Below, piece after piece: positions 1-30,778 of a stretch of 30,778 nt of DNA. The notes below the pieces were generated by a model, which saw nothing but the letters and a program-made list of their open reading frames with translations, was not told the origin of the DNA and made no database searches. The translations under genes were made by a program, and so were the position numbers. The DNA is from a virus. Location: positions 1 through 30,778 of IMG/VR virus record IMGVR_UViG_3300012954_000045; one strand, 5' to 3'. Position 1 is the first letter of the stretch. Every line of letters begins with the position of its first letter.

Positions 1-21
1 GTGGTGACATGGACGCTATGT

Positions 22-77
22 GACAGTGTACAAACCGCCACATTGCAAGTCGCCAAGGACCAGGTGTTCGCTACAAT
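22..77 (+). promoter_or_regulatory. Promoter with upstream 18-bp element (copy k)
   Basis: The 18-bp element GACAGTGTACAAACCGCC is at 22-39 and a -10 hexamer TACAAT is at 72-77, so the element ends exactly 33 bp before the -10. No good -35 is visible at 49-54. It drives the gene starting at 104. The same element and spacing recur between 4.4 and 7.8 kb. Confidence 0.55.
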
Positions 78-103
78 ATGAACATACACAAGGGAATCAC
101 ACC

Positions 104-517
104 ATGATCAACACAACACTGACTGCAGAGAAAATAGAGGACTACACAGTAATGCTGTGTGATGCTCTCTACATGAACTTCAAGGAGTACAACATTCGTG
201 CTCATCAGCGTTCCATCAATCAGGGTGAGGACAGCACTGGTTACCATGCCGAAAGAATTCAACACATCAAAGAGAATGGTGCTGACATTGAGTTCTATAT
301 CAAGAAAGGCAAGCGTTACCTCAAAGTCATCATGAAGGACAGTGGTAGTTCACAGAGCGTCCATGCCTTCGTTGATCGTGAGACAGGTGATGTGTACAAA
401 CCAGCAGGATGGAAAGGTCCTGCTAAGATTGCTCGCTACTCTCTGTTGCAAGACAGTGACCGTGAGTGGTTATACTCACACGCTGACTGGTCTGGTGGTT
501 ACCTGTATATCCGATGA
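104..517 (+). CDS. Conserved cyanophage-type hypothetical protein (137 aa)
   Basis: Function not recognised. The frame is open from position 20, but a -10 hexamer at 72-77 places transcription start near 84, so the ATG at 104 is the credible start; it is preceded by an A/C-rich leader without a clear Shine-Dalgarno. The protein is soluble and polar, with no membrane segment. A C-terminal block around residues 85-115 (VHAFVDRETGDVYKPAGWKG, then KIARYSLL) looks like a conserved beta-rich module; from memory, similar proteins are common in cyanomyoviruses. The stop overlaps the ATG of the endonuclease VII gene (ATGA at 514-517), suggesting translational coupling. Confidence 0.75.
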   Translation: MINTTLTAEKIEDYTVMLCDALYMNFKEYNIRAHQRSINQGEDSTGYHAERIQHIKENGADIEFYIKKGKRYLKVIMKDSGSSQSVHAFVDRETGDVYKPAGWKGPAKIARYSLLQDSDREWLYSHADWSGGYLYIR

Positions 518-1041
518 AAACTAAGAATCTGGACAACATTCCACTTGGGACATGTGTATGTTCCAAGTGTGGGGAACGTAAATCTAACATTGAGTACACA
601 TGGTATGGCAATAGGTTTACCAAGGATGGTAAGCGTCTACGTGTCAATACTATTTGTACCACTTGTAGCACTCGTACTGCTAAAGAACTTGCTGCTATCA
701 AGAGAAGGATAGGTAAACTAAATCCACGTCCTGCATATGGTGAAAACTGTGCCATATGTGATAAACCAGTTTATAAGAACAAAGCATCTGTACCTGATGG
801 TGTAGATGGTACATGGGGATGGCAGTGTGACCATTGTCATGAAACTGGACAGTTCAGAGGATGGTTGTGTAAGAAGTGCAACACGGGATTAGGAGCACTA
901 GGTGATGATCTAGAGTCCATTCTACGTGCCGTACAGTATCTTGCTCAACAAGATGACCTAGAGATATACACTGTGTGGAACGGTGGTAAGAGTAGAATTG
1001 CATCTAAAGTCAACAAAGAGTATCTCAAACGCGGAGAATAA
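514..1041 (+). CDS. 49: Recombination endonuclease VII-like (T4 gp49 type) HNH/His-Me nuclease
   Basis: Predicted structure-specific endonuclease that cleaves Holliday junctions and branched DNA, as T4 gp49 does during recombination and packaging. The zinc/His-Me core is clear: C79-x2-C82 and C119-x2-C122 would bind zinc, and D106-H107-x-H109 followed by N123 match the T4 pattern D40-H41-x-H43 ... N62. The segment CDHCHETGQFRGWLCKKC is typical of the Endonuclease_7 family. A second Cys pair set near the N-terminus (C16/C19 and C48/C51) suggests an extra zinc ribbon ahead of the nuclease core. At 175 aa it is slightly longer than T4 gp49 (157 aa), but it seems to lack the long C-terminal dimerisation region. 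It overlaps the previous gene by ATGA. In phages of this type it could also act as a homing-like HNH enzyme, but no intron context is seen. Confidence 0.9.
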   Translation: MKTKNLDNIPLGTCVCSKCGERKSNIEYTWYGNRFTKDGKRLRVNTICTTCSTRTAKELAAIKRRIGKLNPRPAYGENCAICDKPVYKNKASVPDGVDGTWGWQCDHCHETGQFRGWLCKKCNTGLGALGDDLESILRAVQYLAQQDDLEIYTVWNGGKSRIASKVNKEYLKRGE

Positions 1042-1098
1042 ATACACATGCTTGACAAATTCGTCATCTTACCTTAAACTTCATTCGTTCACGAATTT
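1037..1098 (+). promoter_or_regulatory. Late-type motif plus consensus sigma70 promoter and inverted repeat
   Basis: AATAAATA at 1037-1044 fits the NATAAATA late motif of T4-like cyanophages. Just downstream, TTGACA at 1052-1057 and TAAACT at 1075-1080 form a 17-bp-spaced host-type promoter. An 8-bp inverted repeat, AAATTCGT (1057-1064) and ACGAATTT (1091-1098), brackets the -10, with an extra half-site copy ATTCGT at 1083-1088. This looks like an operator arrangement. It lies before the small-gene operon beginning at 1104. Confidence 0.5.
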
Positions 1099-1103
1099 CC
1101 ACT

Positions 1104-1286
1104 ATGTACAGCACTACTACTATTGTTGATCGTTCTGTCTACTACGTAGAAGAGATCGGTTATGAGTCCGCTTTTGAGTGTGACCATGATGAAGAAGGAT
1201 GGTATGTTGAACTATCTTTCAGCGATGGTGGTTATGATGTGTACGGACCATATCATTCTAAAGAGGAAGCATCCAATGTTTTTTGA
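1104..1286 (+). CDS. Small hypothetical protein (60 aa)
   Basis: Unrecognised acidic 60-residue protein. The C-terminal segment with the pattern DVYGPYHSKEEA resembles the 'GPY-S-EEA' strand-helix motif found in many unrelated small phage proteins. It is the first gene of a run of overlapping small genes to about 3638. The ATG at 1104 lies 24 nt downstream of the -10 at 1075-1080, which supports this start, but there is no Shine-Dalgarno. It overlaps the next gene by 11 nt. Confidence 0.6.
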   Translation: MYSTTTIVDRSVYYVEEIGYESAFECDHDEEGWYVELSFSDGGYDVYGPYHSKEEASNVF

Positions 1287-1428
1287 TTCTACTTACGACC
1301 TATTTGATGAGAAGGCAGCAGAAGAAGCACATAAGTGTGCTATGGAACTAGAAAAGCGTGCTGCCGAATTAGAAGTGACAGTTGACTATTTTATTGAGGA
1401 ATTTGACATTGATGAATTCGAGATTTGA
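1276..1428 (+). CDS. Small acidic hypothetical protein (50 aa)
   Basis: Unrecognised. The frame is longer upstream (from 1162), but that part overlaps the previous gene completely; the ATG at 1276, just before the previous stop and preceded by AAGAGGAAG (purine-rich, Shine-Dalgarno-like), is preferred. The protein is strongly acidic with a probable amphipathic helix rich in Ala/Glu (residues 12-30) and an acidic tail ending DIDEFEI. It overlaps the next gene by 17 nt. Confidence 0.55.
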   Translation: MFFDSTYDLFDEKAAEEAHKCAMELEKRAAELEVTVDYFIEEFDIDEFEI

Positions 1429-1597
1429 TCTCACTCCCCAGGAAGTACAAATCCTGATGGCGTCAATGCAGTGCATGACAAAGAGTGAAGAGGCACATGC
1501 AGGACCACAGAAAGTGGTTTCACGCCTCTATAATAAATTGTATACTCGACATGAGTACCTCCTTCGACTCCAACAAGATTATGAACCCGACATTTGA
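1412..1597 (+). CDS. Small hypothetical protein (61 aa)
   Basis: Unrecognised. I choose the ATG at 1412, inside the end of the previous gene, because the sequence from there (MNSRFDLTPQEVQILMASM) starts with a helix pattern LTPQEV seen at the start of many small phage proteins. The rest is helical and basic (KVVSRLYNKLYTRHEYLLRL). It probably forms a small helical bundle, and nothing indicates a catalytic role. The upstream in-frame ATG at 1382 would lengthen the overlap and is less likely. Confidence 0.55.
   Translation: MNSRFDLTPQEVQILMASMQCMTKSEEAHAGPQKVVSRLYNKLYTRHEYLLRLQQDYEPDI
1529..1534 (+). promoter_or_regulatory. Possible internal -10 element
   Basis: A perfect TATAAT lies inside the previous gene, followed by a gene start at 1551 or 1581. 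No clear -35 is seen. A degenerate relative of the 18-bp element (GACAAAGAGTGAAGAGGC, 1477-1494) ends 35 bp upstream, so this may be a decayed member of that promoter family. Confidence 0.3.
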
Positions 1598-1820
1598 TCA
1601 AGACATGGTGTTTGCACCTCTTCCCATGAAGAAACCAGCAGCACCAACGATGCAATCGCATCGGGACAGTAAGCACACATGGAAACTGGTATTGCACAAG
1701 GACAATGGTGATAAACTCATCAGGTTCTGCAGCACCAAGAAACATGCACTTGCTGTGGGTCGAGCAGTACACAATGCTAAGACCCGCCCAACTAAAATGT
1801 TTAGCGTAACGAAAGCATGA
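1551..1820 (+). CDS. Basic hypothetical protein (89 aa; start uncertain)
   Basis: Unrecognised. The frame is open from 1485; starts at 1551 (MSTSFDSNK) and 1581 (MNPTFDQDM) are both possible and neither has a Shine-Dalgarno. A TATAAT at 1529-1534 makes the 1485 start unlikely on a transcript from that promoter. The body (about residues 40-80) is beta-alpha-like: WKLVLHKDNGDKLIRF followed by a helix KKHALAVGRAVHNAK. It is basic overall and could bind nucleic acid, but this is only charge-based. The stop overlaps the next ATG (ATGA at 1817-1820). Confidence 0.55.
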   Translation: MSTSFDSNKIMNPTFDQDMVFAPLPMKKPAAPTMQSHRDSKHTWKLVLHKDNGDKLIRFCSTKKHALAVGRAVHNAKTRPTKMFSVTKA

Positions 1821-2014
1821 AAATACAAGGAGATAGTACGCAGGGTTCTTATATCTGGAACCCTCGTAAAGAAATTGAGTACATTAAGAAAGCACTCAAG
1901 CAAGATCATCTGTACAATGAAGCAGAGATTAGACATCTCAAGTCACGACTACGTGATATGTACATTGTCAACAAACAAATGAAGAGAGGACCAGGTTTTG
2001 GCAGAGCATCCTGA
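1817..2014 (+). CDS. Small basic, helical hypothetical protein (65 aa)
   Basis: Unrecognised. It has an ATGA overlap with the previous gene. The central part (residues 18-56) is charged and predicted helical or coiled-coil-like, with alternating Lys/Arg and Glu (KEIEYIKKALKQDHLYNEAE then IRHLKSRLRDMYIVNKQMKR). The C-terminus is Gly/Arg-rich. A small DNA- or protein-binding accessory factor is possible; no family is assigned. Confidence 0.6.
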   Translation: MKIQGDSTQGSYIWNPRKEIEYIKKALKQDHLYNEAEIRHLKSRLRDMYIVNKQMKRGPGFGRAS

Positions 2015-2231
2015 AATTGCTGAACATGAATGGATTGATGATTGTTTCCGTGTATGGGAGACAAGATTTGGTCTATGGCAGTCAGAAACAAAAGAAGGAC
2101 GTAGTATGTTAACTGGTCTTCATAGAGACAATGTTATTATGATGACTCGATGGCACCTCAAGTGTGAACAAGAGGGTTGGCCAGAGGGATCTGTTCGTGT
2201 GCTTGATGTAGACCCAGCAGTAGAACTATGA
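1998..2231 (+). CDS. Hypothetical protein with TTG start (77 aa)
   Basis: Unrecognised. No ATG fits the N-terminus; the TTG at 1998 is preceded by GAGAGGA (1984-1990) at normal spacing, so this alternative start is supported. Trp-rich and acidic: WIDDCFRVWETRFGLWQS near residues 12-29 and RWHLKCEQEGWPEG near 51-64. It overlaps the previous gene by 17 nt and the next by ATGA (2228-2231). Confidence 0.55.
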   Translation: MAEHPEIAEHEWIDDCFRVWETRFGLWQSETKEGRSMLTGLHRDNVIMMTRWHLKCEQEGWPEGSVRVLDVDPAVEL

Positions 2232-2368
2232 CTGAAAACAACCAACCAAAGCAAGAGGTAGAAACACAAACTACCATCTTACAAAAGAAAGCAGGAACAT
2301 ATGTTGTTCCTAAAGGCAACGCCACACCACAGAAGGGATGGCGTACAGACAATGCACTATCGGATTGA
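2228..2368 (+). CDS. Small hydrophilic hypothetical protein (46 aa)
   Basis: Found by reading; very short. It starts with ATGA overlapping the previous stop. The N-terminal 20 residues are Gln/Thr/Glu-rich and probably disordered; the rest contains TYVVPKGNATPQKGW. No family recognised. The start is supported mainly by the overlap and by the tight packing of the operon. Confidence 0.45.
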   Translation: MTENNQPKQEVETQTTILQKKAGTYVVPKGNATPQKGWRTDNALSD

Positions 2369-2371
2369 ACC

Positions 2372-2530
2372 ATGCCAAAGAAACAACGAATCGATTCCAA
2401 AGGCAACACATGGGAGTGGGATGAAACTCCTGAAACTAAGAAAGCATTAAGAAAGTTGCACGATTCCATTGAACGTGCTAAACTTAAGCGAGAGGACGAT
2501 CATAAGGGATACGATACGTATTCCAAATAA
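2372..2530 (+). CDS. Small charged hypothetical protein (52 aa)
   Basis: Found by reading. The ATG lies 3 nt after the previous stop. The product is basic-acidic mixed: an N-terminal MPKKQRIDSKGNTWEWDETP strand-like part, then a charged helix (KKALRKLHDSIERAKLKRED). The stop TAA shares its last A with the ATG of the next gene at 2530. Function unknown. Confidence 0.5.
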   Translation: MPKKQRIDSKGNTWEWDETPETKKALRKLHDSIERAKLKREDDHKGYDTYSK

Positions 2531-2751
2531 TGCTCTCAGACCCCTCTACAATCCCCTACAACACGCTTCTATCCCACATTATGTACGAAGACATCACTAG
2601 CGAAACATTTCAAGCAGATGGTGAGTTCTGGGAGAGTATTTCTCTTCCTTGGGACGACTATGACGATTATCTACCAAAAAAGGAACTAAATACTGATTCC
2701 AATATGGAGTATAATCAATTCAATGAACTTCCCGAAGAGTACGATGTATAA
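2530..2751 (+). CDS. Acidic hypothetical protein (73 aa)
   Basis: Unrecognised, strongly acidic and aromatic, with a run WDDYDDYLPKK near residues 41-51 and an acidic C-terminus (ELPEEYDV). Such DNA-mimic-like acidity is seen in some phage inhibitor proteins, but nothing here proves that role. The start codon overlaps the previous stop (TAATG), and the 3' end overlaps the next gene by 8 nt. Confidence 0.55.
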   Translation: MLSDPSTIPYNTLLSHIMYEDITSETFQADGEFWESISLPWDDYDDYLPKKELNTDSNMEYNQFNELPEEYDV

Positions 2752-2935
2752 TTTGGAGAATGACCATGCATGTGTAATCCGAAACCTTTTACATAATGAA
2801 CGATTACAGTATGAATATGCAGATCACAAGGGCAAAGACGCTGCATATTACAAAACCATCAGCGAAGCAATCGCACGAATGGAACACCCTGAAGAATATA
2901 TCAACCCTGAAAGTGGGGGACCTAGTGATGTATGA
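2744..2935 (+). CDS. Hypothetical protein (63 aa)
   Basis: Unrecognised. ATG at 2744 is preferred over 2723 because it reduces overlap and follows a purine-rich GAAGAG. The protein is helical with a pattern CVIRNLLHNERLQYEYADHK followed by AYYKTISEAIARMEHPEEY, i.e. two helices. The last bases overlap a possible next start. Confidence 0.5.
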   Translation: MYNLENDHACVIRNLLHNERLQYEYADHKGKDAAYYKTISEAIARMEHPEEYINPESGGPSDV

Positions 2936-3062
2936 GAATTCCTTTGCTGTGGTCACTTTTACTGATCAATTGTATTGTGTCATTACAAAGGAAGGTATGC
3001 AATATGGTATCGTTATCTACCCACAATTCGTACACCGTGTCAAACAACTCCTACCTAGATGA
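2913..3062 (+). CDS. Small SH3-like hypothetical protein (49 aa; start uncertain)
   Basis: The sequence VGDLVMYENSFAVVTFTDQL is typical of a small SH3-like beta-barrel start ('KVGDLV' strand), common in short phage proteins. No ATG precedes this block closely; GTG at 2913 is chosen, CTG at 2907 or ATG at 2928 (which would lose the first strand) are alternatives. The C-terminus YPQFVHRVKQLLPR is basic. The gene overlaps its neighbours in other frames on both sides, which is unusual even for this dense cluster. Confidence 0.4.
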   Translation: MGDLVMYENSFAVVTFTDQLYCVITKEGMQYGIVIYPQFVHRVKQLLPR

Positions 3063-3237
3063 ACTCGATGACTACTACCCCAAATTTTTATCAGGTGAAC
3101 TATCTGTTAAGGAACAAGTGGATTTTATCCAAACTGTCATTGATCTTGATCTCCAGAAAAGGTATGACTTACACTACATGTGTAAATACTTCATACTTGA
3201 AGGATTCTGTTACGACGTAAATATAGGAGACACATGA
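3004..3237 (+). CDS. Hypothetical protein (77 aa)
   Basis: Unrecognised. The conserved-looking part is YLDELDDYYPKFLSGELSVK followed by a helical segment EQVDFIQTVIDLDLQKRYDL, which resembles small cyanophage proteins I have seen annotated only as DUFs. ATG at 3004 has a good Shine-Dalgarno (AAAGGAAGG, 2987-2995); GTG at 3037 would give less overlap but has none. The stop overlaps the next ATG (ATGA at 3234-3237). Confidence 0.5.
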   Translation: MVSLSTHNSYTVSNNSYLDELDDYYPKFLSGELSVKEQVDFIQTVIDLDLQKRYDLHYMCKYFILEGFCYDVNIGDT

Positions 3238-3455
3238 CAAACTCTGTACCATCAGCATATTATACTACTGTATCAAGAGGACAGGTACAACTACGCTCCT
3301 CTTCACGTAGTGGTGTAATACAAACATTTGGTTCTAACATTGCAACTGCAATTGTACAAGGTGATCAGATAGTAGCAACCAGTGACAAAGGTGTCACATA
3401 CATCTATCAGATCGCTAACAACTACGCTATACTTAAGAAGACCTTTTGGAGATGA
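3234..3455 (+). CDS. Beta-repeat-like hypothetical protein (73 aa)
   Basis: Unrecognised but with a recognisable style: RGQVQLRSSSRSGVIQTFG, then IATAIVQGDQIVATSDKG and YIYQI. This resembles a single unit of the 'IRI..GSG..I.TIG' beta-propeller/trefoil-like repeats found in bacterial proteins. The start follows ATAGGAGA (a good Shine-Dalgarno) and overlaps the previous stop (ATGA). Confidence 0.6.
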   Translation: MTNSVPSAYYTTVSRGQVQLRSSSRSGVIQTFGSNIATAIVQGDQIVATSDKGVTYIYQIANNYAILKKTFWR

Positions 3456-3458
3456 CTA

Positions 3459-3638
3459 ATGAAGTATGTTGTTCTATTTCAACGACCTGGTAGAGTAGCA
3501 AACATGGATGAATGGTTTGATACGAAACAGGAAGCGGAAAAGAGGTGTGAAGAACTGAAAGACATGTTCGATTGGTTGTATGAAAGGAACAATAGAAGTG
3601 GTGGACCATGTGATGTATGGGTAGAGGAAAAGGTATGA
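3459..3638 (+). CDS. Small hypothetical protein (59 aa)
   Basis: Found by reading. It starts 3 nt after the previous stop, with GGAGATG upstream as a Shine-Dalgarno-like sequence. The fold pattern is strand-helix-strand: MKYVVLFQRPG, a long charged helix (KQEAEKRCEELKDMFDWLYE), and a C-terminal strand CDVWVEEKV. It is the last gene of the overlapping cluster and abuts the DnaA-box segment. Function unknown. Confidence 0.6.
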   Translation: MKYVVLFQRPGRVANMDEWFDTKQEAEKRCEELKDMFDWLYERNNRSGGPCDVWVEEKV

Positions 3639-3644
3639 ACTAAC

Positions 3645-3843
3645 TTTTCCACAGTGTAACTGAAAATGTTTTTATGTTAAAATAAATATACTTACGTTTT
3701 CCACAAGGTTGTTGAAAACTTTGTAAATGCTGTGAGTTCTTGTGGTCTTAGCACGCTCGCACCCATTTGTCAAGTTTCCACAGACACTTGTAAAACTGGC
3801 ACATCTCGGAGTTTTCCACAGGAATCTCAAAAATTGTGGAAAA
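3645..3843. other. Cluster of TTTTCCACA (cyanobacterial DnaA-box) sequences; candidate origin
   Basis: Four perfect TTTTCCACA 9-mers occur at 3645-3653, 3697-3705 and 3812-3820 (+) and 3835-3843 (-), with one-mismatch copies at 3710-3718 (-) and 3774-3782 (+). The last two perfect boxes form a 10-bp perfect inverted repeat (GTTTTCCACA, 14-nt gap, TGTGGAAAAC); boxes at 3697 and 3710 form a near-perfect 24-bp palindrome (3696-3719). An A/T-rich stretch (3661-3695, containing AATAAATA at 3681-3688) could be an unwinding element. The segment 3639-3974 holds no convincing gene. TTTTCCACA is the DnaA-box consensus known from cyanobacterial origins; that this phage uses it for replication is inference. 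Confidence 0.6.
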
Positions 3844-3871
3844 CTGTGGTTTTCTGAGAAAAGTGAGAATC

Positions 3872-3955
3872 TTGACAAAATCTGCAGTTTCTGACATACT
3901 TGACAGAACTGGCAGAATGCGCTAGAATAACTCTGTTAAGGTTGATAGATATACT
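3872..3955 (+). promoter_or_regulatory. Tandem consensus sigma70-type promoters
   Basis: TTGACA (3900-3905) with TAGAAT (3923-3928), spacer 17, is near-consensus. A second pair, TTGACA (3872-3877) with CATACT (3895-3900), also has spacer 17. A further -10-like TATACT is at 3950-3955 without a -35. They read rightward from the box cluster into the gene at 3975. The 18-bp element of the later promoters is absent here. Confidence 0.55.
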
Positions 3956-3974
3956 ATAGGTAGCTTAGAGAGCT

Positions 3975-4376
3975 TTGGAGTACTTTATAGTAAAGAAGCA
4001 GCATGAAGAGATATTGGTGTGGTATCCTCCTATTAGAGGATTCAGACAGATTATTCCACAACCATACTTTTCTGTAGAACTGGCAAATCGCGTCAGAAGA
4101 CGTATGTGCCGACCAATTGGTAGATATAATCCAGATTTTGTAAAAGTTGTCAGTAGAGAACAATTAGTACAATTACTGGAAAAGTCACCAGATTGGACAA
4201 AAAAATACAAACCTGCCACCTTTATTAGAGGAGAGAACTTCTCTGACAAGGGTGAGATTCGTGGTGCCAACTATAATGATAAAGGGCACACTGAAGTAGG
4301 TAGTATAGGTTGGATGAAGTATACAGATAGATTATATAACAACAGGCGTCTGGATATTAAACCAAAGGACAGTTAG
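3975..4376 (+). CDS. Basic hypothetical protein with TTG start (133 aa)
   Basis: Unrecognised. The N-terminus requires the TTG at 3975 (then EYFIVKKQHEEILVWYPP); the next in-frame ATG would remove about 40 residues. A purine-rich AGAGAG upstream is a weak Shine-Dalgarno. The protein is basic and aromatic, with RRRMCRPIGRYNPDFVKVVS about residues 41-60 and a Gly/Asn/Lys-rich C-terminal part with repeated 'GE-F-DKGEIRG / NYNDKGH' style, partly repetitive. It is next to the DnaA-box cluster and driven by the promoters there, so a replication-linked role is possible but not shown. Its last codons (KDS, stop) overlap the first GACAGTT element. Confidence 0.55.
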   Translation: MEYFIVKKQHEEILVWYPPIRGFRQIIPQPYFSVELANRVRRRMCRPIGRYNPDFVKVVSREQLVQLLEKSPDWTKKYKPATFIRGENFSDKGEIRGANYNDKGHTEVGSIGWMKYTDRLYNNRRLDIKPKDS

Positions 4377-4437
4377 TAAAGTGTCCAAGCAGAGGAGGGT
4401 ATCCCTCAGCGATTGTGAATGTGAGCAACCTCTGCTT
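4368..4437 (+). other. GACAGTT element (copy a) followed by a three-way-junction-like hairpin
   Basis: GACAGTTAGTAAAGTGTC (4368-4385) contains the TAG stop of the previous gene. Immediately after it, AAGCAGAGG (4387-4395) pairs perfectly with CCTCTGCTT (4429-4437), enclosing an inner hairpin GAGGG-TAT-CCCTC (4395-4407; shares one base) and a second loose loop. No T-run follows. It could be a terminator, an RNA processing site or a small structured RNA; it is not a tRNA (no T-loop, too short). No -10 is visible at the usual 33-bp distance, unlike the other copies. Confidence 0.4.
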
Positions 4438-4482
4438 ATATTCATAGTATAACCGACTGGCGTCCCGATGGGGCAGGTGGTG

Positions 4483-4538
4483 GACAGTTTGGAAAGTGTC
4501 ACAGAGTGGTTGACAAGGAGTGAAATCTGATGTATATT
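4483..4538 (+). promoter_or_regulatory. Promoter with 18-bp element (copy b)
   Basis: GACAGTTTGGAAAGTGTC (4483-4500), then TTGACA (4510-4515) and TATATT (4533-4538) with a 17-bp spacer. The element ends 33 bp before the -10. This rules out the ATG at 4530 and supports ATG 4569. A weak hairpin with GTGTT/AACAC arms (4542-4560) followed by six T lies in the leader and could attenuate. Confidence 0.65.
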
Positions 4539-4568
4539 AGATGTGTTGAGTTAATTAACACATTTTTT

Positions 4569-4796
4569 ATGAACATCGAATTTTCTTCTTCTTCCATGCT
4601 GCAATCTCCGATTGTTGTTGACACCGAAGCAAATACTGCAGTGCTGACATACAAGAACAGCGGCAAGGATTACACTTATGCAATTGATAACACCTTCGTG
4701 CAAGATCTGCAGGAAACTATCACCAACGAGCAGAGCGTAGGTAAGTTTATTATTGCAGCAAGAGCAGACAAGCGTCTGACTGAAGTGACAGTTTAA
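4569..4796 (+). CDS. KTSC-like small protein (75 aa)
   Basis: The start at 4569 is set by the promoter at 4510-4538. The residues ANTAVLTYKNSGKDYTYAID, then a helix and EQSVGKFI, match the layout of the KTSC domain (strand pair with G-x-Y-x-Y, helix, S-x-G). KTSC domains occur as short stand-alone phage proteins and next to nucleic-acid enzymes; their biochemical role is unknown. The C-terminus encoded by GTGACAGTTTAA is part of the following regulatory dyad (copy c). Confidence 0.6.
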   Translation: MNIEFSSSSMLQSPIVVDTEANTAVLTYKNSGKDYTYAIDNTFVQDLQETITNEQSVGKFIIAARADKRLTEVTV

Positions 4797-4842
4797 TAAC
4801 TGTCCACTAGGGGTTGCCATGGGTGACCCCACCCCTTATAAT
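4787..4842 (+). promoter_or_regulatory. Promoter with perfect dyad element (copy c)
   Basis: GACAGTTTAATAACTGTC (4787-4804) is a perfect 7-bp dyad around TAAT and contains the TAA stop of the previous gene. TTGCCA (4814-4819) and TATAAT (4837-4842) follow with a 17-bp spacer; the element ends 33 bp before the -10. AGGGG...CCCCT pairing spans the -35 region. Confidence 0.7.
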
Positions 4843-4865
4843 AAGATCAGTTCAAACAAAACACT

Positions 4866-5387
4866 ATGGGTACACGTTCAAGAATCGGTCTAGCACTTGC
4901 TACTGATCACATTGTTTCAGTATACTGTCATTATGACGGTTACATTCAACATAACGGACGTAAACTTGTAGAGAATTATAACACTCAAGAACTGGTTGAA
5001 GATCTCATCAATGGGGGTGATATGTCATGCCTTCATAGTATTCATTTCTGGGATTCAGCACCACTTAAGCAAGTGATTGTTAACCCCGATGGTTCAAAGA
5101 CCGTGGATTACATGAGGGATGATGATGAAAACTGGGTTTATTCTCCAGTGAAAAGTGAACCCGCTCCACTGTATTATAGTGAGAGAGGAGAATCAGCACC
5201 TCCAAAGTTCAGCAACTTTGATGAGTTTATTTCTGGCAATTGTGGTGAGGAATGGTGTTACTTATTCACCCCTGGTAGAGGTTGGCAATGTTGGCAACTT
5301 GGATGGGGTGACACTAACACTCAAGAATGGGACTTCATCACAGAGGAACCATCACAAGAATTGTCAACTGATACTATGACAGTTTAA
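4866..5387 (+). CDS. Conserved phage hypothetical protein (173 aa)
   Basis: The N-terminus MGTRSRIGLA...IVSVYCHYDGY is a pattern I recognise in many phage proteins of unknown function ('TRSRIG ... IY-HWDGYP'), with the conserved Y-C-H-Y-D-G block at about residues 20-25. The middle contains a conserved-looking helix KLVENYNTQELVEDLINGGD, and the C-terminal half is Trp-rich (WGDTNTQEW). No catalytic motif or membrane segment is evident. The A/C-rich leader has no Shine-Dalgarno. Its end (MTV, stop) is again formed by the GACAGTTTAA element. Confidence 0.75.
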   Translation: MGTRSRIGLALATDHIVSVYCHYDGYIQHNGRKLVENYNTQELVEDLINGGDMSCLHSIHFWDSAPLKQVIVNPDGSKTVDYMRDDDENWVYSPVKSEPAPLYYSERGESAPPKFSNFDEFISGNCGEEWCYLFTPGRGWQCWQLGWGDTNTQEWDFITEEPSQELSTDTMTV

Positions 5388-5434
5388 GAGGTGGCACAGG
5401 GGGGATGGCACGATCCACCCCTCTGTTTTATAAT
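5378..5434 (+). promoter_or_regulatory. Promoter with 18-bp element (copy d)
   Basis: GACAGTTTAAGAGGTGGC (5378-5395) includes the TAA stop of the previous gene. ATGGCA (5405-5410) and TATAAT (5429-5434) have an 18-bp spacer; the element ends 34 bp before the -10. A GC-rich hairpin (AGGGG.GGAT / ATCC.CCCCT, 5398-5423) overlaps the -35. Confidence 0.6.
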
Positions 5435-5455
5435 GTGTGCATGGATAAAGAAACC

Positions 5456-5626
5456 ATGAACGACAAACAACTCATCTTCCTACGTGAGCAACTGCAGGAG
5501 ACCCTCTGTTGCTGGCGTGATGCAAACGACCTTCCCGATCACGTGGATGAAGAATTGTGTGACATCGTGTTGCAATGCTTCATAGAAGCAAGCGAGTGTG
5601 ACAGTGTAGAAACTGTCCCTGACTAG
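5456..5626 (+). CDS. Small acidic hypothetical protein (56 aa)
   Basis: The frame is open from 5405, but the -10 at 5429-5434 puts transcription start at about 5441. The ATG at 5456 (MNDKQLIFLREQLQETLCCW) therefore fits, leaving a short leader as in sister cassettes; ATG 5441 would be leaderless. The protein is acidic, predicted helical and Cys-rich (four Cys besides CC pair), with D/E-rich loops (DLPDHVDEELCD). Its C-terminal codons lie in the dyad element (copy e). Function unknown. Confidence 0.6.
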   Translation: MNDKQLIFLREQLQETLCCWRDANDLPDHVDEELCDIVLQCFIEASECDSVETVPD

Positions 5627-5655
5627 TTGCAGGGTACGGTTCATCCTGTTATATT
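5600..5655 (+). promoter_or_regulatory. Promoter with 18-bp element (copy e)
   Basis: GACAGTGTAGAAACTGTC (5600-5617) is a dyad with 6-bp arms within the end of the previous gene. TTGCAG (5627-5632) and TATATT (5650-5655) have a 17-bp spacer; the element ends 33 bp before the -10. CCCTG/CAGGG arms (5618-5634) form a small hairpin before and over the -35. Confidence 0.65.
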
Positions 5656-5679
5656 ATGATCATGAGCAACACAAACACC

Positions 5680-6291
5680 ATGACTGACACAAAGAACATC
5701 CTCGCCATGTACATGCAGGCAACCCCTGTTGATACTCAAGAGGGTACGGTATGGTATAACAATGCCCACAAGATCTGCAAGGGTCTAAGTGACAAATACA
5801 AAATGCCACTTTCTACAGTGGTTGGCGTTGTATCTGCTCTCAGTCCTAACAACAAATGGGACAGAAACATTCTTGACGCTGAGCAAATGATTCGTGCCTA
5901 TGCTCTAGGATATGACTATCCTAAAGTTTGCACATTCACTAGCAACAAAGACAAGGCAATGACTATCCTAGAATGTGAAATTGATTCTAGCGATAACATT
6001 TGTGCCATTCTCAAGGGTAACAAAACTATTGCATTCTTCCGAGGTATACTTACTGACGGGCAATGTGATGAAATTACTGTTGACGGTCACGCCTTCAATA
6101 TCTGGCGTGGTATGTACACTTCACTCAATGAGGTTCCCGCTATCAGCAACAAACTCTACAAGGCAATTAGTGACGCTTACCGTCAGGCGGCAGTTACTAT
6201 CAACGAAATTGAAAACACAAACTATTCACCCGCCCAGATTCAAGCGATCACATGGGTTACCCATCGGCGTGTGAATGGAGTTGTTAAGTGA
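5680..6291 (+). CDS. DUF7178-type cyanophage protein with HhH-GPD glycosylase-like pattern (203 aa)
   Basis: I recognise this as a protein family common in cyanophages (recalled as DUF7178), function unknown. ATGs at 5656 and 5662 lie at or near the expected transcription start; 5680 leaves an A/C-rich leader ending CACCATG like the sister genes. The helical pattern is suggestive: LKGNKTIAFFRGIL (111-124) followed by EITVDGHAFNIWRG (131-144) mirrors the endonuclease III order 'G-x-KTA ... VDTHxxR', with K115 and D135 20 residues apart, close to the K120/D138 spacing of E. coli Nth. VVSALSPNNKWDRNILDAEQ (50-69) resembles the helix containing 'LS.Q..D'. The typical 4Fe-4S cysteines are absent. 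A base-excision or modified-base-binding role is inference. The stop overlaps a GTG start (GTGA). Confidence 0.7.
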   Translation: MTDTKNILAMYMQATPVDTQEGTVWYNNAHKICKGLSDKYKMPLSTVVGVVSALSPNNKWDRNILDAEQMIRAYALGYDYPKVCTFTSNKDKAMTILECEIDSSDNICAILKGNKTIAFFRGILTDGQCDEITVDGHAFNIWRGMYTSLNEVPAISNKLYKAISDAYRQAAVTINEIENTNYSPAQIQAITWVTHRRVNGVVK

Positions 6292-6395
6292 CTTCTTTGC
6301 TAACCCTAATCCTCGCCCTTGTTATTATCTTGGGCGGGGTTGAGTTTGCCTATTTTTTACTAGTTCAGTTTCTATCACTATTTGTTCGCAAGTAG
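6288..6395 (+). CDS. Membrane micropeptide with GTG start (35 aa)
   Basis: A GTG overlapping the previous stop (GTGA, 6288-6291) opens a 35-residue peptide made almost wholly of one hydrophobic helix (SLLTLILALVIILGGV, then FAYFLLVQFLSLFVRK) with a basic end, a plausible inner-membrane micropeptide. A GC hairpin (CCTCGCCC / GGGCGGGG, about 6309-6337) lies in the same bases, so the stretch could instead be a terminator-like region of the previous gene. The overlap and the clean hydrophobic profile favour coding, with modest certainty. Confidence 0.4.
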   Translation: MTSLLTLILALVIILGGVEFAYFLLVQFLSLFVRK

Positions 6396-6450
6396 ACAGT
6401 TGACATAGTGGCACACACCCCGTTGCCATGGGTCGCTGATCCGCTATAAT
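6395..6450 (+). promoter_or_regulatory. Promoter with 18-bp element (copy f)
   Basis: GACAGTTGACATAGTGGC (6395-6412), overlapping the previous TAG, is followed by TTGCCA (6423-6428) and TATAAT (6445-6450), spacer 16. The element ends 33 bp before the -10. Confidence 0.65.
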
Positions 6451-6471
6451 TAAAGCATGAACAAAACAAAG

Positions 6472-6660
6472 ATGATCAAATCAGCAGACGGCATGTTCTT
6501 CCATAACGAGAACCCGTCACCCATCGTGCAAGCGGCAATGGACAGCATCCGCCAGCAGATGGCAGCAGAGACCGCCTATCGTGAGCGGGTCCGTCAGGGT
6601 CTAGAACCTGCACCACGTACCCAGAACTGGGGAACCTGGAACATCAGCGACCGCCACTAA
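6472..6660 (+). CDS. Small hypothetical protein (62 aa)
   Basis: An upstream ATG at 6457 coincides with the expected transcription start from the -10 at 6445-6450, so it would be leaderless. The ATG at 6472 (MIKSADGMFFHNENPSPIVQ) then has an A/C-rich leader like the sister genes and is preferred. The protein has a central helix (AAMDSIRQQMAAETAYRERV) and a Trp-containing tail. Unrecognised. Its final codons form the left arm of a strong terminator. Confidence 0.6.
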   Translation: MIKSADGMFFHNENPSPIVQAAMDSIRQQMAAETAYRERVRQGLEPAPRTQNWGTWNISDRH

Positions 6661-6675
6661 GGCGGTCTTTTTTTT
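6649..6675 (+). terminator. Rho-independent terminator
   Basis: GACCGCC (6649-6655), loop ACTAA containing the stop codon TAA, GGCGGTC (6661-6667), then eight T. This is a textbook intrinsic terminator ending the 6472 gene. Confidence 0.95.
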
Positions 6676-6746
6676 GCCCTGCCTTCCCTATTTTGGGCTC
6701 TACCTTCATTCTAGCACAAGGTGGGGAACTATGGGGGACAGAGTGT

Positions 6747-6802
6747 GCCACTTTGCAAACTGGTCACATACCCCTTGGCACTGCTTCCCATGCTGCTATA
6801 AT
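6747..6802 (+). promoter_or_regulatory. Promoter with 18-bp element in reverse orientation (copy g)
   Basis: GCCACTTTGCAAACTGGTC (6747-6765) is the reverse complement form of the element with one extra base. TTGGCA (6775-6780) and TATAAT (6797-6802) follow, spacer 16; the element ends 32 bp before the -10. Confidence 0.55.
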
Positions 6803-6828
6803 AAGTACATAACAAACAAAGCAACATC

Positions 6829-7077
6829 ATGAACGGTTGGGCAAACTACGAAACTTGGAACGCTTCCCTCTGGATCGGCAACGATGAGTTTCTATACAAC
6901 ACCGCTAAGGCGTGTGTGACATACGTGGGCGACAATGAGACCCCATGGGATAAGTTCGTGCGCTGCATGACAGAGGGCATGATCGGACGCTTCATGGGTG
7001 AGACAGGCGATGGCGTCAAGTGGAACGACTCAGCGATCAACGCTGACGAGATGAACGCCATGATGGTCGAACTCTAA
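6829..7077 (+). CDS. DUF7249-like small phage protein (82 aa)
   Basis: The N-terminus MNGWANYETWNASLWIGNDE is a pattern I recognise from a widespread small cyanophage/phage family of unknown function (recalled as DUF7249: 'NYETWNVALWI-NDE'). The conserved second part is TGDGVKWNDSAINADEMNAM (about residues 59-78), also typical. The start follows a 26-nt A/C-rich leader with no Shine-Dalgarno. No catalytic motif or membrane segment. Codon use is visibly GC-richer than in the structural genes. Confidence 0.75.
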   Translation: MNGWANYETWNASLWIGNDEFLYNTAKACVTYVGDNETPWDKFVRCMTEGMIGRFMGETGDGVKWNDSAINADEMNAMMVEL

Positions 7078-7121
7078 ACTGTCCACTAGGGGGGTGACAT
7101 CACCCCTCGAACCTCTATAAT
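7066..7121 (+). promoter_or_regulatory. Promoter with right half of the element (copy h)
   Basis: CTAAACTGTCCACTAGGGG overlaps the stop of the previous gene; the right half AAACTGTC is intact, the left half is degenerate (18-mer 7066-7083). GTGACA (7094-7099) and TATAAT (7116-7121) have spacer 16; the element ends 33 bp before the -10. A perfect 7-bp dyad GGGGTGA-CA-TCACCCC (7091-7106) covers the -35. Confidence 0.6.
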
Positions 7122-7144
7122 ATAAACAAGCAACACAACAGACC

Positions 7145-7348
7145 ATGGCAACAGCAGATTTCGCAGTTCAACCCGCATCCTTCGGCAAGTTCGATGAGTG
7201 GGGTTGCGACTGGGCGACAGACATCAACCACGCCTATCGCCTCGCTGCCACCTATGGAGAGGATGCCGTCATCTGGCGCTGTCCCCACCAGGGCACGCCA
7301 ATGGCGTGGGTCCGTGTTAACATGAACGAAACCATCACCACAAAATGA
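7145..7348 (+). CDS. Small hypothetical protein (67 aa)
   Basis: Unrecognised. A Trp- and Cys-containing globular-looking protein: FGKFDEWGCDWATDINHAYR, then AATYGEDAVIWRCPHQGTPM and a short basic/Thr tail. ATG at 7145 follows CAACACAACAGACC, the A/C leader typical of this block. The end overlaps the next start (ATGA, 7345-7348). Confidence 0.65.
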   Translation: MATADFAVQPASFGKFDEWGCDWATDINHAYRLAATYGEDAVIWRCPHQGTPMAWVRVNMNETITTK

Positions 7349-7461
7349 AAACTCTTCTCATCGCTGTCTTTGCTCTCACCGTTGGCGTTGCCTATGGCGA
7401 CTATTTCATCGAAGGCATCCGAGCAGGTGCCGACCTGATCGAGCAGCAACGCCAATCCTGA
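7345..7461 (+). CDS. Small secreted/membrane-anchored peptide (38 aa)
   Basis: Starts with ATGA overlapping the previous stop. MKTLLIAVFALTVGVAYGDY is a typical signal peptide or N-terminal anchor (Lys, then about 13 hydrophobic residues), followed by a short polar amphipathic tail (IRAGADLIEQQRQS). Translationally coupled to the gene before it; function unknown. The stop overlaps the beginning of the next AAACTGTCC element. Confidence 0.55.
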   Translation: MKTLLIAVFALTVGVAYGDYFIEGIRAGADLIEQQRQS

Positions 7462-7506
7462 AACTGTCCATTGGCCGCGGCGGATAGACACCGCCCCGCC
7501 TATAAT
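7451..7506 (+). promoter_or_regulatory. Promoter with right half of the element, no -35 (copy i)
   Basis: GCCAATCCTGAAACTGTC (7451-7468) has an intact right half; TATAAT is at 7501-7506, 33 bp downstream. The expected -35 position (7478-7483, CGGCGG) is not -35-like, and a GGCGG/CCGCC hairpin (7479-7499 region) lies there instead. It may need an activator. Confidence 0.5.
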
Positions 7507-7530
7507 AAACAAGTCAACCAAAACGACACC

Positions 7531-7701
7531 ATGCCTATCTCTGACGCCTATCTGATGGATCTCCAGATCGAAGATCTGATGTATGATCAAATCGATGCTC
7601 AAGAGTTGGAGGACTGCGACCTTCCCGACTGGTTCACCGCTGACGATGATCAGGAACTGGAAGCGTTCTCCCTTGAGTGCGCCTTCGGACCAGAGGAGTG
7701 A
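7531..7701 (+). CDS. Very acidic small protein (56 aa)
   Basis: The frame opens at 7471, but the -10 at 7501-7506 fixes the start at 7531 (MPISDAYLMDLQIEDLMYDQ). Extremely acidic, with almost no basic residue, Asp/Glu in most positions of EDLMYDQIDAQELEDCDLPD and a C-terminal FGPEE. The charge recalls small DNA-mimic inhibitors, which is only an analogy. No family recognised. Its TGA overlaps the next element. Confidence 0.6.
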   Translation: MPISDAYLMDLQIEDLMYDQIDAQELEDCDLPDWFTADDDQELEAFSLECAFGPEE

Positions 7702-7755
7702 CAATCCAGGAAGTGGCACACCACCACTTCCCCCCCTGCGCTCAGGCGCTATAAT
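7700..7755 (+). promoter_or_regulatory. Promoter with 18-bp element, weak -35 (copy j)
   Basis: GACAATCCAGGAAGTGGC (7700-7717), then TATAAT (7750-7755), 33 bp apart. The expected -35 (7727-7732, ACTTCC) is poor. Short dyads (GTGG-CACA-CCAC, GCGC-TCAG-GCGC) lie between. Confidence 0.55.
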
Positions 7756-7782
7756 AAGTACATAACAAACAAACACTTCATC

Positions 7783-7962
7783 ATGACAAAGAACGAATCC
7801 TTCCAAGCAGCACGCAACGTGATCACAGGCAAGCGTGGAGACATCACCCGCAAGGGTCTGCAGACCGCCGCCATGGCGATGGGTCGCTCACGTGAGCAGG
7901 TAGACAAGGCAAGCACCATGCGTCTTGCATTCTGGGCATCAGTTGGCAAATCCTGCATCTGA
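7783..7962 (+). CDS. Small basic hypothetical protein (59 aa)
   Basis: Found by reading. ATG at 7783 follows the leader AACAAACAAACACTTCATC. The product is basic and probably helical, with a helix-turn-helix-like rhythm: FQAARNVITGKRGDITRKGL, then QTAAMAMGRSREQVDKAST. It could bind DNA, but I cannot assign a family. A terminator follows 12 nt after the stop. Confidence 0.6.
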   Translation: MTKNESFQAARNVITGKRGDITRKGLQTAAMAMGRSREQVDKASTMRLAFWASVGKSCI

Positions 7963-7974
7963 TGCTAGAATCTC

Positions 7975-8003
7975 GGGGAGGGCAACGCCTCCCCTTTCTG
8001 TTT
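7975..8003 (+). terminator. Rho-independent terminator
   Basis: GGGGAGG (7975-7981), loop GCAACG, CCTCCCC (7988-7994), then TTTCTGTTT. It ends the cassette block that begins at about 4.4 kb. Confidence 0.85.
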
Positions 8004-8021
8004 ACAAATTCAACTTTCCAA

Positions 8022-8252
8022 ATGTTCAACTTCCTAGAGAAAATCACAGGCAACGTAAGATTTTACGTTTCACGCCCTAGCAGTGCCTTACTCGGCATCG
8101 AGTTCTATCCACTAACTGGAACCGCCTATTGTGATTGGAAATCAGGCAGTGAATCGCAGCATAAGTGTAAGAAACGCCACATGCTGTTAGCAACAGTTCC
8201 AATGGTAAGTTTGGGACGCTTCGCTAACACTCACCTGAAGTACGCTAAGTGA
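8022..8252 (+). CDS. Basic hypothetical protein (76 aa)
   Basis: ATG at 8022 lies just after a terminator; an open frame from 7962 would run through it, so the later start is chosen. No promoter is evident, so it may depend on read-through. MFNFLEKITGNVRFYVSRPS starts it; later GTAYCDWKSGSESQHKCKKR and a basic tail. Looks like a small beta-rich protein with two Cys in the middle. Unrecognised; lower certainty because the promoter is missing. Confidence 0.5.
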   Translation: MFNFLEKITGNVRFYVSRPSSALLGIEFYPLTGTAYCDWKSGSESQHKCKKRHMLLATVPMVSLGRFANTHLKYAK

Positions 8253-8481
8253 TACTAACTCAGGGGGCACTAAGTAACACTAACTGCCCCCTCACAGTTA
8301 GCATCAGGCAGTATTTGCGATTAGCGCCCTTATATGTTATCGCCCGCTGCGTTTAAAATGCATGGGTCCCTCCTAACCTACAAAAGTATCACTTCGACCT
8401 TGTGTTTTCGCAATATCAAAAAATTTTTCGCGGGTAAAAATCGCCCATAGGGTTGATATATAAAACGGTTGCTAAGAAACT
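8253..8481. other. Non-coding divider with hairpin and AT-rich leader
   Basis: No gene seen. AGGGGGCA (8262-8269) and TGCCCCCT (8285-8292) form an 8-bp stem with a 15-nt loop but no T-run, a possible terminator or processing site. ACTAAC/GTTAG sequences recur around it. Near the right end TATATAAA (about 8457-8464) is a weak late-promoter-like motif before the gene at 8482. Confidence 0.45.
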
Positions 8482-8712
8482 ATGAGTGCTGATTCGATGG
8501 ATTATGGAAGCGATTTAGATTATGAGGATTATTTGCAATTCATTTACAATGAGGAGATTCACATGTCAAAACCTACAATTGCTTACGAACCTAAGATTGA
8601 TAAGTTTATCTTAGATTCGCCCGATGGGGAGCGATATTATTTCAGGGACTATGAAGGTGCCGAAGATTTTTGGATGTTAAACTTTAAGGAAGACGTTGAT
8701 TTAGATGCCTAA
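8482..8712 (+). CDS. Acidic hypothetical protein (76 aa; possible internal start)
   Basis: The N-terminal third is very acidic and aromatic (MDYGSDLDYEDYLQFIYNEE). A second in-frame ATG at 8563, with GAGGAG (8551-8556) at ideal spacing, could give a 49-residue form MSKPTIAYEPKIDKF; the long form has no Shine-Dalgarno. C-terminal part: RYYFRDYEGAEDFWMLNF. It overlaps the next gene by 8 nt, so it is probably co-expressed with the virion genes that follow. Function unknown. Confidence 0.6.
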   Translation: MSADSMDYGSDLDYEDYLQFIYNEEIHMSKPTIAYEPKIDKFILDSPDGERYYFRDYEGAEDFWMLNFKEDVDLDA

Positions 8713-10150
8713 TTATAGAACAGTGACAGAGAGTATCGGTGCAGGACCCTCCACTATCGATGTCGATTATGAGGTAGGGTCTGCAGTGTCACTCAGTTAT
8801 CCTGTAGGGACGTATAGTGCTGAAGAATCAGCGTATGTTGATACAGGAACTGCACAAGCAAATAGTAACTACAGATCAAAGAGATATTATTTGTTACCTT
8901 CGAGTACGTATAGACAAATCTGGAAAGTACCGAATGGGGTAACAGTAGATCCGTGTGACTCATCAGGGCAGACATGGTATGTTGACAGTTACAGTGATGG
9001 TGCAGATCGTATTGTATATTTGGCAGAGGATCTTACAGAAAGTTTAAATGGGGAGTATACAGGGTGTTGTTTTGATGAGAATGGTAATCAAGTACCAGAA
9101 CCATCATTAAATCAGAAGCGTGTACATAACATTACGCTAGAGGGATTACAGTTTGATACTTATGGTAAGATCAACACAGCAACTGGTATAGAATATAAGA
9201 ATGGTTGTAATACCGTCAGTATGGCATCTATCGTTCGTAGTGAGACCTTTACAGTAACATTCAACAGTATGTCTCCCAATATTGCGAGTAGTGCTCCATA
9301 TCTGGACGATGATGTTACAGTTACACTAGAGCGAAGCGATGGGACTACTGTAACCGCCACGTCAAGTAGTGGGACCGTTACTATGAGTGCCACTGCACCA
9401 CAGACGATTACTATTAAGATTGCAGGGGAGTTTGGGAAAAAACTCTTTCCTGAGGAGACGTGGGAGTATTACTACGAAAAAAATTCCGATTATACGGCAA
9501 ATCCTGACCATCTAAACTTTGAGATTCAGTTACCTACGAATTTACCTGAAGGGATGACTCTTCAAGATCCTAATGATTATTTTGAACCGTATCGTATTGA
9601 TAAGGATAATAATGGCGGATCATTGAATGACCTGAGTTTAGAAGTGCCGACTGGTGTATCGTTATTGGGATTTCAGAGTGATATTACAGAACGTGTAGCA
9701 GGATCATTCCCAGACCCTGAGACAGGATCATTATCACGTGCAGGACATAGGGACGTTATCTTTAGTTTTACCGTGACAAGTAGTATTCCTGCATTATCTA
9801 CAACACCATGGTCTCTTGCTACAACATTACCAACAGGATCTTATTGTACCCATAATGGTAATACGTATTATGTGGAACTAGGTGGTACACCAGGTCAAGG
9901 TGATGCAGGTAATCCAACAGCAGTACCACCGATACCAGCAACACCTGCTGACGGTGGACCAGGTGGTACAGGGTTCTTTATTGATGAAAGTGGTATGAGA
10001 TATAGGTATATACCCCCAGAGGGTACTGTAACCACTGCTGGTGCAGGTACATGGACTACTACACTATATGTAATGAATGATTATAGAATTGGTGTGGAAC
10101 GATTTAATGAATTATTGAATGCTGCAGATGCAAGGAGGATTATAGAATAA
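8705..10150 (+). CDS. Putative virion protein (481 aa) with a domain shared with the next gene
   Basis: Unrecognised, but beta-rich and low in Lys/Arg clusters, as in phage tail or baseplate proteins. Residues about 181-258 (from TFTVTF to LFPEETWEYYYE) form a beta-sandwich-like domain that is clearly related to residues 43-120 of the next protein. Residues about 385-440 are Gly/Pro/Thr-rich (GTPGQGDAGNP... PADGGPGGTG), a likely linker, and the C-terminal helix (GVERFNELLNAADARRIIE) may be an assembly segment. It shares its stop with the next start (TAATG) and precedes a PAAR gene, so a spike- or hub-associated role is inferred. Confidence 0.6.
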   Translation: MPNYRTVTESIGAGPSTIDVDYEVGSAVSLSYPVGTYSAEESAYVDTGTAQANSNYRSKRYYLLPSSTYRQIWKVPNGVTVDPCDSSGQTWYVDSYSDGADRIVYLAEDLTESLNGEYTGCCFDENGNQVPEPSLNQKRVHNITLEGLQFDTYGKINTATGIEYKNGCNTVSMASIVRSETFTVTFNSMSPNIASSAPYLDDDVTVTLERSDGTTVTATSSSGTVTMSATAPQTITIKIAGEFGKKLFPEETWEYYYEKNSDYTANPDHLNFEIQLPTNLPEGMTLQDPNDYFEPYRIDKDNNGGSLNDLSLEVPTGVSLLGFQSDITERVAGSFPDPETGSLSRAGHRDVIFSFTVTSSIPALSTTPWSLATTLPTGSYCTHNGNTYYVELGGTPGQGDAGNPTAVPPIPATPADGGPGGTGFFIDESGMRYRYIPPEGTVTTAGAGTWTTTLYVMNDYRIGVERFNELLNAADARRIIE

Positions 10151-10896
10151 TGCCTATACCTACCGTTTACACACCTATTCAACCATCACCTAGTATTGTG
10201 ATGAAACCCATTGTATGGGTTCCTAATATTTGGACTGCAGTTATCTGTGCTCCTGGACCTCCTCCTGTGCCAGAGGTGTTTACTGTTACTGTACCTAGTT
10301 TTACACCAGTAACATCACCTACTGCATATTTTGGTGATCCTGGTCTTACTGTTACATTAACTAGTACTAGTGGTGCTAGTGGTAGTGCTACATTGGGTAC
10401 TGGTGTTGCAACAGCAACATGTACGTTCCCTGGTACTATCACTATGACAGTTACAGGTACATATACTGATTATCTGTTCCCTAATAAGGAATATAAGTAT
10501 AGAAGGGATGTAGTTAGTCCTACACACCTCCCAGTGCCTGTTACATCGCCTTCTGGGTACGTTGCACAGTATGGTACGTTGAACCAGGGGTCTGCTCTTC
10601 AAAGAGGTACATATCTCAATCCCATTGGTGGTCTTCCTATTGCAGGTACTCCTGCTACTGGACTGATTGCAGAGATTGGTACTACTGATCATATGCAGGC
10701 ATATTCTCCAGATCCCAACTTTATGATTATTGTGGAATTCCTAGTAGTCATTACAAGTAGTTGTGGTATTGGTGCTGGCACGTTTCCAATCAAGCAAATC
10801 GTCTATGATGACAAGGATATTGCATCACAGAGGTTTGTTACTGCGGTAAATAGTCAGACAGGTCGTAATCCTTTATTTCCTAAGATATCCCCATGA
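10150..10896 (+). CDS. Putative virion protein (248 aa), paralogous domain to upstream gene
   Basis: Pro/Val/Thr-rich beta protein. Residues 43-120 (VFTVTVPSFTP to EYKYRRD) align with residues 181-258 of the upstream protein: both have FTVT, a P-x-Y-x-x-D segment, VTVTL, a Gly/Thr/Ser strand, P-x-TIT and LFP-x-x-x-x-x-Y. After it comes a Gly/Pro-rich region and a C-terminal block (FMIIVEFLVVITSSCGIGAG) that is hydrophobic but flanked by beta residues rather than a clear membrane anchor. ATGA overlap with the PAAR gene at 10893. Probably acts with the PAAR tip. Confidence 0.6.
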   Translation: MPIPTVYTPIQPSPSIVMKPIVWVPNIWTAVICAPGPPPVPEVFTVTVPSFTPVTSPTAYFGDPGLTVTLTSTSGASGSATLGTGVATATCTFPGTITMTVTGTYTDYLFPNKEYKYRRDVVSPTHLPVPVTSPSGYVAQYGTLNQGSALQRGTYLNPIGGLPIAGTPATGLIAEIGTTDHMQAYSPDPNFMIIVEFLVVITSSCGIGAGTFPIKQIVYDDKDIASQRFVTAVNSQTGRNPLFPKISP

Positions 10897-11207
10897 GAGG
10901 TTGTACATACGTTGGTGCTCTATCTACAGGGCATATTTGTTATCCACCAACAGCATTGCTAACACCTACGGGTGTTGCACCCCCAGTATTCGTAAATTTC
11001 ATTTTAGGTGGGCGTATGGGCGATTTATTCGCTCCTCATGCGTGTCCTTGTGCAAAATGTCCGCCACCACACCTAGTAAGACCGATTTCTTCGGGTCCAG
11101 TTAACGTTTATTTCAATTTTAGACCGCCTGGACGCATCGGAGACATGATTGGATGCGGAGATCGCATCGCTCAAGGGTCATTTAACGTGTTTGCAGGTTT
11201 CAAATGA
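10893..11207 (+). CDS. PAAR-like spike-tip protein (104 aa)
   Basis: PAAR proteins cap the membrane-puncturing spike of contractile tails; T4 gp5.4 is the phage example. The sequence shows the family's order: GHICYPP near residue 13, NFILGGRMGDLFAPHACP (35-52), H60, SSGPVNVYFNFRPPGRIGD (66-84), then CGDRIAQGSFNVFAG (88-102). H14, H49, H60 and C88 would give the 3-His/1-Cys metal site, with R41/G43/D44 and R81/G83/D84 as repeated turns. Extra cysteines C51, C53 and C56 are unusual for the family. It ends an overlapping three-gene unit (8705-11207). Confidence 0.8.
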   Translation: MRGCTYVGALSTGHICYPPTALLTPTGVAPPVFVNFILGGRMGDLFAPHACPCAKCPPPHLVRPISSGPVNVYFNFRPPGRIGDMIGCGDRIAQGSFNVFAGFK

Positions 11208-11208
11208 C

Positions 11209-11237
11209 TTGACAAAGCGGAAAATTTCCTTTATACT
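11209..11237 (+). promoter_or_regulatory. Consensus host-type promoter
   Basis: TTGACA (11209-11214) and TATACT (11232-11237) with a 17-bp spacer, right after the PAAR gene. It drives the small basic gene at 11267 and perhaps the two after it. No 18-bp element is present upstream. Confidence 0.7.
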
Positions 11238-11266
11238 ACTGTTGTTCACGTAAAAAAACGCAAATT

Positions 11267-11416
11267 ATGGCAATGCGGTCCAAAGTTGGCACTTCAGGCG
11301 TAAATTTCATGCCTGGAAAACCCAAAATGACTCGTCAAGGGTCATCACAAAACACAAAGTACGCTGCAACCTCACGTAATAACAAGAAAAAGCGTTATAG
11401 AGGTCAAGGACGTTGA
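11267..11416 (+). CDS. Small highly basic protein (49 aa), conserved in cyanophages
   Basis: Found by reading. The sequence style (MAMRSKVGTSGVNFMPGKPK, later TRQGSSQNT, TSRNNKKKRYRGQGR) is one I recognise as a conserved tiny protein of T4-like cyanophages. It carries roughly one basic residue in four and no acidic ones, so it probably binds nucleic acid or a phosphate-rich surface. It has its own strong promoter and an A-rich leader with no Shine-Dalgarno. Function not known to me. Confidence 0.7.
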   Translation: MAMRSKVGTSGVNFMPGKPKMTRQGSSQNTKYAATSRNNKKKRYRGQGR

Positions 11417-11436
11417 GACCAGAGACCAGAAAATCC

Positions 11437-11568
11437 ATGGAAATGCTCTGGAGTGCTAAATGGAACCTTCCAAAAGCAGCAGAGTACTGTAATCTTACTC
11501 TTAAAGAGATGAAAATTACCTTTAATGAGTACTGTAACTTCCATCCACCTACGTATAAAGAAGAATGA
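11437..11568 (+). CDS. Small hypothetical protein (43 aa)
   Basis: Found by reading. MEMLWSAKWNLPKAAEYCNL opens a helical peptide with the look of a minimal helix-turn-helix ('PKAAEYCNLTLKEMKITFNE'), ending HPPTYKEE. Its stop overlaps the next ATG (ATGA at 11565-11568), a coupling signal that supports translation. An in-frame ATG at 11443 is the alternative start. Confidence 0.55.
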   Translation: MEMLWSAKWNLPKAAEYCNLTLKEMKITFNEYCNFHPPTYKEE

Positions 11569-12218
11569 GTCAACTAGTCGTCAACTTACCAGCACAAAAG
11601 GTCTGGGTTCGTAAGGAATACCTTAGGGATCACGTTGATGGGCACGGCGAATTTGTAGAAGGCGTCTGGGTATCGGCAAAATCGATACCTGGGCGTGCTT
11701 TTTATTTTGAGACATACCTACCAGAGTATGCTGCAATGTTCGATAAACTGCCTATCAGTGCCTTTCTAAGCGAACCTAAGACCCCAGAGGTAGATCTAGA
11801 CCTACCCAACCTGCAATTTTGGAATTGTATGGACTATGGAGTGCGTTGTATTGAGAAGCAATTCATCGGTTCTATGGACTTTGTGTGTCGAACTCGTCAC
11901 TTTGGTGCAATGCCTGGTGAGTATTTGTTCACATTGGACAACTTCCACCCTGATGTAGACATCATTAACACCAATGTTAGTGAAGTTCCAGAGGAACATA
12001 AGTCACATAACTGTATTTTGTTGGAAAATGGGCAGTTTGCACTCTATCCAAACAACAGAATTAGGATTTTTGACCTGTCTATTACCCCTCAAGACCCGAA
12101 AACACCTGATTTTAAGGTGTCTACCGAGTATTATCAAGTTGAGCAAGGTATAAGATGGGGTAGATTGGGTGATACTGATGATTATTTCTGGAAAACACCC
12201 GAGGAAAAGAGTGAATAA
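11565..12218 (+). CDS. Conserved hypothetical protein (217 aa)
   Basis: Unrecognised. It has ATGA coupling to the previous small gene. Opening strand block MSQLVVNLPAQKVWVRKEYL and a following loop DHVDGHGEFVEGVWVSAKSI; a Cys- and aromatic-rich middle (FWNCMDYGVRCIEKQFIGSM, then DFVCRTRHFGAMPGEY), and a C-terminal block ILLENGQFALYPNNRIRIFD. I recall proteins of this size upstream of the baseplate genes in cyanomyoviruses, but not a function; it lacks similarity I can see to T4 gp53. The late motif AATAAATA overlaps its stop codon. Confidence 0.65.
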   Translation: MSQLVVNLPAQKVWVRKEYLRDHVDGHGEFVEGVWVSAKSIPGRAFYFETYLPEYAAMFDKLPISAFLSEPKTPEVDLDLPNLQFWNCMDYGVRCIEKQFIGSMDFVCRTRHFGAMPGEYLFTLDNFHPDVDIINTNVSEVPEEHKSHNCILLENGQFALYPNNRIRIFDLSITPQDPKTPDFKVSTEYYQVEQGIRWGRLGDTDDYFWKTPEEKSE

Positions 12219-12221
12219 ATA
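12214..12221 (+). promoter_or_regulatory. Late promoter motif
   Basis: AATAAATA, matching the NATAAATA late motif of T4-like cyanophages, positioned 37 nt before the ATG of the 12258 gene and ahead of the baseplate genes. It overlaps the stop codon of the previous gene. Confidence 0.55.
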
Positions 12222-12257
12222 TAATTTGGAGATGGTAACCTCTCAAAAAGTTCTACC

Positions 12258-12428
12258 ATGTCCGTTATTCAGAGATTACTAATGGCAAATTCCCCAATTC
12301 CAGACCAAAGTGAAGATTTTCGTAAATCAGGTATGGTTCTGATTACCGATCCAAGGGCAGATTACTACCTTAACAAGATTAGAAGGGTAAAAAAGGACAA
12401 GGAAAAAGAAACGTTTAGGAATTCTTGA
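12258..12428 (+). CDS. Small basic hypothetical protein (56 aa)
   Basis: Found by reading. MSVIQRLLMANSPIPDQSED begins it; the C-terminal third is a Lys/Arg-rich helix (LNKIRRVKKDKEKETFRNS). Placed between a late motif and gp25, so a minor virion or assembly factor is possible. An in-frame ATG at 12282 is the alternative start. The segment after it (12429-12453) contains TATATAAAG and a Shine-Dalgarno AGGTG for gp25. Confidence 0.55.
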   Translation: MSVIQRLLMANSPIPDQSEDFRKSGMVLITDPRADYYLNKIRRVKKDKEKETFRNS

Positions 12429-12453
12429 TATATAAAGTATACCAGGTGCTCTA

Positions 12454-12846
12454 ATGGCAACAATATCCAAAAAATTTGTTGATCTTAACCCTAAGTTTGA
12501 AAAGCATCCTATTAGTGGTGATATACCAACCATTAAAAATGAGGATGCTATCAAACAAGCAGTTAAAAATATCGTCTTGACTGTTCGGGGTGAGAAACTA
12601 TTTCGCCCATTTTTTGGTGCCTCTGTAAATTCTGCTCTATTTGAGAATTTTGATTCTACAATAGTTGACGATATGGCATTGAATATTGAAGATGCTCTTA
12701 ATGCACATGAACCAAGGGTAGAAGTAATTGATGTTGAAGTTCTAGAAGATATTGATGATAACCAAATAGAGATCACTGTAAACTATAAAATTGTTGGAAT
12801 TCCCTTAAATCAACAATCACTCAACCTCGTATTAGAAAGAGTATAA
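12454..12846 (+). CDS. 25: Baseplate wedge subunit gp25 (sheath initiator family)
   Basis: gp25-like baseplate protein that connects the wedge to the sheath and starts sheath assembly. The length (130 aa) matches T4 gp25 (132 aa). Family marks: an N-terminal basic segment, a helix NEDAIKQAVKNIVLTVRGEK, the conserved RGEKLFRPFFG (45-55), the EPR core motif at residues 86-88 (HEPRVEV), and a C-terminal strand pair (IEITVNYKIVGI). The stop TAA shares its final A with the ATG of gp6 (12846), so the two are tightly coupled, as expected for genes whose products meet in the wedge. Confidence 0.95.
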   Translation: MATISKKFVDLNPKFEKHPISGDIPTIKNEDAIKQAVKNIVLTVRGEKLFRPFFGASVNSALFENFDSTIVDDMALNIEDALNAHEPRVEVIDVEVLEDIDDNQIEITVNYKIVGIPLNQQSLNLVLERV

Positions 12847-14693
12847 TGGCGTTTAATCAAGTAACCAATTTAGATTTTGAGTCGGTCAAGAAAAGTTTAA
12901 GGGAATACCTGCGTTCTTCTGACACCTTCACTGATTATAACTTCGAGGGATCAGTCCTTACGCAACTGATTGATCTGTTAGCATATAATACCTACTATTC
13001 AGGATTAAACGCTAACCTAGTTGCTAATGAGGTATTTTTCGATAGTGCCTCGATTAGAGAGAATGTAGTTTCTCTTGCTAAGTTGGTTGGATATACCCCA
13101 AGGTCTGCAAAGTCATCAAAAGCGGTTATCACCCTAGATGTAATCGTCAACCCACAGACCGCTGCATTGACCCTGAAGAAGGGTAATTCGTTCTTGGGTA
13201 GTAATGGAGATGGTTCGTTTGTTTTTAGCGTCCTGGACGACGTTACAAGGGAAGCATACATGGATGCTAACGGTGTTCGTAGAATCACCTTTAGTGAATT
13301 GGATGTTTATCAAGGATCATTCTTAAATTTAAGTTATACTGTTGATACATCTACAAGACAAAGATTTATTGTCCCAAGTGCAGATGCTGATATTGATCTA
13401 ATCAACGTAGTTGTTGATGAAGTTGATTTCAATATTCCACAAAGATATACTAATGTAAAAAATATTACAGAACTCAATGCTGTTGATAGAGTTTACTTTA
13501 TTCAAGAGAATAAAAACGAACAGTTTGAGTTAATTTTTGGTGATGGCATTTTTGGAAGAAAATTGAAGAACCTGGATAATATCAGTATTCAATATCTTGT
13601 AACAAATAAGGCATTAGCAAACCAATGCAATGACTTTACCTTTACTGGTCGGTTAGAGTATGGTGGTCAAACATTCTCAGACGCAAATCCTACCATTACT
13701 GTTGTTAATGAATCAACAGGTGGTGGAAATCCTGAAAATATCACTTCAATCAAATATCTTGCCCCACGTTTCTACTCTGCACAAAAAAGAGCAGTTACTG
13801 TAAGGGACTATGAGACATTAATTAGAGAAATTTCACCTAACCTTGAGTCCTTATCTGTATTTGGTGGTGAAGAGGCAGATCCTCCACAATATGGTAAGGT
13901 ATTCATCGTTGCAAAACCATTTGGAGCAGAAACACTTACTACTACTGCTAAGCAAAATCTTAAAAAAGACATTAAGGAGTTTTCTATCCTTACAGTCATC
14001 CCTGAAGTAATTGATCCTTCTTATCTGTATCTTGATATTGACTCGTTTGTCTACTATGACAATAATAAGTCAAGAAAAAATTCACAAGAAATTGAAAACG
14101 CAGTTAAGAACACTATTGTCGGATTTGGGGCAACTAATGACCTTAACAGATTTAATGGTAAGTTCAAGTATAGTAAATTAGTTGGTAATATTGATGATGC
14201 TGATAAAGGTATCACATCAAACATCACAAGAATTCGTTTAAGAAAGAATTTCCCAGTTATTCCTAACGTTTTTGCTTCATATGAAGTATGTTATGGAAAT
14301 AGGATTTCTGAGAATACAGATATCGTCTCATCTGGGTTTAAAATTACAGGACAAGATGCAACTTACGTATTTTACTTAGAAAAAATAGCAAATACTAACA
14401 CTATTGCTATTTTCCGTTATGACGGCACTAATAAGAGATACTTCAGTAAAAATGTAGGTTCTGTTAACTATGAAAAAGGCGAAATAAATATTAATGCTAT
14501 CAATATTAATTCTGTCGTTGGTGATATTGGGTATATTGCAGTTTCAGTAGTTCCTAAGTCAAATGACATCATGGCATTGAGAGATTTATATCTTTCTATT
14601 GATCCAGCAGGCGTTAACGTTAGCGTAATCCTAGATGCATTAACTTCATCATCTAGAACATCAGGTGTCGGTCAAATTCCAGTATCTAGTTAA
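12846..14693 (+). CDS. 6: Baseplate wedge subunit gp6 (Baseplate_J family)
   Basis: gp6 forms the inner ring linking baseplate wedges. The length (615 aa) is close to T4 gp6 (660 aa), and the position directly after gp25 and before gp7-like is the T4 order. Visible family features: LRSSDTFTDYNFEGSVLTQL (19-42 region) followed by the helical LIDLLAYNTYYSGLNANLVANEVFFDSA pattern split over residues 42-70 (the 'D-L-A-Y-N-x-Y' block with ANE-FFDSA), RENVVSLAKLVGYTPRSAKS (72-93 region), then a beta-rich J-like core with FELIFGDGIFGRKL (about 225-240) and the YSAQKRAVTVRDYETLIRE segment (about 308-327). No signs of truncation. Confidence 0.93.
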   Translation: MAFNQVTNLDFESVKKSLREYLRSSDTFTDYNFEGSVLTQLIDLLAYNTYYSGLNANLVANEVFFDSASIRENVVSLAKLVGYTPRSAKSSKAVITLDVIVNPQTAALTLKKGNSFLGSNGDGSFVFSVLDDVTREAYMDANGVRRITFSELDVYQGSFLNLSYTVDTSTRQRFIVPSADADIDLINVVVDEVDFNIPQRYTNVKNITELNAVDRVYFIQENKNEQFELIFGDGIFGRKLKNLDNISIQYLVTNKALANQCNDFTFTGRLEYGGQTFSDANPTITVVNESTGGGNPENITSIKYLAPRFYSAQKRAVTVRDYETLIREISPNLESLSVFGGEEADPPQYGKVFIVAKPFGAETLTTTAKQNLKKDIKEFSILTVIPEVIDPSYLYLDIDSFVYYDNNKSRKNSQEIENAVKNTIVGFGATNDLNRFNGKFKYSKLVGNIDDADKGITSNITRIRLRKNFPVIPNVFASYEVCYGNRISENTDIVSSGFKITGQDATYVFYLEKIANTNTIAIFRYDGTNKRYFSKNVGSVNYEKGEININAININSVVGDIGYIAVSVVPKSNDIMALRDLYLSIDPAGVNVSVILDALTSSSRTSGVGQIPVSS

Positions 14694-14695
14694 AC

Positions 14696-17600
14696 ATGTT
14701 TAACGATTTAAAAGTATCAAGTTCTATTGTTGGGCAAGTTCCTACTTACTTTGCCTCAGAATATCCTAATTTTGTCAATTTCGTAAAAGATTACTATAGG
14801 TACTTAGAAACCAATGGTAATCCTCTCGATCTCCTTAATGGAGTTCAGGATTTAATCGATATTGACACATATACGGGTATTGATGCTTCTGCAAATTTAA
14901 AAGTCAATATTGATGCTGATGATACTGATGTTATTGTCTCTGGTCATGTAGAATTTCCTAGAGCACAGGGATTATTGAAGATTGATGATGAAGTCATCAT
15001 CTACAAGAAAAGATTTCATGGTACAGATGGTAATGGAGATAAAGTTACTACCTTTAGTGGGTGTACTAGGGGATTTACTTATAATGACTTATCTTATGAT
15101 AGTGGATTTACCGTAAACAATGAAACGACTCCTGCAGCACACTCTATAAACTCTATAGTATACAATCAGTCGTATTCATACATTTTATATTTTCTTGAAG
15201 AGTTAAGATCTAACTATCTGGTTGATTTTCCAGCAAATATCTTAAATGATAATATTGGAAATATCAATATTAACCAAATTTTAAAAAAAGCAAAAGATTT
15301 CTATCTTGCAAAAGGAACTCCTAAAGGAATTGAGTTTTACTTCAAGTTTTTATTCCAGAAAAAACCAGAACTTCGTAATTACAAAGAAAACCTCTATGCA
15401 CCATCAGAGGCAACATTTCAAAGTAAAAATATTGTAAGATTAGAGAGTTTAGATACTTACAATGTTCCTAGTTTGGTTGGAAACAGTATTAAACAACAAG
15501 ATAAAGTATTTCCTGTTCAAACAGCAGAAAATGTATTTTCTTTTGCTAGTCAAATTTATGAATTTGAAATTTCAAACGGTGATCAGATATTACCAACACA
15601 ATTTACGGTAGTTACAGCAATTCCAGAAACTGTAGGTGCTGAGAGAAGATTATATGTTGATTCCACTTACGGATTCCCAGAAAATGGCGTTGTAAGAATT
15701 AATCAGAATTTAGTTACGTATACAGGTAAAAGATCTAATTATTTTGAGTGTGATTCCTCATTAGATTTTGTATTAAGTAATTTTCAATCAACTAATGATG
15801 TTAATTTACTTTTAGGTGATATTGTATATGATAATAGCACTTTAGCAACTGCATCTGATGATCCAGGAGCATCATTTGTAGTTTATGTCGGAATTTCTGA
15901 TGTTACCATTGAAACTAACAATATTGGTTATCAAATAGGTGATTTAGGATTTGTAAGCAACGTTATCGTTGAAGATAACTTGATTGTAAGTGGTTGGCAA
16001 TTTAATGATACAATTCCATTAGATTTAAACGAATCTTTAGTTGCAGGTGTTACTAAAATCTATGTGGATGATAATTGTGTCTACATGCCGTTTTCTACGG
16101 TTCCCTATTATCCTATTTCTTACAATTCATCAACATCCATAATTAAAGAGCAAGATATCTATGTAAAGATTCCAAAACAATTTGAACAGAGTAATGAAGA
16201 TGATAAAATTGATATTCCTACGAATAGTGCAGTTGGTGTTCTTAGAGATGGAACTCCAATTTTAAGTTGGAAGAGTGCTACTACTTTTACTAGAGGTAAA
16301 GTTGAAAGCGTAAGTATTATTGATGGTGGAAATAATTTTAACGTTAATGATCCACCTGTACTTTTAGTGGATGGACCTACTAAATTAAATTCAACTGATC
16401 CAGATGGTACTACAGCAGAAATTTCATTAGGTATCAATGGATCAATTACTGAGGTATTCATTACAGACAAAGGTTCTGGATATAGTCAAAATACTACAAT
16501 TATCATTACAAAAAATCCAAGTAATGATGTAAATATTCCATTTAGAGATGCAGTCCTTAGACCATTAGTTGTAGATGGTAAAATTTCTAAAGTTAGAATT
16601 GTAGATCCAGGAACAGGTTATACTCACCAACCTACAATTCAAATTGTTTCCCAAACAGAAACAACCCCTGCAAATATTGAGGTAAATGTAACTGGATCAA
16701 TTTATAAGGTAAATGTTGATAATCCTGGTTCACTGTATACACAAGACCCAGAATATCAACTTAAAAAGGGTGCTGGTGCTGCTGGTCTTGTTACCATTGA
16801 AAATGGTAAACTTTTAACTGTAGATTTAGTAAATGGTGGACAAAGTTATAAATCCGCTCCAAAAGTTAGAGTTGTGGATTCAACTGGTGGTGGTGTCGGT
16901 GCAGAGGTTGTTGCAACATTTAATAAGGCACAGGGAGCAGTAACAGGATTTGTAATTACTAATTCTGGACTTAATTACAATGAATTTAACACATCACTTG
17001 AAATTACTGAAGAAGGTTCTGGAGAGATTCTCCAAATAAATGTTGAGCGTTGGAATTTACTTAATAATTGGGATACTAACAATATTAGCAATTACAATAC
17101 TGCAGATGGATCTTTACTATTAGATGGTGCTACTGTTGGTGGTAAAACAGAGCAAAGATTTACAATCTTAGGATCTCCTAAGAGATTAAGAATCGATGGT
17201 TTATCTCCAAACCTTTCAGACAATGCAAATCAAAATCAACAACACTCACCAATTATTGGATGGGCGTTAGATGGATCTCCAATTTATGGTCCATATGGAT
17301 TTGCCGTTGCAAATGATGCTTCTTCTAGCATTGTTAAATTAACATCAGGATATAATAAATTACAAGCAACTTCACTACCAGCAGATTCTATTAGAAGAAG
17401 TACTACGTCTCCTGGATTACTTACAAATTATCCAATGGGATCTTTTGCTGAAGATTATGTGTTCAGTGATAATGTTCAAGGATTAGATTCTGAAAATGGT
17501 AGATATGGAGTTACACCTGAATATCCAGAAGGTGTTTATGCTTATTTCTTGACTATAGACGATGCTGATAGAAAATTAGGATTCCCATTCTTTATTGGAC

Positions 17601-20600
17601 CAAAATTTAAAGGAAAAGTATTCTCTGATTTTAATATTCTAGAAACTTCAAACATTGAAAATATTTCAGGTCTAAGAAGATATCTAACTCCAGAAGGAAA
17701 CGGATATCACAAACCAACAGATACTGGAAACTTTGTTGTAGAATCTATCCCATCTTCTACTGAGGCAGTTGTTGATAGTATTGATGTTCTTGCATCAGGT
17801 GCTGGTTATAAATTAGGTGATGTTCTTGAGTTTGATAATGAAGGGACAAGTGGATTTGGTGCTGCTGGTTTTGTCAGTACGATTAAAGGAAGAACTATTT
17901 CATCTGTTAGTAAAGCAACTTATGATTACTTAGAGTATGATGAGGAAAATATTCCATTTTCATCGGGTGCTGTTATTCAAACTGCAGGTAATTACTCAGC
18001 AAGTATCTATGCTGTAGATCAAAAGTTAAAGAGAATGTATTTAACTGGTGTGAATAATGGACCATTAAAAGAAGGTGTGCAAATTTTTGATACTAGTTTA
18101 ACTATTGATCCTGGAATATCTACAGAACTTGCAGCAATTGATTCAACACTTGAATTTGACGCTGTAGGTAATAGAACAAACAATTTAGTATATCAAGCAG
18201 AATTAGTTGATAATGTAGATAGTGTTTCTGGATACCTTAGATTACAAAATTATAATCTTGGTAGTAATATCTCATTGTACACTGTTGGTAAATTTATCAG
18301 AATCAATACTGAATACTGTAAAATCGTTCAGGTATTTGCTGCCGACAATGCAATTCTTGTACGTAGAGGTGTTAATAAAACTGTTCCAGAAGCATATTCT
18401 TCTGGTACTAATATAATTCTTACTGAAGAACTGAGAGTATTTGATAGTAGTTTGTTTAAAATAAATGATATTATTCAATCTGGTACTGAGAAATTTAAAA
18501 TTGTAGATATTCAAATATTTAAAGATGACAAAGTAGTTGGTACTAGAATTGATGCTGGTGGTAGTGGTAACGTTGGTACTTTCTATTGTTTCTTTGATGG
18601 TGTTCTACAAACACTCGCTGGTCAAGCATCTCAAGTTGTACAACTTGGTGCAGGTGGTAATGTAGAGGATTTAACCTTTACCCCACAAACAGGGATTACT
18701 AGTAACCCAATTGTACAAATTGGTACTTTGTCAACATATGATGCAGTTGGTCAAAGTTTCTTAGATGTTGATATTAAAGCGTCAGCATATAGGCATACAT
18801 TAATTGTAGAGAGAGCAGCATTCGCAAGTGCTGCCGAATTTCATTTTGCAAGAAGTTCTGTTGATAGATTGAAATTTATCAATGGTATAGTTAAAGAATA
18901 CGAAGAAGATAGAATTTTAGCAAAATTAAACTCTGCTGGTAATGGATTGGTTCAAAATGATTTTGTAAAAATTAGTGCTGCATTAAATCTTACAAATACT
19001 TATCAAATACAGTATAATTCTATTAACAATCCTCCAAGATTTGAAGTCAATACTGGTAATGGATTTGACCATACAATTTCTTCATTAGAATTTAATGAAG
19101 GATCTACCTATGTGTTTGAAGTAGCGAATATTAACTTAGGTGCTCTTACTGTTGAGTTTTATGGTCCTTCATTTGATGTAAATACTCAAACTACTACAGT
19201 TGGTAGAAAATATTTTGATGTTAATATTAAAAAAGTTATTGTTGGTGGCAATATTACAAAATTTACAATTTTCCCAGATGATTCTGATTTAACAGATTAC
19301 ATTATGAGAATTGGTGTTGTTGGTTCATCTGACTATAAGGATTATATTATAAAAACAGTATCTGAACCTATCAATGGTGAGTATAATGTTGTAAATTCTG
19401 CTTCTACTTATTTTGAGGTATACACAAAGGAAGATCCCCTTCCAGACGCTAGTTATGTTTATACTTCTAATAAAATTTCATATATTACTAGATCAAAAGT
19501 TGCAACAGGTGGAATTAATACTGCTACATTAACATCTGGTGGATTTAACTATACTACCACTCCTATTATTTCTAATGTTGTCACCACATCAGGAGAAGGT
19601 GCTATTCTTGAACCTATTTCTGATAGTATTGGTAAAATCAATAAAATTAAAGCAATATCTTCTGGATATGGTTATAGTCCAGATGTTACACAAAAACCAT
19701 CTGTCATTTTCCCAAGAATTACAAAAATTAAAAACAATTTCATTGTAACTTCTTTAAGAATTGATGATCCTGGACAACAGTATATTTTTGCACCAAGGAT
19801 TATTTTAAGTGGTGGTGGAATACCTGATAATAGCACAAACCATGCAATTATTGAAGCAGAGGTAACAAATGGTCGTATTATTGATATTGAACTAGTATTT
19901 CCTGGTATTAGATACAATAGTGCCCCAAGTATCGATGTAGAAAAATATTACTATGCTGGATTAACATCTAGTGGAGAATTATCTTTTAAATTTGCATTTA
20001 ACCAGTATATTCTTGAAAATGATATCTTTAAATTTAGAGCATACTATGAAGAGAACGGTGTAGAAAAATTTGTTGACAGTAGTATTAACTTCTATGCTAA
20101 ACTCAATAGTACTACGATCAGTGCTAGAGAAGAACCAGTATCAAACAATACACCTAATGTCAATCCAATGACACAGGTAAATTTACCTTCTGGTGCAACT
20201 CCAACTAGATATGAACTTATCTCACTTGCAAGGAAAGCATCGGTTACTGCTTTGGTATCTAAATCTCAATTTATCAGTGGTGAAAAAGTAACTGTTAATG
20301 GAGACCCTTCAAAAATTGGATTTGTTTCAAATAACAAGGGTTGGCAAGAAGGTAGTTCTATTCTTAGGATTGAAAATTATAATTACCTCATTACAGAAAA
20401 TGATGAAATTAGTGGATCAGATTCTGGTGCATTTGGTATTATTGAAACAGCATTTGGTATTAGTGCCGTTACTGATGTTGGTGCTATTGTACAGACACCT
20501 AAAAAATTCTTAGATACTAAATCTTTCTTGGGTTCTAGTGCTCTTAGATTACAGGATAGTTACAGATATCAAAAATTTGCATATGAAATTGGAACTGAAG

Positions 20601-23600
20601 TTCCTTTTGATGAGTGGAAAGAAGGATATCAAAAAGCAGCACACCCAACTGGATATAATTTATTTGCAAGAACTGCAATTACTAATGTTGTTGGTAAACA
20701 AAATACCATTGAATCTGTTGTTAAGGTAGAAACAAATGTAAATGAAGTTGTAGCACTTAGGAGAAAATATAATTATCTTGTAACAAAGAATAATGGTTTA
20801 GATGAAGTTGAAGTTAAAAACAGATTATTGACAGACGTTAAAAATATTAAGAATTCTGTTGTTGCTGCTTTTGAAGATATTTCTAATCAATTTGATGGAA
20901 TTGAAACAGCATTCCCACTTAAAGTAGTGGATCCTGTTACACCTACAGTCAAAGATGTAAATGGAAACGATGTTATCAATTATATTGAAAATTATGATAT
21001 AGACCAAATGGTTGTTTTACTTGATAATATCATTCAAACTTATGGAACCTCTTGGATTGTAACTGATGCTGATAAAACCATCAGATTTACTTCAAATAGA
21101 AATTCTGGTGAAATTATGCCTAATGAGAAATTATATTACAGGCAGTTTAATGATGATACCGTTGTATATTGTATGACGCAGACAACAACTGCTGCTACTG
21201 ATACATTTGATCTTGTACAAAAAGATGGTAATGTATTCCCAGCGGGTATTTTTAGTTCTATTGATGAAGATAACTATTTGGTTATTGTTGATGGTGCAGT
21301 ACAGTTAAATTCTTCCTTTAGTATTTCTGCAGGTGGAGGTTCGCCTACAATCCAGTTTACAGAAACAATTCCAGTTGATTCTGAACTTTCTATCAGATAT
21401 CTTTCTGGATTCTTAAAGAATGAATTTACCTCAGGCACAGTCACTGCTGGTGCTGCAATTACTTTAAGTAATAAACCAGGTGGCGTTACATCCAAAGATA
21501 GTTATTTTGTATTTGTTGATGGTATTTGTATTACCACAGACGACTTTGAAATTGATGGTAGTAATGATTTAGTATTTGATTACGGATTTGCATATGACTC
21601 ATTGATTGTTATAATTGATCCTCTTGGTGTTTCTTTAGAAGAACAAGAAGAAGTTCTTTTATCAACAAAATATGATTATAAAGTTAATGATGGTCAACTT
21701 GTAATTCCAGTAGGATTTACAATTAACGCTGAAGATTATTTTGTTGAAATTGCTGGTATTGTTCAAACTCCATATATTGTATATGATACTGTTACTAGCG
21801 GTATTAGAAAAATTAACTTCTTTGAACCACCTCAAAGATATGTTGGTCCTGATCTTGACGTGGGTAGACAATTTATTGGTTTACTTTATCAAAGATCTGA
21901 TGCTGATGGAAGTTTAGGAACTACTCAAAATTATCAGTTTGATGATATTAGTAAAAACATTATTCATACAAAGGAACCAATTGACAATTTCATCATTGGT
22001 GATTTCATTGTTAACTCAAATGAGTTAGTAAGTTCTATAATTACAGATAAAAATACCTCTGAGGTTAGAGTTATTATTGAAACTGGTCATAGTGGTGCAG
22101 TTGCTGCAGGAGCAACATTTGATATTGTCGTTAACTCTTTAACTAATATTTTTGTTGGAGATAGAGTTAAATTTAAAGCATCTTATGGTATGACAAGTTC
22201 TAGTGATGATGAACTTGAAATTACCTCAATTAATGTCGGCACTAAAACCATTACGCTTACAAACATTAGTTCTGGTTCTTTGACCATTAATATGGCACAA
22301 GATACTACTATTGTATTCTTACATCATACATTAACTATTGAAAATATTGTAACTGATGTATCAATTACAAATAGAGACAATGCATTTACAAATGGTCAAA
22401 CTATTGTTAGTGGTTTTGTAAGTTCTCAAAAAACCAACGTAATTACAAGTGTTGATGAAACTTATGGTATCTCTACTGCTGATACTGTATTTGATGTTGC
22501 TGATGCAACAGGTCTTGCCCAAAATGATTATATTGCAATTGATAATTTTGAAATCGTAAAAATTACCAATATTTCTAGTAATACACTCACAGTTACTAGA
22601 TCTCAGTTAAATACTGCAGCACCATTATTCCATGGCGATCAAGTTTCAGTACAAAAAATTATTCCATATACATTGACTGTCCAATCTTTCCAAAGAGGAT
22701 TTGACTCCAATAAAAAAGAATTTGTATTGAAAGAGAATGGAATTCCTGTATTCATCACTTCAGATAAAGATATCTTTGTAATTGTTAATGGTATTCTGCA
22801 AAAGAGAGGATCTTCCTATAACTTAGTTGAAAATGGAACATCTTTCTCTACATTATTATTTGATGAGGCACCTTCAGATGGTACGCCATTCAACTGTTTC
22901 TATGTTGGTGAGCAGATTTCTATTAGAGATATCTCAAATCAATTTAATGGTGTTGAAACTGCATTTGACCTTCGTGATGTTAATGGTGAAATTTTTAGTT
23001 TAATTTCTAACGGAAGAGCAGAGGCAAATATTTCTGCTAACCTCATTTTGTTTATTGATGGTGTATATCAAATTCCATCAACTAGTGAGTTTGGAAGACA
23101 GGAAGCATATCCAGAGTCATTATCATCATTTAAATTGTTTGGTAGTTTGATTGAATTTTCATCACCTCCAAAATTTGGTTCTGAATTTGAAGGGTATATC
23201 TTTGTAGGTTCAGCAGATGATTATGAGAGTATTGATGTTGATGCTACTGTTGAGGCAGGTGACAGAATAATTCAACAAAATGAAGTATCGGAAAGGGGTA
23301 TTATTAATATCCTTAGTGCAACTAGATTAGCAGTTACTAATTCAAATGGACAAAAGAACACAAATCCATTGTCTGGAATCAATCCAGGTAGTATTGGTGA
23401 GTATGGTTGGTGGTTAAGTGATTTGGTAAAAGATGCTAAAGTCAGAGAATCATTAAGATCTAGAAGAACTTTATCATCAGCGATTGCTACTCTCCCAGGT
23501 GGCGTGTTCCCATTAACAGGAGAAACATTATATACTACTGCGGTTCCATCCATTGAGATTGATGAGATTTCTCCTGATCTACCAACAAATCCAGATGATG

Positions 23601-24058
23601 ATACAAACTTAATTATATTCTCATTACCAGCGGTGGGTCAATTCCCTGCTAGACAAATTAATTCAAGGTACACTACGTTTATTCCCAGAAACCCAGCAGT
23701 TGCTGGAGATAAGGATGAACTGCAAGGTGTCAAAGTTGGTACTGACTTACCATTTGATCAAATTATTCAGGTGCAATCTTATGATGGCAATGCTATTACA
23801 GAAACATTTGAAAATGATCCATCAGCAATTGGTATCAGAAGTTTCTATAATGGGGTGACATTCCTAAGTGGAAAAACTGCTAAGGTAATTAATTGGGATA
23901 CTACTAACAATTATTTGTATTTGAAACTTGATGATCCAAACCAAGCTATTCAAGTATCAGATAGAATTAACGGCACTAACTTAGAATGTAGTGATCATGA
24001 CCTTATTGCAGTATATCAGTCATTGACTGTTGGTGCCGAAGTATATTATAACTTCTAG
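14696..24058 (+). CDS. 7: Giant gp7-like baseplate wedge protein (3120 aa) with YHYH-like domain and repeats
   Basis: N-terminal residues 1-240 match the C-terminal third of T4 gp7: YPNFVNFVKDYYRYLETNGN (about 24-43), then AKDFYLAKGTPKGIEFYFKF (199-218), corresponding to the T4 'F-E-F-C-E-A-Y-I-Q-Y-L' and 'Y-STKGIEASYKFLF' blocks. T4 gp7 has 1032 aa; here about 2800 residues follow. Blocks of 'I..V.I...G.GY...P.I.I' modules occur at about 535-770, 1025-1060 and 1609-1750. A YHYH-like domain spans about 845-975 (HSPIIGWALDGSPIYGPYG at 850-868; NGRYGVTPEYPEGVYAYFLT near 935-953), with the second His of the name motif replaced (YAYF). C-terminally, 'VFVDGI.Q' modules recur, and DISNQF-x-G-x-ETAF-x-L occurs twice (D2061, D2745). 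Start 14696 lies 2 nt after the gp6 stop. Probably the wedge initiator with surface-exposed insertions for host or baseplate contacts. Confidence 0.8.
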   Translation: MFNDLKVSSSIVGQVPTYFASEYPNFVNFVKDYYRYLETNGNPLDLLNGVQDLIDIDTYTGIDASANLKVNIDADDTDVIVSGHVEFPRAQGLLKIDDEVIIYKKRFHGTDGNGDKVTTFSGCTRGFTYNDLSYDSGFTVNNETTPAAHSINSIVYNQSYSYILYFLEELRSNYLVDFPANILNDNIGNININQILKKAKDFYLAKGTPKGIEFYFKFLFQKKPELRNYKENLYAPSEATFQSKNIVRLESLDTYNVPSLVGNSIKQQDKVFPVQTAENVFSFASQIYEFEISNGDQILPTQFTVVTAIPETVGAERRLYVDSTYGFPENGVVRINQNLVTYTGKRSNYFECDSSLDFVLSNFQSTNDVNLLLGDIVYDNSTLATASDDPGASFVVYVGISDVTIETNNIGYQIGDLGFVSNVIVEDNLIVSGWQFNDTIPLDLNESLVAGVTKIYVDDNCVYMPFSTVPYYPISYNSSTSIIKEQDIYVKIPKQFEQSNEDDKIDIPTNSAVGVLRDGTPILSWKSATTFTRGKVESVSIIDGGNNFNVNDPPVLLVDGPTKLNSTDPDGTTAEISLGINGSITEVFITDKGSGYSQNTTIIITKNPSNDVNIPFRDAVLRPLVVDGKISKVRIVDPGTGYTHQPTIQIVSQTETTPANIEVNVTGSIYKVNVDNPGSLYTQDPEYQLKKGAGAAGLVTIENGKLLTVDLVNGGQSYKSAPKVRVVDSTGGGVGAEVVATFNKAQGAVTGFVITNSGLNYNEFNTSLEITEEGSGEILQINVERWNLLNNWDTNNISNYNTADGSLLLDGATVGGKTEQRFTILGSPKRLRIDGLSPNLSDNANQNQQHSPIIGWALDGSPIYGPYGFAVANDASSSIVKLTSGYNKLQATSLPADSIRRSTTSPGLLTNYPMGSFAEDYVFSDNVQGLDSENGRYGVTPEYPEGVYAYFLTIDDADRKLGFPFFIGPKFKGKVFSDFNILETSNIENISGLRRYLTPEGNGYHKPTDTGNFVVESIPSSTEAVVDSIDVLASGAGYKLGDVLEFDNEGTSGFGAAGFVSTIKGRTISSVSKATYDYLEYDEENIPFSSGAVIQTAGNYSASIYAVDQKLKRMYLTGVNNGPLKEGVQIFDTSLTIDPGISTELAAIDSTLEFDAVGNRTNNLVYQAELVDNVDSVSGYLRLQNYNLGSNISLYTVGKFIRINTEYCKIVQVFAADNAILVRRGVNKTVPEAYSSGTNIILTEELRVFDSSLFKINDIIQSGTEKFKIVDIQIFKDDKVVGTRIDAGGSGNVGTFYCFFDGVLQTLAGQASQVVQLGAGGNVEDLTFTPQTGITSNPIVQIGTLSTYDAVGQSFLDVDIKASAYRHTLIVERAAFASAAEFHFARSSVDRLKFINGIVKEYEEDRILAKLNSAGNGLVQNDFVKISAALNLTNTYQIQYNSINNPPRFEVNTGNGFDHTISSLEFNEGSTYVFEVANINLGALTVEFYGPSFDVNTQTTTVGRKYFDVNIKKVIVGGNITKFTIFPDDSDLTDYIMRIGVVGSSDYKDYIIKTVSEPINGEYNVVNSASTYFEVYTKEDPLPDASYVYTSNKISYITRSKVATGGINTATLTSGGFNYTTTPIISNVVTTSGEGAILEPISDSIGKINKIKAISSGYGYSPDVTQKPSVIFPRITKIKNNFIVTSLRIDDPGQQYIFAPRIILSGGGIPDNSTNHAIIEAEVTNGRIIDIELVFPGIRYNSAPSIDVEKYYYAGLTSSGELSFKFAFNQYILENDIFKFRAYYEENGVEKFVDSSINFYAKLNSTTISAREEPVSNNTPNVNPMTQVNLPSGATPTRYELISLARKASVTALVSKSQFISGEKVTVNGDPSKIGFVSNNKGWQEGSSILRIENYNYLITENDEISGSDSGAFGIIETAFGISAVTDVGAIVQTPKKFLDTKSFLGSSALRLQDSYRYQKFAYEIGTEVPFDEWKEGYQKAAHPTGYNLFARTAITNVVGKQNTIESVVKVETNVNEVVALRRKYNYLVTKNNGLDEVEVKNRLLTDVKNIKNSVVAAFEDISNQFDGIETAFPLKVVDPVTPTVKDVNGNDVINYIENYDIDQMVVLLDNIIQTYGTSWIVTDADKTIRFTSNRNSGEIMPNEKLYYRQFNDDTVVYCMTQTTTAATDTFDLVQKDGNVFPAGIFSSIDEDNYLVIVDGAVQLNSSFSISAGGGSPTIQFTETIPVDSELSIRYLSGFLKNEFTSGTVTAGAAITLSNKPGGVTSKDSYFVFVDGICITTDDFEIDGSNDLVFDYGFAYDSLIVIIDPLGVSLEEQEEVLLSTKYDYKVNDGQLVIPVGFTINAEDYFVEIAGIVQTPYIVYDTVTSGIRKINFFEPPQRYVGPDLDVGRQFIGLLYQRSDADGSLGTTQNYQFDDISKNIIHTKEPIDNFIIGDFIVNSNELVSSIITDKNTSEVRVIIETGHSGAVAAGATFDIVVNSLTNIFVGDRVKFKASYGMTSSSDDELEITSINVGTKTITLTNISSGSLTINMAQDTTIVFLHHTLTIENIVTDVSITNRDNAFTNGQTIVSGFVSSQKTNVITSVDETYGISTADTVFDVADATGLAQNDYIAIDNFEIVKITNISSNTLTVTRSQLNTAAPLFHGDQVSVQKIIPYTLTVQSFQRGFDSNKKEFVLKENGIPVFITSDKDIFVIVNGILQKRGSSYNLVENGTSFSTLLFDEAPSDGTPFNCFYVGEQISIRDISNQFNGVETAFDLRDVNGEIFSLISNGRAEANISANLILFIDGVYQIPSTSEFGRQEAYPESLSSFKLFGSLIEFSSPPKFGSEFEGYIFVGSADDYESIDVDATVEAGDRIIQQNEVSERGIINILSATRLAVTNSNGQKNTNPLSGINPGSIGEYGWWLSDLVKDAKVRESLRSRRTLSSAIATLPGGVFPLTGETLYTTAVPSIEIDEISPDLPTNPDDDTNLIIFSLPAVGQFPARQINSRYTTFIPRNPAVAGDKDELQGVKVGTDLPFDQIIQVQSYDGNAITETFENDPSAIGIRSFYNGVTFLSGKTAKVINWDTTNNYLYLKLDDPNQAIQVSDRINGTNLECSDHDLIAVYQSLTVGAEVYYNF

Positions 24059-24061
24059 TCC

Positions 24062-24069
24062 TATAAATA
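24062..24069 (+). promoter_or_regulatory. Late promoter motif (TATAAATA)
   Basis: Exact T4-type late motif TATAAATA in the 30-bp gap between the giant gp7-like gene and gp8, 20 nt before the gp8 start. It lets gp8 and the downstream gene be expressed independently of the 9.4-kb gene. Confidence 0.7.
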
Positions 24070-24088
24070 AAAAGAAAACTGTTTAACG

Positions 24089-25531
24089 ATGGCGGCAATT
24101 TTAACCGATAGATTTAGGGTAGTTCTTGCTGAAAATTTCAGAAGAAGGGTTGCTTTAGGTGAGGACCCCCAGTTTGTTGACTCAAACGGCAATAGAACAG
24201 TAGATCCGATTGGATTGTATTTGTTTTTTGCAAAATCTGATGGTTGGACAAATAACCAACCAGTAAATCCTATTGATAATCAAGAAGCAGCGTTTAATAT
24301 TTACGACCAAATGATTGGTCTGAAGAAAATTCCTTCTTCTGAAATTAGAGCGGTAATTCCAAATAAAACTTGGTCGTCTGGAACTACGTATGACATTTAC
24401 CGTGACGATTATGGTTCTATTATTAATTCTACTAATAATGTAATCAATTATGTTGAGGGATTAAACACTGAAACTCATTTATATGAAACTGATTATTTTG
24501 TTGTAACGTCAGAGTATAAAGTATATAAGTGCTTAAGCAATAATAATAATACGGCATCTACTATTGAACCTTCTTCGACAACTAGTGCTCCATTTACTTT
24601 AGCAGATGGATATGTTTGGAAATTTATGTTTAGTGTAAATGCTAATGATTTTGAAAAATTTAAGAGCGATGAATATATTCCAATCCCAGAAGTTTCTGGA
24701 ATTGATTTAAATAATGCTATTGCACCAGCATCAAATTACGGTGGTGCAATCTATAATGTTGTAATTAAAACACCTGGTACAAACTATACTGCAAACTCTG
24801 AGTTTGATATTATTGGAGATGGTCAGAACGGTAGAGTTAGAATTACCTCTACAGACGCATCAGGTGCCATCACAGGCATTAAAGTTCTTAACCCTGGAAC
24901 TGGGTATACATTTGCACAGATCAACACCACAGGGGGTTCTAACGCTATTTTAGAACCAATTATTTCGCCTAAGGAAGGTTTGGCAACCACTGGCATGTTA
25001 TTGGAGTTGGGTGCATATAGATTAGCACTTCATTGTAAGTTAGAAAACAATGATTTTGTGTTTGGTAATGATTTTAGTGTTGTTGGTGTAATTTACAATC
25101 CAGTAACTACTAGCAACTCAGCGACGTTGAATGGTGCTAGGAGAATGACTTTATCTTACTCCAATCCTGGTGTAAGTCCTTTATCGAATTCACAAGAAGA
25201 TTATGACGATATTTTAATTTCTACCCCAGGCGGTGGTAGTGGTGCGTCTGGTAGAATTGTCCATTATGAACCAGACACTGTAAATAACATCTACACAATT
25301 TATTTCACACAAGAAAATCAATTAGGTGTTGGTCAAAATAGTAATGGTGCTAGACCATCTTTTGTAGATGGCGAAACTATTATTATTGGTTCTGAAACCG
25401 TTACTATTGACACTGTTTCTGAACCAGACATCGTAAGAGGGTCTGGAGAAATCATCTACATAGATAATAGGAATACAATTTCCAGAGCACAAGACCAGAC
25501 GGAAGATTTCAAAATTATTTTAGAGTTCTAA
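24089..25531 (+). CDS. 8: Baseplate wedge subunit gp8
   Basis: gp8 dimerises in the T4 wedge and bridges gp7, gp10 and gp6. The C-terminus GSGEIIYIDNRNTISRAQDQTEDFKI matches T4 'HSGEMIYMENRPPIIMAMDQTEEINI' residue for residue in the E-IY-x-NR...DQTE frame; TIEPSSTT...ADGYVWKFMFSV (about 160-190) matches T4 'TIEPGDGYVWEYLFEI'. The N-terminal DRFRVVLAENFRRRV fits the family start. At 480 aa it exceeds T4 gp8 (334 aa); the extra length includes a 'NPGTGYT'-type module (about 217-292), like those in the gp7-like protein. Start at 24089 follows the late motif; a Shine-Dalgarno is weak. Confidence 0.9.
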   Translation: MAAILTDRFRVVLAENFRRRVALGEDPQFVDSNGNRTVDPIGLYLFFAKSDGWTNNQPVNPIDNQEAAFNIYDQMIGLKKIPSSEIRAVIPNKTWSSGTTYDIYRDDYGSIINSTNNVINYVEGLNTETHLYETDYFVVTSEYKVYKCLSNNNNTASTIEPSSTTSAPFTLADGYVWKFMFSVNANDFEKFKSDEYIPIPEVSGIDLNNAIAPASNYGGAIYNVVIKTPGTNYTANSEFDIIGDGQNGRVRITSTDASGAITGIKVLNPGTGYTFAQINTTGGSNAILEPIISPKEGLATTGMLLELGAYRLALHCKLENNDFVFGNDFSVVGVIYNPVTTSNSATLNGARRMTLSYSNPGVSPLSNSQEDYDDILISTPGGGSGASGRIVHYEPDTVNNIYTIYFTQENQLGVGQNSNGARPSFVDGETIIIGSETVTIDTVSEPDIVRGSGEIIYIDNRNTISRAQDQTEDFKIILEF

Positions 25532-25534
25532 GAG

Positions 25535-28500
25535 ATGCCCCAGACAACTAACCTGAACACCCCTCCATATTTTGAGGATTTTGACGCAGCAGATAACTTT
25601 CATAAAGTTCTGTTTCGACCAGGATTCCCTCTGCAGGCGAGGGAACTAACAGTTCTGCAATCTTTACTGCAGGATCAAATTGAAAAGTTTGGATCTAGCA
25701 TCTATAAAGATGGTGCTATGGTTATTCCAGGTCAAATTTCTTATGACCTGTATTATACTTCTGTGCTTATTGAGGATGAATATTTTGGTATCTCTGCTGA
25801 CACAATTAAGGACTTTATTGTTGGTCAAACGATCATTGGTCAATCTTCTGGGGTAAAGGCGAGAGTTGTCAATTGCAGTTCTTCTCAAGAGTCGGAAAAG
25901 GGCAAAACGACTCTTTATGTTAAGTATACAAGTGCTGGAACTTCAAATACCGCTGGTACATTTCTTGATGATGAAATTCTTTTAGCAGAAGATTCTTTCA
26001 GTATTGGGGAAACTGTAATTCAAGCAGATACTGATTTTGCAAAATGTGTCACTGAAGATGCAACTCATGTTGGTTCTGCTGCAAAGATTACTCCTGGTAT
26101 CTATTTTATTAAAGGATTCTTTACATCTGTTGCTGAGCAAGAGATTATTCTTGATCAATTTGGGGTAGCACCATCTTATAGAATTGGTCTGCAAGTATTA
26201 GAAACTATTGTAACTCCTGAGGATGATCAGACGCTTACAGATCCTTCTCAGGGATATTCTAACTATTCTGCACCTGGAGCACATAGATTACAACTACAAG
26301 CAAAACTTGTTAAAAAAAGTTTAACAGATCAGTCAGTTACTGACTTTATTGAACTTCTTAGATTAGAAGAAGGTGGTCTCAGAGAGATTGTAACTACTTC
26401 TAGAGCACAGATTGCCCGTACATTAGAAGATACTTTAGCAAGAAGAACTTTTGATGAATCAGGCGATTACGAAGTAAAAAATTATACATTTACAAAAGAC
26501 GAATGCCTTGATGATGGTGTAAATAACGGTATTTTTAATATTGATGAGAAAACTGATCAAGACAATACACCATCATCTGATCTTTTTGAAATCAACGTAT
26601 CTCCAGGTAAATCATATGTTCTTGGATATGAGATTGAAAATGTTGCAACAAATTACGTTGATATTGAAAAACCAAGAACTACTGATAAAGAAACTAATAA
26701 ATTAATCTCTACAGATGCAAGAGGATTTGAATTTAGAACTGCTAAGGGTAACGAACCACTTTATGGAAATCTTCAACCTGCATACCAATCTCAACAAGTT
26801 GTTGCATTAAAAGATACTAATGGTGATGTAATTGGTTATGGTTTATTTGTTGGTTTTGAAACAGGAAGTACGTATGATGTTGTTAGAGTTGCTGCAATTA
26901 AACTACTAGGAAGTAGTGCTGTAACTGATATTACTGATATTGTTATTAATGGTACTATTAACTTTGCAACTAATGTTGCTAGTGGTGGACACCAATTTAC
27001 TGTTAATGGCACTGGGGGAAAAACAAATCCATATTTGTTTAAAACATTCAATAATAACGTTATTAAATCACTAGAAGGTCCATCTGCTTTTAATGTACAG
27101 ACAGTTGCTACTGGTACTATTAATGCTGGTGGGTCAGGTGGATCTGTAAATGTTCCATTCTCATCTTCAAATGTTAGTGATTATACATTGAGAATTGATG
27201 GTGATTCTACATCAGTTGCAAGACCACTGACTGGTGCATCACCAAACCTTAGTGGTGGTAACTTTGCTTTTACTATTTCAACTGCTGCAGGAACTGCAAA
27301 TGATAATTTTGTACTGTATGGTCCAAAGAATGTTCCTAATCCAGTATTGAAACTCTCTTCTCTTAAGAAGATGAGAGTTATTAAACTTAGAGATATTGCG
27401 AATAAGTACGATATTAATGATACTACTTTAAGTTTAGGTCTTACTAGAGTATCGAAAATTCATGCTGTTTTTAATTATGATGAACCTGCATCGAATGATT
27501 TTAATAATGTTTATCCTAATGTAACTTATGGTTCTGGTACTCCTGCATTTAAGGCAGGGGAAGTTATTGTAGGAAGATCCAGTGGTGCAAAGGGAAGAGT
27601 AATTAAGCAAGAATCATCTACAACAAAAGTATATTTTGTATATGAAACTTCTTCCAATTTCATTCCCAATGAAGAACTTTATGGATATGAAACTGCATCA
27701 ACTGCAATAGTATCTACTGTAAACTCTAACGGACTTACAAACCTTAAAAGTAGGTACTTCCTTGATGATGGGCAAAGAGCACATAGTTTTGAGTTCTCTA
27801 CAATTACTAAAACAAATGTAGGAAGTTCTATTCCTAATGATACCTCACTATGGGTAGTTCTTGATCATTTTGAAGATGATAATGCATCAGGATTATTCTA
27901 TACTGCTAATTCATACTATGATGCAAAGTGTGAAGAAATTCCTTCTTTCCAATGGGGTTCAGAACTTTATTATTTGAATGACTGTGTTGATTATAGAATT
28001 AATCAAACCGATGTATTTTCAGTTGGTAACGGTGAGTATAACACACCCCATCAAATTGATGCAACTCAAATTATTGCAGATACAAAACTTTCTAATTATG
28101 GAAATTATAATTACGTTTATTCAGATGAAAAACTACCTGCAGGATTTATTGAGGCAAACGAGGTAGAATATTATCTTGGTAGAATTGATCATCTTTATAT
28201 TAATAAAATTGGGGAATTTGTTACGAAAAAAGGCAGTCCTTCTTTAGATCCTAAAGAACCTGGTGATCGTATCAAAAATGCTATGAAATTGATTAGCATT
28301 GAGATGCCTCCTTATGTTAGAAATTTAGATAATATTAAAATTTCTAGATTTGCTAACAGGCGTTATACAATGAAAGACATTGGTAAACTTGAAGATAGAT
28401 TAGCAAATGTTGAATACTATACTCAATTAAGTTTACTTGAAAGTGAAACTGCTAACTTATTTGTTGCTGATGGTTCTGGATTGAATAGATTGAAGAATGG

Positions 28501-30778
28501 TTTCCTTGTGGATAACTTTACTTCACACAGTATTGGACAATCTAGTCATCCTAACTATCGTTGTTCTATGGATATGTCGTTGGGTGAATTAAGACCTCAA
28601 CACTTTACGACTAATATTGGATTAGATTATGAAGAAGTTCCTACAAAATATATTAAAGGTGATACGTTGATGCTTGACTATACTCATAAGGTTATAGTTG
28701 ATCAACCATTTGCTTCTGGTGTAGAAAATGTTAACCCGTTTGCTGTTGTTTCTTGGGTTGGATTTATGGTGGTTACCCCAGCAATTGATGACTGGGTTGA
28801 TGAAGTTCGTTTACCAGAAACTCTTACTGAAGTCGAAGGTAATTATGCAGCAACTGCATTTGCAATGGAAGTAGATCCAAATACTGGATTTGCACCAACT
28901 GAATGGAATGCTTGGCAAACTGATTGGACTAGTACAAGTTCTAGTTCATCAAGTAGCACTCGTACTGAGAATTCAGGTGGTTCTCCTCCGATCAGACAGG
29001 TTACTACGACAAGCAGCAGTACTACGACTACAACTCGCCAAAGTAGAACTGGTATTAGACCTGAAGTTACTCCTAGAGTTGATAGAAACGTTCTTGGTGA
29101 TAGAGTTGTTGATATTAAATATGCTCATTGGAAGAGGTCTAGAAACATTCAAGTCAATGCTCAAAGATTAAAACCAAATATTCAAGTTTATTCTTTCTTA
29201 GAAGGAAGAGATATAAATGCATACTCTACTCCAAAAATTATAGAAGTTAATGTTACTAGTGCAGATGCATTTGATGTAGGTGAAGATGTTTTTGTAAGTG
29301 GTAACGTTGGTAGAAAGTTTAGAGCAAAACTTAAAGCACCAAACAATTATTACACTGGTGAAGAAGGTGTAGGTGTTGGTCCACAAGGAACACTAAGTAT
29401 AAATCCTTATACTAACACCAGTTTACCTGCAAACTATACTCCAAACACTACAGTATTGAATTTAGATCTTGAAAGTATGAACGATTTGGGTTCATCTGAG
29501 TATGGTGGTTACGTTTTAACTGGAGATACTTTAGTTGGTGCTACTAGTGGTGCAACTGCAACAGTTACTGCTAAAAAAATGATTGCTGATGAATCTGGTG
29601 GACTGCATATTTCTGTATTCATCCCAGATCCAGCAGAAGAGGGTAATCCAAGATGGAAAGTTGGTGAATCTAAACTTAGATTAACTGACTCAGCAACAAA
29701 CTCATTTGTTCCAGGTGAAGTGGATAGTGCTGTCAATGGTACATATAGTGCTAGTGGAACTACCTTTAGTAAGCAACAAGACGTTTTACTTGTTAGAAAT
29801 GCAGAAGTTGTTAACCATAATGTTAGTGAAAGTAGAACTTTAACAAGTACTTCTTCTAGTAGTTCGACCACTTTTGGTGGATGGTACGACCCTCTTGCAC
29901 AATCCTTCTTGATTGAAGATGCAGGTGGTGCATTTGTTTCTAAAGTTGATATTTTCTTTAGAACTAAGGATAAAACTCTTCCTGTAACCATGCAGATTAG
30001 AGAGATGGTTAATGGTTATCCAGGACCAACTGTTCTTGCAACCATGAACAAAACTCCATCTCAAGTTAATCTCTCAGATGATGCAACTGCTGTAACATCA
30101 TTTGAGTTCCCATCACCTGTATATCTTGCAGAACAAAGAGAATATTGCTTTGCAATTCTTACCTCATCTGTAGAATACAAAGTTTGGTTATCAGAAATGG
30201 GTCAGGATGACCTTAACGGTAATAGAATTTCTGAACAACCTTATGCTGGTGTTTTGTTTAAGTCACAGAACGCATCTACTTGGACAGCAAATCAATTACA
30301 AGATCTTAAATTTACTCTTTATAGAGCAGAGTTTGATATTTCTGAACAACCAATTATTAAATATAAAAATGATAATTCTGGATTAAAACAATTTGCTAGA
30401 TTAAAAAATGATCCTATTGATCTTACAGTAAATGGTAACTATATGAAAGTTAACCATTACAACCATGGTATGCATGATCCTTCATCATTTGTTGAAATTA
30501 AAGGAGTAAGCACAGAAGAGTATGCTGAATTGGCAGATGATTGGAATGGAACTCCAGGTGGCACTGTAAAACTTAAAGGTAATAATGGATTCTTTAAGTA
30601 TAGTAGTAATATTAATGGTGCTGGAGCAAGTGCATCTAATCCAGGATTCTTTAAAATTGGTGATGCCGTTTATACTTATGATCCATCTGCTGTACCTAAT
30701 CCTAATGCACAAGGAGAGTATGATGTTGTAACAATTGCTAGAGTTGAAGGTACGATCCCATCAACTGGATTTAAAGTA
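25535..30778 (+). CDS. Large virion structural protein, DUF4815-like N-terminus (partial, at least 1748 aa)
   Basis: An open frame runs from the ATG at 25535, 3 nt after the gp8 stop, to the window end with no stop. N-terminal blocks NFHKVLFRPGFPLQARELTV (about 21-40) and LQDQIEKFGSSIYKDGAMVIPG split over about 44-66 are characteristic of DUF4815-type phage structural proteins often found after gp8 in cyanomyoviruses. 'G.SSGAKA.V' beta modules occur three times (about 93-150, 662-732, 1326-1396). Ser/Thr-rich linkers are at about 1130-1165 (STSSSSSSSTRT..., TTTSSSTTTTTR) and 1432-1447. The C-terminal part visible (about 1450-1600: WYDPLAQSFLIEDAGGAFVS, then VDIFFRTKDKTLPVTMQIRE) resembles tail-fibre attachment domains. 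Probably a baseplate/fibre connector in the gp10 position; by name the function is inference. Confidence 0.8.
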   Translation, partial: MPQTTNLNTPPYFEDFDAADNFHKVLFRPGFPLQARELTVLQSLLQDQIEKFGSSIYKDGAMVIPGQISYDLYYTSVLIEDEYFGISADTIKDFIVGQTIIGQSSGVKARVVNCSSSQESEKGKTTLYVKYTSAGTSNTAGTFLDDEILLAEDSFSIGETVIQADTDFAKCVTEDATHVGSAAKITPGIYFIKGFFTSVAEQEIILDQFGVAPSYRIGLQVLETIVTPEDDQTLTDPSQGYSNYSAPGAHRLQLQAKLVKKSLTDQSVTDFIELLRLEEGGLREIVTTSRAQIARTLEDTLARRTFDESGDYEVKNYTFTKDECLDDGVNNGIFNIDEKTDQDNTPSSDLFEINVSPGKSYVLGYEIENVATNYVDIEKPRTTDKETNKLISTDARGFEFRTAKGNEPLYGNLQPAYQSQQVVALKDTNGDVIGYGLFVGFETGSTYDVVRVAAIKLLGSSAVTDITDIVINGTINFATNVASGGHQFTVNGTGGKTNPYLFKTFNNNVIKSLEGPSAFNVQTVATGTINAGGSGGSVNVPFSSSNVSDYTLRIDGDSTSVARPLTGASPNLSGGNFAFTISTAAGTANDNFVLYGPKNVPNPVLKLSSLKKMRVIKLRDIANKYDINDTTLSLGLTRVSKIHAVFNYDEPASNDFNNVYPNVTYGSGTPAFKAGEVIVGRSSGAKGRVIKQESSTTKVYFVYETSSNFIPNEELYGYETASTAIVSTVNSNGLTNLKSRYFLDDGQRAHSFEFSTITKTNVGSSIPNDTSLWVVLDHFEDDNASGLFYTANSYYDAKCEEIPSFQWGSELYYLNDCVDYRINQTDVFSVGNGEYNTPHQIDATQIIADTKLSNYGNYNYVYSDEKLPAGFIEANEVEYYLGRIDHLYINKIGEFVTKKGSPSLDPKEPGDRIKNAMKLISIEMPPYVRNLDNIKISRFANRRYTMKDIGKLEDRLANVEYYTQLSLLESETANLFVADGSGLNRLKNGFLVDNFTSHSIGQSSHPNYRCSMDMSLGELRPQHFTTNIGLDYEEVPTKYIKGDTLMLDYTHKVIVDQPFASGVENVNPFAVVSWVGFMVVTPAIDDWVDEVRLPETLTEVEGNYAATAFAMEVDPNTGFAPTEWNAWQTDWTSTSSSSSSSTRTENSGGSPPIRQVTTTSSSTTTTTRQSRTGIRPEVTPRVDRNVLGDRVVDIKYAHWKRSRNIQVNAQRLKPNIQVYSFLEGRDINAYSTPKIIEVNVTSADAFDVGEDVFVSGNVGRKFRAKLKAPNNYYTGEEGVGVGPQGTLSINPYTNTSLPANYTPNTTVLNLDLESMNDLGSSEYGGYVLTGDTLVGATSGATATVTAKKMIADESGGLHISVFIPDPAEEGNPRWKVGESKLRLTDSATNSFVPGEVDSAVNGTYSASGTTFSKQQDVLLVRNAEVVNHNVSESRTLTSTSSSSSTTFGGWYDPLAQSFLIEDAGGAFVSKVDIFFRTKDKTLPVTMQIREMVNGYPGPTVLATMNKTPSQVNLSDDATAVTSFEFPSPVYLAEQREYCFAILTSSVEYKVWLSEMGQDDLNGNRISEQPYAGVLFKSQNASTWTANQLQDLKFTLYRAEFDISEQPIIKYKNDNSGLKQFARLKNDPIDLTVNGNYMKVNHYNHGMHDPSSFVEIKGVSTEEYAELADDWNGTPGGTVKLKGNNGFFKYSSNINGAGASASNPGFFKIGDAVYTYDPSAVPNPNAQGEYDVVTIARVEGTIPSTGFKV

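Follow-up and report, generated by a model that had tools for sequence, protein, structure and literature searches.

A palindrome at a fixed distance upstream of putative early promoters in T4-like cyanophages

A 24-bp palindrome was found at a nearly fixed distance upstream of -10 hexamers in a viral DNA of 30,778 nucleotides (IMG/VR record IMGVR_UViG_3300012954_000045), which as a whole is referred to as the window. We put at roughly 0.75 the probability that the window sites act as early promoters in a T4-like cyanophage, served by host RNA polymerase and a putative, probably phage-associated dimeric activator. This reading draws on what can be taken directly from the sequences, namely the site, its spacing, the start-region consensus, the gene context, the restriction to phages and the lack of covariation between the palindrome arms. 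Dimer binding, activation, early expression and a phage-associated factor are what we infer. In short, the host polymerase, carrying its main sigma factor, would recognise the -10 (TATAAT), transcription would start at a purine followed by T, and a dimeric DNA-binding protein would occupy the palindrome. The bound dimer would most likely contact the polymerase, by which the promoters would be activated or captured together, and the factor would be phage-associated (made early or delivered), not a regulator of the host. One putative DNA-binding protein probably switches many small genes together.

All eleven copies of an 18-bp element listed in a preliminary description of this DNA were recovered where it had placed them; the copy given in reverse form at 6747-6765 is correctly located and better read as 6747-6764. 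The 18-bp core held up, but the conserved palindrome is longer, at 24 bp. The 33-bp distance to the -10 was borne out as the same distance counted from end to start, and the real spacing is tighter: the intervening gap is 32 bp at nine of the ten plus-strand sites (22, 4483, 4787, 5600, 6395, 6747, 7066, 7451 and 7700) and 33 bp at 5378 only. Nine members of this set score well with the weight matrix described below, whereas 7066 is a half-site below the matrix threshold.

The element of promoter 1 (22-39, plus strand; 34.9 bits) is followed by the -10 TACAAT at 72-77 and by a DUF7717 gene (104-517). The copy at 4368-4385, described earlier as lacking a -10, has one on the minus strand (TATAAT, 4336-4331) at a gap of 31 bp. 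Two -10s flank the element at 4483-4500: TATATT at 4533-4538 on the plus strand, with a -35 TTGACA and standing before the ORF 4530-4796, and TATACT at 4451-4446 on the minus strand, 31 bp away. A perfect 6+6 element lies at 4787-4804 (plus strand; 36.2 bits), with its -10 TATAAT at 4837-4842, a GC-rich inverted repeat in the spacer and the ORF 4866-5387 (phrog_1987) downstream. At 5378-5395 (plus strand; 34.2 bits; -10 TATAAT, 5429-5434) the element overlaps the stop of the preceding ORF, and the spacer has a terminator-like hairpin. Another perfect 6+6 element (5600-5617, plus strand; -10 TATATT, 5650-5655) precedes a DUF7178 gene (5656-6291). The element at 6395-6412 (plus strand; 41.5 bits), with a -35 TTGCCA and the -10 TATAAT at 6445-6450, precedes the ORF 6457-6660.

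The element GCCACTTTGCAAACTGGT at 6747-6764 (plus strand; 40.6 bits) has its -10 TATAAT at 6797-6802, inside TATAATAAGTACATAACAAA, and stands before a DUF7249 gene (6829-7077); on the minus strand TAGAAT is found at 6713-6708, 33 bp away. The weakest member, at 7066-7083 (plus strand; -10 TATAAT, 7116-7121), retains the right half only (AAACTGTC). A left half is likewise degraded at 7451-7468 (plus strand; 21.4 bits), where the -10 TATAAT (7501-7506) precedes an ORF starting at 7531. The best score in the window, 42.6 bits, was obtained for GACAATCCAGGAAGTGGC at 7700-7717 (plus strand; -10 TATAAT, 7750-7755), before the ORF 7783-7962; the 6747 promoter shares its 20 bases from the -10 onward.

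The pattern GACAGTN6ACTGTC, allowing up to 2 mismatches, occurred at 9 places in the window versus 1 for the reversed control pattern. A first weight matrix, which included a few window copies via loci L130-L133, recovered 9 of the 10 plus-strand promoters and gave 0 matches in five shuffled windows. The matrix was then retrained on other phages without the window copies, and yielded 13 window matches (9 on the plus, 4 on the minus strand) versus 0 in a shuffle. Across IMG/VR, matches to GACAGTN6ACTGTC numbered 41, 64 and 20 at gaps of 31, 32 and 33 bp, and the remaining gaps in the 28-36 range together gave 8. In phage genomes the corresponding counts were 28, 73 and 24 versus about 2 per other offset. 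When IMG/VR promoters were picked by the -10 and downstream bases alone, 80 of 87 carried the element, at 31-33 bp. Matches were far fewer when the spacing was moved by +20 or -10, and an ORF started 10-75 bp after the -10 in 38-83% of matches versus 10-17% at random. Chance occurrence is ruled out by the shuffles, the reversed patterns and the wrong-spacing controls. The scan proposed in the preliminary description was thus carried out, and its coordinated phage regulon stood, the element being enriched upstream of -10 hexamers elsewhere.

The full consensus is TGTGmCAsTTnnnnAAsTGkCACA. Its centre lies at about -53.5, confirming the earlier estimate of near -54, and the 18-bp core extends from about -62 to -45. 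Base preferences are symmetric between the arms, yet mirror positions do not covary, as tested on the earlier promoter set (before retraining without the window copies); the element therefore resembles a DNA site for a dimeric protein rather than an RNA hairpin. The promoter-proximal half is better conserved than the distal half (11.9 versus 8.9 bits), as expected if the proximal side faces the polymerase. The sequence of the 31-33 bp that separate the palindrome from the -10 is free and differs between copies. A good -35 box is usually missing from this spacer, and one of at least 5/6 is present in 13% of promoters versus 3% of shuffled spacers. At 6 of the 9 matrix-scored plus-strand promoters of the window the -35 reaches 4/6 or better, so that an activator need not be obligatory at every one. 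The spacer is enriched in hairpins or terminators (36% within the top 5% of shuffles, versus 8% upstream and 4% downstream), similarly in isolate phages; most copies lack a strong one, and where present it closes the preceding gene. In many cases the palindrome coincides with the stop codon of the ORF before it or falls close by.

The element occurs 7-32 times per genome in 11 T4-like cyanophages, including Syn9, P-TIM40, P-SSM2 and S-PM2, for a total of 200 matrix matches. Syn9 has 12 and P-TIM40 16 promoter matches at 31-33 bp, mostly in small-ORF regions. The Syn9 copies include those at 44777, 47207, 48561, 49081, 51003, 52999, 127495, 130356 and 148745. S-TIM5, from another myovirus lineage, has 6 matrix matches, which were missed by the exact-pattern search. 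No matches were found in the matrix scan of T4, HTVC008M, P-SSP7 and Ma-LMM01, and shuffles of all 17 sequences scanned gave 2 only. HTVC008M, which lacks the element, is a relative infecting Pelagibacter and is filed in the same family. The promoter lies directly upstream of DUF7717 orthologues in 7 of 8 genomes, the window's own included, and DUF7249 orthologues in S-WAM2 and S-CAM7 are also preceded by the element. Sites are concentrated where small ORFs vary, beside gp25 in several genomes. Judged by gene order, the source phage is itself a T4-like cyanophage: as in S-PM2, S-WAM2 and S-RIM32, gp25/gp6-like baseplate genes follow its small-ORF region.

The element is restricted to phages and occurs in cyanobacterial genomes only at chance level. 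Among 257 Gb of GTDB genomes, 20 matches were obtained versus 22 expected by chance, with none in marine picocyanobacteria, and 1 of 386 cyanobacterial genomes had the element. In one cyanobacterial family with small genomes (60 genomes), the palindrome alone gave 6 matches, versus 13 for the control. As host genomes showed no surplus of sites, whether or not a -10 was required, a host regulon was rejected. The coordinated phage regulon with its site near -54 is favoured by this phage restriction, by a spacing that stays constant across hundreds of promoters in many phages and by the conserved DUF7717 promoter; activation would be a further step.

Candidate phage binding proteins were sought by co-occurrence with the element, and the best ones failed strict co-occurrence. 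Syn9 gp230 (phrog_385, 'transcriptional regulator') initially seemed to co-occur perfectly, but a profile search revealed a relative in HTVC008M, and no DNA-binding domain is recognised in gp230. P-TIM40 lacks another candidate, a 54-aa HTH-like protein (window 11413-11568). A MazE/AbrB-like 57-aa protein (Syn9 53843-54016) is absent from S-CRM01 and represented in S-TIM5 by a partial relative only.

Doron et al. reportedly described, in 2016 in ISME J (doi 10.1038/ismej.2015.210), a novel element regulating early genes of Syn9 and P-TIM40, said to be widespread in T4-like cyanophages. The palindrome is probably this element; Syn9 and P-TIM40 both carry it. The source phage is then probably a new example of an early-promoter element already reported, and the earlier statement that no such element had been described probably does not hold, while the difference from NtcA boxes stands. 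A literature search that did not cover Doron et al. 2016 found no description of the motif, nor was a gene-level list of early genes found in the literature examined.

Middle promoters of T4 dependent on MotA are similar in that a site specific to the phage stands before a sigma-70 -10, in many cases with no good -35, and host polymerase is used. The MotA box is short, non-palindromic and near -30, whereas the present palindrome, with its centre near -54, is not of the MotA type. Cyanophages lack motA and asiA (PMC2984593). CRP-family class I/II sites, including cyanobacterial NtcA, are likewise palindromic dimer sites at a fixed distance from the start, but are centred at -41.5 or -61.5 and have another half-site, and host promoters lack copies of the present one. 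The consensus does not contain the GTA-N8-TAC core of NtcA, which usually binds near -41.5, and is not an NtcA site. A centre at -54 fits neither standard activating position of CRP, which counts against an activator.

A picocyanobacterial host transcription factor whose operators the phage mimics is a rather doubtful alternative. Early promoters have to function before phage protein synthesis, and the element is present in S-TIM5 and absent from HTVC008M; against this, host genomes show no excess of sites, and the consensus matches neither NtcA nor the Pho box as generally known. We consider it unlikely that a repressor uses the palindrome as its operator and shuts early genes off later in infection. 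Dimeric repressors typically bind palindromes, and the strong -10 and initiator, in some promoters with a full TTGACA -35, could work unaided. A repressor would, however, need no spacing fixed to 31-33 bp at -54, the site lies upstream of the polymerase core footprint, and the polymerase-facing half is the better conserved.

Spacer hairpins and the concentration of sites in the variable small-ORF region, adjoining gp25 in several genomes, recall the promoter-early stem-loops (PeSLs) of T4-type phages (Arbiol 2010, Comeau 2014, as cited in PMC4503421). PeSL cassettes combine a compact early promoter with a stem-loop terminator in variable small-gene regions, a layout that part of the present copies resemble. 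The constant part here is instead the palindrome at its fixed distance, and a strong spacer hairpin is present in only about a third of copies. That the unit is mainly a recombination cassette shuffling small genes, conserved by recombination and not by a protein, is improbable: spacers differ while the ends keep distance and consensus, and recombination homology would conserve the middle too. A cassette role and a protein-site role can coexist. Hardly credible is an RNA hairpin (terminator or processing site) at the 3' end of the preceding transcript. The palindrome could fold and often adjoins a stop codon, yet its letters are kept rather than its pairing, its distance to the next -10 is fixed, and true terminators, where present, are separate, in the spacer.

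For the activated early promoters preferred here, a more specific scheme is offered tentatively: a dimeric activator carried or made by the cyanophage may capture host RNA polymerase at -10-only promoters, freeing the -35 region for the terminator of the preceding gene, in a system common to two cyanomyovirus lineages and absent from the Pelagibacter-infecting relative. T4-like cyanophages rank among the sea's most abundant viruses, and the element bears on how they direct host RNA polymerase to early genes without the alt, motA and asiA of T4. Such a sharply defined site makes the missing factor directly fishable. The matrix recovers 7-32 promoters in each genome and hardly any in unrelated or shuffled sequence, and is a tool for annotating early genes in metagenomic phages.

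Beyond the eleven copies listed previously, a twelfth was found at 3783-3800 (plus strand; GACACTTGTAAAACTGGC; 20.6 bits), with a -10 on neither strand. This orphan copy sits within a cluster of DnaA-box-like sequences.

All eleven copies of the element in the preliminary description were recovered in the window, with 18-bp cores starting at 22, 4368, 4483, 4787, 5378, 5600, 6395, 6747, 7066, 7451 and 7700. The fixed distance claimed for them also held: exactly 32 bp intervene between core and -10 in nine of the ten plus-strand elements, and 33 bp at 5378. Site 7066 retains its right half; the left half is absent and the site fails the weight matrix for element plus -10. Site 4368, previously described as having no -10, has a minus-strand TATAAT at a distance of 31 bp. 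Sites 4483 and 6747 allow a reading in either direction. A twelfth copy was located at 3783-3800, where a search for a -10 found none.

The element has a 24-bp palindromic consensus, TGTG[AC]CA[CG]TTnnnnAA[CG]TG[GT]CACA, followed by the -10 (TATAAT) 31-33 bp beyond the core. A purine-T pair 12-13 bases from the start of the -10 fits a predicted transcription start site and would place the core at about -62 to -45. Conservation is stronger in the -10-proximal half (11.9 bits) than in the other half (8.9 bits). No covariation was detected between mirror positions of the palindrome, which points to each arm being recognised on its own, as expected for a dimeric protein bound to double-stranded DNA. 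Only 13% of promoters had a -35 matching at least 5/6, compared with 3% for shuffled spacers; most promoters thus lack one. Hairpins were enriched in the spacer, where 36% ranked within the top 5% of shuffles versus 8% upstream and 4% downstream, and likewise in independent genomes; many are classical terminators that have a T-run just before the -10.

In an IMG/VR scan for the palindrome with a TATAAT 28-36 bp downstream, 125 of 133 matches had a gap of 31-33 bp. Promoters outside the window were also picked solely by the -10 and its downstream sequence (TATAATAAGTACATANCAAA); of these 87, 80 carried the element at 31-33 bp. The matrix was then trained on this unbiased set, with window copies left out. 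It gave 13 hits in the window, and between 7 and 32 per genome in 11 cyanophages, compared with two altogether in shuffles of all 17 sequences. Few hits were obtained when the allowed spacing was shifted by +20 or -10 bp. The element at fixed spacing is more than chance, and the enrichment before -10 hexamers elsewhere, a check proposed in the preliminary description, was found by both approaches.

An ORF start 10-75 bp from the -10 was far commoner after promoter hits than at random positions, and hits in most genomes crowd into one 30-kb stretch (20/24 in P-SSM2, 24/32 in S-CAM7). S-TIM5 (NC_019516), a myovirus of a different lineage outside Kyanoviridae, carries six copies within 8 kb (163777-170891), with a gap of 33 bp in five and 32 bp in the sixth. 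In Syn9 (NC_008296), several copies (46292, 48561, 51003, 52999) precede an unusual -10 region, TATTCTATA[AG]GAGT, at 32 bp, which suggests a lineage-specific -10 variant. A novel regulatory element reportedly controls early genes in Syn9 and P-TIM40 and is said to be widespread in T4-like cyanophages. As the present element occurs in both genomes, the window promoters are probably a new member of the class that Doron et al. 2016 report in their abstract. No description of the motif was found in the literature searched, the full text of that paper being outside the search. The full palindrome length, 32-bp rule, spacer terminators, two-way sites, presence in S-TIM5 and absence from hosts are results of the present analysis. 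T4, HTVC008M (Pelagibacter), P-SSP7 and Ma-LMM01 gave zero matrix hits each; for Ma-LMM01 this agrees with a published report (PMC5780444) that it uses SigA-like promoters exclusively and that these show no phage-specific motifs.

The evidence best supports one family of early promoters, at which host RNA polymerase would be assisted by a dimeric factor bound around -54. Because the spacing is rigid, a -35 is often missing and the proximal half is the better conserved, this factor probably contacts polymerase, and the site would then serve activation rather than repression; both that role and the early timing are inferred from sequence. A host regulator is not obviously the binder. Bacterial and archaeal genomes totalling 257 Gb held 20 occurrences of element plus -10, chance level given about 22 expected from a 4^18 uniform estimate, with no match among the marine picocyanobacteria included. 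The element was found in 1 of 386 cyanobacterial genomes, and the palindrome alone showed no excess in 60 genomes of one small-genome cyanobacterial family. Such chance-level occurrence makes a phage protein the more likely binder, although screens for a protein common to all element-bearing phages yet absent from others gave no clean candidate.

Two small proteins were noted in the window. One of 51 aa (11413-11568) resembles a lone helix-turn-helix (NLPKAAEYCNLTLKEMKITF), has no Pfam match, and is kept in most cyanophages and absent from P-TIM40. The other, very basic and of about 48 aa (11267-11416; PKKTRQG...SRNxAKKRYRGQG), has relatives in Syn9, S-PM2, P-SSM2 and S-TIM5; by profile search it was in every cyanomyovirus examined, S-TIM5 included, and was not found in T4 or HTVC008M.

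The window, a virus record of 30,778 bases in IMG/VR, derives from a T4-like cyanophage, with a run of small ORFs and then gp25- and gp6-like baseplate genes, an arrangement shared with S-PM2, S-WAM2 and S-RIM32. Genes behind its promoters encode DUF7717, DUF7178, DUF7249, phrog_1987 and others, all of unknown function; in 7 of 8 genomes the promoter lies immediately before the DUF7717 orthologue. Directly behind the DUF7717 gene lies an endonuclease VII-like protein (514-1041; phrog_2633, E 7.5e-20); its relatives in the phages that were searched all lack the promoter element.

Around the copy at 3783-3800, non-coding positions 3645-3843 hold four TTTTCCACA (3645, 3697, 3812 and, on the minus strand, 3835) and one TTTCCACA (3775), which we take to be the form of cyanobacterial DnaA boxes. 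This region is a candidate phage origin. Smaller TTTCCACA clusters were observed in small-ORF regions of Syn9 (52192), S-MbCM25 (43203) and S-PM2 (19232).
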